A DNA stretch of 64,000 nt. Origin: Paraglaciecola marina (GTDB taxonomy: Bacteria > Pseudomonadota > Gammaproteobacteria > Enterobacterales > Alteromonadaceae). The stretch's first letter is position 1; every line of letters starts with the position of its first letter. The notes beneath the pieces are model-generated. The model ran no database searches. It worked only from the letters and a program-made list of their open reading frames with translations, and was not told the origin of the DNA. Below, piece after piece: positions 1 through 64,000 of the stretch. The stretch spans positions 62,001-126,000 of the forward strand of contig NZ_SAIS01000008.1 of the NCBI RefSeq assembly GCF_004360155.1, read 5' to 3'. Both the position numbers and the translations under genes were made by a program.

Positions 1-447
1 GTTATGAAGTACATATTTGCTATTAAGCTGTTCGTGTAATGTCAAGCTCTTTGTTAATAACGCCAAAGCATCAGCATCAAAATCTAACAAAAAATTAATA
101 ATACCTTGTTTCCGAAAGGCTTCAGCGAGCTGTAATTGGTTATCAGTGTTAAGGGCTAATTTTTCGGCTTTTTTTGCTTTAGCGTAGGCGTCGTTTAAAT
201 TATGGTTGAGGAGGTCTACGTGGGCTTGTAGGTTTAGCAGACGAGATTCTTGGTTATTATTTCCTGCTTTTTTTATTAATATTGTTACTTCAGATAATAA
301 ACTTTCTGCCAAGCTGATATTTACTAATAAATTAATTTCGGCTTTATCTAACAAGGCTTTAACTTCAGCATCATTTGCAAAGGCTGGTAGACAGTTTAAT
401 ACCGACCCTAGTAGACATAAGACTACTAGGTATCTAAATTTATTCAT
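1..447 (-). CDS. Exported repeat-like (TPR-type) protein, C-terminal part outside window
   Basis: This minus-strand frame opens at the ATG at 447-445 and runs without a stop to base 1 (149 codons), so the gene is cut by the window edge. The first 24 or so residues form a clear Sec signal peptide (MNKF, hydrophobic stretch, cleavage near AFA-ND), so the product is exported or membrane-anchored. The rest is helical and rich in Ala, Leu and Lys, with segments such as AKKAEKLAL and LAEAFRKQGIINF, as in tetratricopeptide repeats. In marine gammaproteobacteria such N-termini often precede a GGDEF or kinase module, but that part is not visible. It starts 25 bp downstream of the borosin precursor stop on the same strand and could be cotranscribed with it. 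Function is not assigned. Confidence 0.7.
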   Translation of the reverse strand, partial: MNKFRYLVVLCLLGSVLNCLPAFANDAEVKALLDKAEINLLVNISLAESLLSEVTILIKKAGNNNQESRLLNLQAHVDLLNHNLNDAYAKAKKAEKLALNTDNQLQLAEAFRKQGIINFLLDFDADALALLTKSLTLHEQLNSKYVLHN

Positions 448-471
448 AAGCTGTGGTGGTTAAAGTTAATA

Positions 472-681
472 CTAATTAGCGTGAGATATTTGTATGGAGT
501 CTGCTCCTTCAGCTTCTGCCCTTTGAGCCATTGCTTTTGTGTCATTTTTTACACATATTGCAACGTCTTCTGGTGTCAAACCACAACTTTCAGCCACAGC
601 TTGCGGGTCGGCTAAATATTTCTGTTTTAAAGCTTCATCTTTATCTAATTCTATTAAAAATGCGATTAAAGGATCTGTCAT
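472..681 (-). CDS. Split-borosin RiPP precursor peptide (SonA-like)
   Basis: This 69-residue peptide begins MTDPLIAFLIELDKDE and ends DSIQISHAN. I place the start at ATG 681 rather than 693: a GGAG box at 691-688 lies six bases before it, while 693 has no ribosome site. The body is acidic and helical, as in the borosin-binding domain of split-borosin precursors (formerly annotated as LigA-like), followed by a short C-terminal core. As I recall the Shewanella SonA peptide, it ends in a comparable hydrophobic stretch plus ISHGN and is N-methylated at residues 63 and 65. Here Ile63 and Ile65 fall in the same places. The matching methyltransferase lies just upstream. The family call rests on the remembered motif and context and is strong, but methylation is inferred. 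Confidence 0.85.
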   Translation of the reverse strand: MTDPLIAFLIELDKDEALKQKYLADPQAVAESCGLTPEDVAICVKNDTKAMAQRAEAEGADSIQISHAN

Positions 682-687
682 TTTATT

Positions 688-691
688 CTCC
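688..691 (-). promoter_or_regulatory. Ribosome binding site fixing the precursor start
   Basis: GGAG on the minus strand sits six bases before the ATG at 681-679. It overlaps the in-frame ATG at 693-691, which has no purine-rich box of its own. This favours the shorter 69-residue precursor. Confidence 0.6.
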
Positions 692-724
692 ATTGATTTA
701 ATGTATTAACGATTGCGATAGGTT

Positions 725-848
725 TTGTTCTTTTTCATTAGCTGTTAAGCCAAAATCTTGTGCCACACTTTTTAGATCTGCCATATTTTTGTCTTAACAC
801 ATCATTTTTATCGATTGCTATCAAGGATGCGATTAAAGGGTCATTCAT
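725..848 (-). pseudogene. Decayed second borosin precursor
   Basis: From ATG 848 the minus strand reads MNDPLIASLIAIDKNDVLRQKY, closely matching the start of the intact precursor (MTDPLIAFLIELDKDEALKQKY). The frame then shifts: the open frame ends in a stop at 740-738 after 36 residues. In the neighbouring frame homology resumes as ADLKSVAQDFGLTANE against ADPQAVAESCGLTPED. No C-terminal core like IQISHAN follows; the sequence runs straight into the leader of the next copy. The net change is equivalent to losing two bases after the KY codons, plus loss of the 3' end. A functional core peptide therefore cannot be made from this copy, although the short N-terminal fragment could still be translated. 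Confidence 0.85.
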
Positions 849-900
849 AATATTATCCAGTGATTAATATATTAACGATTGTTATTGGGGTTGCTTTTTA

Positions 901-1725
901 TTAGCCGTTGTCTGCGGATAATTCTTGTTTAAAGGTATCTGGTGTTAGGCCAAATTTTGCCATAGTTTCAGTATCATATTCTGGTAAACCCAAGCCCGGA
1001 ACCACTAGGGTACTGATGGTATTAGGCACAATATGGCCGAGTTCATTTAAAGGTATTTCATCAATTCGCGGCGCTACCAAGGGAATAGTCGCGGCCTCGT
1101 AAACAATCACTTTGTGATCAGCCGGGTAATACTTAAGTAACTCATCCATTAATACAGCTAAACCCGGGTGTTCGGTTTTATTTTCAGGATGATTAAACTC
1201 TGCGATACAGCCAATCTGCCAGATTATTTGTAACATATGTGGGTCAATTGAATAACGACGGAATAAAAATTGAGTCGCTTCGTAAGACTGACAACCAAAA
1301 CGAGCTGGGTCTAGTCCTAAGTCGGCTACAAGGCAGTCTTCGGCTGATATTCCCGGTAACATTCTTACGCTAAACCCTTTATTACGGAGTTCATTAATAG
1401 CATCATGGGAAGGGTCAACAAATACCCCAGGGTGGCCATAGAAAGCTGCGACCACTCTTTTACCTGATTCTACTTCATCGACGATACGCTGTTTCATTTT
1501 CTGGTAAGTGACTAAACGTGAAGTATTAACGTCATAGAGGTCTCGTAACGAGATGGTGTTGCTATTAATATTTTTTAAATTGATAAACGCAGACTGAGTA
1601 ACTACAGACAATACGATATCAGCATTTTTAAGGACACTTTCTGTGATGAGAGTCATTTGCCCTGAGAGAGTAATTCCCGTGCCTACAATCGTTAATGAGC
1701 CTTGTTTGTTAGGGCTGTCTGCCAT
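901..1725 (-). CDS. Borosin-type peptide alpha-N-methyltransferase (SonM/OphMA family)
   Basis: This 274-residue SAM-dependent enzyme of the tetrapyrrole methylase fold should N-methylate the backbone of the precursor core. Visible signatures are IVGTG (13-17), YDVNTSRLVTY (64-74), FYGHPGVFVDPSH (95-107), MLPGISAEDCLVADLGLDP (122-140) and QSYEATQF (146-153). These track the fungal borosin enzyme OphMA as I remember it (YGHPGVF, PGVSAEDCLFADL, YEAS). The putative catalytic residues Tyr64, Arg70, Tyr74 and Tyr96 have the same spacing as Tyr66, Arg72, Tyr76 and Tyr98 of OphMA. Unlike OphMA there is no fused core: the protein stops soon after the catalytic domain and the substrate is encoded separately downstream, as in Shewanella SonM/SonA. 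Ordinary corrin or porphyrin methylases lack this motif set and would have cobalamin or siroheme genes nearby, which are absent. Confidence 0.9.
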   Translation of the reverse strand: MADSPNKQGSLTIVGTGITLSGQMTLITESVLKNADIVLSVVTQSAFINLKNINSNTISLRDLYDVNTSRLVTYQKMKQRIVDEVESGKRVVAAFYGHPGVFVDPSHDAINELRNKGFSVRMLPGISAEDCLVADLGLDPARFGCQSYEATQFLFRRYSIDPHMLQIIWQIGCIAEFNHPENKTEHPGLAVLMDELLKYYPADHKVIVYEAATIPLVAPRIDEIPLNELGHIVPNTISTLVVPGLGLPEYDTETMAKFGLTPDTFKQELSADNG

Positions 1726-2021
1726 CTTTGTGTGACCTTTATATATGAAATGAAGTGAAGTGAGATATTATTTTACCAATGTAATCAGTAAATTAACGCT
1801 AATGCAAGAAGTTATAAAGAATCGTTATTAAACTAGGACATTTTTGTTTTCTAATGGAATTGCGCGCATCAATTTGTTAAGTCTTTGAGCAATCGTTAAG
1901 TGAGGTAGCTAGCGTTGTAAATGATTTTCAACTATGGCAACGCTAGCGGTGTTTTATTAAATAAAGATAAGCCTTATTATCAATACCTATTTATTACTTT
2001 AGAGGTTCAATTTACAATAAA
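1726..2021. other. Intergenic region with an inverted repeat, upstream of the borosin operon
   Basis: This 296-base gap lies between acuI and the borosin methyltransferase, both on the minus strand. It holds an inverted repeat, GCTAGCGTTG at 1908-1917 and CAACGCTAGC at 1938-1947 with a 20-base loop. That could end acuI transcription, but no U-tract follows on the minus strand. The AT-rich part nearer 1740-1850 should contain the borosin promoter. No gene was seen. Confidence 0.45.
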
Positions 2022-3005
2022 TTAATGTTGTAAATTGACCATAATACGGCCTCTAATTTTACCTGCTATCAAGTCTTCTGCCGTTGTTACTACCTTATCT
2101 AAGCCTATCTCAGTGCCAATGGAGCCTAAGTCCTCATCAGTCAATAGATTGGCTAACCTAGCCCAAGCTTCTTCTCTGTCTGCAATAGGGCGATACACAC
2201 TATCTATGCCTACTAGGGTGACTCCACGTAAAATAAAGGGGGCAACACTTGCTGGAAAGTCCATTCCTTGCGCTAAACCACAAGCCGTGACTATGCCACC
2301 GTATTTTAAGCCTGCACAAATATTAGCGAGTGTATGACTGCCAACTGAATCTACCGCGGCAATCCAACGCTCTTTGCCCATAGGCCGTCCAGCGTCAGAT
2401 AGGGTATTTCGATTAATAATCTCTGCTGCACCCAATGCCTTTAAATACTCACCCTCTTCAGGCCTGCCGGTTGATGCAATAACTCGGTATCCGAGTTTAG
2501 ACAATAAAGTAACAGCAAAACTGCCAACACCTCCATTAGCACCTGTTACTAATACGTCACCTTTCTCAGGTGTTATGCCATGACGCTCTAGTGCAATTAC
2601 TGATAGCATTGCGGTATAGCCAGCTGTCCCAATTGTCATAGCTTGTTTTGCTGATAATCCTGTAGGTAATTTCAGTAACCAATCACTGTGTAGACGGGCT
2701 TTTTCTGCAAGGCCTCCCCAATGGGTTTCACCTACACCAAAGCCGTTTAGTAAAACCTTATCACCTGCTACAAATCTACTATTGTCACTTTTAGTGACAG
2801 TACCTACTAAGTCTATTCCCGGGACCATAGGGAAGTTTTTCACTATAGGCGCTTTTCCAGTGATAGCTAAGCCATCTTTATAATTAAGGGTACTGTAACT
2901 AACATCGATAGTGACATCTCCTTCAGGTAGTTGTGAATCATCTATTGGGCGAACTGATGCTGTATATTGTTCGTTATTTTTTTCAATTAAAATGCCTTTG
3001 AACAT
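2022..3005 (-). CDS. acuI: Acryloyl-CoA reductase, MDR superfamily
   Basis: AcuI reduces toxic acryloyl-CoA to propionyl-CoA with NADPH and is best known from DMSP and acrylate catabolism in marine bacteria. The 327-residue zinc-free medium-chain reductase shows the YhdH/AcuI pattern: N-terminal MFKGILIEK, STLNYKDGLAITG, FPMVPGIDLVGTV, NGFGVGETHWGG, the nucleotide-binding GANGGVGSFAV, and a C-terminal GRIMVN. I start at ATG 3005 because GGAG lies just before it; the upstream TTG extension has no ribosome site. An operator shared with the neighbouring acuR gene lies 16 bases upstream. The paired AcuR-type regulator supports acuI over a generic quinone reductase. No DMSP lyase is present in the window. 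Confidence 0.9.
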   Translation of the reverse strand: MFKGILIEKNNEQYTASVRPIDDSQLPEGDVTIDVSYSTLNYKDGLAITGKAPIVKNFPMVPGIDLVGTVTKSDNSRFVAGDKVLLNGFGVGETHWGGLAEKARLHSDWLLKLPTGLSAKQAMTIGTAGYTAMLSVIALERHGITPEKGDVLVTGANGGVGSFAVTLLSKLGYRVIASTGRPEEGEYLKALGAAEIINRNTLSDAGRPMGKERWIAAVDSVGSHTLANICAGLKYGGIVTACGLAQGMDFPASVAPFILRGVTLVGIDSVYRPIADREEAWARLANLLTDEDLGSIGTEIGLDKVVTTAEDLIAGKIRGRIMVNLQH

Positions 3006-3020
3006 AATTAACTCCAATTT

Positions 3021-3033
3021 AGACTGATCGTCT
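3021..3033. promoter_or_regulatory. AcuR-type operator before acuI
   Basis: AGACTGATCGTCT, with inverted AGAC and GTCT arms five bases apart. The same arms and spacing occur before acuR, with one base different in the centre. Its place just upstream of the acuI start fits repression by the neighbouring TetR protein. Inference from pattern and context. Confidence 0.65.
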
Positions 3034-3146
3034 ATTAATGTTTAAAATTAAGCAGCGACTCCTAAATAAATATGATTACCCACAGGCTCAATAAAGCTGA
3101 ATTACAAATAAGCTGTAGTCAACTAAATCCTCATGTAACATTATTT

Positions 3147-3791
3147 TTAATTAGCAATAATACTGCTGACAAACGTATCGATATATAAATCCAGTGGCTG
3201 CACTGATTCTAAAAGTCTTGCTCGCATTACCGCACCTTCCCAGCCTATCCAAAAGTACTCAGCGAGTTGAATGCAATTAACATCGGCTTTTATTTCAGAA
3301 TTCTGCTTGGCTGCGAGTAGGCAATTTTCTATTTTTATTTGCCAAACAATGAAAATATCTTGCAGTTTTAGCCGGTAACTTTCTGGTAAAATAGCGATTT
3401 CTTGTCCCAAATTCCCCACTAAACAACCCCGCTTGAATTCAAATTTTACTATGCCTTGTTTAGCATCATTACTGAAATTCATAATCCGTTGCAGGGGAGG
3501 AACAGTGTCATCCAATAAATATTTATCAAGCTTGGCGGCAAAATACTTGGCGTAGCTGTCGACTACTGCATGGCCGAAATCCTCTTTACTTTTAAAGTAA
3601 TGATAAAATGAACCTTTGGGTACGCCTACATTTTTGAGTATTCCGTCAATGCCTGCAGTCGCAAAGCCACTTTCAGTTAACACTGCAACACCGCTGCGAA
3701 TTAACATGGCTCGAGTATCACTACCGTCACGGGAGGATTTAGGTGGACGACCTCGGCGAGGTTTTGGTTGTTGGTTTAATTTATTTTCCAT
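3147..3791 (-). CDS. acuR: TetR-family repressor, AcuR type
   Basis: AcuR represses acrylate-metabolism genes and is released by acrylate. The 214-residue protein has a basic N-terminus (PRRGRPPKSSRD, about 11-22), a TetR helix-turn-helix (GIDGILKNVGVPKGSFYHYF, about 48-67) and a helical ligand domain to residue 214. The RRGRPPK...DTR...GIDGILKNVGVPKGSFYHYFKSKE arrangement is typical of AcuR relatives. It lies 141 bp upstream of acuI on the same strand, and both genes have the same operator, implying autoregulation plus control of acuI. Start at ATG 3791; the ribosome site is weak. A NemR-like electrophile sensor is the main alternative, but pairing with acuI favours AcuR. Confidence 0.8.
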   Translation of the reverse strand: MENKLNQQPKPRRGRPPKSSRDGSDTRAMLIRSGVAVLTESGFATAGIDGILKNVGVPKGSFYHYFKSKEDFGHAVVDSYAKYFAAKLDKYLLDDTVPPLQRIMNFSNDAKQGIVKFEFKRGCLVGNLGQEIAILPESYRLKLQDIFIVWQIKIENCLLAAKQNSEIKADVNCIQLAEYFWIGWEGAVMRARLLESVQPLDLYIDTFVSSIIAN

Positions 3792-3803
3792 AAAATTAAT
3801 TAT

Positions 3804-3816
3804 AGACCGATCGTCT
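3804..3816. promoter_or_regulatory. AcuR-type operator before acuR
   Basis: AGACCGATCGTCT lies 12 bases upstream of the acuR start, inside a wider TAGACCGATCGTCTA. It matches the acuI operator at 12 of 13 positions. It is the expected autoregulatory site. Confidence 0.65.
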
Positions 3817-4075
3817 AATTAATTGCAATTGTAAGTTCTTATAAAGATAGAAATTTATTTAATCGGGCTTAAGAAGCGGTAATTAAAAGTAAAATAAGAG
3901 AGTACCTACTTGGAGTAAAGCTAGTATTGAGTGGTAACATTAATTATTAAACCCCCTTAATTAGCGCTTGTTTGCTCTTCATATATACGCATAATTGGGC
4001 CATCAGAACCTAGTGTAACTATTTTTAGCAGCAATATTAATCTTCCAGACTGCTTATTTTTAAGTGAGAATTTAA

Positions 4076-4846
4076 TTGAGTACCCTTGAGTTATTAGCGC
4101 CAATCAATGCTTTTTTACAATGTGAAACACCTCAAGCTTGGATTGATGAAGCTATTAGGCCAGAGAATTTGTCAGTTCTGTTAGTTGATCATGCCAATTG
4201 CGAGTTGAAGGCTGCGCAAACAGCTATGTTATTGTTAAGACGATATGCAGTGGATAAAGAAAGTGGTGAGGCATTATTAGCTTGGCTTAAACCTTTCGAA
4301 GATTTTGTTTATCGTAAAATCGGTACGGGTGATTTTAGTCAGCATGTTAATTTATCAAAAAAATTAATTAGTAGATCTAACTTTGAGCATGGTGATGAGC
4401 TAATTAGTAAAATGGTTTTGCTAATAAAAGAAGAGTTGCACCATTTTCAACAAGTTTTAGAAATTATGCAAAGTAGGGGAGTCGAATATGAAAACCTTAC
4501 AGCGGCGCGTTATGCTCGTGGCCTAATGAAGTATGTCCGTACCCATGACCCTGTAAAGCTAACAGATACCTTAATTTGTGGTGCATACATTGAGGCTCGC
4601 TCGTGCGAAAGGTTTGCTAAGTTAGCCCCCTATTTAGATGAAGAGTTAAATAAATTTTACGTGTCATTATTACGATCTGAAGCTAGGCATTTTGAAGATT
4701 ATCTTTCTTTAGCCCAGAGAATTTCAAAGGAAAATATAACAGAAAGAGTGTCCTATTTCGCAGAAAAGGAAAAAGCCTTGGTTCAATCAAGTGATCAATT
4801 GTTTCGTTTTCATAGCGGGCCACTTGCAGCAGAAGTGGCCAGTTAA
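4076..4846 (+). CDS. miaE: tRNA-(ms2io6A)-hydroxylase
   Basis: MiaE is a non-heme diiron monooxygenase that hydroxylates the isopentenyl group of ms2i6A37 in tRNAs reading UNN codons. The 256-residue helical protein shows ferritin-like diiron ligands: Glu43 in DHANCELKAA, an ExxH in KEELHHFQQ (119-123), Glu173 in YIEARSCERF, and ExxH in SEARHFEDYL (202-205). Length and motif order match the family. The start is probably TTG at 4076 (no earlier ATG in frame; a GAG-type box precedes it). It is a single gene, convergent with the FlgO-type genes. Confidence 0.93.
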   Translation: MSTLELLAPINAFLQCETPQAWIDEAIRPENLSVLLVDHANCELKAAQTAMLLLRRYAVDKESGEALLAWLKPFEDFVYRKIGTGDFSQHVNLSKKLISRSNFEHGDELISKMVLLIKEELHHFQQVLEIMQSRGVEYENLTAARYARGLMKYVRTHDPVKLTDTLICGAYIEARSCERFAKLAPYLDEELNKFYVSLLRSEARHFEDYLSLAQRISKENITERVSYFAEKEKALVQSSDQLFRFHSGPLAAEVAS

Positions 4847-4856
4847 TAGAAACAGG

Positions 4857-5618
4857 CTAGTTACTCGTTAAAGGTATCATATTGCCTTTTGGTGTCTGTG
4901 GCATTTCAGGTTTTCTATCAGGCTTATATGAGTTGGCTAGTAGGGCATTGGCCACATTATTCGGAATAAAGTTTTGAGCGGTAGCCATAACAGATTTAGA
5001 GCTAAAATCAATTATCCTAGCGTTAACTAAGTATCCGTCAGTATGTTTCAATAGGGTACCGCCTACTACAAAGTTGGCGGGTAACTTTGTCCCAAAATCT
5101 TCATAGTCTTTACTAAACGCAAAGTCTCCTTGCTCGGTAACGCGAATATAGCCTGTAGTTTTAAAGTCAATGACGGGTATGCCATGTTTATGTACTTCGT
5201 GTATAAGGCTCTCCGCAATCTGATTGCCAAGTAAACTTGATTGATTATAGTCACTATCCAACATAACAAAGCTAACAACTGCGACTGGTGTATTGGAATT
5301 AACATCTTTAAGATTCGACATTAATTCATTAGTTAGAGTTTTTACATAGTGGTTAACGTTGTGAGTAGATGGGTCAAGGTATGCTACTTGTGGCTTATCT
5401 ACCTTTGACTTAGGCTCTTTAGAACTCACGACTTCTTTGTTCGTGAGTTTATTTTCAAAGTGTTTCTGAAATTGTAAACTGGATTGCAATGGCACAGTGC
5501 TTGGATCGTCTTGTCCCAATTCAGCTGAGTAATCATTGTTGTCATTATCATCACCAAAATTGAAGATAGAACAACCACTAGTAAAGCTTATTAATAATAT
5601 TAATAGAGGGTATTTCAT
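4857..5618 (-). CDS. FlgO-family outer-membrane lipoprotein
   Basis: This 253-residue lipoprotein has an FlgO domain. I start at ATG 5618, which has AGGA eight bases before it and gives a compact lipoprotein signal (MKYPLLILLISFTSGC) with Cys at the cleavage site; the 5639 start would push the signal inwards. After a low-complexity acidic linker, the FlgO-like part runs from about residue 95 to 230, including VAVVSFVMLDSDYNQSSLLG, VIDFKTTGYIRVT and NFVVGGTLLKHTDGYLVNAR. FlgO helps anchor the flagellum in the outer membrane in Vibrio. It follows a second FlgO-like lipoprotein by 10 bp, so the two form an operon. No flgP, flgT or other flagellar gene is nearby, so a flagellar role is inferred from family only. 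Confidence 0.8.
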   Translation of the reverse strand: MKYPLLILLISFTSGCSIFNFGDDNDNNDYSAELGQDDPSTVPLQSSLQFQKHFENKLTNKEVVSSKEPKSKVDKPQVAYLDPSTHNVNHYVKTLTNELMSNLKDVNSNTPVAVVSFVMLDSDYNQSSLLGNQIAESLIHEVHKHGIPVIDFKTTGYIRVTEQGDFAFSKDYEDFGTKLPANFVVGGTLLKHTDGYLVNARIIDFSSKSVMATAQNFIPNNVANALLANSYKPDRKPEMPQTPKGNMIPLTSN

Positions 5619-5628
5619 AAAATGCTTC

Positions 5629-6225
5629 CTAATAACCATTGCGATAAATTTGATTATTTTTTATTGTAACTTTGGTTGCACTCCACATGGCATCATTTGG
5701 CACATAATCTGTGGCTGCAGCTAAAATCATGTTTTCTGGTACTTTAATTAGCCTAATATTAACTAAAGTACTGCTTTCTTGAAGGGTGTAGGTTCCTGTT
5801 AAAAAGTAGTCTGCCGAAATACTTTCAGCTAGCTCTTTAATATCTCTGCTCAACATTTCGTCAGCTTGTTTTTGGATTTTAATAGACGGCATAGCTTTGA
5901 ATTCCACCACACTTAACCCCGCCTGTGTTATGAAGGTCATAACGCTTTCTTGAATTTGTAAGCCAAGGCTAGCGTGAGCAGGCAATTGTTGGCCGTTATT
6001 GTGCTCTGTAGGTAAAATAGTGCCCACTGCTATATTGCCCGATGTGTCAAATGGTTGAGATGTGCTGAGTAGTTGTCTGACAAGCTTTTCGACATGGCCA
6101 TGTAATGTATTCGATTGGTATTCTTTTGTAAGCTCTTGATTACTTTCTTGAGTTTCATTGTTGCTGATTGAACTGCATCCTAATAGGAGTAAGCCAATAG
6201 TAGCTATTAAATAGTAATATTTCAT
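5629..6225 (-). CDS. Second FlgO-like lipoprotein
   Basis: A 198-residue lipoprotein starting at ATG 6225: MKYYYLIATIGLLLLGCSS, with an LLGC lipobox. An upstream ATG at 6282 exists but would bury the signal peptide. The core resembles its downstream neighbour: IAVGTILP, LGLQIQESVMTFITQAGLSVVEFKAM, DYFLTGTYTLQESSTLVNIRLI. It is the first gene of a two-gene operon. The two paralogues share the fold but little exact sequence, so they are an old duplication. Likely an outer-membrane or periplasmic partner of the FlgO-type protein; no direct functional evidence. Confidence 0.75.
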   Translation of the reverse strand: MKYYYLIATIGLLLLGCSSISNNETQESNQELTKEYQSNTLHGHVEKLVRQLLSTSQPFDTSGNIAVGTILPTEHNNGQQLPAHASLGLQIQESVMTFITQAGLSVVEFKAMPSIKIQKQADEMLSRDIKELAESISADYFLTGTYTLQESSTLVNIRLIKVPENMILAAATDYVPNDAMWSATKVTIKNNQIYRNGY

Positions 6226-6391
6226 TCGGTTCACATGTTTTGCCTTACACAGTATATTGTCACTCAGCAATAACCGCGCCATAAAAATTAGCGGTTATAA
6301 AGAGATAAAGTAAATAATTCATTGAAATAGTATCCCTAGAATTAATGAGATAATAGAATACTTGTTTAGCTCATTAAAATGATGGATTGTA

Positions 6392-6943
6392 ATGAAAGCC
6401 CTAGATTTATTATTAAACAGACGTTCGCAACCTAGGTTGCAGGCTCCTGCTCCTGCTGGTGTTGTATTAGAAAATATAAAACAAGCTGCCTTAAGAGCTC
6501 CGGATCATGCGGCGTTAACTCCTTGGCAGTTTATTGTTTGTGAAGGAGAAGGGTTAGTTCGACTTGGTGAGCTATATAAACAAGCTGCGATACAATCAAA
6601 CAAATCAGAAGCTGATATTGCACGGGCGACTCAGTTACCTTTGCGAGCGCCTATGGTTATTATTGCCATTGCTAAATATACAGAACATGCAAAAGTGCCT
6701 TGGGTAGAGCAAGTGGCTTCAGCTTCTTGCGGAGTTCACGCTATGCACTTAGCTGCAATATCGCAAGGTTTCGAAGGGGTTTGGCGCACAGGCAGTTATG
6801 CCCAAGACCCAATTGTAAAAAAGGCTTTAGCGTTAACTGATAAAGATGAAATTGTAGGCTTTTTATATCTTGGTACATCAGTACTTCAACCTATGCAAAA
6901 ACCTACCTTAGATAGCCATGATTTTTTTAAAAGCTGGAATTAA
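6392..6943 (+). CDS. ydjA: Nitroreductase, YdjA family
   Basis: An FMN-dependent NAD(P)H oxidoreductase of 183 residues, the same length as E. coli YdjA. Shared family features are the N-terminal ALDLLLNRRS, APDHAALTPWQFIVCEGEG, LRAPMVIIAIAK, VPWVEQVASASCGVHAM, QGFEGVWRTG and EIVGFLYLGT. The RRS segment binds FMN phosphate in the family. The physiological substrate is not known for YdjA. It is a monocistronic gene followed by the relic of a diguanylate cyclase on the other strand. Confidence 0.9.
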   Translation: MKALDLLLNRRSQPRLQAPAPAGVVLENIKQAALRAPDHAALTPWQFIVCEGEGLVRLGELYKQAAIQSNKSEADIARATQLPLRAPMVIIAIAKYTEHAKVPWVEQVASASCGVHAMHLAAISQGFEGVWRTGSYAQDPIVKKALALTDKDEIVGFLYLGTSVLQPMQKPTLDSHDFFKSWN

Positions 6944-6958
6944 TCATGAAATGAAAGC

Positions 6959-7305
6959 TTAGCCGCCTGCAGAAACTCTTACTTGGTTTCTGCCAGAGTT
7001 TTTAGCGGCATTTAATGCACACAACCTTAGATAGTGCTTTTTAAAAAGAGGCTAATTGCTCTTTATTGTCTTGGTCTACCTTTCAATATGCTACTAGAAG
7101 TAGAGACTGGCTTAATGAAGGTGGGGTAAGTACCGTTACGCAGTATGGTTTTATTTAAATCTTTGTTTCATTGAGGAAAGGCTTTGGAGTAGTCGCTTTA
7201 CCATAATGTATAAATCAAGGAGGGGGCTGTATTAAACTTAACCATATTAGAAACTGCTTGGCGCAAGTAATCTGCTACTTGGTTTGAATTTTCTAAAAAA
7301 TTCAT
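6959..7305 (-). pseudogene. Remnant of a diguanylate cyclase (GGDEF) gene
   Basis: The minus strand from ATG 7305 reads MNFLENSNQVADYLRQAVSN, then MVKFNTAPS and YTLW, the start seen in many GGDEF proteins. It then hits frameshifts and stops. The far end, just before the TAA at 6961-6959, reads ALNAAKNSGRNQV, the classic C-terminal end of a GGDEF domain. The roughly 115 codons available are much shorter than any intact cyclase, so the catalytic centre has been deleted. Both termini surviving indicates a gene lost by internal deletion and mutation rather than a chance ORF. Confidence 0.75.
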
Positions 7306-7370
7306 TTTTCTGTCGCTGCCTAAAGAAAGTTATACATTCTTTCTGTAATAAACTCTATGTGATGACTGAT

Positions 7371-7411
7371 ATGTGACTCTAAAGTGTTTCTTAATTACTT
7401 TAGAGTCACAT
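7371..7411. terminator. Perfect 15-bp inverted repeat after the helicase gene
   Basis: ATGTGACTCTAAAGT at 7371-7385 is exactly complementary to ACTTTAGAGTCACAT at 7397-7411, with an 11-base loop. It lies 31 bp beyond the stop of the DEAD-box gene. No strong U-tract follows on the minus strand, so it may be a factor-assisted terminator, an mRNA 3'-end stabiliser or a protein-binding palindrome. Confidence 0.55.
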
Positions 7412-7442
7412 AAAACTATACTCGGTTTAAAAATTGGGGCTT

Positions 7443-8804
7443 TTAATTCTCTTCAGATGGCTCTGATGGTGCTTGTCTTGGTTTACGTTTCATTGGCATG
7501 TCACCTACCTCTTTACCTTGCATTGTATTTACTCGGCTAGCTGTTTGTTGTGGTTTGCTTTGCTTATCTTTATTTCGGTCAGTTTCTTTTTTATTTTTAG
7601 GTGCTGCTTTTTTAGCAGGTTTTAATCCTTTAAATTTAGCTTCTAAACCTTCAACTACATCTAGCTTAATATTTTGATTCAGAAAGCCCTTAATCGCCAA
7701 AAAGCTATACCAATCTTTTGGTCCTACAAATGAAACTGCTTTACCTTTATTGCCTGCTCTTCCTGTTCTACCGACTCTGTGAACATATTCGTCTGCCAAT
7801 TTAGGTAGATCAAAATTAACTACTAACGAAACATTGAGTAAATCTAGGCCTCGAGATGCAATATCTGTTGTTACTAGAATATGCTGTTGACCTCGACCAA
7901 ACTCACTCATTATGTTGTTTCTCTGCCCTTGAGTTAAATCACCACTTAGAGCAATAGAATGGAATTGCATTTCTTTTAGTAGAGTGGATAACCGTTCCGT
8001 ATCTGCTCGGGTAGCAGTAAATATAATAATTTGTCTATGTTCTTGTTGATTGATGATTTTTACTAGTAAGGCTTCTTTGTGAGTCACATTGTCAGCTAAA
8101 TAAAATGCTTGCTGTATATCTTTATGCTCTTCACTCGAAGACCCAACACTTATCCGTTGCGGCGCTTTAAGTAATAAGTGAGTTAATTCATGCATCGCAG
8201 CAGTATCTAAGGTGGCTGAAAACATCATAGATTGTCGCTTTCTGTGGTCAGCCATTTGATTTATTTGTTTGAGTTGAGACGCAAAACCTAAATCTAACAT
8301 GCGGTCTGCTTCATCAAGGATTAACAATTCTAAGCCGTTTAAAAATAGTGACTTTCCAGATAGGTGGTCAGCGATTCGACCTGCTGTACCTACTACAAAT
8401 TGTGGATTATGTTTCAATGCTTTTACTTGGTCGTTAAAGTTTTCGCCACCTAAAACCAGCGCAGCTTTAAGAGGTTGCTTAGCGATTAACCATTTAAGCT
8501 GTAAAAATACTTGTTTAGCAAGTTCTCGGGTAGGGGCCAAAATTAACACCCTAGGGTCACGTTTACTTAAAGGGTGCTTTGTTAAAACTCTATGTACGGC
8601 AGGCAGTAAAAAAGCTAGAGTTTTACCTGATCCTGTTTTAGAAGACGCAATTAGGTCTTTACCTAACATGCCATAAGGTATGGACTTTTGTTGTATTTGT
8701 GTAGGAGTGTTTAGCCCTTTAACTTCAAGGGCTTTTAATAGAATGTGATGAATACCTAAGTCACTAAATTGCAATGCATATGCTCTTAAAACGGAAATTG
8801 TCAC
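7443..8804 (-). CDS. DEAD-box ATP-dependent RNA helicase
   Basis: A 453-residue RNA helicase. In order: Q-motif region (LNTPTQIQQKSIP), motif I ASSKTGSGKT, Ia PTRELAKQ, Ib TAGR, motif II DEAD in LILDEADRMLDLGF, motif III SAT, then the second RecA domain with TDIASRGLD and VI HRVGRTGRAG. The C-terminus (about 385-453) is a Lys/Arg-rich disordered tail, as in RhlE/SrmB-type proteins involved in ribosome assembly or RNA turnover. Which E. coli helicase it matches cannot be decided here. The start is uncertain: GTG 8804, or TTG 8774 giving LQFSDLG, which fits the usual family start better. Confidence 0.9.
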   Translation of the reverse strand: MTISVLRAYALQFSDLGIHHILLKALEVKGLNTPTQIQQKSIPYGMLGKDLIASSKTGSGKTLAFLLPAVHRVLTKHPLSKRDPRVLILAPTRELAKQVFLQLKWLIAKQPLKAALVLGGENFNDQVKALKHNPQFVVGTAGRIADHLSGKSLFLNGLELLILDEADRMLDLGFASQLKQINQMADHRKRQSMMFSATLDTAAMHELTHLLLKAPQRISVGSSSEEHKDIQQAFYLADNVTHKEALLVKIINQQEHRQIIIFTATRADTERLSTLLKEMQFHSIALSGDLTQGQRNNIMSEFGRGQQHILVTTDIASRGLDLLNVSLVVNFDLPKLADEYVHRVGRTGRAGNKGKAVSFVGPKDWYSFLAIKGFLNQNIKLDVVEGLEAKFKGLKPAKKAAPKNKKETDRNKDKQSKPQQTASRVNTMQGKEVGDMPMKRKPRQAPSEPSEEN

Positions 8805-8888
8805 AATTATACAAGTTGCAGCCGTTTATACCATCAAAGGATTAACTTACATAGGCACTTAAAGACTTTCTAGCTTTTAGTTACAGGC

Positions 8889-9545
8889 CTAAAAGGACAT
8901 ATCTGGTGTGTTTTCAGTGATAATCAATTTTCCGGCTGTTTTTGATTTTATTTCTTCTACAGTTACGTCAGGTGCTTTCTCTTTTAAGTGAAAAGCTCCA
9001 TCTTTAACTTCTATAACAGCTAAGTCGGTGATTATTCGATTTATACAGTTTACGCCAGTTAAAGGTAGGGTACATGAGTCCAATAGTTTTGAGTTTCCGT
9101 GTTTATCTGCATGGGTCATGGTGACGATTATATTGCGAGCTCCTGCAACTAGATCCATTGCGCCACCCATACCCTTAATTAGTTTACCTGGGATCATCCA
9201 AGAGGCGATACTTCCAGACACATCTACTTCGAATGCACCAAGTACAGTTAAATCTACATGGCCACCTCTTATCATGGCAAAGCTCTCAGCTGAACTAAAA
9301 ATAGATGCACCTTTGCTAGCTGTAACCGTTTCTTTACCAGCGTTGATCATGTCTGCATCGACTTGCTCTTCAGTTGGGTAGGGCCCCATACCTAGTAAAC
9401 CATTTTCTGACTGCAACATTACTTCAATATCTTTATCTACATAGTTTGCTGCCAGTGTAGGAATGCCAATGCCTAAATTTACATAATCACCATCACTGAA
9501 TTCTTGTGCCACTCTCATGGCAATTTGCTCTCTACTTAATGACAT
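8889..9545 (-). CDS. scoB: Succinyl-CoA:3-ketoacid CoA-transferase subunit B
   Basis: The beta subunit of 3-oxoacid CoA-transferase, which moves CoA from succinyl-CoA to acetoacetate for ketone-body or acetoacetate use. Its 218 residues fit the family. Visible motifs are the start REQIAMRVAQEF, NLGIGIPTLA, and SENGLLGMGP, whose Glu (about residue 47) is the catalytic residue that forms the glutamyl-CoA thioester. GGHVDLTVLGAFEVD and KGMGGAMDLVAGA follow. It lies 9 bp downstream of subunit A on the same strand, forming one operon with it. A LysR regulator is divergent. Confidence 0.93.
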   Translation of the reverse strand: MSLSREQIAMRVAQEFSDGDYVNLGIGIPTLAANYVDKDIEVMLQSENGLLGMGPYPTEEQVDADMINAGKETVTASKGASIFSSAESFAMIRGGHVDLTVLGAFEVDVSGSIASWMIPGKLIKGMGGAMDLVAGARNIIVTMTHADKHGNSKLLDSCTLPLTGVNCINRIITDLAVIEVKDGAFHLKEKAPDVTVEEIKSKTAGKLIITENTPDMSF

Positions 9546-9554
9546 AACTATCTC

Positions 9555-10268
9555 CTATTGGTTATTAGTTGTAGGAGTGAGTATTTTACGCTCAATCCTT
9601 TTCTCAAAAGTGCCAACTATTACCCGGTCTACATAAATGCCAGGGGTATGGATTTCGCTAGGGTTTAATGAACCTGTTTCCACAAGTTCTTCAACTTCAA
9701 CTACTGTTATTTTTCCAGCTGTAGCAGCCATAGGATTAAAGTTTTGTGCCGTATGTCGATAGATACAATTGCCGTACTTGTCTGCCTTCCATGCCTTAAC
9801 TATTGAAAAGTCGCCAGTGACTGATTCTTCCATTATGTAACTACGGTCACCAAATTTTCGGGTTTCTTTTCCTTCGCCTACTGGGGTGCCATAACCTGTT
9901 GCAGTATAAAATGCAGGAATACCTGCACCCCCTGCTCTCATTTTTTCTGCTAGTGTTCCTTGTGGCGTCAGCTCTACTTCTAACTCTCCGCTAAGCAGTT
10001 GCTGTTCAAATAATGCGTTTTCGCCAACGTAAGAAGAAATCATCTTTCTAATTTGTTTTTGCTGTAATAACACACCTAATCCAAACCCATCCACACCGCA
10101 GTTGTTGGATACTACTGTTAGGTTTGTTGTTGCCATTTTACGAATTTGCGAAATTAACCCTTCTGGGATACCACATAAGCCAAATCCGCCAGCAATAATT
10201 GTCATATTGTCAGTCAAACCAGCCATTGCGGCATCATAACTTTCTACAACTTTATTAAAACCTGCCAT
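9555..10268 (-). CDS. scoA: Succinyl-CoA:3-ketoacid CoA-transferase subunit A
   Basis: The alpha subunit of the same heteromeric enzyme, 237 residues. The CoA-binding [13 protein letters not shown] lies near residues 27-39, followed by [56 protein letters not shown] and the C-terminal [10 protein letters not shown]. First gene of the scoAB operon. The 108-bp gap to the divergent LysR gene should hold both promoters, which fits LysR control of the operon. Confidence 0.93.
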
Positions 10269-10376
10269 ATTTATTTCCTCTCTAAACTCAGTGACTTCAG
10301 TTTAGGAGATAATATTCAATAGTAAAATTGAATTAATGTGTGTATTAATAGATAAAATTTATTAATTGGTTTGCCT

Positions 10377-11288
10377 ATGATCAGTAATGTTTCTTTTAAA
10401 CAATTAAATATATTTGTGTGTATTGCTAATTCTCATACTTTTGCAGAAGCAGCTGAAAAAATTTGTTTATCACAACCTGCTTTATCATCAGCCATAAAAA
10501 AAATGGAGCTTCAGGTTGGTGGGGAATTGTTTTCTAGGACCACTCGTAAGGTCGAGTTAACGCCTGAGGGCAAATTGTTTATCCCTGTGGCTAAAAGGCT
10601 AATTTATGATTGGCAACAGGCATTTTCTGATCTTCATAATTTATTTTCACTCGGGCAAGGTAACTTGTCTATTGCTGCAATGCCCTCTTTTGCTGCGGGT
10701 TTATTACCAAGTATTCTGCAAAAATTTACTGGGTTATATCCAAATATTAAGCTTGCCGTTAATGATGTTGTAATGGAGCGTGTAATACAGAATGTTCAGG
10801 AGGGGCGTGCAGAAATTGGATTTTCATTTGAGTCTGAAAAAATGGAAGGTTTGGAGTTTCACCCGTTATTCGAAGATTGTTTCATGGCTGTATTACCTAA
10901 ATCTCATCCATTGGCTCAACATTCAAGTGTATCTTGGCCACAGTTAGCATCGTATCCTTATGTTGCTATGAATAAGGGCTCTGCTATTCGGCGCTGGATT
11001 GATGCTTACATGGAAACTCAAATTGCAACATTAAACATCGTCGCAGAAGCTAGCCAGTTGGCGACTTTGGGGCAATTTGTGAATTATGATTTAGGTGTCT
11101 CTGTAGTACCTGTTTTATGTCGAGAGCAAATGCTAAGTAAAGGATTGACTTGTGTACCCATTACAGAAAATCATTTAAATAAACAAGTTGGCATCATCAG
11201 ACTTAGAAAAGGTACTTTGTCTTCAGTTGCTCAAGCATTTTGGAGGTGGGTAGCAGATAACGTGCATGCTAATTTTCCGGCCGAGTAA
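10377..11288 (+). CDS. LysR-family regulator divergent from scoAB
   Basis: A 303-residue LysR regulator. The winged helix-turn-helix covers residues 1-60 (FKQLNIFVCIANSHTFAEAAEKI, then LSQPALSSAIKKMEL, FSRTTRKVELTPEG). The periplasmic-binding-like effector domain starts near residue 90 with GNLSIAAMPSFAAGLLP. I take ATG 10377 as start; a TTG two codons upstream is less likely. The divergent arrangement with scoAB is typical of LysR regulators and their targets, so it may sense acetoacetate or a related acid. That is inference. Confidence 0.88.
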   Translation: MISNVSFKQLNIFVCIANSHTFAEAAEKICLSQPALSSAIKKMELQVGGELFSRTTRKVELTPEGKLFIPVAKRLIYDWQQAFSDLHNLFSLGQGNLSIAAMPSFAAGLLPSILQKFTGLYPNIKLAVNDVVMERVIQNVQEGRAEIGFSFESEKMEGLEFHPLFEDCFMAVLPKSHPLAQHSSVSWPQLASYPYVAMNKGSAIRRWIDAYMETQIATLNIVAEASQLATLGQFVNYDLGVSVVPVLCREQMLSKGLTCVPITENHLNKQVGIIRLRKGTLSSVAQAFWRWVADNVHANFPAE

Positions 11289-11321
11289 TCGACTTAAATT
11301 TAGTTAACAAGCCTTGATGGG

Positions 11322-12089
11322 TTACCACTTTTTCTTTTCTGCAAAGAGTTCATCTAATTCATTACGTTCAGACTCTTGTTTCTCGGCGACGTCTTTGCTG
11401 TTAGCTCTTTTAAGGTTATTTTCAATATCTGACAACTTTTCTTGAAGTTTACTTTTTCGAGCGGTGATATATTCATCTTGATTAGGTTGAGAGGATAGGG
11501 CACCAATGGCTTTTTCTAAACATTGTCGAGCAGAGCCTAATTGGTTATTTTTTAAGGCTATCTCGCCACGGCGTATTAATGTGTCAACATTTGCTCTAAG
11601 TTGGAGCCGTTCAAGGAGTTTATCTTCTGCCAAAAATACACGACTTTCGAGTCTGCCTTTTTTAAACTCTGCCCGTAACAGCGCTCTTAGGGTTTTTATC
11701 CCTTTAATAAATTGAATCACATGTTTATCGGCTTGGGGAAGCTTAAATTGGTCTTCTGGGGGAGCGGGTTGTGTTATATCAATGGCTTTCAGTTCTTCCT
11801 CAAGACCTTTTATTTGTTGGTTATAATTAGTGGTTCCATCGCTTACGCTTTGCAATGCTTTGGTTGCCATAAAAACCCTGCGCTTCATTATAAACAAAAA
11901 TCTTTGCGTAAAAGGGATACCTTCGGCAGCCTTCAATGCTGCTTCTGTGTTCTCAATGATTGCTTTCTGTTTTGATGCTTCAGCCCGACGTTCCGTTTCC
12001 ATTTTATTTTTATGCTGTTGCATAGCGTTAACAATGACGCCTATAAGCACCAATGAAACGATTAACACTATAATTATTGTGAACATCAT
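11322..12089 (-). CDS. Membrane-anchored coiled-coil protein of unknown function
   Basis: A 255-residue protein with one N-terminal membrane segment (MMFTIIIVLIVSLVLIGVIV) followed by a charged helical body. Long heptad-like stretches appear around 25-60 and 180-245, and the C-terminus is very charged (ELDELFAEKKKW). The middle (about 140-200) has helix pairs with ALKNNQLGSARQCLEKAI, resembling a TPR-like hairpin. I do not recognise a named family; similar proteins occur in alteromonads and shewanellae as hypothetical proteins. It lies 52 bp downstream of an orphan histidine kinase on the same strand and may be cotranscribed with it. Confidence 0.7.
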   Translation of the reverse strand: MMFTIIIVLIVSLVLIGVIVNAMQQHKNKMETERRAEASKQKAIIENTEAALKAAEGIPFTQRFLFIMKRRVFMATKALQSVSDGTTNYNQQIKGLEEELKAIDITQPAPPEDQFKLPQADKHVIQFIKGIKTLRALLRAEFKKGRLESRVFLAEDKLLERLQLRANVDTLIRRGEIALKNNQLGSARQCLEKAIGALSSQPNQDEYITARKSKLQEKLSDIENNLKRANSKDVAEKQESERNELDELFAEKKKW

Positions 12090-12141
12090 AAAAGTATTTT
12101 TTATTCCAAAACTAAAGTAACAACTAATTCAAATGAAACAA

Positions 12142-12834
12142 TTAAGGTAATGCTAAAACAAAGACACTGCCACCTAGAGCACCACCATTTCTAAGTGATA
12201 TGGATCCCGACTTGTTCCCTCTAGTATGAGCTTGAGCTATAAGTCTAGCGAAAAATAAACCCAATCCTGTACGTCCTTGGCTAATATCATATTCTTGCAC
12301 ATTAATTAGTGTAGCCTCTAACATATTTTGTGGATAACCTGGACCATCGTCTTCTATTTTAAAAATAAGATTTTCTGATTCTTCATAAACACTTAGTAAT
12401 ATTTTTTGTTTGCCATAACGTAAGGCATTAATTAATACATCATTTAATAAGATATAAATCAAATCTGAATCTAGATACCATAATAAATCGGCAGATTTAT
12501 TAACTTCTAAACTCATATTTTTGTGATTAAGATAACTTTTGTTTGATGTGACAATTTCCTCGACCATATCTTCAATGCAATGCTCATCGATATTTACAGG
12601 TAAATTATCCAGTCTTGCTCTGTACAGAGATAACAACTGAACTAATCCAGTGTTTAGTCTAGCTGCTTCATAATGAGCAGATGCTAGGTGCTCACTAGTA
12701 ATAACATCGGGGTTTGCAATTGAGCGGCTAATATCCTCGATACTTTTATTTAACAGGCATAGTGAATTCTTCATATCATGAACTGCTGCACCAAGAACGG
12801 TTGAAAAATCAATAGCGTCATTGTCATTTGGCAT
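12142..12834 (-). CDS. Soluble orphan histidine kinase
   Basis: 230 residues with no membrane segment or recognisable sensor domain. The phosphoacceptor region is VLGAAVHDMKNSLCLL (His near 19), and the ATPase domain carries an N-box-like LLNDVLINALRYG, G1 EDDGPGYP and G2 GRTGLGLFFA. No response regulator lies beside it; cysB is divergent and a coiled-coil protein follows. It probably phosphorylates a distant regulator or forms part of a branched pathway. The HDMKN box is a common variant of HEIRN. Confidence 0.85.
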   Translation of the reverse strand: MPNDNDAIDFSTVLGAAVHDMKNSLCLLNKSIEDISRSIANPDVITSEHLASAHYEAARLNTGLVQLLSLYRARLDNLPVNIDEHCIEDMVEEIVTSNKSYLNHKNMSLEVNKSADLLWYLDSDLIYILLNDVLINALRYGKQKILLSVYEESENLIFKIEDDGPGYPQNMLEATLINVQEYDISQGRTGLGLFFARLIAQAHTRGNKSGSISLRNGGALGGSVFVLALP

Positions 12835-13059
12835 CTGCCCCTCCCATCACTTAACCTTACACTCAGGATAGCCACATTTATAAATTTTATTTATAGTTTT
12901 TAGCATCTTATCAAATTTTTAGAGACCTTTTAGCATTGATTTATAGCAAGTGAGCTAGCCAATTTTGCATATAACTAGAACTTTTTTTTAAAATTTTATG
13001 GAATTCATTTTGTTAAAGTTATATAACATTTGAATATATAGGGTGTGTCAGTTAACTAG

Positions 13060-14046
<987 letters not shown>

Positions 14047-14063
14047 GTCTCGATTATCTGATA

Positions 14064-14102
14064 AACCTAAATAATCAAACACAAAAATAGATTATTTAGG
14101 TT
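14064..14102 (+). terminator. Hairpin terminator after cysB
   Basis: AACCTAAATAATC at 14064-14076 pairs exactly with GATTATTTAGGTT at 14090-14102 around a 13-base loop. A T-rich stretch (TCATTTCCTTTT) follows. It lies between the convergent genes cysB and nudL and may serve both strands. Confidence 0.65.
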
Positions 14103-14135
14103 CATTTCCTTTTAGCCTACCTTAAATCAATTGTT

Positions 14136-14714
14136 TTATTTATTGCCATAAAAATGATGGGATAAATTTCTAACAAATGCAGCGGTTGCCCCCCATATAT
14201 TATGTTGTTGCCAAGGAATAAAGTAGATAGGAGTTTGGTCGTTACGTCGCTTGACCCAATGTATTAAGTGATTCTGGTGATCAAGTAAAAATGTTAGGGG
14301 AACTTCAAATGTTTCTTCGACCTCATTTTTATCTAATACTAAATTTAGCGGACCAGGTAAAAAGCCAATATAAGGGCTCACTTCATACCCACTAATGGTC
14401 CGGTATATAGGTAAATTACCGACGATATCAACTTTTTCGGGTGGGATACCAATTTCTTCATAGGTTTCACGAAGTGCAGTTTGAATTAAAGTCTTATCTG
14501 TTTGTTCTTGTTTCCCTCCAGGAAAACTAATTTGTCCACCGTGATGTTTTAGATGTTTTGCCCTTACTGTGAATACGACCTTAAGCTCATTTTGGTATTG
14601 TACAATAGGTATCAGAACTGCTGCTGGTTTACCTGCGTTTTTTAAGGAGAAGTCAGGTTCCTTATTGACTAGCTTTATGTGATGAAATTGACGTAAGAAC
14701 TCGGATTTATTCAT
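14136..14714 (-). CDS. nudL: CoA pyrophosphatase, Nudix family
   Basis: A 192-residue Nudix hydrolase of the CoA-diphosphatase subfamily (E. coli YeaB/NudL). The CoA-specific signature FTVRAKHLKHHGGQISFPGG is followed by the Nudix helix ending RETYEEIGIPPEKV, as in NudL. The next segment YRTISGYEVSPYIGFLPG is also family-typical. It probably splits CoA into 4'-phosphopantetheine and 3',5'-ADP. It begins one base after the pabB stop codon on the same strand, so the two are transcribed together; E. coli also has pabB next to yeaB. Confidence 0.93.
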   Translation of the reverse strand: MNKSEFLRQFHHIKLVNKEPDFSLKNAGKPAAVLIPIVQYQNELKVVFTVRAKHLKHHGGQISFPGGKQEQTDKTLIQTALRETYEEIGIPPEKVDIVGNLPIYRTISGYEVSPYIGFLPGPLNLVLDKNEVEETFEVPLTFLLDHQNHLIHWVKRRNDQTPIYFIPWQQHNIWGATAAFVRNLSHHFYGNK

Positions 14715-14715
14715 T

Positions 14716-16203
14716 TTAGCCTTGGATATTAGTGGACACCTCAGTATCGAGTATAGGAAGTATTTTTGATACTTTATCTAGGCTTTCTTGATATTCAGCT
14801 TCAGCTTCGGAATCGATCACTATACCGCCACCTGCCCAACAGTAAATCTTATTCTGTTTATTACCCTGCTCACACAGTAAAGTGCGGATACATATACTCG
14901 TATCCATATCACCTTTAATACCAATATAACCGATACTGCCACAGTATATATTCCGATTGTTAGGTTCTAGCTCATCAATTATTTCCATAGCCCTGATTTT
15001 AGGAGCACCAGTAATAGACCCGCCAGGGAATGCGCCTTGTAATAAATCAATAGAGGTTTTATCGGATTTTAGCTGGGCAGTTACCGTACTAACTAAATGA
15101 TGAACTGCAGCAAAGGTTTCTATTTCGAATAGCTTTGGTACTTCGACGGTACCGGCCTCGCAGTGTTTGCTTAAATCATTACGCATTAAGTCAACAATCA
15201 TCAGATTCTCGGCTTGATCTTTTTGCGAAGTCAGTAAGGATTCAATTTGCTGTTTATCTGCTAAAGGGTCTTTTTGTCTTGGCCTAGTACCTTTTATAGG
15301 TTTTGTCTCAACCTTGTTATTCCTAACTAATAGAAAACGTTCTGGAGAAATACTTAAAATACTAGATGTCGGTAAGCGTATAAAAGCTGAAAAAGGAGCT
15401 TGATTAGCGTTTCTTAATTTTAAATAGGCTCGCCATTCATCACCAGTGTAGTTGGCTGTAAAACGCTGAGCGAGGTTAGTTTGATAGCAATCTCCGGCAT
15501 TTAAATACGACTTAATTTTCTCTATTTTTTGTTCATACTTTGCTTTTGACATATTAGCTTGCCAAGCCGTGGTTAAAGCAAATTTTGCCGCTTTGTATTT
15601 TTGTGCAACTAAGAGTCTAATATCTGATGGAGTAGGGTGAGGGTAGCCTTCTAAGCTACAAAGGTAAAAACACTCATCTTGATTATCTTTTATGATACTC
15701 CATGTATATAGACCTACCGCCATATCAGGACTAGTATATTCCGCAAAATGTTTATTAGGTAAATACTCAAAATGGCGTCCTAAATCATACCCAAAGTATC
15801 CTAATGCCCCAGCAATAAAAGGAATGTCAGATGGCCCTGTTTGCGCTAATTGTACCCCTGATAAGTACTGATTAATGAGTTTTTGCAACAAACTCAAGGG
15901 ATTAGCATCGCTTTTTTCTATAGTGTTGTCGATGTGCTTAATTTCTGAATTGTTGGCTGTGGTTATAATAGTTGCAATAGGTTTAGCAACCATAATATCG
16001 AAACGGCCATTCTTATGTTGGCTATTAGATGAATCAAGTAACATAGCCCAACTATCACTAGCGTAATGTTGAAATACTGAGGTGATACAGGTTGAGGCGG
16101 CAAGCTCAATTGGGACAATACTGACTAAAGGGTTTTTAATTATCATTGTGAAATTTTCTAGGGACTCAGATAAATGTTTAATGAAATGCTGCAGATTTAT
16201 CAT
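14716..16203 (-). CDS. pabB: Aminodeoxychorismate synthase component I
   Basis: PabB converts chorismate and ammonia to aminodeoxychorismate for folate synthesis. The chorismate-binding domain includes ISPERFLL, the PabB-type KPIKGTRPR with the characteristic Lys (TrpE has PIAGT), VDLMRNDLSKHCE, FPGGSITGAPKIRAMEIIDELE and YCWAGGGIVIDS. The ORF gives 495 residues from ATG 16203; an internal ATG at 16146 (MIIKNPLVSIVPIEL) fits the usual family start better. Neither has a good ribosome site, so the start is open. It is divergent from the fumarase gene and followed directly by nudL. Confidence 0.93.
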   Translation of the reverse strand: MINLQHFIKHLSESLENFTMIIKNPLVSIVPIELAASTCITSVFQHYASDSWAMLLDSSNSQHKNGRFDIMVAKPIATIITTANNSEIKHIDNTIEKSDANPLSLLQKLINQYLSGVQLAQTGPSDIPFIAGALGYFGYDLGRHFEYLPNKHFAEYTSPDMAVGLYTWSIIKDNQDECFYLCSLEGYPHPTPSDIRLLVAQKYKAAKFALTTAWQANMSKAKYEQKIEKIKSYLNAGDCYQTNLAQRFTANYTGDEWRAYLKLRNANQAPFSAFIRLPTSSILSISPERFLLVRNNKVETKPIKGTRPRQKDPLADKQQIESLLTSQKDQAENLMIVDLMRNDLSKHCEAGTVEVPKLFEIETFAAVHHLVSTVTAQLKSDKTSIDLLQGAFPGGSITGAPKIRAMEIIDELEPNNRNIYCGSIGYIGIKGDMDTSICIRTLLCEQGNKQNKIYCWAGGGIVIDSEAEAEYQESLDKVSKILPILDTEVSTNIQG

Positions 16204-16272
16204 GGAGCAATTACGCTTAGCAGGTTATCATAACTAAAGAAAATGTAACCTAAGAATATCTAAGAGGCATCC

Positions 16273-17790
16273 ATGAGCGTTATTCGTCAGCAAGATTTTA
16301 TTGATAGTATTGAAGAGTCTTTGCAGTTTATTTCCTATTATCATCCACTCGACTACATCCAAGCAGTTGAAAAAGCCTATAACAAAGAGCAAAGTCAGGC
16401 TGCAAAAGATGCCATGGCACAAATTCTCATAAACTCTAGAATGTCTGCTGAAGGCAAGCGCCCTTTATGTCAAGACACCGGTATTGTTACATGTTTCGTT
16501 AAAATTGGTATGGGGGTAAAGTGGGATAAAACAGATTTAACTGTGCAACAAATGGTTGATGAAGGAACCCGTCGTGCCTACCTTAACCCTGACAATCCTC
16601 TTAGGGCATCGATTGTTGCAGACCCTGCAGGCACCCGTAAAAATACTAAAGATAATACACCCGCTGTGGTTCATATTGATACGGTTGCTGGCGATCATAT
16701 AGAAGTCATGATCGCTGCTAAAGGCGGTGGTTCAGAAAACAAATCTAAAATGGTTATGTTAAACCCTAGTGATGATATTGCAGATTGGGTAGTGAAAACT
16801 TTGCCAACTATGGGGGCAGGGTGGTGTCCACCTGGAATGTTAGGTATAGGTATAGGCGGTACAGCTGAAAAAGCCGCTGTACTTGCTAAAGAAAGCTTAA
16901 TGGATCCGGTAGATATTCAAGAGTTAATGGATAGAGGCGCTGAAACTACTGAAGAGAAGCTACGTTTAGATATCTTCAAAAAAGTAAATGACTTAGGGAT
17001 TGGTGCCCAAGGCTTAGGTGGTTTAACAACAGTTGTTGATATTAAGATAAAATCACTGCCTACTCATGCCGCCTCTAAGCCCGTAGCCATGATCCCTAAC
17101 TGCGCTGCAACACGCCACGCTCATTTTCACTTAGATGGTTCTGGTCCTGCTGATTTTACGCCCCCTAAACTTGAAGATTGGCCAGAGGTTACTTGGGAAG
17201 TAGCTGAGGGGACACGCCGTGTTAACTTAGATACAGTGAGCAAAGACGACATTCAAGAATGGAAAGTGGGTGAGACTGTCTTACTAACCGGTAAGATGTT
17301 GACTGGCCGTGATGCGGCCCATAAGCGTATTCAAACCATGTTGGCTAATGGCGAAGGCTTACCAGAAGGTGTGGATTTTGATAATAAATTTATCTATTAC
17401 GTGGGGCCAGTTGATGCGGTAGGCGATGAAGCAGTGGGACCTGCTGGCCCTACTACGGCAACACGTATGGACAAGTTTACTGACATGATGCTAGAAAAAA
17501 CCGGTATCAGTGGCATGATTGGTAAAGCAGAGCGTGGTCCTGCAACTGTGCAAAGTATTGCCAAGCACAAGTCTGTGTATTTGATGGCTGTGGGTGGCGC
17601 CGCTTATTTAGTGTCAAAAGCGATAAAAAATGCTCGTGTTGTAGCTTTTGAAGACTTAGGTATGGAAGCTATCTATGAATTTGATGTAGTTGATATGCCC
17701 GTGACCGTTGCTGTTGATAGCAGTGGTGCTAATGCCCATGAAACAGGGCCGGCAATTTGGAAAGTTAAAATTGCAGAAATGGAAAAGTAA
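16273..17790 (+). CDS. Class I (iron-sulfur) fumarate hydratase
   Basis: A 505-residue fumarase of the oxygen-sensitive 4Fe-4S class, interconverting fumarate and malate in the TCA cycle. Alpha and beta parts are fused: the N-terminal part has PLCQDTGIV, AKGGGSENKS, WCPPGMLGIGIGG and IPNCAATRH, whose cysteines bind the cluster. The C-terminal part has LTGKMLTGRDAAHKR, YYVGPVD and AVGPAGPTTATRMD. It belongs to the fused type common in Pseudomonas and Shewanella rather than to E. coli FumA/FumB by length, so I give no symbol. A strong terminator follows. Confidence 0.95.
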   Translation: MSVIRQQDFIDSIEESLQFISYYHPLDYIQAVEKAYNKEQSQAAKDAMAQILINSRMSAEGKRPLCQDTGIVTCFVKIGMGVKWDKTDLTVQQMVDEGTRRAYLNPDNPLRASIVADPAGTRKNTKDNTPAVVHIDTVAGDHIEVMIAAKGGGSENKSKMVMLNPSDDIADWVVKTLPTMGAGWCPPGMLGIGIGGTAEKAAVLAKESLMDPVDIQELMDRGAETTEEKLRLDIFKKVNDLGIGAQGLGGLTTVVDIKIKSLPTHAASKPVAMIPNCAATRHAHFHLDGSGPADFTPPKLEDWPEVTWEVAEGTRRVNLDTVSKDDIQEWKVGETVLLTGKMLTGRDAAHKRIQTMLANGEGLPEGVDFDNKFIYYVGPVDAVGDEAVGPAGPTTATRMDKFTDMMLEKTGISGMIGKAERGPATVQSIAKHKSVYLMAVGGAAYLVSKAIKNARVVAFEDLGMEAIYEFDVVDMPVTVAVDSSGANAHETGPAIWKVKIAEMEK

Positions 17791-17823
17791 GTAACGTTTA
17801 CTTACCATTAAAATGTACTCTTT

Positions 17824-17854
17824 AACGGCGGTTTTTACCGCCGTTTTTGTTTTT
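17824..17854 (+). terminator. Rho-independent terminator after the fumarase gene
   Basis: AACGGCGG (17824-17831), loop TTTTTA, CCGCCGTT (17838-17845), then TTTGTTTTT. A GC-rich stem followed by a T-run, the clearest intrinsic terminator in this part of the window. Confidence 0.9.
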
Positions 17855-17878
17855 AAGTTGTGAGGTATTTTAATTTTT

Positions 17879-19348
17879 ATGAGTCAGTTTAACGATCTTG
17901 TTACGTTATCTATATTTGCAGGTCTGTTTATTTTTGGTTTAATTTTGGGGGCTGGATTAATTGCAATTAGAGCTCGTAAAGCGCTAAAAAATGCAACGTC
18001 GCAAATGACAACTGTATATCAAGAGCAAGAAAAACAGTTACGTGACCAACTTGCCAAGCAAGATATTTTGATTAAAGAAATGAGTGCGGAGCAAAAGTCC
18101 GTATTAGAGCAGCAGCTACAAACACAAAATCGATTGGGGCAGCTAAACCAAAGAATTCAACGTATTCCAGAGCTAGAAGTAGAAAAAAATCAGTGGCAAC
18201 AACAATATAAACAGGCAAATGAGTATGCCACTGAGCTACGAGCAAAACTTGAAGCTCAAGCTGCAAGGTTTGAACAAGAGCAATTAGCCAGTATTGAAAA
18301 ATTGCAACTCTTAGAAGCTGCTGAAAAGAGGCTACAAACTCAGTTTGAAAATACAGCGAATAAAATTTTTCAACAGAAACAAGATACCTTTGCAGAGTCC
18401 AGTAAAGCAGGGTTAGATACTATTTTGTTGCCACTCAAAGAGCAGATTGAAGGTTTTAAGAAACAAGTTTCTGATCAATATGTAAAAGAAGGTCAAGAAA
18501 GAGCTTCTCTGAAAACTGAAATATTAGGCCTGAAAGAACTCAACCAACAAATCACCCAAGACGCAGCAGCATTGACTAAAGCCCTGAAAGGGGACAACAA
18601 AGCCCAAGGAAATTGGGGGGAAGTGATATTGGAGCGTGTTCTTAAAGAGTCAGGTTTAAGGGAAGGTCACGAGTTTGACACCCAGGTTCCGTTAAAAAAT
18701 GAAGCTGGTAAAAGCTATCAACCAGATGTAGTGGTGCATTTGCCTGGTAACAAGGACGTGGTTGTTGACTCTAAAGTGTCATTGGCTGCCTATGAGCGTT
18801 ACTTCAATGAGCAAGAAGACGACGTTGTCAGAGCGACCCATTTACGAGACCACATTACCTCTATGAGAAGTCATATTAAAGAGTTAGGTAAAAAGGACTA
18901 TCAAGACCTAACGGGCATTCGTAGTCTAGACTATGTTTTGATGTTCATCCCAATTGAGTCTGCATTTATACTTGCCGCAGACCAAGCCCCAGACATACTG
19001 AAGTTAGCGTTCGATCACAATATTATGCTAGTAAGCCCAACAAACTTGCTGGTGGCTCTGCGAACCATCAATAACATTTGGCAATATGAATATCAAAACC
19101 AGAATGCACAAAAAATTGCGAATAATGCGGCTAAGTTATATGACAAGTTTCATGGTTTTGTAAGTGATATGGATAAAGTGGGTAAAGCTATTGATGCCAG
19201 CCAGAAGAACTTCGATAGTGCTATGAATAAACTGTCTACAGGAAAGGGAAATATTGTTCGGCAAGTGGAGCAATTTCGACAGCTAGGCGTACAAACAAAC
19301 AAAAATTTAGATGGTAAACTTTTAGATCGCTCAGATCTTGAGGATTGA
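17879..19348 (+). CDS. rmuC: DNA recombination protein RmuC
   Basis: 489 residues. One N-terminal membrane segment (LVTLSIFAGLFIFGLILGAG, about 7-26) is followed by a long Gln/Glu-rich coiled coil (about 40-200). The conserved RmuC nuclease-like domain comes next: ALKGDNKAQGNWGEVILERVL, PDVVVHLPGNKDVVVDSKVSL, YERY, DYVLMFIPIESAFILA, and SPTNLLVALRTINNIW. RmuC limits inversion between short inverted repeats. Single gene between the fumarase and the LacI regulator. The ATG at 17879 lacks a strong ribosome box. Confidence 0.94.
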   Translation: MSQFNDLVTLSIFAGLFIFGLILGAGLIAIRARKALKNATSQMTTVYQEQEKQLRDQLAKQDILIKEMSAEQKSVLEQQLQTQNRLGQLNQRIQRIPELEVEKNQWQQQYKQANEYATELRAKLEAQAARFEQEQLASIEKLQLLEAAEKRLQTQFENTANKIFQQKQDTFAESSKAGLDTILLPLKEQIEGFKKQVSDQYVKEGQERASLKTEILGLKELNQQITQDAAALTKALKGDNKAQGNWGEVILERVLKESGLREGHEFDTQVPLKNEAGKSYQPDVVVHLPGNKDVVVDSKVSLAAYERYFNEQEDDVVRATHLRDHITSMRSHIKELGKKDYQDLTGIRSLDYVLMFIPIESAFILAADQAPDILKLAFDHNIMLVSPTNLLVALRTINNIWQYEYQNQNAQKIANNAAKLYDKFHGFVSDMDKVGKAIDASQKNFDSAMNKLSTGKGNIVRQVEQFRQLGVQTNKNLDGKLLDRSDLED

Positions 19349-19427
19349 TTAGCAAGATACTGTTTTAACTATCTTTTAGTTAAAAAAAATGTAGGTTTAA
19401 TAGTTATGTTTGTATGTAATTAGTTAA

Positions 19428-19444
19428 ATGAAAACGTTTTACAT
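19428..19444. promoter_or_regulatory. LacI-type operator before the lacI-family gene
   Basis: ATGAAAACGTTTTACAT is a near-perfect palindrome centred on CG, 39 bases upstream of the regulator start. Matching palindromes stand before the transporter operon and the TBDR gene. It suggests autoregulation. Confidence 0.75.
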
Positions 19445-19483
19445 GTTAATGTTAACATAACGTTGAATACAGAAGGAAAAACT

Positions 19484-20500
19484 GTGGCAGCTCTGGGTAT
19501 AAAAGATATAGCAGCCTTGGCCAATGTGTCGCCAGCGACTGTTTCAAGGGTGTTTAGTGCACCAGAAATGGTCTCTAAAAAAACTTTAGAAAAAGTGCAA
19601 AAAGTGATCGATGAGTCTGGGTATAGGCCTAACCGAATTGGGGCCAGTTTACGGACACGTAAAAGCGGTAATATTGTGGCTATTATTCCAGACATCACTA
19701 ACCCTGTGAATGCGGGGATCATCCGTGCCATTGAGCAAAAAGCCCATACTGCAGGTTATTCTGTTTTACTTGGCGATACGCAAGGTTTACACGAGCGCGA
19801 ACAACACTATGCAGATTTAGTCACCCACGGTCAGGCTGATGGCGTATTACTGTTTTGTTCTAGCATTCCTTTTAAAACGGATCCTACTTTAAACCTAGCT
19901 CAGCAATTACCGCCTATGGTTAACGGTAACGAAAAAATAGACTCTGATGAAGTAGTACAAGTTGCTGTTGATAATGTAGCGGCAGCTAAAAGAGCTGTTA
20001 AGCATTTAATAGATCTAGGGCATAAATATATTGCAGCGGTTACAGGGCCTGATGATATTGCGAGCTCTAATGAGCGGCTTGAAGGTTATAGGTCTGCGCT
20101 TGAGGACGCTAATATTCCTTTAGATAGTGGGCTTTGTATTCAGGGCGAGTACGATGTGGAGTCTGGTATGAAATGTGCCGGGCAGTTGCTGTTACTGCGT
20201 CAAAGACCAACCGCTATTTTTTGCTTTAGTGATGATATGGCAATTGGTGTAATGAAATTTGTGCAAAAACAAGGCTTCTCAGTACCTGAAGATATCTCAG
20301 TGATGGGGTTTGATGATATTAATTATGCGCAATTGGTTTCACCGGCACTTACTACGGTACATCAGCCCTTAGAGGAAATTGGTGGTTTGTGTATTGAATT
20401 ACTGCTTAAGCAACTGAAAGGCGAGTATGTAGAGCCAGGTAGACGTTTTCTACCCTTTGAGTTAAAAGTTAGAGGTAGTACTGGGCCGGCTCCAACTTAG
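19484..20500 (+). CDS. LacI-family regulator of the beta-glucan locus
   Basis: A 338-residue regulator. The start is taken at GTG 19484, six bases after AAGGA; a TTG at 19463 would add seven residues but has no ribosome site. The N-terminal helix-turn-helix reads IKDIAALANVSPATVSRVFS, with the hinge helix YRPNRIGASLRTRKSG. The effector domain resembles sugar-binding proteins, e.g. VAIIPDITNPVNAGIIRAIE, DGVLLFC, FSDDMAIGVM and VMGFDDINYA. It resembles CytR-type LacI regulators. Its position and the shared operators point to control of the GPH/GH94/GH5 operon and the TBDR gene; the inducer is probably a beta-glucoside such as cellobiose (inference). Confidence 0.9.
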   Translation: MAALGIKDIAALANVSPATVSRVFSAPEMVSKKTLEKVQKVIDESGYRPNRIGASLRTRKSGNIVAIIPDITNPVNAGIIRAIEQKAHTAGYSVLLGDTQGLHEREQHYADLVTHGQADGVLLFCSSIPFKTDPTLNLAQQLPPMVNGNEKIDSDEVVQVAVDNVAAAKRAVKHLIDLGHKYIAAVTGPDDIASSNERLEGYRSALEDANIPLDSGLCIQGEYDVESGMKCAGQLLLLRQRPTAIFCFSDDMAIGVMKFVQKQGFSVPEDISVMGFDDINYAQLVSPALTTVHQPLEEIGGLCIELLLKQLKGEYVEPGRRFLPFELKVRGSTGPAPT

Positions 20501-20561
20501 GTTTCGCAATTTACTTTTAAAGTTTAAAGAAAAAACTAGAGTAACCCCCTACAAGTTACCC

Positions 20562-20584
20562 TAGCCCCCATTTCCCATGGGCTA
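20562..20584. terminator. Short hairpin between convergent lacI-type and GH5 genes
   Basis: TAGCCC at 20562-20567 pairs with GGGCTA at 20579-20584. The stem is only six pairs and no T-run follows on either strand, so this is a weak candidate. Confidence 0.3.
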
Positions 20585-20589
20585 AACAG

Positions 20590-21687
20590 TTAATTTTGCT
20601 GTTGAAGTTGTTTCTTGAAAAACGCACCTTGTTCAGTAGGTGTGTAATTCCAATCTTTTATCATGGTCGGTGACCACTGTGGATCAAATGCCCATACAAC
20701 CCAAGAAATGTCTCTTGCTTCGATAAACTCCATAATTTGAGGCCCATAGCTTCCATCATTGATTACTGGAATATGTGCACCTAAACCATCTGCACTTACC
20801 CAACCCAATTCTGTTGCAATAATTGGATAGTCTTTCGCTGCAAAACCCCACACTGATTCCCAGAGGTCAAAAAAGTTTTGTTTTGATTTAACCTTAGGTT
20901 TAGCCTTTTGGGGGTAGGGATGCACAGCATAAGCTATTCCTTGACGGGCAATGGGGGATTGTTTAACAGGACGTAAATCATATGCCCAGTTAAAGCCTGC
21001 TACTAGTGGGATCACATTCTTGTCGTGAGCGTAAATAACGTCAATGAGTTGCTCATTTAAGGCTTTCCAATCATGCCAGTTTGCTTTTCCTGCTCTGCCG
21101 CCTTGATCCGTAGGTTCGTTGAATAGTTCATATACCGCAATAGTCGATACACCTGAGTAACGAAAAGACACATCTTTCCAGAAGGTAAAGGTTTCTTTCT
21201 TTGTGGTGTCGTACATAGGGTGTTGAAACAGTTCATCTGGTAAATAACCGATAGAGTGCCAATCTATAATGAGGTACATATCTAAAGAGTTTGCCCAAAT
21301 TACAGCTTCATCAATGATTTTGAAGTACTCTTCTTTACCATTTTTTTTCCAAGAAATAGGGTGAATGGGTAGCCTTACAACATTCGCTCCCCAATCTTTC
21401 AGCTCTTTGAATAAAGATAAAGACCATTGTTTTTGAGTACGTAGTTTATCTGGATCTGCGATATTTACACCACGAAAAACAAAGGTTTGCCCTTTCTCAT
21501 CAACGAGTTTGTTTCCTTTTACTCGAATAAACGCTTGTTCATTAACTAATTGACTGCCGTCAAACGTGCCCGGGTAGGGCACGTTCCACCAATCTTTAGT
21601 ATTACTAGAGCTATTACTTGCTGCAAAAACACTTACATTAAAAAATAAAATGAATAATGCTGAAGTAGTAATAAGTTTTTTCATCAT
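20590..21687 (-). CDS. Secreted glycoside hydrolase family 5 (cellulase-like)
   Basis: 365 residues with a signal peptide (cleavage near VFA-ASN, about residue 22) and a single GH5 TIM barrel. Visible catalytic residues are the acid/base Glu191 in YELFNEP and the probable nucleophile Glu293 in YPIIATELGW. Other GH5 landmarks are VRLPIHP, LIIDWHS and AVHPYP. It should cut beta-1,4-glucans in the periplasm or outside. Substrate is inferred from the adjacent cellobiose phosphorylase; beta-mannan or xyloglucan specificity cannot be ruled out. Start at the tandem ATG at 21687 with AAGG before it. Last gene of the GPH-GH94-GH5 operon. Confidence 0.88.
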   Translation of the reverse strand: MMKKLITTSALFILFFNVSVFAASNSSSNTKDWWNVPYPGTFDGSQLVNEQAFIRVKGNKLVDEKGQTFVFRGVNIADPDKLRTQKQWSLSLFKELKDWGANVVRLPIHPISWKKNGKEEYFKIIDEAVIWANSLDMYLIIDWHSIGYLPDELFQHPMYDTTKKETFTFWKDVSFRYSGVSTIAVYELFNEPTDQGGRAGKANWHDWKALNEQLIDVIYAHDKNVIPLVAGFNWAYDLRPVKQSPIARQGIAYAVHPYPQKAKPKVKSKQNFFDLWESVWGFAAKDYPIIATELGWVSADGLGAHIPVINDGSYGPQIMEFIEARDISWVVWAFDPQWSPTMIKDWNYTPTEQGAFFKKQLQQQN

Positions 21688-21699
21688 AGACCTTAGGGG

Positions 21700-24165
21700 T
21701 TATTTACTTAAGGTTGCGACAATCTTATGGCTTCCAGAGTAAGCGATTGGATCAATCACATTACCTACTATTTCCTGTCCATCAACTGTCAAAGATATAG
21801 CACCCTTACTTATTCCCTGAGGATTACGTAATGTAATCTCGTAACGAGCGCCACGGAACTCTCGATTAATCTTAACATTATCCCAAGCGGGTAAAATACA
21901 TGGGTCAATACTTAACCCTTCATATGTTGGCTTAATACCTAAGATGTATTGGGTCGCAGCATAATAGTTCCACGCTGCAGTACCGGTTAACCAAGAATTT
22001 TTAGCTTCACCAGGATGTTCTGCATCTGCACCAGCTATCATTTGGCTGTATACATAGGGTTCTGTTTTATGAAGATCTTGAACATCTTGTAAAAATGCAG
22101 GTGTGATTTTACTGTAATATTCATAGGCCTTCTCAGCACGTCCAAGCATAGCTTCAGAAATGGTTATCCATGGGTTGTTATGACAGAAAATCCCCGCATT
22201 TTCTTTATAGCCAGGAGGATAAGAGGTGATTTCACCTATATATTTATCATAGTTAGTATAAGCGGGTTGGTTGAGCATGATGCCGAAATCGGTTGATAGG
22301 TGCTCTTCAACAGAATTCATGGCTTGTAATGCTTTACCATCGTCTAAGCCAATTCCTGCCATGGCGCAGAACCCTTGAGATTCAATGAAAATCTTACCTT
22401 CGGTATTCTCATTGCTTCCTATTTTTTCACCTTTTGCATTATAGGCACGAATAAACCAAGCCCCGTCCCATGCATGCTGTTTTACGGTTTCACGCATTAA
22501 CTCAACGTGTTGTAAGCAGTTGGCTGCAAGCTCGTCTTTACCTATTTTTTTACATAAATCGACAAACTCTTGACCGTATAACACGAACTGCCCAGCAATC
22601 ATCACTGATTCAGCAATATCTGATGCGCCACGTTGGGTGGTTTGGTATGACTCATTTGGATCTTCAGAGAAACAGTTTAGGTTTAAACAGTCATTCCAAT
22701 CAGCTCTACCGATCAAAGGCAAACCGTGTGGGCCTAAGTTATTTACTACGTGATTAAACGCGCGATTGAGGTGTTCAAAGTGCGTGGCTGTGTTATCTAA
22801 ATCGCTATCAAACGGTACCACTTCATCTAAAATACTAAAATCACCTGTTTCTTTAATATAGTTTGCTGTAGAAAGCACCATCCACATAGGGTCATCGTTA
22901 AAATTACCACCTATATTGGCATTACCTTTTTTAGTTAAAGGTTGATATTGGTGATAAGCAGAACCATCTGTCTTTTGGGTAGCAGATAAGTCTAGAATAC
23001 GTTCTTTAACTTTCTCGGGCACCATGTGGGCAAACCCTATGGTATCTTGGTTTGAGTCTCTGAACCCCATACCTCGCCCGATGCCTGATTCGTAGAATGA
23101 GGCACTACGAGATAAGTTGAAAGTCACCATATTTTGATACTGATTCCAGATATTAACGGCTCGGTTAAATTTGTCATCTGGTGATTCAACTGTAAATTTA
23201 CTTAATAAGTTAAACCAATAATCATTAAGCTTTTTAAGCTCAGCGGCCACTTTTTCATCAGTATCAAATCTGCCACTAAGTGCTTCTGCTGGTGCTTTGT
23301 TAATAACATTAAGGCCCGACCATTTATTTTCTGGCTCGACTTCACAATAACCTAGTACAAAGACTAATGATTGGCTTTCACCTGGTGCAAGCTCTACTTT
23401 AAGATGGTGAGATGCGATAGGAGACCAGCCACGAGCTAAGGAGTTCTTAGTTACCCCAGACTCAACTGCCACAGGACGATCAAAACCTCTATATGGACCA
23501 AGAAAAGTTTCACGGTCAGTTTCAAATCCAGCTACTTCACGATTCACTGAATAAAAAGAGTAATGGTTGCGTCTCTCGCGGTATTCTGTTTTGTGAAAAA
23601 TAGTACTACCTGCTACTTCTACTTCACCTGTTGAAAGGTTTCTTTGGAAGTTAGCGCCATCATCTTCAGCATTCCATAAACACCATTCGATGAATGAAAA
23701 TACATCGACTGTTTTCGTTTCTGAGGTGTTATTTGTTAATTTTAAACTATGAACTTCAGCTTTCGTGTCTAAAGGAATAAAGCTAGTAATTTCTGAAGCA
23801 ATACCAATTTTACTAGCATTGAAACGGCTATATCCCATACCGTGTCTACAAGAGTATTCATCTAACTGAGTATCAACAGGAAGGCCAGTCGCAGACCAAT
23901 ATTGCTCGTCACACTTTAAGTAAAAATAACGACCGCCGTTATCTACAGGCACATTATTGTAGCGATAGCGAGTTAAACGACGAAATTTAGGATCGCGATA
24001 AAAACAATAGCCACCGGCGGTATTTGATATCAATCCATAGAATCCATCGTTCCCAAGATAGTTAATCCATGGGGTAGGCGTATATGGTGTTGTAATTACA
24101 TATTCATAGTTTTCATCATCGAAATAACCGAATTTTTCGTTTGTTTCAGTGGCTGGGTTTTGCAT
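21700..24165 (-). CDS. Cellobiose phosphorylase, GH94
   Basis: An 821-residue inverting phosphorylase producing glucose 1-phosphate and glucose from cellobiose, which saves ATP on entry to glycolysis. GH94 landmarks: N-terminal beta-sandwich start GYFDDENYEYVITTPYTPTP, GRGMGFRDSNQD (363-374), and GRADWNDCLN (487-496), whose Asp492 sits at the place of the general acid. YKENAGIFCHNNPW and NSWLTGTAAW are phosphate- and sugar-site segments. I start at ATG 24165 (AAGGGA nine bases upstream); the TTG at 24213 is an extension. No signal peptide, so cytoplasmic. The length fits cellobiose phosphorylase better than cellodextrin or chitobiose enzymes. Confidence 0.92.
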   Translation of the reverse strand: MQNPATETNEKFGYFDDENYEYVITTPYTPTPWINYLGNDGFYGLISNTAGGYCFYRDPKFRRLTRYRYNNVPVDNGGRYFYLKCDEQYWSATGLPVDTQLDEYSCRHGMGYSRFNASKIGIASEITSFIPLDTKAEVHSLKLTNNTSETKTVDVFSFIEWCLWNAEDDGANFQRNLSTGEVEVAGSTIFHKTEYRERRNHYSFYSVNREVAGFETDRETFLGPYRGFDRPVAVESGVTKNSLARGWSPIASHHLKVELAPGESQSLVFVLGYCEVEPENKWSGLNVINKAPAEALSGRFDTDEKVAAELKKLNDYWFNLLSKFTVESPDDKFNRAVNIWNQYQNMVTFNLSRSASFYESGIGRGMGFRDSNQDTIGFAHMVPEKVKERILDLSATQKTDGSAYHQYQPLTKKGNANIGGNFNDDPMWMVLSTANYIKETGDFSILDEVVPFDSDLDNTATHFEHLNRAFNHVVNNLGPHGLPLIGRADWNDCLNLNCFSEDPNESYQTTQRGASDIAESVMIAGQFVLYGQEFVDLCKKIGKDELAANCLQHVELMRETVKQHAWDGAWFIRAYNAKGEKIGSNENTEGKIFIESQGFCAMAGIGLDDGKALQAMNSVEEHLSTDFGIMLNQPAYTNYDKYIGEITSYPPGYKENAGIFCHNNPWITISEAMLGRAEKAYEYYSKITPAFLQDVQDLHKTEPYVYSQMIAGADAEHPGEAKNSWLTGTAAWNYYAATQYILGIKPTYEGLSIDPCILPAWDNVKINREFRGARYEITLRNPQGISKGAISLTVDGQEIVGNVIDPIAYSGSHKIVATLSK

Positions 24166-24236
24166 GTTTTTCAATCCCTTCTTATTTAATGGTTTAAAAT
24201 TTAAGGTACTCAATTGTCACTAGTATTGAGTCATAG

Positions 24237-25790
24237 TTATTCGATGATAGGTGTCGCTGTTTTTCGACGCGCTATTAGTTCTTCCGTCATTTGACGTTGT
24301 TTTTGCTCTGTTATCGGATAAAAGAGCATTAATACCGCAGCGGCGAAACCGAAACCTGCAGGTATAAAACTCATAAGCAAAGCCATAGCAGGCAATGAAC
24401 CATCTATAGTTGTTGGGTCCATACCGTCGTATCCGTAGCTTGCCAATACTACTAGCATTAATGCTCCGGCAAATCCGCTACCTGTTTTTTGTACAAAGGT
24501 CCCAGCTGAGTATATTAAGCCAGTTGCTCGTCGACCATTGCGCCATTCGTTGTAGTCGGCTGAGTCACCTAACATAGAAAAGAAAAGGGTAGGCATCATG
24601 GCAGCGAAAAATTCAGCACCGCAACCCAGTACGAATATTTGAACCACGCTCGTACCTGGCAGCCAGAAAAATCCGCAGGTTAATAAGCTACTCATTGCCA
24701 ATGCTATGATGAGGAGGGTTTTACGACCAATTTTTTCGGCAATAACGCTAGTACACAAGGCGCCTAAAATAGAGACAACAAGTAACGCAATAAAATATTG
24801 CCCGGCCATAATTTCGTCACCCACGTAATACTTAAAGTAATAGGCGATGACTCCATATTTAATACCGTTGAACATCATGGTTAAAAAGCCGATGCCTAAT
24901 AAAATTAACCATGGTTTGTTTGTGATGAGGTCAAGCATATCTTGTTGTACACCAGATTTAGCCGCTGCATTACTCTCTTGATTTTTTTTGAGTAAACGCT
25001 TTACAAACCAAGTCATTAAGCTGATGACTAAGACAAATAAAATACCGGTTATCCAATTGCGAAAGTGGAAAAATGCCGTCATAAACCCAAGTGGCAATAG
25101 GATAAAAGGCAACTGCTTGCTAAGGTCCTTTAATTCACTAGCTAGGCTTTTTTGCTCTTTTAGTACCGGCTTGACTCGTTCTTTAGTGGTGGCAACTGAG
25201 ATAACCATTAAAGCCATTAACAACCCAGCAAAGAAATACATAGTGTACTGATAGCCTAGAGCATCATCGCCGGCGCCAAATTTACTGACTAAGGTTGGTA
25301 AAAAGCCCATTACGAATAAGCCACCTAAAAATGCTCCGGCAAAACGAAAGCCGCTTAAGCTGGTGCGCTCGTTATCATCTTCAGTCATTACTCCCATTAA
25401 TGCTGAATAGGGAACGTTGTTAACTGTATATGCGAGCGTCAGTCCTATGTAGGTTACATAGGCATAAATGAGTTTGCCGTTTGCTGATAAATCTGGGGAG
25501 GTAAAACAAAGCACCATAAATAAACATAGAAATGGGGTTGACCAGAATATCCAAGGTCTAAATTTACCCCATGCAGTATTTGTACGGTCGGCAATCATAC
25601 CCATTATGATGTCTGTAACACCGTCAGATAACCTAACGACTAAAAATAGAATGGCTGCTGCAGAAGCTGCCAATCCGAAGGTGTCAGTATAAAATACCGC
25701 TAGGTATGCTAGAGCCCCGCGCCAAACTAAATTGGCTGCCGCGTCGCCCATGGCATAACCTACTTTTTCATACAGTGGCAATTTTGTCAT
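24237..25790 (-). CDS. GPH-family sugar:cation symporter (MFS)
   Basis: 517 residues with about 12 hydrophobic segments, of the glycoside-pentoside-hexuronide family (MelB/XynP-like). The start MTKLPLYEKVGYAMGDAAAN and LSDGVTDIIMGMIADRTNTAWGKFRPW carry the family signature, including the conserved Asp residues used for cation and sugar coupling. VNNVPYSALMG and NEWRNGRRATGLIYSAG are also typical. It probably imports cellobiose or other oligosaccharides from the periplasm. First gene of the operon, 71 bp before GH94, and preceded by a perfect LacI-type operator. Confidence 0.9.
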   Translation of the reverse strand: MTKLPLYEKVGYAMGDAAANLVWRGALAYLAVFYTDTFGLAASAAAILFLVVRLSDGVTDIIMGMIADRTNTAWGKFRPWIFWSTPFLCLFMVLCFTSPDLSANGKLIYAYVTYIGLTLAYTVNNVPYSALMGVMTEDDNERTSLSGFRFAGAFLGGLFVMGFLPTLVSKFGAGDDALGYQYTMYFFAGLLMALMVISVATTKERVKPVLKEQKSLASELKDLSKQLPFILLPLGFMTAFFHFRNWITGILFVLVISLMTWFVKRLLKKNQESNAAAKSGVQQDMLDLITNKPWLILLGIGFLTMMFNGIKYGVIAYYFKYYVGDEIMAGQYFIALLVVSILGALCTSVIAEKIGRKTLLIIALAMSSLLTCGFFWLPGTSVVQIFVLGCGAEFFAAMMPTLFFSMLGDSADYNEWRNGRRATGLIYSAGTFVQKTGSGFAGALMLVVLASYGYDGMDPTTIDGSLPAMALLMSFIPAGFGFAAAVLMLFYPITEQKQRQMTEELIARRKTATPIIE

Positions 25791-25922
25791 TCTTAAAACT
25801 CCGAAACTTCATCATGTGTATATGCAATTGCATAGGTAGAATTCAATTTTTAGCAGAATATACCAAGGTTTAATAAAAGTAAGTTAATGGCGAATATCTA
25901 CGGTGATTAGTCTAAATATTAA

Positions 25923-25936
25923 TGAAAACGTTTTCA
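25923..25936. promoter_or_regulatory. LacI-type operator before the GPH/GH94/GH5 operon
   Basis: TGAAAACGTTTTCA, a perfect 14-base palindrome, 133 bases upstream of the transporter start. Same sequence class as the sites before the regulator and the TBDR gene. Confidence 0.8.
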
Positions 25937-26354
25937 ATAACTTCTTGTGAAAAAAAAGTACATATTGTAAAAATATGTTATTTTTAAGTAACTTTTATAA
26001 GTTCATTTTAACGATTTAACGGTCCGTTTTGCCGAGTTAATGTTGACTGATTGTAACGTTCGTGTCGAAGCTAGTTTCTATAAATTACAACTTTTGTAGC
26101 GATATTGTTAATATTTTTGTTTGGTTTTTTATATTTATTATTTTAATTTAATCGTCGCAACTTATTGTTTTTAAAGATTAAAGTTTTTATTTTTTGACGT
26201 TTTATGTATTTGAGTGGATGGTCAATCAACACTTGTTATTGATGATCTTATTTTTTAAATGTAAAATTTGTTGAGTTAAATCATTGACAATTACGCAAGG
26301 TGTAAAATAAATGTAAATTTTTATTGACCTGCAGCCAAGTGTTCTTTAATTTAA

Positions 26355-26368
26355 TGAAAGCGTTTTCA
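26355..26368. promoter_or_regulatory. LacI-type operator before the TBDR gene
   Basis: TGAAAGCGTTTTCA differs from the perfect palindrome at one base and lies 124 bases upstream of the receptor start. It supports shared control of uptake and degradation genes. Confidence 0.75.
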
Positions 26369-26491
26369 TAGAGGCTAGAACATTAACTTGCTTAAAGTGA
26401 GTATTGAAATCGCTTGGTAGTTACACAATGGAACAAACACACACATTAACAAATCATTGAAAGTTAGAACGAATCAATGAGAGGAAAGACA

Positions 26492-29482
26492 ATGCAGAAA
26501 CATGGTACTTCATTTACTAAAACACGCTTAGCGGCTAGTTTATCTATCGCTTTGGGCGTGAGCTCGATTGCTCCTGTTGCTTTGGCGCAAGAAGCGAGCG
26601 CAGATGACGTAGAAGTTATTAACGTCAAGGGTGTTCGTGGTAGCTTAATTCGCTCCATGGATGTAAAGCGCAGTAGCGACGGTATAGTAGATGTAATATC
26701 TGCTGAAGATATGGGTAAATTTCCTGACACTAACCTAGCTGAGTCTATGCAACGTATTACGGGTGTTGCTATCGATAGAAGCAATGGTGAAGGTAGTGAA
26801 ATCACAGTTCGTGGTTGGGGCCCCCAACAAAATTTAGTGTTATTCAATGGTCGTCAAATGCCTAGTTCTACTGGTAGTCGCTCATTTGATTTTGCTAATA
26901 TTGCATCTGAAGGTGTTTCTGGCGTTGAAGTACAAAAAACAGGTAATGCTGCAGTAGCTACAGGTGGTATCGGGGCCACAGTTAATATTTTAACGAATAG
27001 GCCCTTGAATAACGCGGGTACAGTTGCAGTGTTGTCAGGCAAATTAGTTAACGATACCTCTACTGATAAAGGTAGTGTTACCCCTGAAATTGCGGGTATC
27101 TACTCAACCAAATTTGACGATGGAAAATTTGGTGTGTCGATAACTGGTAGCATCCAAAAGCGTGAGAGCGGTAACCAACAAGCCCAAGTAGGTACTGGAT
27201 GGAGAAGCTTTGATGGTGAAATTGATAACGATTGGTCTGACGGTGTAGCTGACTGGGGTGGCGTGCCTAATGATGATTCTCAGATTAACCGTCCTGGTGC
27301 TGATGATATATATTCTGTTCCACAAACCACTATTTATCGTTTTGAAGAACAACAAAGAACCCGTAAAAACGCACAATTAGTATTGCAATATCGCCCTGTT
27401 GATACGCTTACCGCGACTTTAGATTATACGTTCTTTGAAAATGCAACAGCAACTCAGCATCAAGATGTATCTGCTTGGTACAACTTTGGCCCTTCTGAAA
27501 ACGTGTGGACCGACGGTCCTATCGCCTCACCTCTTTTATATTCAGAAACCTTTAGTGACCCCGCCGATTTGTCAATGGCTGCGGGTAAGTCAAGTGGTAA
27601 ATCTACTACTAACTCAATAGGTTTAAACATTGAGTGGGAAGCTACAGACGACCTTAAAGTTACTTTAGATTACCATAATTCTGATTCTGATTGGGGCGCT
27701 GACGGTCCTTGGGGAACAAGCTCAAACTTATCGATGGCTGGTTTTGTTCGTACCAGTGCAGCCACTGACTTTACAGGTGACTTACCTATTTTATCTGTAG
27801 GTGGTGGAAATGATATTGAATGGTCTGATATGCGTGTTACCGGAAGTGTGTTTGGTAATGGTGTGAATACTCAAGAAATAGAACAGACCCAATTAGATTT
27901 CGAATATAATTTGAATGACAGCACTAGCATTGATTTTGGTGTGGCCGTAAATGAAGTTAGCAACCGCGTTCAAAATGTTAACGTACAACGTAATGATTGG
28001 GGTGGTGTGGGTGAAGAGGGTGATTTTGAAGAAGAGTGGTTTGTTAAGGACACTATTCATGACAAGTTCGATGTTAGTGGTGGTGACTTCAGTGTTGCTA
28101 ATCAGTTAAATGATCCAACCCTTACCGATTTCTCTATATTAGACACCATCTTTTTCTGGGACTTTGAAGCAATTAGAGCAAGAGCTGCAGAGCTTTATGA
28201 TAATACTTCCTCAATTATTGGTGATTGTGGTAACTCTTTCTGCCCATCTACACAATTTGACCAAGAAGAGGACCGAACTACTAACGAGAAAAGTACTTCT
28301 GCATACGTGAAAGTTAACTGGGAAACCGACATTGGTGACATGTACCTTAGACTTGACGGTGGTTTACGTTACGAGAAAACTGAAGTGGTATCTACCTCAG
28401 CGGTTGTTGCTTACGATAGTGCTGCTTGGGTTGCTGATACTGAAATTGTGCTAAATAACGATGGTCAGGCTTTTTTAAATCAAAAAGGTGATTACGATTA
28501 TTTACTGCCTAGTTTAAATGTTTCTCTTGAAGTGACTGATGACATTGTTGTTCGTGCAGCTTATAGTGAAACCATTAGTCGTTCTGATTACTCTAATTTA
28601 TTAGGTGGAACATCAGTGGCTAGTTTAGCAAATCAGGCTGGCGGTAGCGGTAGTGCCGGTAACCCTTCTTTATTACCTCTAGAATCGACTAACTTTGATT
28701 TGTCTTTTGAGTGGTATTACGACGATGTAAGTTATGTGTCTGTTGGTTATTTTACTAAAGATGTAGTTAACTTTATCTCAAGTGTTAATGTAGATTCAGA
28801 CGTATTTAACTTAGCTAACCCTGCTGACGGTGAAAAATCTGATGCTGCTAGAGCGGCATTAGATTCTGGTGCTACTGGTGCAGAAATTAGAGAATATATA
28901 TTTGCTAATTATGCAGATGACCCATATGTTGATGTAATTAATCAAATTATTACTGGCGATCCCGCTACCGATAATACTTTGATATTTACAGTTGGTACGC
29001 CAACTAACTCCAATGAGAGCAGAACTGTTGATGGACTAGAGTTGGCTGTTCAGCACTTTTTCGGTGAGTCTGGATTTGGTGTAATGGCAAACTACACTTA
29101 TGTGAACTCTGACTTAGAGTATGATAACTATATTCTTGAAGATCAGGCTGCAATTTTGGGCCTAAGTGATACGGCTAACCTAATTGGTGTTTATGAGAAG
29201 GATGGATTATCAGTACGTATAGCCTATAACTGGCGAGATGAGTTCTTGAACGCTCGTGGTCAAGACACAGGCCAGAATGCACCACAATATACTGAAGAAT
29301 ATTCACAATGGGATCTCAACGCAAGTTATGAAATTCCATCAGTTGAAGGTTTATCAGTGTTTGTTGAAGCATTAAACATCACCGATGAATATACTCGCAT
29401 TAGTGGACGAGCCACTGAGCAAGTATTGAACTTGACTCAAACTGGAGCCCGTTACAACGTAGGCGCTAGATATCGTTTCTAG
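26492..29482 (+). CDS. TonB-dependent outer-membrane receptor (oligosaccharide type)
   Basis: 996 residues from ATG 26492, with AGAGGA eight bases before it; an ATG five codons upstream is weaker. A signal peptide ends near ALAQ (about residue 33), a TonB-box-like VEVINVKGVRGSL follows, then the plug domain (FPDTNLAESMQRITGVAIDR, VLFNGRQMP, VEVQKTGNAAVATGGIGATVNI) and a long beta-barrel ending in GARYNVGARYRF. This class typically imports oligosaccharides in alteromonads and xanthomonads. The barrel has a Gly/Asn/Asp-rich composition as usual. Shared operators and the divergent GH94/GH5 operon suggest cellodextrins or related beta-glucans as ligand. Confidence 0.93.
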   Translation: MQKHGTSFTKTRLAASLSIALGVSSIAPVALAQEASADDVEVINVKGVRGSLIRSMDVKRSSDGIVDVISAEDMGKFPDTNLAESMQRITGVAIDRSNGEGSEITVRGWGPQQNLVLFNGRQMPSSTGSRSFDFANIASEGVSGVEVQKTGNAAVATGGIGATVNILTNRPLNNAGTVAVLSGKLVNDTSTDKGSVTPEIAGIYSTKFDDGKFGVSITGSIQKRESGNQQAQVGTGWRSFDGEIDNDWSDGVADWGGVPNDDSQINRPGADDIYSVPQTTIYRFEEQQRTRKNAQLVLQYRPVDTLTATLDYTFFENATATQHQDVSAWYNFGPSENVWTDGPIASPLLYSETFSDPADLSMAAGKSSGKSTTNSIGLNIEWEATDDLKVTLDYHNSDSDWGADGPWGTSSNLSMAGFVRTSAATDFTGDLPILSVGGGNDIEWSDMRVTGSVFGNGVNTQEIEQTQLDFEYNLNDSTSIDFGVAVNEVSNRVQNVNVQRNDWGGVGEEGDFEEEWFVKDTIHDKFDVSGGDFSVANQLNDPTLTDFSILDTIFFWDFEAIRARAAELYDNTSSIIGDCGNSFCPSTQFDQEEDRTTNEKSTSAYVKVNWETDIGDMYLRLDGGLRYEKTEVVSTSAVVAYDSAAWVADTEIVLNNDGQAFLNQKGDYDYLLPSLNVSLEVTDDIVVRAAYSETISRSDYSNLLGGTSVASLANQAGGSGSAGNPSLLPLESTNFDLSFEWYYDDVSYVSVGYFTKDVVNFISSVNVDSDVFNLANPADGEKSDAARAALDSGATGAEIREYIFANYADDPYVDVINQIITGDPATDNTLIFTVGTPTNSNESRTVDGLELAVQHFFGESGFGVMANYTYVNSDLEYDNYILEDQAAILGLSDTANLIGVYEKDGLSVRIAYNWRDEFLNARGQDTGQNAPQYTEEYSQWDLNASYEIPSVEGLSVFVEALNITDEYTRISGRATEQVLNLTQTGARYNVGARYRF

Positions 29483-29500
29483 AGTCTAATTTGACTAAGA

Positions 29501-29532
29501 AAGGGGTCACGTTAGTGGCTCCTTTTTTGTTT
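29501..29532 (+). terminator. Terminator after the TBDR gene
   Basis: AAGGGGTCAC (29501-29510) pairs imperfectly with GTGGCTCCTT (29515-29524), followed by a T-rich run. It would separate the receptor from the halogenase genes at least partly. Confidence 0.7.
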
Positions 29533-29595
29533 ATAAAAGGCATTAGTATCCTAATAATTTGGTATATTAACTGGATGTTGTAAGTGAGAAAGCTG

Positions 29596-31155
29596 ATGCA
29601 TAAACAGATTTCAAAAATTGTGATAGTTGGTGGTGGTTCAGCGGGTTGGATTACTGCTGGTATATTAGCTGCAAAGCACAATTGTAAGTTGTCACCATCT
29701 GTTCAAGTGAGTGTGATTGAGTCTGCAGATATTGCTACCGTGGGAGTAGGTGAAGGTACTTGGCCTTCAATGCGCGCTACGTTAAAAGACATGGGCATTT
29801 CTGAAACTGACTTTATCAAACAGTGTGACGTTAGCTTCAAGCAGGGCTCTAAGTTTGTTAACTGGCAAACTGGCGAAAATGATGCTTATTATCATCCTTT
29901 CACACCACCTGTTGGTTTACCTGAGTTCAATATCGCCCCATATTGGTTGGCTGTTAAAGATAAGGTTAGCTTTGCTGATGCAGTGTGTACCCAAGGGATA
30001 TTGTCTGAAAAATATCTAGCCCCTAAGCAAATCTCTACCCCTGAATACGCCTTTAATCTAAATTATGGTTATCACCTAGATGCAAGTAAGTTTGCTGAGT
30101 TTTTAAAACAACATTGTACTGAAAATTTAGGTGTGGAGCATATTCAAGGGAAAGTCATTAAGGTCAATAATGATAATGAAGGTTACATTCATTCCTTAGA
30201 TTTAGAGTCTCAGCAAGCTATTTATGGTGACTTGTTTATTGATTGCACTGGTTTCTCTTCACTATTGCTAGGGCAGCATTATCAGGTTCCTTTTGAGTCT
30301 AAAAAGCGCATATTAATGAACGATTCGGCAGTGGCCATACAAGTTCCCTATGAAAGTGATTCAAGTCCAATTGCTTCATGTACCATTTCTACAGCACAAA
30401 AATCGGGCTGGACATGGGATATCGGTTTACCTACAAGGAGGGGAGCTGGTTATGTGTATTCGAGTACCCACTGTGATGACACCGAAGCACAGCAAACCCT
30501 TTTCGAATATCTCCAAAATACAGGTGTCCCTGCCAATGTTTTAGATAAGGTAACGCCTAGAAAAATTTCATTTACCCCTGGACACAGAAAAGAATTTTGG
30601 CATAAAAATGCAGTGGCTATTGGTATTTCCGCTGGATTTATTGAGCCACTTGAAGCCTCAGCTTTGGTATTAATTGAACTATCTGCTCGCTTGGTTTCCG
30701 AACAGTTACCGCAGAATAGAGAGCACATGGCTATAGTCTCTAATAGGTTTAATGATACCTTTAACTATCGTTGGCAGCGCATTGTGGATTTTTTAAAACT
30801 CCATTACGTGTTAAGCAAAAGAGATGACTCTGAGTATTGGAAAGCTATGAGCAGTGCGGATTCTACTCCTGATTCTTTGAAAGAGTTACTGGAGCTATGG
30901 AAGTATCAAACTCCTAGTAAATACGATAACCAACAAGCAGAAGAGTTGTTTCCTTTTGCTAGTTTTCAGTATGTCTTGTACGGTATGGGGTATGAAACTC
31001 AGCTTAGTGAAAGTGACATTAAGCCACATAATGTTCAAGAAAGTCAGCGTTTATTTAAAGAAAATCAACAGCATCTATCTAGGCTTAATCAAGCATTACC
31101 TAGTAATAGAGAGTTGCTTAATAAAATTAATCAATATGGTTTATCCCGTATATAA
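29596..31155 (+). CDS. Flavin-dependent tryptophan-halogenase-like protein 1
   Basis: 519 residues of the flavin halogenase family, which halogenates electron-rich aromatic substrates using FADH2, halide and oxygen. The FAD motif is IVGGGSAGW (10-18). Lys82 in SFKQGSKFVNW aligns with the catalytic Lys79 of PrnA/RebH. GWTWDIGLP (271-279) is the halogenase GWxWxIP motif with one extra residue, and SAGFIEPLEAS carries the conserved acidic segment. The start is ATG 29596; a GTG four codons earlier is less likely. Relatives sit beside TBDR genes in Xanthomonas, Caulobacter and alteromonads, and their natural substrates are unknown. Halogenating activity is not established for this copy. Confidence 0.87.
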   Translation: MHKQISKIVIVGGGSAGWITAGILAAKHNCKLSPSVQVSVIESADIATVGVGEGTWPSMRATLKDMGISETDFIKQCDVSFKQGSKFVNWQTGENDAYYHPFTPPVGLPEFNIAPYWLAVKDKVSFADAVCTQGILSEKYLAPKQISTPEYAFNLNYGYHLDASKFAEFLKQHCTENLGVEHIQGKVIKVNNDNEGYIHSLDLESQQAIYGDLFIDCTGFSSLLLGQHYQVPFESKKRILMNDSAVAIQVPYESDSSPIASCTISTAQKSGWTWDIGLPTRRGAGYVYSSTHCDDTEAQQTLFEYLQNTGVPANVLDKVTPRKISFTPGHRKEFWHKNAVAIGISAGFIEPLEASALVLIELSARLVSEQLPQNREHMAIVSNRFNDTFNYRWQRIVDFLKLHYVLSKRDDSEYWKAMSSADSTPDSLKELLELWKYQTPSKYDNQQAEELFPFASFQYVLYGMGYETQLSESDIKPHNVQESQRLFKENQQHLSRLNQALPSNRELLNKINQYGLSRI

Positions 31156-31192
31156 ATATAACTAGTCAGTCAGTTGGAGATAAAAGAGCCCT

Positions 31193-31921
31193 ATGACTAA
31201 TACAGTACTTTTAAACAGTATCGATCATAAAGACGTACGTGTTGTTACTTCTTTTGGTGAGCAGTATGGCGATAACGTCTGGTATACCGCCACTTTTCCT
31301 TTGGAGTTCAGGAGCATCCAAGCTCACTATCCTATATTTTTCCAAAAGGATCCAAATACCGGTGGTTTTTATCCGGTTGCTATGACGGGTTTTCAAGAAA
31401 GTGAAAATCTATTCCTTGAAGGCGATAAATGGAATGCCGGTTATGTGCCGCTAATGATTAAGCGCCAACCTTTTTTTATCGGTAAGCAAGATAAATTAGA
31501 AGAGGGTAAAACCACCGAACATAGAGTGATTCATATTGACTTGGACAGCCCGAGAATCAGTGATAGTAATGGGCAAGAATTGTTTGTTGAATTTGGTGCC
31601 AGTAGTCCGTTTTTAACTGAAATGGCTGATATGCTAGAAACTATCCATCACGGTATGGAAACCAATCAAGCCTTCGTACAGAGCTTGTTAAAGTACGACT
31701 TAATTGAATCTTTTACCTTAGATATCGAACTCAATGATGGCTCACAACATAACATGATTGGCTTCTATACCATTCAGGAAGATAACTTACGTACCCTAGA
31801 CAAAGATGCCCTTGCTGAATTACATCAAGCAGGATTTTTAGAGTCTGCCTATATGATGCTGGCTTCTCAATCTAACTTACGTAATTTGATTGATTTAAAA
31901 AATAAGCGTAATGGCTTGTAA
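31193..31921 (+). CDS. SapC-family protein
   Basis: 242 residues of the SapC family, named from a Campylobacter surface-array protein locus. Typical segments are SIQAHYPIFFQKDPNTGGFYPVAMTGF in two halves, LFLEGDKWNAGYVPLMIKRQPF, and the late LDIELNDGSQHNMIGFYTIQED. It has no signal peptide. Biochemical function is unknown. The family recurs next to TBDR and tryptophan-halogenase-like genes, as here. GGAG lies upstream of ATG 31193, and it is 37 bp downstream of halogenase 1. Confidence 0.87.
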   Translation: MTNTVLLNSIDHKDVRVVTSFGEQYGDNVWYTATFPLEFRSIQAHYPIFFQKDPNTGGFYPVAMTGFQESENLFLEGDKWNAGYVPLMIKRQPFFIGKQDKLEEGKTTEHRVIHIDLDSPRISDSNGQELFVEFGASSPFLTEMADMLETIHHGMETNQAFVQSLLKYDLIESFTLDIELNDGSQHNMIGFYTIQEDNLRTLDKDALAELHQAGFLESAYMMLASQSNLRNLIDLKNKRNGL

Positions 31922-31971
31922 GTTTTATTTATGAGCGGATCGTACCGAAGCCAATGTTGGAATTTTCATAG

Positions 31972-32976
31972 ATGACTAGTATTGAAGTTATTGAAGGGGT
32001 TACTCCGGATACTTTATCTAAAGAGTTATTAAATTCTGATACCCCTATTTTGTTGAAAGGTTTCGGTAAAGATTGGCCATTGCCACAACTTGCTGACGAA
32101 CATGATAAATCAGCCATGGATTACCTAATGGAATTTTACCGTGGAATGCATGTGTCTGCAGGGTTGGGAGACCCTAAATGCAAAGGGCGAATTTTCTATA
32201 ATGAAGAAGTGACTGGCTTTAATTTTAAAGCCGGTAATGTGCAGTTGAATAAAGTATTCGAGCGAATATTACAGCACAGTAAAGATCAAAACCCACCTGC
32301 AGTTTATATCGGTTCTACTAATGTTGAGAAATTATTACCAGGTTTTAGGGAACAACACTTTGTTGATTTAACTGCAGAAAACGCAGTAACCAATATTTGG
32401 ATAGGTAACCAGTCTCGAATTGCTGCCCATTATGATTTTCCGGCTAACCTTGCATGTTGTTTATTTGGTCAGAGGCGTTTTACATTATTCCCTCCCGAGC
32501 AATTAGAAAACTTATATGTAGGACCATTAGAGCTGTCTCCTGGTGGCCAAGAGATCAGTATGGTTGACTTTGCCGACCCAGATTTTGAAAAGTATCCAAA
32601 ATTTAAAACAGCACTTAAGGCGTCAATTGTTGCTGATTTAGACCCTGGTGATGCCTTATTTTTACCAGGAATGTGGTGGCATCATGTTGAAGCATTTCAA
32701 TCTTTAAATGTGTTAATGACCCATTGGTGGCGCCCTGAACCTTTAATAGGTGGGCGACCTATGGATGCATTACAGCTCGCAATAATGAGCGTTAGAGATT
32801 TGCCTAAAGAACAACGTGAAGCGTGGAAAAATCAATTTAATTATTATGTTTTTGAACATGACAAGCATAATCATGTACATATTCCTGAAGACGCACAAGG
32901 AATGTTACACACGCCAATTACTGAAAGTGCAGTAATGAATATAAAAAGAAATGTAATTAATAAGCTTAAAAGCTAG
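31972..32976 (+). CDS. Cupin-8/JmjC-like Fe(II) oxygenase-type protein
   Basis: 334 residues of the cupin-8 (JmjC-like) family. The likely Fe(II) ligands are His and Asp in IAAHYDFPANLACCLFG, and His in LPGMWWHHVEAF. PILLKGFGKDWP near the N-terminus and RRFTLFPPEQLENLYVGPLE are typical of the family, whose members include protein hydroxylases and poorly characterised proteins. It probably uses 2-oxoglutarate. Substrate unknown. Located between SapC and halogenase 2 with a gap of 18 bp to the latter, so cotranscribed. Confidence 0.87.
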   Translation: MTSIEVIEGVTPDTLSKELLNSDTPILLKGFGKDWPLPQLADEHDKSAMDYLMEFYRGMHVSAGLGDPKCKGRIFYNEEVTGFNFKAGNVQLNKVFERILQHSKDQNPPAVYIGSTNVEKLLPGFREQHFVDLTAENAVTNIWIGNQSRIAAHYDFPANLACCLFGQRRFTLFPPEQLENLYVGPLELSPGGQEISMVDFADPDFEKYPKFKTALKASIVADLDPGDALFLPGMWWHHVEAFQSLNVLMTHWWRPEPLIGGRPMDALQLAIMSVRDLPKEQREAWKNQFNYYVFEHDKHNHVHIPEDAQGMLHTPITESAVMNIKRNVINKLKS

Positions 32977-32994
32977 CAGAGTCAGGATTTAAAA

Positions 32995-34494
32995 ATGAAT
33001 AAGCAACTATCAAAAGTAAAACGTGTCGTCATTGCAGGTGGAGGAACCGCTGGTTGGATGACCGCCGCAGCAATGGGGAAATTGATAGGCAAAACCATTG
33101 ATATTACTTTAATAGAATCTGACGAAATTGGCACGGTTGGTGTGGGTGAAGCAACCATACCCACTTTACACATATTTCATCGATTGTTAGGTATCAAGCC
33201 CGCCGAATTGATGGCTGCAACTAATGCAACATTCAAACTAGGTATTTCATTTGAGAACTGGCGCCAAGTTGACCAAAACTACATGCATTCCTTTGGTTTT
33301 TTGGGGAAAGACTGCTGGGCAGGTGGCTTTCAACATTTTTGGTTAAAGGGCCTAGAAAAAGGTTTTAGTAGCCATGATATTGGGGATTATTGTGCTGAGC
33401 ATTTAGCCGCTCGCGAAAATAAATTTGCCATCTTAGCCAACCAAGAGTTTAACCATGCTTATCATTTTGATGCTAGCCTATATGCTAAGTTTTTAAGAAA
33501 AATAGCTGAGGATAACGGCGTGAAGCGCCGTGAAGGTAAAATTGAAAAAGTGAATGTTGATCCTGAAAGTGGCTTTATTACATCTTTGGATATGGCTGAT
33601 AACTCTGTTGTTGAAGGTGACTTATTCATTGATTGCAGTGGCTTTAATGGGTTGCTAATTGAAGAGGCATTACATACTGGCTTTGAAGATTGGTCTCACT
33701 GGTTACCTTGCGACCGAGCAGTGGCAGTGCAAACCGAAAATGTACAGGCTGCTATTCCTTATACCCGTTCTATCGCCAGAACCGCTGGTTGGCAATGGCG
33801 TATTCCTTTACAAAGTCGTACCGGGAACGGCCATGTATTTTGTAGCCGTTATATGTCTGATGATGAAGGTAAGCAACTACTACTTGATAATGTTGAAGGT
33901 AAATTACTGACTGACCCTAGAGTCATTAAGTTTAGAACCGGAACTCGCCGTAAGCACTGGAATAAAAACTGTGTCGCAATCGGTTTATCCAGCGGTTTTA
34001 TTGAGCCTTTAGAATCCACCAGTATTCACTTAATACAAAGGGGGATTATCAGGTTACTTCAGAATTTCCCAAAAGAAGGGATCCGTCAGCCAGATATTGA
34101 TCACTTCAATAAACTCACTGAGTTTGAAACTGAAGGGATCCGTGATTTTATAATCCTGCATTACCATGTAACGGAGAGGCGTGACTCAGCATTCTGGAAT
34201 TATTGTCGTACTATGCCTATTCCAGACTCCTTGCAGCATCGTATTGATCTGTTTAAACAAACCGGAAAGGTCTTTAAAGAGCTTGATGAGTTATTTGGTG
34301 AAAGCTCTTGGTTACAGGTAATGTTGGGGCAGGGCTTACAACCAGAACAGTATCACTCTATTGTAGATATGATGGATGATAATGAGCTGGAAAACTTTTT
34401 AGAAAGCATTAGAAAATCAGTGAGAGCTCGAGTGAATGCACTACCCATGCATAATGATTTTATTAATCATCATTGCAAATCAAATGTTGTTTAA
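32995..34494 (+). CDS. Flavin-dependent tryptophan-halogenase-like protein 2
   Basis: 499 residues, a second flavin halogenase-type protein in the same operon. FAD motif VIAGGGTAGW (12-21). The Lys of the ATFKLGISFENWR segment (Lys81) matches the catalytic Lys position. GWQWRIPL (265-272) is the standard GWxWxIP motif, and SSGFIEPLEST carries the acidic segment. It shares the fold with protein 1 but differs widely, so the two are old paralogues rather than a recent duplication. The 18-bp gap after the cupin gene implies cotranscription. Substrate unknown; BrvH and Xcc halogenases from similar loci brominate indole in vitro. Confidence 0.88.
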   Translation: MNKQLSKVKRVVIAGGGTAGWMTAAAMGKLIGKTIDITLIESDEIGTVGVGEATIPTLHIFHRLLGIKPAELMAATNATFKLGISFENWRQVDQNYMHSFGFLGKDCWAGGFQHFWLKGLEKGFSSHDIGDYCAEHLAARENKFAILANQEFNHAYHFDASLYAKFLRKIAEDNGVKRREGKIEKVNVDPESGFITSLDMADNSVVEGDLFIDCSGFNGLLIEEALHTGFEDWSHWLPCDRAVAVQTENVQAAIPYTRSIARTAGWQWRIPLQSRTGNGHVFCSRYMSDDEGKQLLLDNVEGKLLTDPRVIKFRTGTRRKHWNKNCVAIGLSSGFIEPLESTSIHLIQRGIIRLLQNFPKEGIRQPDIDHFNKLTEFETEGIRDFIILHYHVTERRDSAFWNYCRTMPIPDSLQHRIDLFKQTGKVFKELDELFGESSWLQVMLGQGLQPEQYHSIVDMMDDNELENFLESIRKSVRARVNALPMHNDFINHHCKSNVV

Positions 34495-34511
34495 ATTCGT
34501 GGTAAAAGCCA

Positions 34512-35237
34512 TTGTCTAAACCTCAGTCTATTATTCATGTTAACCCAAACTCTAGGCCTGTAATTCGAAATATAGGGCTAGAGCAAACCCCTATTATAGT
34601 GATTGATGATTTCGCCTTAGATTTAGATAATATTAAGTCTAAAGCGATTGAATCAGAAGAGTTCGCACAGGTTAAACGGGGGCAATCTATGTACCCCGGA
34701 GTTCGGGTAAAGCTTCCCAAAGAGTATGTGGTTGATGTGTTAACGCCATTACAAAGTCTAATTAGACAAACCTATACAGTCCCTCCAACTCATAGAATGA
34801 AGCCAATGCTGTATGTGTATTCATTAATATCGACCCAGCCTCAAGACTTAAGTTTGCTGCAACGCATGCCCCATTTTGACACTTTTCGGCCTTATTATTT
34901 TGCGGCACTGCATTATTTAAACGATGGTCCATTCGGTGCCACTGCTTTCTTCCGTCATAAGCCTACTGGTTTTGAAAAAATCACCCCAGATAGAGAGCAA
35001 ACTTATTATCAATCAGCTAAACAGTTTGTGAAAGAAAATGGCGAACCCCCCCAAGAATATTTTGTAAAATCAAACGATCATTTTGAGTGTTACGATAAAG
35101 TCGAATACAAGACGAATAGATTGGTTCTCTATCCGGGGTACCTACTGCACTCAATTTTAATTAATAAAGATACCGATATTGATCCGAACCCGAAAACTGG
35201 ACGATTAACCGCTAATATTTTCTTGGAGTTTTGCTAA
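34512..35237 (+). CDS. DUF6445-like putative 2OG-Fe(II) oxygenase
   Basis: 241 residues, probably starting at TTG 34512. The visible pattern MPHFDTFRPYYFAALHYLN, then GYLLHSIL, then TGRLTANIF fits an HxD...H...R double-stranded beta-helix site for Fe(II) and 2-oxoglutarate. The N-terminus VIDDFALDLDNI resembles prolyl-hydroxylase-type proteins. Such genes commonly close the TBDR/halogenase/SapC cluster in alteromonads. No enzymatic function is established; the ligand assignment is from the pattern only. Last gene of the operon, 17 bp after halogenase 2. Confidence 0.72.
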   Translation: MSKPQSIIHVNPNSRPVIRNIGLEQTPIIVIDDFALDLDNIKSKAIESEEFAQVKRGQSMYPGVRVKLPKEYVVDVLTPLQSLIRQTYTVPPTHRMKPMLYVYSLISTQPQDLSLLQRMPHFDTFRPYYFAALHYLNDGPFGATAFFRHKPTGFEKITPDREQTYYQSAKQFVKENGEPPQEYFVKSNDHFECYDKVEYKTNRLVLYPGYLLHSILINKDTDIDPNPKTGRLTANIFLEFC

Positions 35238-35290
35238 GCCTTTGTATGTATCGCTAGCAACCTAAGTTTCTGTTGACCGACTTGGCTAGC

Positions 35291-37093
35291 TTAAGAGTTA
35301 CCTAGCCAAGCGGTTACCAAAGACTCATCTTTAATACTTAACGCTACTGTATCCTTTGCTGCAGGTTTAGCTATAAATGCTAGTTGTTTGAGTTTTTTGT
35401 CTCGCAAAATACATAATACCGCTTTTTGGCCAGCAGTTAGATGATTTAACTGTGTTTTCAGGTTATCAGTCGATACTTGCCAATTATCTATGGCAATGAG
35501 AATATCACCTACCTGAAGCCCAGCATCGTAGGCTGAGGTTTGCTCAGTGACCTGGGTGAGTTCAATACCTATGTCACGAGGCTTTACCATGGCTCCAAAT
35601 TCGATTAAAAATGGAGAACTGCCTAAATCGCCTCCTTTGTCTTGAAGTCCATTTCGGGCAAAAAGTGAGACTTCAATTCCGAATTCAGCTAATAACTCGA
35701 ATGTTGGCAGCTCTTTTGTTGAATAAAGGGCCATATCTAAAAACTTAGATAGATCCAAGTCCAAGTCGTTTTCAATTATTTGTTGGACGCAATTTATCTT
35801 GGTTGGAATGTTAAGCTGCCCATATTGAGTCCATAATCTTTGCATTACGTCATCTAAGCTATACTGATTTTTGCTTTCTTTTCTGATCATTAAATCTAAG
35901 CATAAGGCCAAGACAGCGCCTTTATTGTAATAGCTTACAATATGATTAATTGAGCCTTCATCTTGTTTATAAAACTTAGTCCAAGCATCAAAACTTGAGT
36001 CTGTAATACTTTGTTTGAATCGCCCTTTATTGCGTAATAATCGTGTTAGATTTTGAGCTACAACTTTTAGATATGCCTGCTGGCTAATATGTCCAGTTTT
36101 TAACAAACTCAAGTCATCGTAGTAACTGGTAAAACCTTCATAGATCCATAGTTGTTCGGTATATTTTTCAGAGTTTAGCTTAACGTTAAATAGCTCTTCT
36201 GGTTTTGTACGCTTTACGTGCCAGGTATGAAAAAATTCATGGCTACACAAACTTAAAAACACCTGATAACCATCGGTCATCTTGTCAGAGTCCATCAAGT
36301 TAGGCAGGTCTTTTCGACCGTACATGAGCGCAGTAGAGCTAATATGCTCCAATCCACCGAAGGCATTATCTGTTAATAGGGTAATAAATAAATATCGACG
36401 AATAGGAGAGGGACCATTAAAAAAGCTTAAGTGATAGTTGCAAATTTCTGCTAGATCAGAGGCTATCCTTTGGGTATCGGCCTGATGTCCACCAGCAAGC
36501 ACCAGCTCAAATTCAACATCTTGGGCAGTAAAGGGGATCGTATCAAACTCACCAAACAAAACTGGATGGTCAATAAGCTCGTCATAGTTATTGGCCCAAT
36601 ACTCACCAAAACTGTGGATATTGCTTGTGGCTGTATTTAAGGTTGTGGCGACTGTCCAATGAGATAACTGGCTGTCTGTAGGTTTTTCTAACATTACTTT
36701 GGCTGCTGTTTGCGTTTGCCCTTCAACAGCTAAAAATACGTTTGTACCGTTAAAAAATACCATTTCGTCATTGATGTATGCTCCTCGAACAGATAAATCA
36801 AACGCGTAAATTTGATATTCAATATGTAATGGCCCTTCACAAGGCGCTACTTGCCAGCTTTGTTTATCAAGTTTTTTGACTTTTAACTCATGTAGCTTTT
36901 TATCTTTGGCATTAATCCATATTATGTTTTTGGCAAAATCACGCACCATGTAACTACCGGGTATCCATGCGGGGAGTGATAAAACTTGGCCTTGTAAGTG
37001 AGGTTGCTCAATAGTTAAGCTTACATTGAGTAAATGCCCAGTAGTTGAAGTTAATTTTACCTGGTAATGGATTAGTGGTTCTGTCGTTTGCAT
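35291..37093 (-). CDS. M61-family (glycyl aminopeptidase-like) metallopeptidase with PDZ domain
   Basis: 600 residues. The N-terminal beta-domain includes LSLPAWIPGSYMVRDFAKNI, typical of M61. The zinc motif HEFFH (about residue 285) lies in CSHEFFHTWHVKR, followed by the downstream Glu region LWIYEGFTSYYDD. A PDZ domain occupies about 500-590 (IGIELTQVTEQTSAYDAGLQVGDIL in part). No signal peptide is obvious, so probably cytoplasmic. M61 enzymes are related to M1 aminopeptidases. It is convergent with the halogenase operon and divergent from the PilZ gene. Confidence 0.9.
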   Translation of the reverse strand: MQTTEPLIHYQVKLTSTTGHLLNVSLTIEQPHLQGQVLSLPAWIPGSYMVRDFAKNIIWINAKDKKLHELKVKKLDKQSWQVAPCEGPLHIEYQIYAFDLSVRGAYINDEMVFFNGTNVFLAVEGQTQTAAKVMLEKPTDSQLSHWTVATTLNTATSNIHSFGEYWANNYDELIDHPVLFGEFDTIPFTAQDVEFELVLAGGHQADTQRIASDLAEICNYHLSFFNGPSPIRRYLFITLLTDNAFGGLEHISSTALMYGRKDLPNLMDSDKMTDGYQVFLSLCSHEFFHTWHVKRTKPEELFNVKLNSEKYTEQLWIYEGFTSYYDDLSLLKTGHISQQAYLKVVAQNLTRLLRNKGRFKQSITDSSFDAWTKFYKQDEGSINHIVSYYNKGAVLALCLDLMIRKESKNQYSLDDVMQRLWTQYGQLNIPTKINCVQQIIENDLDLDLSKFLDMALYSTKELPTFELLAEFGIEVSLFARNGLQDKGGDLGSSPFLIEFGAMVKPRDIGIELTQVTEQTSAYDAGLQVGDILIAIDNWQVSTDNLKTQLNHLTAGQKAVLCILRDKKLKQLAFIAKPAAKDTVALSIKDESLVTAWLGNS

Positions 37094-37200
37094 GATGTTT
37101 CTCTAGTAAGTTATTGCTTTTATATACTTTATTTATTACATCTGGCAGGTGTATGCTTGTGATTAGATGATAACAAAAGGTTTTAAGGAGTTAGCGTTAA

Positions 37201-37887
37201 ATGGCTATATTAACGGAAAAAGTTGGAATAACTAATGAAGACCTAAAAAAGATCCGTTCAATGCGCCCCGGTCAACAAATTGATTTACAAGTTACAACAG
37301 CAAGCACCACAAAACGAGTTAGAACTGAATTTGTAGGTATAGATGGTACTCGTTCATTAATCATCAAATATCCCGATGAGTCTAAGTGGGGGGGCTTAGG
37401 AGATGCGATATTTAAAGATAAGTCGCTAGTAATGCGTTATATACTCGAGGATGAAACTGGGGTAATTATTGCATTTAAGGTGAATGTTGTCTTAGTTTTA
37501 ACTAAGCCTAGCCACTTAATTTTTACTAGTTTTCCTTTAGCTATTCAAAGTCATGATTTACGTTCCGAAGGTCGAGCTCAAACTCGTATTGCAACTAAAT
37601 TGACAGATTCGAAGATAGGTGAGGATATCTGTGAGGCCATGGTGATTGATATCTCAGTTCATGGTTGTCGTATTCAAGTTGATAAGAAGCACCTGTCAAA
37701 TAAATTGAGGTTAAAAGAAGTTATCAACCTTGAGTTTACTAATGACGCTGATAATAAAGTTCTGCTAGTGGGTATAATTATGAATTTTAAATATGATGAA
37801 GTTAACTTTTATTGTGGTGTTAAGTTTGAGACAGATGAAGCTATTGTTGATCAATTACTAAAAAATTTGATGTTAACCACAGGTTAG
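37201..37887 (+). CDS. PilZ-domain c-di-GMP effector
   Basis: 228 residues with a YcgR-like N-terminal domain (about 1-110: RPGQQIDLQVTTASTTKRV, FVGIDGTRSLIIKYP) and a C-terminal PilZ domain. Its c-di-GMP motif is RxxxR in the RAQTR segment (about 127-131), then DISVHGCRI (DxSxxG). The arrangement suggests a flagellar-brake or envelope effector that responds to c-di-GMP. A strong AAGGAG box precedes ATG 37201. Single gene; target unknown. Confidence 0.87.
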   Translation: MAILTEKVGITNEDLKKIRSMRPGQQIDLQVTTASTTKRVRTEFVGIDGTRSLIIKYPDESKWGGLGDAIFKDKSLVMRYILEDETGVIIAFKVNVVLVLTKPSHLIFTSFPLAIQSHDLRSEGRAQTRIATKLTDSKIGEDICEAMVIDISVHGCRIQVDKKHLSNKLRLKEVINLEFTNDADNKVLLVGIIMNFKYDEVNFYCGVKFETDEAIVDQLLKNLMLTTG

Positions 37888-37991
37888 TAAAAATCTAGAT
37901 GTAAAAACAACATAGCCTGCAGCGTAATTTTAATTGATGGTTAAAGATTAACTTGTTAAGTTATTGTTAATTTGCAATAGTTGAGAATGAA

Positions 37992-38453
37992 ATGCGCCAG
38001 ATAGAAGCTTTGTTAAATGAATATGGTGAAAGCCATACTAATAAAACCAATATTGGTATTCATACCATTGCCGTACCAGCAATATATTTTGTCACTATAG
38101 CATTACTTTGGTCGGCTCCTACTCCAGCGTTTTTAGATTATTTTAATGTGACCTGGGCACATGTTGTGCTAGTTCCAACTTTGTATTATTACTTTAAATT
38201 ATCTGGCCCAATCGGTGCAGCCATGACCTTACTTTCAATCTTGTCAATTTGGGGTATTCAAATATTAGAGGGATTTGGTTTAGTAGTGTGGCAGTTCAGT
38301 GTGGCGCTTTTTATTTTAATGTGGATTTTACAATTTATAGGGCATCATATAGAGGGTAAGAAGCCTAGTTTTATGAAGGATTTACAATTTTTATTGGTAG
38401 GCCCTGCTTGGTGGTGGGTACACTGGTTAAAACGTTTGAATATCAATTATTAA
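37992..38453 (+). CDS. Mpo1/DUF962-family membrane protein
   Basis: 153 residues with four hydrophobic segments. Family marks are YGESHTNKTNIGIHTIAVP near the N-terminus and IGHHIEGKKPSFMKDLQFLL near the C-terminus, holding the conserved His residues. In yeast, Mpo1 is an Fe(II)-dependent dioxygenase in 2-hydroxy fatty-acid alpha-oxidation. The bacterial members are uncharacterised, so that activity is only a possibility. Single gene. Confidence 0.85.
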   Translation: MRQIEALLNEYGESHTNKTNIGIHTIAVPAIYFVTIALLWSAPTPAFLDYFNVTWAHVVLVPTLYYYFKLSGPIGAAMTLLSILSIWGIQILEGFGLVVWQFSVALFILMWILQFIGHHIEGKKPSFMKDLQFLLVGPAWWWVHWLKRLNINY

Positions 38454-38635
38454 ATGACCTCAGTAGGGGAAAATAAACGACTTCGTTTCAAAATATTTGC
38501 TCTTAGTTGAATTTTAACGTTCAGATAACAGCAAATATTGATTTGAAATTGAAGTTGAGGTAGAAATTTGATTATTTTGATATCTCTTATTCAGAACTTA
38601 GATCAACTTACCTTGCGATAAAACCCCCTGATACT

Positions 38636-38669
38636 AAGACCAAGTTTTAAACACTTGGTCTTTCTTTTT
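38636..38669 (+). terminator. Rho-independent terminator
   Basis: AAGACCAAG (38636-38644) pairs with CTTGGTCTT (38654-38662), followed by TCTTTTT. It lies 180 bases after the Mpo1-like gene and just before the two-component operon, so it isolates the latter. Confidence 0.75.
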
Positions 38670-38705
38670 GTATACTGCATGTGATTTCACTACTCGGAAA
38701 AAATT

Positions 38706-39809
38706 GTGCCTAACTGGGAAAAGCTAGTAGATAGTCGTGAACGACTTTTTTGGACATTGCACACTGCGGGTTGGGTAGGTTTTGCAATCATCTATTATAT
38801 TGGTTCATTTCTTCATGATATGCGCAGTATTTGGCTGTTAATTATTATGCTAAATGCCTATGCGGGTTGGTTGTTAACCATCCCTCTGAGATATATTTAC
38901 CGCAAGGCTTTAACCCTCAGTCCTCTGAAAATGATTGCAATGGTGGGAATATGCTTGTACCTAACAGCGCTGGTTTGGGCATTAGTAAAAAATCTTAATT
39001 ACTGGGAGATATACAAAAAAGGTTATCGACCTGAAGAGTGGTACATGTATTTCACCAATACCATCAATTCGTTAATTATGGTGACTTGTTGGACTGGGGG
39101 CTATTTTGGTATTAAGAACTATCAGATGCTTTTGAAAGAAAAGCAAAATGTTCTAAGAGCTTCTACTATGGCACATCAAGCTCAAATTAGAATGCTAAGA
39201 TATCAACTCAACCCGCATTTTTTGTTTAATACCTTGAATGCCATTTCTACTCTTATCTTGATGAAAGAGAATAAAACAGCAGATGCAATGGTAAGCCGGT
39301 TGAGCGACTTTCTAAGATATTCGCTAGATAAAGATCCGATACGTAAAGTACCACTTATCCAAGAGGTAAAAGTATTAGAGTTATACTTAGAAATAGAAAA
39401 AGTGCGGTTTGAAGATAGGCTAAGTGTAGTCTGGGATATTGATGATAAAACCAAAGATGCGTTGGTCCCTAGTTTAATTTTGCAACCATTAATTGAAAAC
39501 TCGATTAAATACGCTATCTCAAAAGTCTCAGAAGGGGGACAAATTTGTATTTCTGCTAAGAGTTTTGGGCGAGATCTCATGCTAAACGTGAGTGACAATG
39601 GTCCTGGTGCTGAAATTACTGATGGAAATTTGCCACCTAGTGAAGGCGGGGGAGTGGGCTTACAAAATATTCAAGAGCGGCTTCAAGCACTCTACTTGGA
39701 TAATTATGCGTTTGCTATTTCACATAACTACCCTTCAGGTGTTAAGGTTAATATAAGAATTCCCTATGAATTGAGTGAAAAATCGGATGGCTCGCTAGAT
39801 GAAAATTAA
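38706..39809 (+). CDS. LytS/YehU-type sensor histidine kinase
   Basis: 367 residues starting at GTG 38706. Four hydrophobic segments lie between about 15 and 145, followed by a short coiled linker and the HisKA_7TM-less LytS-type kinase core: RYQLNPHFLFNTLNAIS holds the phosphoacceptor His, ILQPLIENSIKYAI is the N-box and VSDNGPGAE and GVGLQNIQERL the G boxes. The signal sensed is unknown. It overlaps the LytTR regulator gene by 11 bases, so the two form one operon and pair. Confidence 0.9.
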   Translation: MPNWEKLVDSRERLFWTLHTAGWVGFAIIYYIGSFLHDMRSIWLLIIMLNAYAGWLLTIPLRYIYRKALTLSPLKMIAMVGICLYLTALVWALVKNLNYWEIYKKGYRPEEWYMYFTNTINSLIMVTCWTGGYFGIKNYQMLLKEKQNVLRASTMAHQAQIRMLRYQLNPHFLFNTLNAISTLILMKENKTADAMVSRLSDFLRYSLDKDPIRKVPLIQEVKVLELYLEIEKVRFEDRLSVVWDIDDKTKDALVPSLILQPLIENSIKYAISKVSEGGQICISAKSFGRDLMLNVSDNGPGAEITDGNLPPSEGGGVGLQNIQERLQALYLDNYAFAISHNYPSGVKVNIRIPYELSEKSDGSLDEN

Positions 39810-40617
39810 CACTATGATAATCGACGATGAGCCATTAGCTCGAAAGGGGTTATCAATGCGGCTTACTGATTTTGAAAATATAAATGTAATTGGTGAATGT
39901 AAAAATGGGCTCGAGGCCGTTATTGCGATCCCAGAGATGCAACCGGATTTAGTCTTTTTAGATATTCAAATGCCCGGTTTAAACGGTTTTCAAGTTATCC
40001 ATAAATTACAAGAATTACAGCAACCCCTTCCGTTAATAGTGTTTGTTACTGCCTTTGATTCTTATGCGATTAAAGCATTCGAGGTACATGCATTAGACTA
40101 TGTCTTAAAGCCAGTAGATGAAAGGCGCCTTAAAGAAACAATTGATAAAGTCTTGGTATCTCTCGAACAGCAGCGTCAAGGTGGAAATAGCCAAAAATTG
40201 GTAAAATTAGTTGCTGATTTTACAGGGGATGATTGTGAAGTAATCTTAAAAAGGTTGGCAAATGGGGAAAGTATCGTGACTACCTCATACCCTGATGTTT
40301 TGGCCATTAAAGACGGATCAGAAATAACACGTGTGGCAATATCTGATATTCAATGGATAGACGCCGCAGGTGATTATATGTGTGTTCATACTGGGGAAAA
40401 AACCCATATTATGCGCCGTACTATGAAAGAGTTGCAAAACGAGTTAGATCCTAAAAAGTTTGTTAGGGTACATCGTTCGGCCATTGTAAATATCCGCTAT
40501 GTAGAGAAGTTAGTGAGCCATATTAGTGGCGAATATCACCTTATCCTGAGTACAGGAGATGAGTTAAAAGTAAGTCGCAGTCATCGAGATACGGTTAAAG
40601 AGATGATTAAGCTTTAG
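39799..40617 (+). CDS. LytTR-family response regulator
   Basis: 272 residues. The receiver domain has IIDDEP, the phosphorylated Asp55 in LVFLDIQMPG, and the Lys in DYVLKPVDERR. A LytTR DNA-binding domain follows at about 165-272 (IQWIDAAGDYMCVHTG, MKELQNELDPKKFVRVHRSAIVN in part). Acts with the overlapping kinase; targets are unknown. Its stop abuts the stop of convergent pfkA with no gap. Confidence 0.92.
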   Translation: MKINTMIIDDEPLARKGLSMRLTDFENINVIGECKNGLEAVIAIPEMQPDLVFLDIQMPGLNGFQVIHKLQELQQPLPLIVFVTAFDSYAIKAFEVHALDYVLKPVDERRLKETIDKVLVSLEQQRQGGNSQKLVKLVADFTGDDCEVILKRLANGESIVTTSYPDVLAIKDGSEITRVAISDIQWIDAAGDYMCVHTGEKTHIMRRTMKELQNELDPKKFVRVHRSAIVNIRYVEKLVSHISGEYHLILSTGDELKVSRSHRDTVKEMIKL

Positions 40618-41601
40618 TTACTTAAAAAGCTGTTGTTGAATTTTAAGTAAATACTCGTCAACTGGTTTCTTGTCTTGCCAGCTAACCGCTAGTTTATGTT
40701 TAACAGCTTGGCTGTTTTGCTCCCCAATCATGATATCATTTTCTCCATTGATTGCTTGTTCAACCCCATAAGCACCAAGCTTAGTGGCTAACACTCTATC
40801 TTGGCTTACAGGGGATCCACCTCTTTGTACATGTCCTAAAATCACAGGGCGACATTCTATTTGGGTTTGATCTGCAATCATTTTTGCTAACGTTACCGCA
40901 CCGCCTGCGATTAAGTTTTCAGATGCAACAATTATATAGCTTGAGACTCCCCGTTTACTATAAACGTGTTTTAAGTGCTCAATGGTTTTGTCGATTTCAT
41001 CTTGGATGTTTTCACACAGCTCAGGCAGTAAAACCCTATCTGCGGCTGAGGCTATCGCTGCGTTTAATGCAATAAACCCAGCATGTTTGCCCATCACTTC
41101 TATTAGAAATATTCTTTCAAAAGCATCTGCGGTATCACGTACTTTGTCTATAGACTCCAATGCAGTTTCTATGGCTGTGTAATACCCTATAGTGGCGTCT
41201 GTACCTCCAATATCATTATCTATGGTACCGGGTAAGCCAATCACTTGGCCTTTCCAAAACTTTGATAAATGGTGAGCACCTTTGAAAGATCCATTACCTC
41301 CTATGACTAACAAGGCATCTATTTGTAGTTCATCAAGATTGCTAGCTGCAATTCTAACGGTTGCTTCAGTGTGAAAATCTAAGCAGCGACCACTTTTTAA
41401 TATGGTTCCGCCTCTTTGTATAATATTCACAACATGTTCCGCATTAAGTAGTCTGTAGTCTTGTTCAACTAAGCCGTTGTAACCATGCTTATATCCTAAT
41501 ACTTGTAAGTTGTAATGCTCAGCCGTTAATAGGATTGAGCGTATACATGCATTCATACCTGGAGCATCACCACCAGACGTTAAAACTGCAATCTTTTTCA
41601 T
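40618..41601 (-). CDS. pfkA: 6-phosphofructokinase (PfkA type)
   Basis: 327 residues of the ATP-type phosphofructokinase family, making fructose 1,6-bisphosphate. Visible: TSGGDAPGMNACIR (8-21), the nucleotide loop, GLPGTIDNDIGGTD with the catalytic Asp, VEVMGKHAGFIAL and GHVQRGGSP. The usual GGDGS of the nucleotide site is GGNGS here, giving Asn103 instead of the Asp that contacts Mg-ATP in E. coli. Gly104 is kept, which argues against the PPi-type. Such a variant may still work but deserves checking. Convergent with the LytTR gene. Confidence 0.9.
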   Translation of the reverse strand: MKKIAVLTSGGDAPGMNACIRSILLTAEHYNLQVLGYKHGYNGLVEQDYRLLNAEHVVNIIQRGGTILKSGRCLDFHTEATVRIAASNLDELQIDALLVIGGNGSFKGAHHLSKFWKGQVIGLPGTIDNDIGGTDATIGYYTAIETALESIDKVRDTADAFERIFLIEVMGKHAGFIALNAAIASAADRVLLPELCENIQDEIDKTIEHLKHVYSKRGVSSYIIVASENLIAGGAVTLAKMIADQTQIECRPVILGHVQRGGSPVSQDRVLATKLGAYGVEQAINGENDIMIGEQNSQAVKHKLAVSWQDKKPVDEYLLKIQQQLFK

Positions 41602-41831
41602 ATAAATGCACCTTTAAAAATAATATTTTGTATGTAGAGTAGAGGGCTATTTGCTCATCCACAAGAGTGATTTCATGAAAACAAAACCTATATCAATAAA
41701 TCTCTAAATTAAATTTTATTTTAAGTATCTATTGCCTTCTAGTTGTTAGACCTTGAACCCTTTGGTATTTCAATATTATCTAGCCTCGAAGTTTGTTAAA
41801 ATTCTTTGGTGAATTAGAAAGGAAAAGACAT

Positions 41832-42995
41832 TTGTTTGATATTTGTGTGATTGGTGGTGGTATGGTGGGTTCTGCCCTCGCTATTGGCTTAGGTAAATTA
41901 GGCCTTGAAGTGGCAGTGGTTGAACCTAAAAAGCCAAAGCCGTTTGACGTTTCCCAACAGCCGGATATGCGGGTTTCTGCAATCAGCTTGACTTCTGGTA
42001 AATTGATGAGTGACTTAGGTGCTTGGGATAATATACAAGCCATGCGTCTATGTCCTTATTCTAGGTTAGCTGTATGGGATAACCGTTCATGCCGAACTGA
42101 TTTTGATAGTGCCGATTTAGGTCAGCCATATCTTGGACATATTATCGAAAACCGTATTGTGCAATTAGGGTTACAACAGGAACTTTCTACTTATGAAAAT
42201 ATTCATTTATTCACTGATGATGCTATTTCAGTAAAGTTAGGGCAAATAACACTTTCTAGTGGTAAAACTATTCAAGCCAAATTTTTAGTTGGGGCTGATG
42301 GCGCCCAATCAAAGGTCCGAGAAGCGGCAAATATTGGTGTTCAGGGTTGGCAATACAAGCAGCAAGCCTTGGGTATCAAGATAAAAACCAATGAACCACA
42401 ACAAGATATTACTTGGCAACAGTTCACACCAGACGGCCCCATGGCTTATCTACCCTTGTTTGATGGATATGGCTCACTAGTTTGGTATCAAAGTATCGAG
42501 CAAACTAGGTTATTAAAAGGCTTATCTAAAACCAAGTTGAAACAACAAATACAACAACATTTTCCCAATGACTTAGTCGATTTTGAAGTTTTAGATGTTG
42601 CAAGCTTTGGCCTAACCCGTATGCATGCAAATCAATATTTTAAAGGGAATACCGTACTAGTTGGAGATGCGGCACATACGATTAATCCTTTGGCTGGACA
42701 AGGCGTGAATTTAGGTTTTAAAGATGTGTCAGTTCTTTTAAATATTATTGAAAAACAGCAAACAGAAGCTACATCAGATACATGGCTTTTACGCCCTGAA
42801 AGTTGGCTTAAAGAGTACGAAAAAAATCGTCGTAACGATAACCTCGTTATGATGAGCGCCATGGATGTGTTATACGCTACTTTCAGCAATAACAGCACAC
42901 CGCTAAAAGTGTTGCGAAACCTTGGATTAAAGCTAGCGAATGCATCTGGCCCATTGAAAAAGCAAGCCATGAAATATGCAATGGGTTTACGTTAA
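41832..42995 (+). CDS. ubiF: UbiF-like FAD monooxygenase of ubiquinone synthesis
   Basis: 387 residues from TTG 41832, nine bases after AAGGA; the ORF can be extended to TTG 41793, but the usual start is just before FDICVIGGG. The FAD motif is VIGGGMVGSALAIGLGKLG; also AVWDNR, GADGAQSKVREAANIGV, TWQQFTPDGPMAYLPLFD and the second FAD motif VLVGDAAHTINPLAGQGVNLGF. The order and the FSNN...P..LRNLGL tail match UbiF, which hydroxylates C6 of the ring; UbiH and VisC relatives are the alternatives. Confidence 0.85.
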   Translation: MFDICVIGGGMVGSALAIGLGKLGLEVAVVEPKKPKPFDVSQQPDMRVSAISLTSGKLMSDLGAWDNIQAMRLCPYSRLAVWDNRSCRTDFDSADLGQPYLGHIIENRIVQLGLQQELSTYENIHLFTDDAISVKLGQITLSSGKTIQAKFLVGADGAQSKVREAANIGVQGWQYKQQALGIKIKTNEPQQDITWQQFTPDGPMAYLPLFDGYGSLVWYQSIEQTRLLKGLSKTKLKQQIQQHFPNDLVDFEVLDVASFGLTRMHANQYFKGNTVLVGDAAHTINPLAGQGVNLGFKDVSVLLNIIEKQQTEATSDTWLLRPESWLKEYEKNRRNDNLVMMSAMDVLYATFSNNSTPLKVLRNLGLKLANASGPLKKQAMKYAMGLR

Positions 42996-43045
42996 GTCCA
43001 TATCATTTTCATAGTTAATAAAGTGTATCAAGTAATAGGTTCAGT

Positions 43046-43222
43046 ATGACTATACTCATTATTTTAGGTTGTTTGTTTATTGCCTTGTTGGTTGTCATTC
43101 CCCTAATTGAGCGTTCAGGATTCAGAATGAGCTCAGAACAAATGGGGCAGTGGGGGCGCTGGGTTTTACCTTTATTGGTAATTTTAGGAATTGTTCAACT
43201 AGTGATGTACTACGCGAATTAG
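43046..43222 (+). CDS. Small two-span membrane protein (58 residues)
   Basis: ATG 43046, with AGG upstream, to TAG 43222 gives 58 residues. Two hydrophobic segments (ILIILGCLFIALLVVIPLI and WVLPLLVILGIVQLVMYYA) flank a short polar loop with ERSGFRMSSEQMGQWGR. It lies 50 bp after the ubiF-like gene and 28 bp before the YlqF-like GTPase on the same strand, and is probably cotranscribed. Function unknown. Confidence 0.6.
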   Translation: MTILIILGCLFIALLVVIPLIERSGFRMSSEQMGQWGRWVLPLLVILGIVQLVMYYAN

Positions 43223-43250
43223 AAAGTAAATATTTAAAAAGGCACATTTA

Positions 43251-44261
43251 ATGGCAGTTCATTGGTATCCAGGGCACATGCACAAAGCCCAGAAAGAAAT
43301 AAAAGAGGTATTGCCTCAAGTTGATGTATTGATTGAAGTACTGGATGCTCGTATACCTTACTCTAGTGAAAATCCTATGATTGCGGAGCTTCGAGGTGAT
43401 AAGCCTTGCATAAAAGTGTTAAGTAAAACAGATTTGGCTGACCCTAGTGTAACCGCAGATTGGCAAGTTCATTTAGAAAAAGAAAGGGCAGTGAAAACCT
43501 TCGCGTCTACTACCGATGAGCCGGCAAAGATGAAGCAAATTATCGAGCTATGCCGAAAAATGTTGCCAGAAAAAGATGCCAGCGTAAAAACGATTAACAC
43601 TATGATAGTGGGCATTCCAAATGTGGGTAAATCTACTCTGATTAATATCTTGGCAGATAGAGTTATTGCTAAAACAGGTAATGAGGCTGCAGTTACAAAA
43701 AATCAGCAAAGAATTAATCTTGGAAACGGAATCACCTTATTTGATACTCCTGGGATCTTATGGCCCAAGCTAGAAAACCCTAACAGTGGGTATCGTTTAG
43801 CCTCTACTGGCGCCATTAAAGATACTGCAATGGAATATGATGATGTGGGGTTTTTCGCAGCAGATTACTTGATAAAAGCCTACCCAGAATTACTTAAAGA
43901 CCGCTATAAGTTAGATGAGATACCCGATACTGAAATTGAGTTTCTTGAGCTTGCAGCTGCAAGTCGAGGAGCTTTACGAAAAGGTGCTCGGGTTAATTTT
44001 CATAAAATTTGTGAAGTGCTAATTAATGAATTACGTTCAGGACAAATTGGTCGAATTAGCCTTGAAACACCCAAAATGATCACCGCAGAAGTACAGCAAA
44101 TGGCTGAGGTGGAGGCTAAAAAGGCCGCTGACAAAGAAAAGCGTAAAGAGCGTTTTAAAACGGGCTCGCTAACGCCTGACAAGAAAGATCGTAAAGAGAA
44201 ACGAGAGAGTGATAGAGCTGCTCAATCTGCGCGAATGAAAAAGCAAAATCGTAGAAAGTAA
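43251..44261 (+). CDS. YlqF/RbgA-type circularly permuted GTPase
   Basis: 336 residues. The G motifs are in permuted order: DARIPYSSENPMI, G4-type SKTDLAD (about 60-66), then G1 GIPNVGKST (about 121-129), and G3 DTPGIL. The start HWYPGHMHKAQKEI is the YlqF signature, linking it to late 50S ribosomal subunit assembly in Bacillus. The C-terminal 60 residues are Lys/Arg/Glu-rich and probably disordered, as expected for an RNA-associated protein. Confidence 0.92.
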   Translation: MAVHWYPGHMHKAQKEIKEVLPQVDVLIEVLDARIPYSSENPMIAELRGDKPCIKVLSKTDLADPSVTADWQVHLEKERAVKTFASTTDEPAKMKQIIELCRKMLPEKDASVKTINTMIVGIPNVGKSTLINILADRVIAKTGNEAAVTKNQQRINLGNGITLFDTPGILWPKLENPNSGYRLASTGAIKDTAMEYDDVGFFAADYLIKAYPELLKDRYKLDEIPDTEIEFLELAAASRGALRKGARVNFHKICEVLINELRSGQIGRISLETPKMITAEVQQMAEVEAKKAADKEKRKERFKTGSLTPDKKDRKEKRESDRAAQSARMKKQNRRK

Positions 44262-44302
44262 TAACAGAAATTAGCTAAATGTGACATACAAAGGAGTGGC
44301 CT

Positions 44303-44701
44303 GTGCAAGAGTGTAACTCCTGTGGTAAATGCTGCATTAAATATAGTGATGGTGATTTGTCTGCATCAGATGAAGATCTAGAGATGTGGAATTTATTTCA
44401 ACCTGATATCGCTGAGTATGTAAAAAATGGGTTGATTTGGTTTTCACCGCAAATGGGTAAACAACTTAACTTGTGTCCATTTCTTCGTAAAACTAAAAAC
44501 CCCGAGCAACCCCAGAAAGTTATGTACACCTGCGATATATACTATGACAGGCCTGAAGATTGCCGTTTTTATCCGGTTACTGTTAAACAAATGATCAGTG
44601 ATGAATGTGAAATGTTAGAGGCTGGGGATTTAACTGATCCAAATCAAGCTCAGAAAGTGTTAGATAAATTACTCGAAGATAGTCGCCCTAGCTTTGACTA
44701 G
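44303..44701 (+). CDS. YkgJ-family cysteine-cluster protein
   Basis: 132 residues from GTG 44303, with AAGGAG upstream. The Cys signature CNSCGKCC near the start, CPFL, CDIYYDRPEDCRFYP and a late Cys mark the YkgJ (zinc/iron-chelating) family. Function unknown. It follows the YlqF-like gene by 41 bp and is probably in the same operon. Confidence 0.85.
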   Translation: MQECNSCGKCCIKYSDGDLSASDEDLEMWNLFQPDIAEYVKNGLIWFSPQMGKQLNLCPFLRKTKNPEQPQKVMYTCDIYYDRPEDCRFYPVTVKQMISDECEMLEAGDLTDPNQAQKVLDKLLEDSRPSFD

Positions 44702-44720
44702 AGCGACACTTAGTCTTGTT

Positions 44721-46139
44721 TTAGTCCCAAATACCTTTTTCAGACTTACCTTGGATTTCGCAATCTCCGGATTTATAGGTAATTTCTTCCCCTGACTCTC
44801 GCTTTTTAAAGTAGTCTTTACTGATAGATACTATGGTAGGTGTCATCCAGACTATGGCGGTAATGTTAATAACGGTCATTAGACCTAACGCCATATCTGC
44901 TGCTGCCCATACCTCAGGTAAAGCTGCCATTGAGCCCCAAAGAATCATTAGTAAGTAGCCGGCCGTATAGGCTGTACGGCCTATTTTGTTGTCCAGTTTA
45001 AACATATGCAAATTACTCTCTCCATAAGCGTAATTAGCGACCACAGATGTAAATGCAAATAAACTAATTGCAGCTGCAACAAAATCACCCCCACCGGCTC
45101 CCAAATGAGTACTCATGGCATTTTGGGTTAGACGAATACCTTCCATGCCTTCACCTGAAGCACCGCCTGCTAGCAAAATAACGATAGCTGAGCAGGTGCA
45201 TAAAATCATAGTGTCGATAAATACACCTAACATTTGTACATAGCCTTGAGATACCGGGTGGTCTGGATTAGGGCTAGCGCTTGCTGCTGCGTGAGGCACA
45301 CTACCTGAACCTGCTTCGTTTGAGTAAAGGCCTCGTTGCACTCCATGTTTAAATGCGGCTCCTATAGCCCCTGCGCCAGCTTCTTGCAATCCAAATGCTG
45401 ACGATAATATATCCCATAACATAGCTGGAACTAAATCAATGTTAATAACGGTGATGGCTAAAGTTACTAATACATAAGTGATAGCCATAAAAGGCACTAC
45501 CCACTCTGCAAATTTGGCTATCGCTCTTAGCCCGCCAATAACAATTAAACCGGCTAGAATAATGATAACTAGGCCTGAATATAGGGTAGGTATGGCATAA
45601 GCATGATTTAGTGCATCGGTAATTGTGTTGGCTTGAACAGCGCTAAAGATGAAACCGTATCCCAAGAATAAAAACAAAGAAAATATGATAGCTAGCCAGC
45701 GCTTATTTAAGCCTTGTTGTATGTAATAGGCAGGGCCGCCACGAAATTCACCATTGGCATCTTTTACTTTGTATAATTGACCTAAAACACTTTCAGCAAA
45801 TCCTGTTGCCATCCCTAAAATAGCAATAACCCACATCCAAAAAATAGCCCCAGAGCCGCCTAATGATATCGCAACGGCTACACCTGCCAAATTACCTGTG
45901 CCTACACGAGCCGATAAACTAGTACATAATGCTTGGAAGGAGCTGATACCGGCTTTATCACTTTTATTACTGCCTTTCATTACTGAAAACATATGGCCAA
46001 AGTGACGAATTTGAATGAAGCCTAATTTTACTGAGAACCAGATACCAGCCGCTAACAACATATAAATTAGGATCTGCCCGTTACCCCAGAGGATGTTATT
46101 AATAAAAGCGACGATTTCGTTAATCAAGGTAATACTCAC
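44721..46139 (-). CDS. Sodium:alanine/glycine symporter, AGCS family
   Basis: 472 residues with about 11 hydrophobic segments. The family signature appears in GTGNLAGVAVAISLGGSGAIFWMW, split here around residues 76-100, with FAESVLGQLYK, GGPAYYIQQGL and SNEAGSGSVPHAAA. It imports alanine or glycine with Na+. Convergent with the YkgJ gene. Promoter presumably in 46140-46270, which also carries the terminator of the tRNA operon. Confidence 0.92.
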   Translation of the reverse strand: MSITLINEIVAFINNILWGNGQILIYMLLAAGIWFSVKLGFIQIRHFGHMFSVMKGSNKSDKAGISSFQALCTSLSARVGTGNLAGVAVAISLGGSGAIFWMWVIAILGMATGFAESVLGQLYKVKDANGEFRGGPAYYIQQGLNKRWLAIIFSLFLFLGYGFIFSAVQANTITDALNHAYAIPTLYSGLVIIILAGLIVIGGLRAIAKFAEWVVPFMAITYVLVTLAITVINIDLVPAMLWDILSSAFGLQEAGAGAIGAAFKHGVQRGLYSNEAGSGSVPHAAASASPNPDHPVSQGYVQMLGVFIDTMILCTCSAIVILLAGGASGEGMEGIRLTQNAMSTHLGAGGGDFVAAAISLFAFTSVVANYAYGESNLHMFKLDNKIGRTAYTAGYLLMILWGSMAALPEVWAAADMALGLMTVINITAIVWMTPTIVSISKDYFKKRESGEEITYKSGDCEIQGKSEKGIWD

Positions 46140-46272
46140 ACGTTATTATAGTTATATGAGAAGTCTGCCGTTTAATGGAATTTATGTCTAGGGGTAAGGC
46201 TGAATAAGTGGCAACAAAACGACAGCGGCAAATGCTTAGGGTGGGCTTGAACTGGCGTGTCGATGCCGAGAT

Positions 46273-46304
46273 CAAAAAAGCCCACTTGTTTGAAGTGGGC
46301 TTTC
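46273..46304 (-). terminator. Terminator of the tRNA operon
   Basis: On the minus strand AAGCCCACTT (46302-46293) pairs with AAGTGGGCTT (46287-46278) around a five-base loop, followed by TTTTTT. It ends the Met-Leu-Gln-Gln tRNA transcript. Confidence 0.85.
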
Positions 46305-46313
46305 TCTTTTATA

Positions 46314-46388
46314 TGGCTGGGGTAGCAGGACTTGAACCTACGAATGGCGGGATCAAAACCCGCTGCCTTACCACTTGGCTATACCCCA
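46314..46388 (-). tRNA. tRNA-Gln (anticodon TTG), copy 1
   Basis: 75 bases on the minus strand starting TGGGGTATAGCC and ending with encoded CCA. The anticodon loop is TTTTGAT with anticodon TTG, and the T arm has GGTTCAAGTCC. Identical by eye to the copies at 46432 and 51844. Last gene of the tRNA operon. Confidence 0.97.
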
Positions 46389-46431
46389 AGAGAGTAAACG
46401 AATAATAAAATTAACCATCTACTTTTAAAAA

Positions 46432-46506
46432 TGGCTGGGGTAGCAGGACTTGAACCTACGAATGGCGGGATCAAAACCCGCTGCCTTACCACTTGGCTAT
46501 ACCCCA
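46432..46506 (-). tRNA. tRNA-Gln (anticodon TTG), copy 2
   Basis: The same 75-base gene with encoded CCA, 43 bases upstream of copy 1 in the same operon. It begins 16 bases after the Leu tRNA ends. Confidence 0.97.
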
Positions 46507-46522
46507 AGAATACTCTACAAAA

Positions 46523-46607
46523 TGGTGCGGAAGGAGAGACTCGAACTCTCACGCCGTGAAGCACTGGAACCTAAATCCAGCGTGTCTACCAATTCCACCA
46601 CTCCCGC
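46523..46607 (-). tRNA. tRNA-Leu (anticodon TAG)
   Basis: 85 bases on the minus strand, class II tRNA with a long variable arm. It starts GCGGGAGTGGTGG and ends CCGCACCA. The anticodon stem-loop CTGGATTTAGGTTCCAG shows anticodon TAG. Confidence 0.96.
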
Positions 46608-46634
46608 ATACTTCTATCTTATATAAGATAAAAG

Positions 46635-46711
46635 TGGTGGCTACAGCGGGACTCGAACCTGCGACCCCATCATTATGAGTGATGTGCTCTAACCAGCTGA
46701 GCTATGTAGCC
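46635..46711 (-). tRNA. tRNA-Met (anticodon CAT, elongator type)
   Basis: 77 bases on the minus strand, starting GGCTACATAGCTC and ending TAGCCACCA. The anticodon stem-loop ATCACTCATAATGAT shows CAT. The GGCTAC acceptor, paired throughout, indicates elongator rather than initiator. First gene of the Met-Leu-Gln-Gln operon; the gap 46712-46967 should hold its promoter. Confidence 0.95.
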
Positions 46712-46967
46712 ACTTAATCACTCCGTCTCCGAAGTGGCGCGTATTATGCTGATCTAACTTTTTTTCGTCAACCGTTTTATTACAATAAAATGTCTGTTTG
46801 GCTAGATACTAAACAACTTATTGGTTTAACGGGTATTTGTTGTTCAAAATCATTAAGAAAAATTGAAGTTAATCTTATTTAAATCGACTTTCGAAGCAAA
46901 TTACTCACTAATGTTAATGTAATCATACATAATACTTTAGAATTTCTTGAAGATTTAGGAAAATGTA

Positions 46968-47978
46968 ATGCTTAAAGTATATGCGATAGTAACTTGGCTA
47001 AGTTTAGCTATGTTTAATTTTTCTGCTGCAGCTGAGAATTTGGACACGCCTCAAAGCTACGACACTTTGCTTAGCAATTATGAATACACTTTATCAGTAA
47101 AAACTATAGAGATAGAGTCACAAGGGCTCACCTTGTCAATGTCATATAGTTATTTACCTGCTAAAGGAGATAAACCTGTTGTTACACTGCTGCATGGGAA
47201 AAATTTTATTGCAGATTATTGGGCTAACACTGCTCATTATTTGAGTCAGCTAGGTTATGGGGTGTTAATGCCAGACCAAATTGGTTTTGGTAAGTCCTCT
47301 AAACCGAAAAATTATCAGTATTCTTTTGCTGGCTTGGCTAGCCACACAAAAAGCTTACTGGACAGTCTAAATATTAAAAAATCCATAATTTTAGGGCATT
47401 CCATGGGCGGCATGTTAGCAAGTCGTTTTGCTTTAATGTATCCAGAGACTGTGCAAGAGCTGATTTTGCTCAACCCAATAGGATTAGAGAATTACCTTAG
47501 TTACGTAGAGTATAAAGATACTAACTTTTTCTATCAAAATGAGTTAAAAAAGACAGCGCAAGGCGTAAAAAGTTATCAGCAAAAATTTTATTATGATGGT
47601 CAGTGGAATGAGCAATATGCAGCATTAACTGATTTCATTGTAGGGCAAATTAATAATGCTGATTATAAAGATGTAGCTTGGGTGAATGCTAAAACCTATG
47701 ACATGATTTTCACTCAACCAGTGGTAACTGAGTTTAGCGATTTTTCTATGCATGTAAGCTTAATTCTTGGGACAAGAGACAGAACTGGCCCGGGCCGAAA
47801 CTGGAAGAAACAAGGTATCAAATATCAACTAGGTCGCTACGACAAGCTAGGTAAAACGGTTATAGAAACTATTCCAAATGGGACACTATATGAAATGGAT
47901 GGGCTAGGGCATTTACCCCATATAGAGGATTTTGAAAGGTTTATTATAGTATTGAATAAAGCGCTTAAAGAGACTTAG
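46968..47978 (+). CDS. Exported alpha/beta-hydrolase
   Basis: 336 residues with a signal peptide (cleavage near AAA-ENL, about residue 22). The fold shows VTLLHGKNF (oxyanion region), the nucleophile elbow ILGHSMGGM with Ser, an Asp in LILGTRDRTG and the His in GLGHLPHIEDF. Homologues include esterases, haloperoxidase-like and epoxide-hydrolase-like enzymes; the substrate cannot be told. Single periplasmic enzyme, followed by a bidirectional hairpin. Confidence 0.88.
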   Translation: MLKVYAIVTWLSLAMFNFSAAAENLDTPQSYDTLLSNYEYTLSVKTIEIESQGLTLSMSYSYLPAKGDKPVVTLLHGKNFIADYWANTAHYLSQLGYGVLMPDQIGFGKSSKPKNYQYSFAGLASHTKSLLDSLNIKKSIILGHSMGGMLASRFALMYPETVQELILLNPIGLENYLSYVEYKDTNFFYQNELKKTAQGVKSYQQKFYYDGQWNEQYAALTDFIVGQINNADYKDVAWVNAKTYDMIFTQPVVTEFSDFSMHVSLILGTRDRTGPGRNWKKQGIKYQLGRYDKLGKTVIETIPNGTLYEMDGLGHLPHIEDFERFIIVLNKALKET

Positions 47979-48000
47979 TCGATATTTATATAATTAAATT

Positions 48001-48031
48001 TTAGCCAAAACCCATATTGGGTTTTGGCTAA
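48001..48031. terminator. Bidirectional hairpin between hydrolase and ychF
   Basis: TTAGCCAAAACCCA (48001-48014), loop TAT, TGGGTTTTGGCTAA (48018-48031): a perfect 14-bp stem between convergent genes. No long T-run, but position and strength support termination in both directions. Confidence 0.7.
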
Positions 48032-48038
48032 ATAATAC

Positions 48039-49130
48039 TTAAACGTTAAACCTAAAGTGGATAACATCACCATCTTTAACTATGTAATCTTTACCTTCTA
48101 AACGCCATTTTCCAGCGTCTTTCGCTCCTTGTTCACCATTGAACTCTACAAAGTGATCATAACTAATTATTTCAGCACGTATAAAGCCTTTTTCGAAATC
48201 AGTATGAATAACACCTGCAGTTTGAGGGGCAGTAGAGCCTTCTTTGTATGTCCAAGCTCTGACTTCTTGCACACCTGCAGTAAAGTAGGTGTTTAGTGCT
48301 AGAAGTTCATAACCACTACGAATGACTCGGTTTAAGCCAGGCTCTTCTAAGCCCATGTCAGCCATAAACTCAGCCTTTTCTTCTTCGTCGAGCTCACCAA
48401 TTTCAGCTTCTATTTCTGCACATACAGCCACTACCACAGCACTTTCATCTGAAGCAATTTCGCGAACTTTATCTAGATAAGGGTTATTTTCAAAACCATC
48501 GTCATTAACATTGGCAATATACATAGTAGGTTTTAGGGTGAGGTAGTTCATATAGCTAATGAGCTTTAGTTCATCTTTATCTAAATCTAAAGAACGTAAT
48601 AACTCCCCCTCGTCTAAATGAGGTTTGATTTTTTCTAGTACTTTGAGCTCAGCTTTTGCATCTGCATCACCACCTTTGGCGCGCTTAGCAACTCTGTGTA
48701 GGGCTTTCTCTGTGGTGTCTAAGTCAGATAGTGCTAATTCGGTATTGATGATTTCAATATCATCCTGTGGGCTGACTTTACCTGCAACGTGAACGATATT
48801 TTCGTTGTCAAAACAACGTACCACATGGCCAATAGCATCAGTTTCACGAATATTGGCTAAAAACTTATTACCTAGGCCTTCACCTTTAGAAGCTCCTTCA
48901 ACTAGGCCTGCAATGTCTACAAATTCCATAGTTGTTGGAATAGTACGCTTAGGGTTAACGATAGCCGCTAGCTTGTCTAACCTTAAGTCAGGAACAGGTA
49001 CTACCCCTGTATTTGGTTCAATAGTACAAAATGGGAAGTTAGCGGCTTCTATGCCTGCTTTAGTTAAGGCGTTAAAAAGTGTTGACTTGCCAACGTTAGG
49101 TAAACCGACTATGCCGCATTTAAAACCCAT
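48039..49130 (-). CDS. ychF: YchF/OLA1-type ATPase-GTPase
   Basis: 363 residues. G1 GLPNVGKST (8-16), G3 [17 protein letters not shown], an NVND-type G4 in place of NKxD as in the ATP-preferring YchF subgroup, and a C-terminal TGS domain ending [10 protein letters not shown]. Ribosome-associated, linked to oxidative stress in E. coli. Third gene after rplY and pth on the minus strand, the arrangement also seen in E. coli for pth-ychF. Confidence 0.96.
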
Positions 49131-49218
49131 TTTGATTTCCTCGTAAAGTGTTTTGATTTAGTTGGGTTGATTGCCAACTAATTAAAATTTGTTTTGTATA
49201 TATTGATTAATAGTAACG

Positions 49219-49803
49219 CTATTCAGCTTTAAAAGAATGCAGACGATTCATAGCTTTTTTTAAGTCATCTTTGATTAATATCTCTAGACAACGTGTAGCC
49301 TCGTCAATGGCATCTTCAATTTGTTGTTGTTCGTGTTGTGGTGCTTTGCCAAGTACATGGCCTGTCACGCGATTTTTGTCACCGGGGTGACCGATACCAA
49401 TACGTAGTCGTAAAAAGTCTCTTTGATTTGACATTTTACTGACGATATCACGGATCCCATTCTGACTAGAGCTACCACCTATCTTAAATTTAGCTACGCC
49501 AGGAGGCATATCTAATTCGTCAAAAGCAACGAGTAAACCTGACAAAGGGACTCGATAAAATTTTGCCATAGCTGCTACAGCTTGACCGCTTTTATTCATA
49601 TATGTCGTTGGGATAAGTAGGCGGATATCTTGTCCACTAATCGAGATGCGACCAGTGTAACCATAAAACTTGTTTTCAAGCTTTAAAGAACAGTTATAAT
49701 TTTTCGCCAGAGATTCAACAAACCATGCTCCAGCATTGTGGCGGGTGTACTGATATTCGGGGCCTGGATTACCCAGGCCCACAATTAACTGAATATCAGT
49801 CAA
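49219..49803 (-). CDS. pth: Peptidyl-tRNA hydrolase
   Basis: 194 residues. [20 protein letters not shown] carries the conserved Asn and catalytic His (near 22); [14 protein letters not shown] and [11 protein letters not shown] follow, with the catalytic Asp in [20 protein letters not shown] and RIGIGHPG complete the pattern. It recycles tRNA from drop-off peptidyl-tRNA. Starts five bases after the rplY stop codon. Confidence 0.96.
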
Positions 49804-49808
49804 GCAAC

Positions 49809-50441
49809 TTATTCCTCTGTTGCTTCTTCAGCTGAATCATCTTCTTCAGCTTTAGGGCCTTTTGCTATTTTAACAGTAACAACAGCCAAATCGTGAGATT
49901 CACCTTTGTTTAGTTCAAGCAAAGAAACGCCTTCAGGTAGTACTAGGTCAGTTAAATGTAGCGTTTGACCTAACTCAACGTTTTGTAAATCAACTTCGAT
50001 GTACTCTGGTAGGTTACCAGGTAAACAACTAATCTCAACGTCAGCCATGTGAGTTTCAGCATGACCACCCTGAACTTTAACAGCTTCAGCTGTGTCTTCA
50101 TTTATGAAGTGAAGAGGTACATTAGTGTGAAGTTCTTTGTTTGCATCTACACGTAAAAAATCAAGGTGCATAACAATTGGTTTAAATGCATGACGCTGCA
50201 TGTCTTTAACTAATACTTCAACGCTTTCACCTTCAATATTCAAGGTTAAAACATGAGAGTAAAATGCTTCAAATTCTTGAGCTTGAAACACTTTGTTATG
50301 AGTAAGGGTTAAAGATTTCGCTTCTTTATCAGCGCCATATAAGACAGCAGGTACTTTACCGGCGTGACGTAGGCGGCGGCTCGCACCTTTCCCTAAATCA
50401 GTACGGATTTCTGCGTCTAGAGTAAAAATTCCATCAGACAT
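49809..50441 (-). CDS. rplY: Ribosomal protein bL25, CTC-type
   Basis: 210 residues from ATG 50441 ([20 protein letters not shown]), with GGAG upstream. The open frame extends 38 codons further to 50555, but that part is not protein-like. It has the 5S-rRNA-binding N-terminal domain ([16 protein letters not shown]) plus the long C-terminal CTC domain found in many bacteria. The acidic tail is Glu/Asp-rich. First gene of the rplY-pth-ychF operon. Confidence 0.95.
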
Positions 50442-50840
50442 TGAGGTAACTCCAAAAAATAAGTAAATGTGTGTAGATTTTTGCGACCAAAATCTACGTA
50501 AATAGGCATATTCCACCAAAGGAATAGCACTACCCCATAAAATAGGGCGGCGCATGTTAACATTGGCTTACTTGATGGACAAGTAGAACATATGATTAAT
50601 TCTATCCATAACAACTAAAATTCAGGTCCAGCGCAGCCATAAACAAGCCGGCTAGGTAAATTTTAAAAGGTTTTAAAGAAGTAGTGGTTCTCTATTGTCA
50701 TCATTGTCTTGACTGTTTTGTTGAATATGTAGCGAGCTCTATGGCTAATGAGTGTTGATGATGGGTAATGTTTTAGTTGTAAAATGAAAAAAACCGCTGA
50801 TAGCCAGCGGTTTTCTACTTTTATAGGGCTTATAGTCTGT
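50442..50840. other. Intergenic region between prs and rplY
   Basis: About 400 bases between two minus-strand genes, holding the prs terminator at the left side of prs and presumably the rplY promoter nearer 50450-50640. Open frames here overlap and have no ribosome sites. No RNA gene was recognised. Confidence 0.5.
50786..50814 (-). terminator. Rho-independent terminator after prs
   Basis: On the minus strand AAAACCGCTG pairs with CAGCGGTTTT around GCTAT, followed by further Ts. It lies 27 bases after the prs stop. Confidence 0.9.
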
Positions 50841-51788
50841 TTAATATTCAAACATTGCAGAGATAGACTCTTCATTACTTACGCGGCGGATAGCTTCAGC
50901 AAGCATATTTGAAAGAGTGAGTTGTTTAACCTTAGGTATGGCTTTTATTTCTGGGCATAAAGGAATGCTATCAGTGATAATAATTTCATCGATAACAGAA
51001 TCTCTTAAGTTTTGAGCCGCATTACCAGAGAAAATAGCGTGTGTTGCATAAGCATAAACGTTTTTGGCACCATGAGCTTTTAATGCTTCAGCAGCTTTTG
51101 CTAATGTTCCACCAGTATCAATCATATCATCAACAATTATACAGTCTCTATCTTGTACATCACCAATAATATGCATGACTTGAGCAACGTTTGCCTTAGG
51201 GCGGCGTTTATCAATAATGGCTAGGTCTGTATCATTCATTAGCTTAGCTAGTGCGCGAGCTCGGACTACACCACCAATATCAGGTGATACAACAACTGGG
51301 TTGTGGAAGTCACGTTGACGCATATCGTCTAATAAAATAGGTGTACCAAAGGCATTATCTACTGGAACGTCAAAGAAGCCTTGAATTTGCTCAGCATGTA
51401 AGTCTATGGTTAACACACGGTCAACACCTACGTTGGATAAGAAGTCTGCAACTACTTTTGCTGTAATGGGTACCCGAGCTGAACGAACTCGTCTGTCCTG
51501 ACGTGCATAACCAAAGTATGGAATAACTGCGGTAATTCTGCCTGCCGATGCACGACGAAAGGCGTCAATCATGACAATCAATTCCATTAGATTGTCATTG
51601 GTAGGGGCACATGTAGATTGCACTATAAATACATCAGAACCACGAACGTTTTCGTGTACTTCTACGCTTATTTCTCCATCGCTAAAACGTCCAACACTTG
51701 CATGACCAAGCTTAGTGTAAAGCCTATCAGCTACTTTTTGAGCTAATTCAGGTACTGCATTTCCAGAGAAAATCTTCATATCCGGCAC
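50841..51788 (-). CDS. prs: Ribose-phosphate pyrophosphokinase
   Basis: 315 residues. It makes PRPP from ribose 5-phosphate and ATP. It starts at GTG 51788 with [11 protein letters not shown]; as I recall E. coli prs also begins with GTG and MPDMK, so I keep that start rather than ATG 51779. The PFK-like catalytic loops are present: [35 protein letters not shown], and the PRPP-binding [14 protein letters not shown]. Located downstream of the tRNA-Gln and ispE, as commonly seen in this order. Confidence 0.97.
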
Positions 51789-51843
51789 GATAAAACCCTC
51801 GGTGCGTAGTAATAGATAGTTATGCTACCTATTATTGATAAAA

Positions 51844-51918
51844 TGGCTGGGGTAGCAGGACTTGAACCTACGAATGGCGGGATCAAAACCCGCTGCCTTA
51901 CCACTTGGCTATACCCCA
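51844..51918 (-). tRNA. tRNA-Gln (anticodon TTG), copy 3
   Basis: 75 bases, identical by eye to the two copies in the tRNA operon, with encoded CCA. Its 5' end lies one base after the ispE stop codon (51922-51920) and it precedes prs by about 55 bases. It is therefore probably processed out of the lolB-ispE-prs transcript. Confidence 0.97.
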
Positions 51919-51919
51919 A

Positions 51920-52798
51920 TTAAACGTGTGATTGGATTTGGTTATGTAAAGGGGATAAATTTACCCCGTTTGCAATGAAGCTTGTCATTTCATTTGGCAA
52001 TAAAGCTTGAACTTTTAATGCTTCCTTTCTGTGTTCAAAAATTGCAAATATACAAGCGCCAGTACCGGTCATCCTCGACGGCGCGTATTCTAACAACCAG
52101 TGTAATGTCTTTGCAACATCCACATGCCTTTCACAAACTAATTTTTGACAATCATTTCTAGTGTTAGCAAATTGATATTCCGAAAAATCTATTTTTGCAG
52201 TGTTTCTAGGTAAATCTGGATGGGTAAATATCTCTGCTGTAGACACATGGCAATTTGGAAAAACAACTAGGTAACAAGCCTCTGCTAGGGTAGTAGGGAT
52301 TAGCTTTTCACCCACACCTTCGGCAAATGCTGTTTTGCCATAGACAAAAATAGGTACGTCGGCCCCTAAAGATAATCCTAATTTAGCAAGGGCTTGCTCA
52401 TTTAATTGGCAATTCCAAAGCTTGTTCAATACAACTAGTGTTGTAGCTGCATTTGATGAGCCGCCACCAATACCGCCACCCATGGGGAGGTTTTTCTTTA
52501 AATGAATAGTACATCCCAATTTTTGGGGGCTGGAGCTGTTGATTTCTTGTTGTAATAACTTTGCCGCCTTGATGATTAAATTATCTGCATCAGGTACGCC
52601 TGAAATAGGGTCGGCTAACGTTATGAGTCCTGTTTCATTAACTTCAAATGCTAATTCATCCCCATAATCGAGTAATTGAAATAAGCTTTGTAATTGGTGA
52701 TAACCATTTTCATACTGGCTATTAATATGTAAAAACAAATTTAATTTAGCTGGGCTCGACCACCACGTTAAATCTTTTGGTTTTATTTTAGTGACCAT
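51920..52798 (-). CDS. ispE: 4-diphosphocytidyl-2-C-methyl-D-erythritol kinase
   Basis: 292 residues of the GHMP kinase family, acting in the non-mevalonate isoprenoid pathway. Motifs are SSPAKLNLFLHI near the N-terminus, the ATP-binding PMGGGIGGGSSNAATTL and the C-terminal MTGTGACIFAIF. It overlaps the lolB 3' end by 16 bases and runs almost into the tRNA-Gln. Order lolB-ispE-prs is conserved with E. coli. Confidence 0.96.
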   Translation of the reverse strand: MVTKIKPKDLTWWSSPAKLNLFLHINSQYENGYHQLQSLFQLLDYGDELAFEVNETGLITLADPISGVPDADNLIIKAAKLLQQEINSSSPQKLGCTIHLKKNLPMGGGIGGGSSNAATTLVVLNKLWNCQLNEQALAKLGLSLGADVPIFVYGKTAFAEGVGEKLIPTTLAEACYLVVFPNCHVSTAEIFTHPDLPRNTAKIDFSEYQFANTRNDCQKLVCERHVDVAKTLHWLLEYAPSRMTGTGACIFAIFEHRKEALKVQALLPNEMTSFIANGVNLSPLHNQIQSHV

Positions 52799-53409
52799 GT
52801 ATTAACCTTAATGAGCAGTTGGCTGTTATTTGATTGATTATTTAAGGTGATTTTATGGGGCAACCAAATATCTTCTACTATTTGATAATCGTCATAATCG
52901 ATTATCCAATTTTCACAGTGATTACAATCTGGGATTAGTTGTGTCACCCAACCTTGCTCACTAAGAGTAATTTGATCGTACGCACCATGTTGACCTTTTA
53001 CCCAGAATTGTAAACTCTCTACTGGAAGCTCCCATCCGGTAACTCGTGATATTAGTATACTGGCGTTGGTATCTGTATAGGTGTCATCGTCGGTGATTAA
53101 GGTGGAGAACTGATCGCTTCCAAACATTTTTAAAATGGATGTACCAATAATGGTGGTTAAATTTAATTGATATTCGGAAAAGCTTTGCTGCCAACGTAAG
53201 TTTGCACTTTGTTTCTTTGTATCACTTTTGAATCCAATTTTACCTTTGAGCAGCCAATTTTTTTGTTCAGCTAATTTCAATTGGTGAACATCTATCTGCA
53301 ATTTCACTTCGGGAATTTGCTGTGTGGCGCAACTCGAAAGAACAAAGATAAACACAATAGTAAGGCTATATTTGTAAATATAATGATATGAATTTAATAA
53401 AATTTGCAC
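52783..53409 (-). CDS. lolB: Outer-membrane lipoprotein insertase LolB
   Basis: 208 residues from GTG 53409. The N-terminus has a hydrophobic stretch ending VLSSC, a lipobox. The body (WLLKGKIGFKSDTKKQSANLRW, then SEYQLNLTTIIGTSILKM) is typical LolB, which takes lipoproteins from LolA and inserts them into the outer membrane. First gene of lolB-ispE-tRNA-prs, divergent from hemA. Confidence 0.92.
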   Translation of the reverse strand: MQILLNSYHYIYKYSLTIVFIFVLSSCATQQIPEVKLQIDVHQLKLAEQKNWLLKGKIGFKSDTKKQSANLRWQQSFSEYQLNLTTIIGTSILKMFGSDQFSTLITDDDTYTDTNASILISRVTGWELPVESLQFWVKGQHGAYDQITLSEQGWVTQLIPDCNHCENWIIDYDDYQIVEDIWLPHKITLNNQSNNSQLLIKVNTWSLK

Positions 53410-53547
53410 AATTTATTTTGGGTTTCGATAATGTATACGATAACTAATGGGAACATACAAAGCACACACCTTTCAATATATTTACCTTTTGCGTACAATG
53501 CCGCCCTAAATTAACTGAATTTATGCTGTAGTTTACCTGACCACTTC

Positions 53548-54807
53548 ATGACCCTTATTGCTTTTGGTATTAATCACAAAACCGCACCTATCGAATTGCG
53601 GGAGAAAATCGCGTTTTCTCCTGATGCTATTGTGCAGGCGTTAGCTTCATTGGGAGTGCAAACAGGCGCAGCTGAGTCCGTTATAGTGTCTACGTGCAAC
53701 CGCACCGAAATATATGCTCAACTTGATCAGCCCAATAAGTCTTTTATTTCAACTTGGTTAGCCAAATTTCATGCTGTGAATCAACTAGATGTAGACAATA
53801 ATAGTTATTTTTATACAGAACAAGACGCTGCAGTACACATCATGCGTGTGGCGTGTGGCCTAGATTCTTTGATGTTAGGTGAGCCGCAAATTTTGGGGCA
53901 AATTAAGCAGGCTGTTACCCATTCTAAAAATATTGGTGTCATAAAAGGTAGTTTTGACCGACTTTTTCAACATACTTTTTCTGTTGCGAAAAGAGTGCGG
54001 AGTGAAACAGATATTGGCGCCAATGCAATTTCAGTTGCCTATGCATCTGTACAATTAGCAAAGCATATTTTTTCTTCCTTAGAGCATAGTCGGGTACTAC
54101 TAATTGGAGCAGGGGAGACCATTGAATTAGTCGCCAAACATTTAAGCGAACAAAACGTTAAGTCATTGACCGTGGCCAACCGCACGTTAGCAAGAGCTCA
54201 AGCAGTAGCAGAACCACTAGGTGCTTCAGTTTTAACTTTAGCGCAAATCCCTCAACATTTGAAAGATGCAGATATTGTGTTTAGTTCTACCGCGAGTCAG
54301 TTGCCAATTTTAGGCAAAGGCTTGGTGCAAAGAGCACTAAAGGAGCGTAGGCATAAACCTATGTTTTTGGTGGATTTAGCGGTACCAAGAGATGTAGAGT
54401 CGGAAGTTGCATCCTTAGACGATGCGTATTTATATACAGTTGATGACTTACAACAAATAGTGGAACAAAATCTAGCTAATAGGCAAGATGCTGCCGAACT
54501 CGCCCATCAAATGGTAGAGGAACAGGCACAGCAATTTATGCGCTGGCAACAAAGTCAAGCGTCAATTGATGTATTGAAAAGCTTTAGACAACAGAGTGAG
54601 TTACAGAAAAAGACTCTAGTTGAAAAGGCTTTAAATCAGTTAGCAGATGGAAAAAACTCTGAAGATGTTGTCCTAGAGTTAGCTAACAAATTAACGAATA
54701 GTCTTATCCATGCCCCTACTAAAGCACTTCAGAAAGCGGCAAGCGAACAGGATTTAGACCAACTTTCCCTATTAAAAGACGTTTTGGCGTTGAATAAACA
54801 GGACTAA
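53548..54807 (+). CDS. hemA: Glutamyl-tRNA reductase
   Basis: 419 residues; first step of C5 tetrapyrrole synthesis. The nucleophilic Cys is in VSTCNRTEIYA (about residue 50), with GLDSLMLGEPQILGQIK next. NADPH domain LLIGAGETIELVAKHL, and the C-terminal dimerisation helix. The start ATG 53548 gives MTLIAFGINHKTAPIELRE. Divergent from lolB and followed by prfA and prmC, the standard order. Confidence 0.97.
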   Translation: MTLIAFGINHKTAPIELREKIAFSPDAIVQALASLGVQTGAAESVIVSTCNRTEIYAQLDQPNKSFISTWLAKFHAVNQLDVDNNSYFYTEQDAAVHIMRVACGLDSLMLGEPQILGQIKQAVTHSKNIGVIKGSFDRLFQHTFSVAKRVRSETDIGANAISVAYASVQLAKHIFSSLEHSRVLLIGAGETIELVAKHLSEQNVKSLTVANRTLARAQAVAEPLGASVLTLAQIPQHLKDADIVFSSTASQLPILGKGLVQRALKERRHKPMFLVDLAVPRDVESEVASLDDAYLYTVDDLQQIVEQNLANRQDAAELAHQMVEEQAQQFMRWQQSQASIDVLKSFRQQSELQKKTLVEKALNQLADGKNSEDVVLELANKLTNSLIHAPTKALQKAASEQDLDQLSLLKDVLALNKQD

Positions 54808-54841
54808 TTAGCGGCAGACATGTCCCGCTTACAGGAAAATA

Positions 54842-55927
54842 ATGAAAGAATCGGTACAACGAAAATTAGAGTCACTAATAGAGCGTTTTGAAGAAGTTCA
54901 GGCTTTACTTGGCGAGGCTGAGGTAATTGCAGATCAAGATAGATATCGCGGTTTAACAAAAGAATATTCACAACTTGAAGATGTAGTGAAGTGTTTTCGT
55001 GATTATCAACAGGCTCAGCAAGATTTTGAGTCTGCTCAGGAGATGATGCAAGAAGACGACGCAGAAATGCGCGAAATGGCCCAAGAAGAATACAAAGCTG
55101 CAAAGCAAGATATAGAAGATTACACCCAAGCATTGCAAATTTTGTTGCTGCCAAAAGACCCTAATGATGATAGTAATTGTTTTGTAGAAGTTCGTGCTGG
55201 GGCAGGTGGGGATGAAGCCGCTATCTTTGCCGGTGACTTGTTCCGTATGTACAGCCGTTATGCTGAAAAACAAGGCTGGAAGGTCGAACTAGTGACCGCC
55301 AATGAAGGTGAACATGGTGGATACAAAGAAGTCATTGCTAATATTTTAGGTGATGGCGCATACGGAATTATGAAGTTTGAGTCTGGTGGACACCGAGTGC
55401 AACGGGTACCAGAAACAGAGTCCCAAGGTAGAATTCATACCTCAGCCTGTACTGTGGTGGTAATGCCAGTTGTACCCGAGTCAGAGGCAATAGAAATTAA
55501 CAAAGCTGACTTAAAAATAGATACCTTCAGAGCGTCTGGTGCAGGTGGTCAACATGTTAACAAAACGGACTCTGCTATTCGTATTACCCACAATCCTACG
55601 GGGATTGTAGTTGAATGTCAGGACCAGCGCTCGCAACATAAAAATAGAGCCCAGGCTATGGCCATATTACAGTCTCGTTTAAATCAGTTAGAAGATGAAA
55701 AGCGTATGGCAGAAGAAACTTCTACTCGTCGAAACTTAGTGGCAAGTGGTGACCGTTCTGAACGTATTCGTACTTATAACTTCCCACAAGGGCGAGTTAC
55801 TGATCATAGAATAAATCTGACGCTTTATCGTTTAGACGATGTAATTGCAGGTGAACTTGGAGCAATTTTAGAGCCTATCAGACAAGAGCATCAAGCTGAC
55901 TTATTAGCGTCACTTTCTGATGAATAA
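54842..55927 (+). CDS. prfA: Peptide chain release factor 1
   Basis: 361 residues. The GGQ motif is in [13 protein letters not shown], with the RF1-type PxT codon-reading motif in [15 protein letters not shown]. Reads UAA and UAG stop codons. It starts 34 bases after the hemA stop and ends 17 bases before prmC. Confidence 0.97.
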
Positions 55928-55944
55928 TTGTTGGGCTTGTTAGA

Positions 55945-56826
55945 TTGTTAGAGCCTAATTCAACTATTGAGCAGGCCCTTAAATGGGCCCGTCGTAAGTT
56001 AACCGAACACCAAATTAGCGACGATGGCATGTACGATTCTGCAGCAATTGATAGCAAAGTTTTGCTTTGTGGATGTCTTGAATGCGAACAAATTTATCTA
56101 CATACCTGGCCTGAAAAACAATTAACAATAGAGCAAATCAATACTTTTCATCATATGCTTGAGAAGCGCATTTTAGGCTATCCAGTCGCCTATATCGTAG
56201 GCTTTCGGGATTTTTGGTCTTTACGTTTAACCGTATCTGAAGCCACTCTCATTCCTCGCCCTGAAACAGAGCTTTTAGTTGAACTCGCGTTAGACTTATC
56301 CTTTGACGATTCGATACGCGTTCTCGATTTAGGAACGGGTACTGGAGCTATAGCATTGGCATTGGCTAGTGAAAACAAGCAATGGTCAGTTATTGGTATA
56401 GATAAAAATTCTGAAGCTGTGAAACTAGCAACACTGAATGCCACAAAAAATCAACTACCCGATGTTGAATTTATCCAAAGCGATTGGTTTTCATCAATAG
56501 AAAAACAAAAATTTGATCTGATTGTTAGTAACCCTCCGTATATAGAAATTAATGATCATCATCTAACCCAGGGAGATGTTCGTTTTGAGCCATCCTCTGC
56601 TTTAACCTCAGGTAATAATGGCTTAGATGATATTCGTTTTATTATTGTTAATAGTGTGAATTATCTCAATCATAAAGGCTGGTTGTTGTTAGAACATGGA
56701 AATGAACAGGGTGGAATTGTAGCTAATTTGTTTACCTTGAATGGATTTTCAAATGTTCGCACAGAGTGTGATTTAAACGGCCAACCTAGAGTTTCCATGG
56801 GACAATTAAATGGGCTCAACTCTTAA
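55945..56826 (+). CDS. prmC: Release-factor glutamine methyltransferase
   Basis: 293 residues starting at TTG 55945. It methylates the GGQ glutamine of release factors. Motifs: RDFWSLRLTVSEATLIPRPETE, SAM-binding VLDLGTGTGAIALAL, and the catalytic SNPPYIE. Its substrate gene prfA is just upstream. The ribosome site is weak, perhaps because of translational coupling. Confidence 0.95.
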   Translation: MLEPNSTIEQALKWARRKLTEHQISDDGMYDSAAIDSKVLLCGCLECEQIYLHTWPEKQLTIEQINTFHHMLEKRILGYPVAYIVGFRDFWSLRLTVSEATLIPRPETELLVELALDLSFDDSIRVLDLGTGTGAIALALASENKQWSVIGIDKNSEAVKLATLNATKNQLPDVEFIQSDWFSSIEKQKFDLIVSNPPYIEINDHHLTQGDVRFEPSSALTSGNNGLDDIRFIIVNSVNYLNHKGWLLLEHGNEQGGIVANLFTLNGFSNVRTECDLNGQPRVSMGQLNGLNS

Positions 56827-56923
56827 ACTATTTGGTTAAATGTAACAATTTGTTGATCAAGCATTGTTTGTTTGCCTTTAGTTTACTATTGTATTTAAGC
56901 ATCTGTTTTTAAGAGTAAATATA

Positions 56924-58468
56924 ATGTCAGACGAAATATTTTTCGCGGAAGACGACGAAGTAGAAGTGCAGTTTCATGGAACATGGAAAGTGTTAATCGT
57001 AGATGACGAACCTGAGATCCATGCGGTAACCAAACTTGCCCTTGGTGATTTTGTTTTTCAAGATAAAAGAATAGAGTTTATTAGTGTATTTAGTGGAGCT
57101 GAAGCTAAAAAAGCTTTTATGGAACATGACGATATATCAGTGGTTTTACTCGATGTTGTTATGGAAACAGACGATGCAGGGTTAATCGTTGCAAACTTTA
57201 TAAGAAATGAAATTGATAACCATTTTACCCGTATTATTCTACGCACAGGTCAACCCGGACAAGCACCTGAGCGCGATGTTATAGTTAATTATGATATTAA
57301 TGACTATAAATCAAAAACTGAATTAACCGCACAAAAATTATTCTCCGTCGTTATCGCAGCACTTCGTTCATACCACGACATCAACGTAATCGAAGAAAAT
57401 AGAAAAGGTCTAGAGAAAGTTATCGCGGCGTCTGCCGATATTTTTACCTTGCAATCTTTTGAAAGTTTTATCGAAGGTATCGTACAGCAGTTATCTTCTT
57501 TATTAGGTGGGACCAAAGATGTCGCTTATCTTACTTCAGCGGTGATGGGGCCAAAACCTATTAACCAATATCACTCCACTGAGCTATTTGTATTTACAGG
57601 AAAAGGTGAGTACAAAAATAAAGAAGGCTTGAGGCTAGAACAAGTGATTAGTGGTCCGCAATTGAGCTCTTGCATGTTGGCCTATGCAAATAAAAGCTTA
57701 ATTTATGAAGACGAATATATGGTGGCTTATTGCGATAGTAAGTCAAAGAGAGGTTCTCTTCTTTATTTGTCTGGTTTACCTTCAAAATTAAGTCAAAATG
57801 ATAAAAAATTAATAGAGTTATTTTCTCGTAATGTGCAAATTGCCTTTGATAATATTTTATTTAACAAAGAGCTCCAAGAAACACAACAAGAAGTAATTGA
57901 ACGGTTGGGGCAAGCACTTGAACAATGTAGTGAGCATGGGCGCCATATTTTAAGAATTGTTAAAATAAGCCAAATCTTAGCCCGTGAAATTGGTCTATCA
58001 AAAGAAGAGTCTGAGACATTAGGGTTAGCAGTACCTTTACATGATATTGGAAAAATAAAAATACCAGAGAATATTTTAGCAAAAAGTGAAAAGTTAACAC
58101 CGGAAGAAATAGAAGTGATCCGTCAACATGCTGATTTTGGGTATGATCTTCTTAAGGATTCAACTAGACCATTAATTAAAGCCGCAGCTTTGATTGCTAG
58201 AGACCATCACGAGTACTGGGATGGAAATGGGTATCCTAGAGGTAAGTCTGGTGAAAGCATTCATATCTATTGCCGTATAACCTCTTTGGCAGACGCTTAT
58301 GATGTTATGAGGCATAAAAACAGTTATCAAGATGCTTTGTCTGCAGAGGAGTCTTTACGCTTAGTTATAGAGCAGAAAGGTAAGCAGTTCGATCCTACTT
58401 TAGTCAGAATACTTGAGGAAAATATTAATAAAATTGAAGAAGTTATTACTTTATACCCTGATTTCTAA
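56924..58468 (+). CDS. Response regulator with DUF3369 and HD-GYP domain
   Basis: 514 residues. The receiver domain (about 20-150) has IVDDEPEIHA and the phosphorylated Asp in VVLLDVVMETDDAG. A DUF3369 region follows. The C-terminal HD-GYP domain shows HDIGKIKIPENI and HHEYWDGNGYPRG. The residues needed for c-di-GMP hydrolysis look intact, so it is a probable phosphodiesterase controlled by phosphorylation. It sits between prmC and sirB2, a place usually without such a gene, with its own promoter region and terminator. Confidence 0.92.
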   Translation: MSDEIFFAEDDEVEVQFHGTWKVLIVDDEPEIHAVTKLALGDFVFQDKRIEFISVFSGAEAKKAFMEHDDISVVLLDVVMETDDAGLIVANFIRNEIDNHFTRIILRTGQPGQAPERDVIVNYDINDYKSKTELTAQKLFSVVIAALRSYHDINVIEENRKGLEKVIAASADIFTLQSFESFIEGIVQQLSSLLGGTKDVAYLTSAVMGPKPINQYHSTELFVFTGKGEYKNKEGLRLEQVISGPQLSSCMLAYANKSLIYEDEYMVAYCDSKSKRGSLLYLSGLPSKLSQNDKKLIELFSRNVQIAFDNILFNKELQETQQEVIERLGQALEQCSEHGRHILRIVKISQILAREIGLSKEESETLGLAVPLHDIGKIKIPENILAKSEKLTPEEIEVIRQHADFGYDLLKDSTRPLIKAAALIARDHHEYWDGNGYPRGKSGESIHIYCRITSLADAYDVMRHKNSYQDALSAEESLRLVIEQKGKQFDPTLVRILEENINKIEEVITLYPDF

Positions 58469-58496
58469 TAATCTTCGCATCTTGTTTTAATCTGCG

Positions 58497-58534
58497 ACTC
58501 TGATGAGGTTACGTCAGAGTGTATTTTTATTTTT
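58497..58534 (+). terminator. Terminator after the HD-GYP gene
   Basis: ACTCTGA (58497-58503) pairs with TCAGAGT (58514-58520), followed by GTATTTTTATTTTT. It also argues that sirB2 begins downstream at 58551 rather than at 58503. Confidence 0.7.
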
Positions 58535-58550
58535 ATATAAAGGCCTTCTT

Positions 58551-58925
58551 ATGTACGAAATTTTCAAAATTACTCATATGTCTGCAGTAGTAATGAGTGT
58601 TTTACTGTTTTTAATTCGCTTTACTTTAACTGTAATTAAATCAGATAAATTACAGCTGAAATGGTTGAAAATTCTACCTCACATTGTATACACAGTGTTG
58701 TTAGTGGCCGCGATTGTGTTATGCATTTTTATTCAACAGTATCCAGTCGTTAATGGATGGGTAACGGAAAAATTTGTGGCGTTTTTCATGTACGCATTTA
58801 TGGTTGTTTTGGCGTTAAAGGCAGAACAGACTCCTTTAATGCGGGGTGTTGGGTTCATAGGTGCATTAAGCTGGATAGCTTATGCAGGATTTGTGGCAGT
58901 CACAAAACAGCCGTTAATATTCTAA
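58551..58925 (+). CDS. sirB2: SirB2-family membrane protein
   Basis: 124 residues from ATG 58551, with AAAGG eight bases upstream; the upstream ATG at 58503 overlaps the terminator stem. Four hydrophobic segments; the start MYEIFKITHMSAVVMSVLLF matches SirB2/YchQ. Function unclear, historically linked to invasion regulation in Salmonella. The sirB2-sirB1 pairing downstream of prmC follows E. coli ychQ-ychA order. Confidence 0.9.
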   Translation: MYEIFKITHMSAVVMSVLLFLIRFTLTVIKSDKLQLKWLKILPHIVYTVLLVAAIVLCIFIQQYPVVNGWVTEKFVAFFMYAFMVVLALKAEQTPLMRGVGFIGALSWIAYAGFVAVTKQPLIF

Positions 58926-59049
58926 AAGTTGTTATTTAAGTAACCCAAGAGTGTTTGTTTCTATTATTTGGTGTTTTTGTAATATTTTTAGTAAAGGTAA
59001 CCCTAATAAAACCGATAGATAAGAGAGAGGTTTTTATTAGGGGGATCCT

Positions 59050-59868
59050 GTGAAGGAATTACAGCAAGCTATTATAGATCAAGATTGTTTACTTGCCGGA
59101 TTACAGGTTGCTACTACATTTCAAAATGGCGTGGGGTGTTTAAAGCACTATCAACAACAATTATCACAGTGGAAATCTGACGCAGAGTTATATATTGGTT
59201 CTCCAGATATAAATGCAGTTAGTTTTAGTCGTTTTATAGCGTTTTTTTTCGTTGAGTTAGCGTTTAGCGGAAGTGAAGAGAATTATTTCTCTAGTCAATA
59301 TAGTTTAATCAATAAAGTCTTAGAGTACCGAACGGGTATGCCTGTTAGCTTGGCGATTGTATTTCAATCTCTAGGAAAATCTTTAGGGTTTGATATACAT
59401 GGTGTGAATTTTCCGGGGTATTTTTTAGTTAAATGTAATTTTGATGATGGGACTACCGTATTTGTTGACCCTTTAAACGGAAAACAGCTGAGTAGAGATA
59501 ATTTACAGGCATTGTACTTTTCGATTTTAAATGAATTCGAAGATGAAGAAATGCCTGAGGAAGCGCTAAACGAAGCATGCTGTGAAGAAACCTTAGTGAG
59601 GTTACTGCATAATTTAAAAAGTGCGTATATCTCAGAGAAAAAATATGCGGAAGCTTTAGGTGTGGTTGAAACCTTGGTGCAACTTTGTCCTAACGACCCT
59701 TATGAAAGGCGAGATCGCGGCTTTTTATTACACCAGTTAGATTGCACCCAAGTGGCTATTGCAGACTATCAATTTTTTATCAGGCAATGCCCTAAAGATC
59801 CCGCAACTCAATTGTTACAAGCTCAATTACAACAACTTTCTGAGCAGGTGCCTGTCGTATTGCATTGA
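59050..59868 (+). CDS. sirB1: SirB1-family (transglutaminase-like, TPR) protein
   Basis: 272 residues starting at GTG 59050, after a GGGGGA box. The SirB1_N transglutaminase-like part has EYRTGMPVSLAIVFQSLG and GVNFPGYFLVKC. TPR-like helices follow (YAEALGVVETLVQLCPNDPYERRDRGFLL, split around 200-230). Pairs with sirB2. Function is unknown; convergent with argJ. Confidence 0.9.
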   Translation: MKELQQAIIDQDCLLAGLQVATTFQNGVGCLKHYQQQLSQWKSDAELYIGSPDINAVSFSRFIAFFFVELAFSGSEENYFSSQYSLINKVLEYRTGMPVSLAIVFQSLGKSLGFDIHGVNFPGYFLVKCNFDDGTTVFVDPLNGKQLSRDNLQALYFSILNEFEDEEMPEEALNEACCEETLVRLLHNLKSAYISEKKYAEALGVVETLVQLCPNDPYERRDRGFLLHQLDCTQVAIADYQFFIRQCPKDPATQLLQAQLQQLSEQVPVVLH

Positions 59869-59904
59869 TGAGAGGGGCTCAGCTTGGTAGCTTTTATCTG
59901 GGCC

Positions 59905-61149
59905 TTAAGTTCTATATTCTGCATTAATACGTACATAGTCATAGCTAAAGTCACAACTCCAAATTGTGGCTTTGTCATTACCTCGGTTAAGGATTACAGA
60001 AATGTCTATTTCAGAGTTGTCCATTATTGCTTGGCCCGCTTCTTCGGTATAGGAAACCGCACGTCCACCATTTTCAGCAACTAAAACATCGCCAAAATAC
60101 AGCTGAATATTATCAACATTAAGGTCTTCTAAAGACCTACAATCTCTGGAGGCATATCCAATTGCAGCTAGCACTCTGCCTAAATTTGGATCTGAGGCAA
60201 ACATGGCCGTTTTGACTAAAGGGCTTTTGGCTATGGCATAGCCAATGGCTTTAGCTTCTGCATGACTTGTAGCGCCTTTTATATTTACAGTAATGAATTT
60301 AGTCGCCCCTTCACCATCACGTACTATGGCTTTTGCTAAATATTGGGCAGTTTCCAGCAGAGCGTTAAAAACAAGCTGGTACCTAGGATCTTCATCTGAG
60401 GTTATTTCTACATTGTTGGCTTTGCCAGTCGATATAATAATGAAGGAATCATTTGTTGATGTATCCCCGTCCACAGAGATACAGTTAAAAGACAAGTCTG
60501 CAATCTGCTTCGTTATCGTATCTAATATCGGCTGTGAAATAGCCGCGTCAGTTGCAATAAAGCCTAACATGGTCGCCATATTAGGGTGGACCATTCCTGC
60601 CCCTTTTGAAATCCCAGTTATCTGAATGTCTTTTCTCTCTACAGTCACTGAGGTGGCATAGGCTTTTGGGGCGATATCAGTGGTCATAATAGCCCAAGCC
60701 GCTGACTTCCATGAGTTTGCATCTAAACGTTTCACTGCGGGCGCTAAGCCTGCTAACAATTTTTCCATTGGTAAATGTTCTAAGATAACGCCGGTAGAGA
60801 AGGGTAAAATAGAGTTAATTGGAGTATTTAACTCCGCGGCAAGGTGCGAACAGGTTGTCAGTGCATCTTCTAGCCCTTTTTCTCCAGTTCCTGCGTTTGC
60901 GTTACCTGTATTAATAACTAATGCTTTAATTTGCTTTGATTCACTTAAGTGTTTTTTACAAATATGAACGGGGGCTGCACAAAACCTATTTTGAGTAAAC
61001 ACCCCAGATACGCGGCTACCGTTATCTAATTCGATGACTAATAAATCTTTACGGTTTTTTTGCTTGATATTGGCTTCAGCCCAGCCTAAACGTATTCCTG
61101 GGACAGGGGGTAATATTTGATCATCAATAGAAGGTAGGTTTACAGGCAT
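59905..61149 (-). CDS. argJ: Glutamate N-acetyltransferase / N-acetylglutamate synthase
   Basis: 414 residues of the ArgJ family. It transfers the acetyl group from N-acetylornithine to glutamate in the cyclic arginine pathway. The autocleavage site KGAGMVHPNMATMLGF is intact, with Thr at the new beta-subunit N-terminus. Other marks are NTGNANAGTG, VDGDTSTNDSF and DPNLGRVLAAIGY. Whether it also makes N-acetylglutamate from acetyl-CoA cannot be told. Confidence 0.95.
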   Translation of the reverse strand: MPVNLPSIDDQILPPVPGIRLGWAEANIKQKNRKDLLVIELDNGSRVSGVFTQNRFCAAPVHICKKHLSESKQIKALVINTGNANAGTGEKGLEDALTTCSHLAAELNTPINSILPFSTGVILEHLPMEKLLAGLAPAVKRLDANSWKSAAWAIMTTDIAPKAYATSVTVERKDIQITGISKGAGMVHPNMATMLGFIATDAAISQPILDTITKQIADLSFNCISVDGDTSTNDSFIIISTGKANNVEITSDEDPRYQLVFNALLETAQYLAKAIVRDGEGATKFITVNIKGATSHAEAKAIGYAIAKSPLVKTAMFASDPNLGRVLAAIGYASRDCRSLEDLNVDNIQLYFGDVLVAENGGRAVSYTEEAGQAIMDNSEIDISVILNRGNDKATIWSCDFSYDYVRINAEYRT

Positions 61150-61245
61150 AGTCTTTTAAATTTAGCTTATTTTTTAAATGGCGCGATGTTACTTTGGTAT
61201 GAATTGATATGCAAAATTAACGAATAATATTTCAATATTTAGCGG

Positions 61246-61462
61246 TGGACACAATTTTAAGACTGCTTAAAGTCGTGTCTAAATATTTAGGTATCCTGAT
61301 TAGTGTTCTGCTGGACACCATTAATAATGGAAAATATTCCAATTATTGGGGTGTAAAATGACAAGAAGAGCAAACCGAAGCTATACAGCTGAATTTAAAA
61401 AAGAAGCAGTGGCATTAATTATTGACCAAGGCTACAGCCTATTTAAAGCGGCAACATCATAG
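61246..61462 (+). mobile_element. IS3-family remnant (left end and start of orfA)
   Basis: TGGACACAATTTTAAG near 61246 resembles an IS3-type terminal sequence, and a second TGGACAC occurs at 61312-61318. The start of an IS3 orfA follows at 61358. There is no right end, no orfB and no second terminal repeat, so this is a small fragment. The exact left boundary is uncertain. Confidence 0.55.
61358..61462 (+). pseudogene. Truncated IS3 transposase orfA
   Basis: ATG 61358 to TAG 61462 gives 34 residues: MTRRANRSYTAEFKKEAVA then LIIDQGYSLFKAATS. This is the start of an IS3 OrfA helix-turn-helix (TRR..RSYTAEFK.EAV.L....G.S...AA), cut at a stop after about a third of the protein. Non-functional. 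Confidence 0.8.
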
Positions 61463-61554
61463 AGAAGCGCTTTTTAGACATAAAAAAGTTTGAGTTTGTT
61501 ACAGTTAACATTTTTAACCAAAATTGCATAAATAGACATAAGGGTATAGCGTCA

Positions 61555-61974
61555 ATGACAGAACAATTCGACTCTACAAAAGAGCTCATTATCACTACTT
61601 TATTTTCACCTATTGACGAACTATCTGGGCACACAGGACCTTCGAAATTTAAAGAAGAGGCCATTTCAATTGAAGATTACAATGGGTTGATTATTTCTCC
61701 TCGAATGACTGCCCAAAATTTTCGGCATCGGTTCAGTGAACTGGGTTATTTTAGTGATTGGCATATGGCTGGGGATGCCACCATGATAATTATTCGTTCT
61801 GGTACATTAAGTTTAGGATTACGGTCAGGTGAGCAGCGCCTTTTCAGCGCTGGTGATCTTTTTATTGCAAAAGATTGCTTGCAATCAAACGAAGACTTTA
61901 ATCCAAATATTCATGGGCACACCGCTGAGGTTGTAGGAGATCAGAGCTTAATGGCAGTTCATATAAAGCTTTAG
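61555..61974 (+). CDS. Cupin-domain protein of unknown function
   Basis: 139 residues. The second half looks like a cupin barrel (MIIIRSGTLSLGLRSGEQRLFSAGDLFIAKD). The His pattern usual for metal cupins is poor. The N-terminal half (NFRHRFSELGYFSDWHMAG) is less clear. Positioned between the IS3 relic and bioA. Role not assigned. Confidence 0.6.
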   Translation: MTEQFDSTKELIITTLFSPIDELSGHTGPSKFKEEAISIEDYNGLIISPRMTAQNFRHRFSELGYFSDWHMAGDATMIIIRSGTLSLGLRSGEQRLFSAGDLFIAKDCLQSNEDFNPNIHGHTAEVVGDQSLMAVHIKL

Positions 61975-61999
61975 CTCTTAACTTTAATTACTCTAACAG

Positions 62000-63277
62000 T
62001 CAGCTTGCATTGAGTACCTCATAGATACTTGTTGTTAGCTGGCGTAACTGCGCTTGTTTAATTATATAGGGTGGCATGATGTAAACTAGTTTACCAAAGG
62101 GGCGTATCCAGACTCCTTGTTTTACAAATTCTTTTTGAAGCTTTGCCACATCAACTATAGTTTTGGTTTCAACTATACCGATAGCTCCCAAAATTCTTAC
62201 ATCAGCTACGGTTTCTAGTGTTACACAGCGTGTTAGCTCCTCTTTTAATTGTTGCTCAATATTAGCGACCTGCTGCTGCCAATCCCCTTTTTGAATTATG
62301 GATAAACTTGCATTTGCTACTGCACATGCTAAAGCGTTACCCATAAAAGTTGGGCCGTGCATAAATACTCCAGGCTCGTCTTGACAAACTCCTTGAGCCA
62401 CATCTTCTGAGCATAATGTGGCGGCTAGCGTCATGTATCCACCAGTAAGTGCTTTGCCTAAACACATAATATCAGGGCTAATATCGGCATGCTCACAGGC
62501 GAATAACTTGCCTGTTCGTCCAAATCCTGTGGCTATTTCGTCACAAATTAAAAGGATATTATAATCATCACATAACTGCCTACAGCGCTTTAAATACTCG
62601 GGGTGATAGATACGCATTCCACCCGCATTTTGCACTATGGGCTCAATAATAAGCGCCGCTAACTCATTGTGATGGCTAGATATGAGTTGCTCCAGTGGCT
62701 TTACATCGTCTTCATTCCAAGGTTTATCAAATCGAGTCTGCGGCGCCGGGGCAAAAATTTGTTGCGATAAGGAGTCAGAAAATAAGTTGTGCATACCGTT
62801 GATGGGGTCGCAAACCGACATAGCGGCAAAGGTATCGCCATGATACCCGTTGCGAGGGGTAATAAATTTATGTTTATGGCTGTTGCCTTGACAGGCCCAA
62901 AACTGCAATGCCATTTTCATTGCCACTTCTACAGATACTGAGCCTGAGTCTGCTAAAAATACTCTATCTAATCCCATTGGGGTGATATCGATTAAGGTAC
63001 GGCACAAATCAACGGCTGGCTGGTGGGTTAGCCCCCCAAACATTACATGCGAAAAATCATCTACTTGCGTTTTTAATGCTGCATTAAGTAAAGGGTGGTT
63101 GTAGCCATGTATGGCTGTCCACCATGAAGAAACACCATCAACTAATTTTTCGCCACTCGATAAATGTATAAAAACACCATCAGCTTTTATTACAGGATAA
63201 CAAGGAAGCGGTTTGATAGCGGAGGTGTAGGGATGCCAAATATGTTCTTGGTCAAAAGATAAATCTGATTTGTTCAA
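62000..63277 (-). CDS. bioA: Adenosylmethionine-8-amino-7-oxononanoate aminotransferase
   Basis: 425 residues of class III PLP aminotransferase; it converts KAPA to DAPA in biotin synthesis using SAM. Marks are IWHPYTS near the N-terminus, [44 protein letters not shown] and the PLP Lys in [12 protein letters not shown]. The likely start is TTG 63277. A BirA-type operator lies 12 bases upstream, and bioB is divergent. Confidence 0.95.
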
Positions 63278-63288
63278 TTTTTATTCGC

Positions 63289-63321
63289 TTGTAAAGTTTC
63301 GGGTTTAAATTTGGTTGACAA
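63289..63321. promoter_or_regulatory. BirA (biotin repressor) operator
   Basis: TTGTAAAGT at 63289-63297 and GGTTGACAA at 63313-63321, 15 bases apart, match the BirA consensus TTGTAAACC-N14/15-GGTTTACAA with three substitutions in total. It lies between the divergent bioA and bioB genes, exactly where the operator is expected. Biotin-bound BirA would repress both. Confidence 0.85.
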
Positions 63322-63391
63322 TGGAGCTGCGACACATAGACTAAGCGCCACATTTAGCAGTGTAAAGTTAGAATATTCTATAGGTTCAATT

Positions 63392-64000
63392 ATGTCTACG
63401 TCACCCAGTTTAAGTACATCATCTCTATTACCTTCTGATGCTATTGCAGCTCCTCGTCATGATTGGACAATTAAAGAGGTGAATGGTTTGTTTGATATGC
63501 CTTTTAACGACTTAATGTTTAAGGCTCAAATAGTTCACAGAAAGCATTTTGACCCAAACCAAGTACAAGTTAGTACCTTGTTATCTATAAAAACAGGTGC
63601 CTGCCCAGAAGATTGTAAATATTGCCCCCAGAGTGCCCGTTATGATACTGGCTTAGAGAAAGAACGTTTACTTGAAATAGACAAGGTCATTCAACGAGCA
63701 AGAGAAGCCAAAGCTGCGGGTTCAACACGTTTTTGTATGGGAGCTGCTTGGCGTAATCCAAAAGATAGAGATATGCCTTACGTCACTGATATGGTCAAAG
63801 AAGTTAAAAAACTAGGACTAGAAACATGTATGACATTAGGCATGTTGACCACAGAGCAAGCCGTTGCATTAAAGCAAGCTGGACTGGATTATTACAATCA
63901 TAATTTAGATACTTCTCCAGAGTTTTATGGGGATATTATCACTACGCGAACTTATCAAGATAGATTAGACACACTCGATAACGTAAGGGAAGCAGGTATG
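63392..64000 (+). CDS. bioB: Biotin synthase, 3' end outside window
   Basis: 203 codons are visible from ATG 63392 to the window edge. This radical-SAM enzyme inserts sulfur into dethiobiotin. The radical-SAM cluster motif is [13 protein letters not shown] (Cys-x3-Cys-x2-Cys). STLLSIKTG and [14 protein letters not shown] also fit BioB. Divergent from bioA with a BirA box between them. bioF/C/D would be expected further downstream and are not visible. Confidence 0.96.

Follow-up and report, generated by a model that had tools for sequence, protein, structure and literature searches.

A row of minus-strand genes at one end of the DNA analysed here (the window, 64,000 nucleotides of Paraglaciecola marina; bases 62001-126000 of a 242,717-base contig in a genome of 4.64 Mb) is best explained as a type IV split-borosin row that makes an N-methylated peptide signal together with its receptor, a reading to which we assign a probability of roughly two in three. 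As judged from their sequences, it is very probable that the enzyme and the small protein yield a peptide with a methylated backbone; the comparison of related loci suggests this peptide as the signal sensed by the adjoining membrane sensor. The enzyme-precursor pair adds to a known type; the linkage to a receptor is the new part. Family membership, gene architecture, conserved linkage, the predicted topology of the sensor and the covariation of core and tetratricopeptide (TPR) domain in relatives were all computed, and the features of the locus are given in Table 1.

Table 1. Features of the split-borosin locus, in window coordinates.
Feature	Position	Strand	Basis
SonM-type split-borosin peptide alpha-N-methyltransferase, 274 aa	901..1725	-	phmmer, Pfam, active-site residues; AAGG 5' of start
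Degenerate second precursor copy, broken frame, similarity ending inside the leader, without core	735..895	-	Profile match; DNA alignment
Precursor of SonA type (69 aa), with a borosin-binding leader whose predicted helices fall in residues 4-57, and a C-terminal core ...SIQISHAN	472..681	-	SonA match, five-helix model, Foldseek
Predicted core SIQISHAN plus stop codon; both positions aligned with SonA L63 and I65 are Ile	472..498	-	SonA alignment; text of PMC8429565
5' part (149 codons) of the gene for a TPR hybrid histidine kinase of 1066 aa, covering the signal peptide and the beginning of the TPR domain	1..447	-	Remainder outside the window, L002:9247-12447

Using phmmer against the PDB, the best match of the window enzyme was SonM (7ltc; E 1.4e-60), followed by OphMA-type enzymes at about 1e-49, and Pfam gave a TP_methylase match (E 1.5e-18). 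The enzyme is 44% identical to SonM (111/253). The SonM residues Y58, R67, Y71 and Y93, described as probed by kinetics in the text of PMC8429565, align with Y64, R70, Y74 and Y96 of the window enzyme, 4/4 being kept, and these positions are invariant across an alignment of 10 sequences. An earlier note, made from the DNA letters, had proposed a SonM/OphMA-type identity, which the SonM match and the four conserved residues bear out. One outcome it named as speaking against that identity, an enzyme falling with the cobalamin methylases, did not occur: membership of the cobalamin, siroheme, RsmI or YabN families was rejected since all scores lie far under the NCBIfam cut-offs (bits/cut-off 47/525 for YabN, the best, 30/400 for CysG, 22/185 for CobA-type and 19/502 for RsmI-type models). 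A scan of a genome collection returned 352 relatives, and the best 80 of these are the 80 named loci referred to below; the nearest enzyme among them is 67% identical. Loci of Alteromonas and Aliiglaciecola (65-67%) are nearer to the window enzyme than those of other Paraglaciecola (55-58%), a closeness that suggests, on identity values, horizontal transfer or an old duplicate. At one genus relative (L024:7901-8715) the methyltransferase match is divided between two ORFs that overlap, which probably reflects a pseudogene or an assembly error.

The precursor gave a weak match to SonA (E 0.0098) in an alignment that reaches the last residue and places the tail on SonA ...SYLVISHGN, with the two isoleucines of the window at the positions of L63 and I65, the residues reported as N-methylated in SonA (text of PMC8429565). 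Its start was set at 681 in preference to 693 because GGAG lies six bases 5' of that ATG. The AlphaFold model, for which an alignment of 46 precursors served as input, contains helices at 4-14, 16-24, 26-32, 37-44 and 48-57 and a disordered tail (mean pLDDT 80, pTM 0.57), and five helices with a disordered tail is the anatomy given for SonA in the text of PMC8429565. When this model was compared with the PDB by Foldseek, the first 13 rows were chains from SonM-SonA entries, 51-72 residues long (best E 0.22, prob 0.98), and no match fell under E 0.001; these rows support the predicted five-helix leader without deciding the matter alone. Thus the family search proposed in the earlier note led to SonM and OphMA-type proteins for the enzyme and, weakly, to SonA for the precursor. 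Its description of a separate 69-residue precursor with a SonA-like IQISHAN end agrees with the SonA alignment and the five-helix model, both ORFs were found where it had placed them, on one strand, here the minus strand, and the split rather than fused arrangement was recovered as two adjoining genes. The assignment of the pair as a type IV split borosin of the SonM/SonA type is therefore supported.

The next gene on the same strand, starting 24 bp beyond the precursor end, encodes the sensor kinase, and it was missed in the earlier note because the window edge cuts it. Completed from locus L002, the protein displays by Pfam a TPR region, HisKA (E 1.1e-16), HATPase_c (8.4e-30) and two receiver stretches (Response_reg, 1.5e-46), with a weak Hpt match under its cut-off. 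By hydrophobicity scan only, two hydrophobic segments were located, at 6-24 and 379-397, and a third, weak one at 40-58; the TPR domain is accordingly predicted to be periplasmic. The sensor scored as a TPR superhelix. It was considered as an RRNPP receptor and rejected, as the fold alone is in common, its best matches are to LGN, and it has membrane segments whereas RRNPP receptors are cytoplasmic. The linked proteins are also by far the best TPR-profile matches of their genomes, both in the window's genome (5.7e-70, the next being 1.6e-18) and in Shewanella sp. ANA-3 (5.4e-141, the next 1.8e-10). A scan for promoters and terminators found 5 promoter-like sites against 8.6 expected and 0 terminator-like sites against 1.4 expected. 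Beside the window locus, neither a protease gene nor an exporter gene was seen, in agreement with the earlier note, which had, for its part, omitted the sensor kinase gene from position 447 onward; where it left both final product and role without assignment, the role can be improved upon through this kinase beyond the window edge. The next genes, a class I methyltransferase and a Yip1-domain protein, were considered for tailoring and export and gave generic methyltransferase and Yip1 matches in Pfam; they were left out of the system because no more than 1.3% (position +2) and 0.7% (position +3) of inter-genus pairs show homology there.

The association of enzyme, precursor and sensor recurs well outside the window. 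A search of the genus found the enzyme in 9/22 genomes, and the order enzyme, precursor, TPR histidine kinase is kept in 5/5 relatives of the closer type (55-57% identical); in three loci of a more distant type (L020, L022, L023) the enzyme is followed by a short acidic ORF and then a protein of 568-585 aa whose C-terminus resembles GGDEF. Among the best 80 of 352 relatives, 64 loci show an ORF of 400 aa or more that begins on the same strand no more than 800 bases downstream. Pfam was run on these downstream ORFs, together with the window kinase and three genus relatives, in two sets: histidine-kinase and receiver domains were found in 27/28 ORFs of set one and TPR_12 in 26/28, and GGDEF was found in 33/40 ORFs of set two and TPR_12 in 23/40, a set that includes four plainly non-sensor ORFs (L045, L084, L086, L103) at loci whose sensor is upstream instead.

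Profiles of the TPR region (A4 and A5, built from 26 and 30 of 59 extracted TPR regions) place a TPR domain within 1.5 kb of the enzyme on the same strand, up- or downstream, at 71 of these best 80 loci; being made from borosin-linked proteins, the profiles are biased towards borosin-linked TPR domains. The outputs of the 71 partners are 32 histidine kinases, 37 GGDEF domains and 2 with neither (L092, and L104 at a contig end). As for the other loci, two without a match within 1.5 kb are truncated at contig ends (L035, L056), in three the TPR domain is 1.9-3.1 kb away (L058, L071 and L062, in the last on the other strand), and three gave no TPR profile match at the locus (L074, L091, L096). 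L069 lacks an A4/A5 match, and what looks like a Ser/Thr kinase comes next. In this locus (about 6917-11788) the methyltransferase match lies within a 578-aa ORF, two precursor-like ORFs stand just upstream, and the apparent kinase has 1002 aa and one transmembrane-like segment. A Ser/Thr kinase as a third sensor output, with L069 as its one member by N-terminus, is not claimed because of the missing A4/A5 match. Elsewhere, L146, L147 and L148 have arrays of two to four TPR proteins that stand alone, 354-368 aa long and without output domain, beside enzyme and precursor.

A match to the precursor profile (A6) lies within 1 kb of the enzyme on the same strand at 63 of the best 80 loci. This profile was made from the window precursor and 45/63 extracted precursors, some with trimmed starts, and excluded acidic-tailed precursors, first copies, one X-containing sequence and nine others; its extraction step skipped 19/80 loci as precursor-less, wrongly for several, and A6 itself finds precursors within 1 kb at the skipped L046, L067, L069, L074, L089 and L098. 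Seven loci (L045, L055, L059, L060, L070, L084, L103) have the sensor upstream of the enzyme and the precursor 1.7-2.5 kb upstream, before the sensor, so that precursor and sensor remain neighbours despite the altered gene order. No precursor-profile match was found within 3 kb at 7/80 loci (L071, L079, L081, L086, L091, L094, L101), and at L079, L081, L094 and L101 an acidic-tailed ORF takes its place. By BLASTP, the gene at position +1 is homologous in 19.9% of inter-genus pairs and those at five other positions in 0.7-3.9%; the 3.9% at position -1 is consistent with the upstream sensor of some loci.

A sample of 394 genomes from the order gave 143 enzyme loci in 95 genomes and 150 TPR matches in 90, with 135/150 TPR matches within 5 kb of an enzyme and 119/143 enzymes within 5 kb of a TPR match. 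Both are present in 86 genomes, the enzyme alone in 9, the TPR match alone in 4 and neither in 295, counts that ignore the kinship of these related genomes; the 295 genomes lacking both are a counterweight to the bias of the A4 and A5 profiles. For 23 of the 24 sensor-less enzyme loci the enzyme match is at E 1.3e-97 or weaker, a range that also holds sensor-bearing loci. The linkage was found in Gamma-, Beta- and Alphaproteobacteria.

The core of the precursor and the TPR domain vary together. Between the loci of Shewanella oncorhynchi (L072) and S. hafniensis (L085), identity is 97% for the enzyme and 99% for the cytoplasmic output but falls to 53% for the TPR domain, and the two cores are not the same (FILVNHGNN and SYLVISHGNGE); for ANA-3 (L082) and S. 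xiamenensis (L090) the values are 99%, 96% and 51%, with cores FVLVNHGNN and SYLIISCGIGD. Among close Shewanella loci with like cores, TPR identity is 74-98% in the FxLVNHGNN group and 67-96% in the SYL group, compared with 46-54% between groups. In L072/L085, L082/L090 and L073/L076 the divergence starts in the precursor tail and stops near the end of the TPR domain: identity is 20-73% across both the signal peptide and the TPR region, and from about residue 330 onward, ahead of the transmembrane helix, it is back at 87-100%, apart from one final interval at 69%. Both cassette types are present in two Shewanella backgrounds, from which cassette exchange is inferred. S. benthica L064 and L066 share 93% of both enzyme and output, with 27% for the TPR domain, and differ in the entire precursor.

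The covariation set comprised the 87/114 loci that yielded all three parts, 85 of them distinct. A group of 33 further loci was taken as Shewanella, mostly by group label. With enzyme identity of at least 80% (161 pairs, 50 loci), the partial correlation of core and TPR identity, given enzyme and output, was 0.85, and that of core and output, given enzyme and TPR, was 0.11. A value of 0.85 was reached in 0/2000 permutations, which do not preserve relatedness among pairs that are themselves non-independent. Adding the leader as a covariate left the core-TPR value at 0.82, with 0.56 for leader and TPR, and the kinase group alone gave 0.64 (41 pairs), output class being assigned by length, so that short kinases would count as cyclases. 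As the core-sensor pair of the window is without a close relative (nearest enzyme 67%), the proposal that its core may be the ligand of its sensor draws on homology.

Additional precursor-like sequences were observed at several loci. The degenerate copy in the window, directly 3' of the enzyme gene, has a profile match at 780-848 (E 0.033) and a DNA alignment score of 156, whereas 200 shuffles reached at most 84.5. It recalls the extra precursor of L076 and L083 (7834-8112 in each), which has an extended tail and a core resembling the other cassette (SFLLVNHGN), lies upstream of the present precursor (core SYLIISCGIGD or SYLVISHGNGD) and is perhaps a relic of cassette change. Two Kangiella precursors (L056:4597-4797, L058:7864-8064) contain KLLLL twice in the tail (KLLLLEP..., KLLLLTP...) and possibly have two cores. 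Precursor-like ORFs with a strongly acidic C-terminal tail form a class of their own (L079, L080, L081, L094, L100, L101, L149, L020, L022, L023); they adjoin more distant methyltransferases, followed in most by TPR-GGDEF proteins, and L149 has two near-identical copies and no sensor match.

The window locus shares with SonM/SonA of S. oneidensis MR-1 (PMC8429565) the separate enzyme and precursor, the SonM catalytic residues, a predicted five-helix leader, a short C-terminal core and aliphatic residues at both methylated positions; it differs in the core (SIQISHAN versus SYLVISHGN), in an enzyme of 44% identity and in the histidine kinase that comes next. In the loci of other Shewanella strains (e.g. 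ANA-3, L082), the next gene encodes a TPR diguanylate cyclase instead. The fused fungal borosins OphMA and dbOphMA belong to the same methyltransferase family (E about 1e-49), but carry enzyme and core in one chain rather than in two genes. A whole-word count of GGDEF, histidine kinase and tetratricopeptide in the text of PMC8429565, supplements excluded, gave 0. By title and start of abstract, none of the papers listed linked borosins to TPR, GGDEF or histidine-kinase proteins, a scope to which Imani 2022 and Lee 2024, two works on split borosins named in the references of PMC11395268, do not belong.

Peptide receptors with a TPR fold are found in the RRNPP family (Rap-Phr, NprR-NprX, PlcR-PapR) of Gram-positive bacteria. 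These are cytoplasmic, have no membrane anchor and bind re-imported peptides, whereas the TPR domain described here is predicted to be periplasmic and sits on a membrane kinase or cyclase. The agr (AgrD/AgrC) and comQXPA (ComX/ComP) systems are closer in layout, with modifying enzyme, peptide precursor and membrane sensor adjoining as in the window; they differ in chemistry (thiolactone or prenylation), in their Gram-positive hosts and in sensor domains unrelated to the TPR sensor. In both, peptide and sensor domain vary jointly and the output domain is conserved. The core-TPR covariation follows this known pattern of pheromone/receptor polymorphism.

Other explanations were weighed against a signal and its receptor. 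Many RiPPs are effectors, and the row could make an ordinary secreted bioactive peptide, antimicrobial or metal-binding for instance, that the TPR sensor just monitors for production or self-protection. Diverse cores are also expected under antagonism, and a sensor matched to such a product would covary with it too; even so, we find this explanation unlikely, since there is no other recurrent neighbour (0.7-3.9% homology at the non-sensor positions) and the sensor is the partner that persists, whichever of two output domain types it carries. It is less probable still that the entire methylated precursor, uncleaved, regulates the signalling protein by associating with it, methylation serving as the switch. 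The precursor has no signal peptide, the TPR domain is predicted to be periplasmic, and close Shewanella pairs keep the leader while core and TPR change; the lack of a protease or exporter gene beside the window locus, the different folds of methylated and unmethylated SonA tails (text of PMC8429565), the wholly different S. benthica precursors and the leader-TPR correlation of 0.56 are what would favour it.

The stand-alone TPR proteins of three genomes, with their signal-like N-termini, raise the idea that the TPR protein is a periplasmic processing or carrier partner rather than a receptor, its output domains being secondary. This we consider improbable, because most partners at the named loci, the 32 histidine kinases and 37 GGDEF proteins among 71, do have an output. 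Finally, core and TPR are contiguous in DNA and the loci are kin by descent, so the sensor might be a hitchhiking neighbour and the coupled divergence a recombination patch without function. A divergent block running from the precursor tail to about the end of the TPR domain in three Shewanella pairs, both cassette types in two backgrounds and an association that extends across three proteobacterial classes make this very unlikely and the least probable of the alternatives.

Under the preferred reading, a peptide signal with a co-encoded receptor, we infer methylation, cleavage, export, binding and output as follows. The methyltransferase would bind the helical leader of the 69-aa precursor and N-methylate its tail, most likely at both isoleucines of SIQIS; a protease encoded elsewhere would release a short C-terminal peptide, which would then reach the periplasm. 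N-methylation is said in the text of PMC8429565 to favour membrane permeability and protease resistance, and might substitute for a dedicated exporter. The processed, methylated core would bind the periplasmic TPR domain of the co-encoded sensor, and the bound sensor would control the histidine kinase or, in relatives, the diguanylate cyclase.

Whether proteobacterial split borosins of the present group are a pheromone system, in which a self-made N-methylated core acts through a periplasmic TPR receptor on a phosphorelay or c-di-GMP and pherotypes arise by exchange of core-TPR cassettes, is in our judgement an evenly poised question. We know of no earlier role for a bacterial borosin and of no earlier N-methylated ribosomal pheromone, and the pheromone reading, if true, would provide the first of each known to us. 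Bacteria would gain a form of peptide signalling with unusual chemistry, and the TPR gene would be a handle for predicting the core of each receptor. Should a dedicated receptor have the core as its ligand, what this large family of bacterial RiPPs does would become directly testable.
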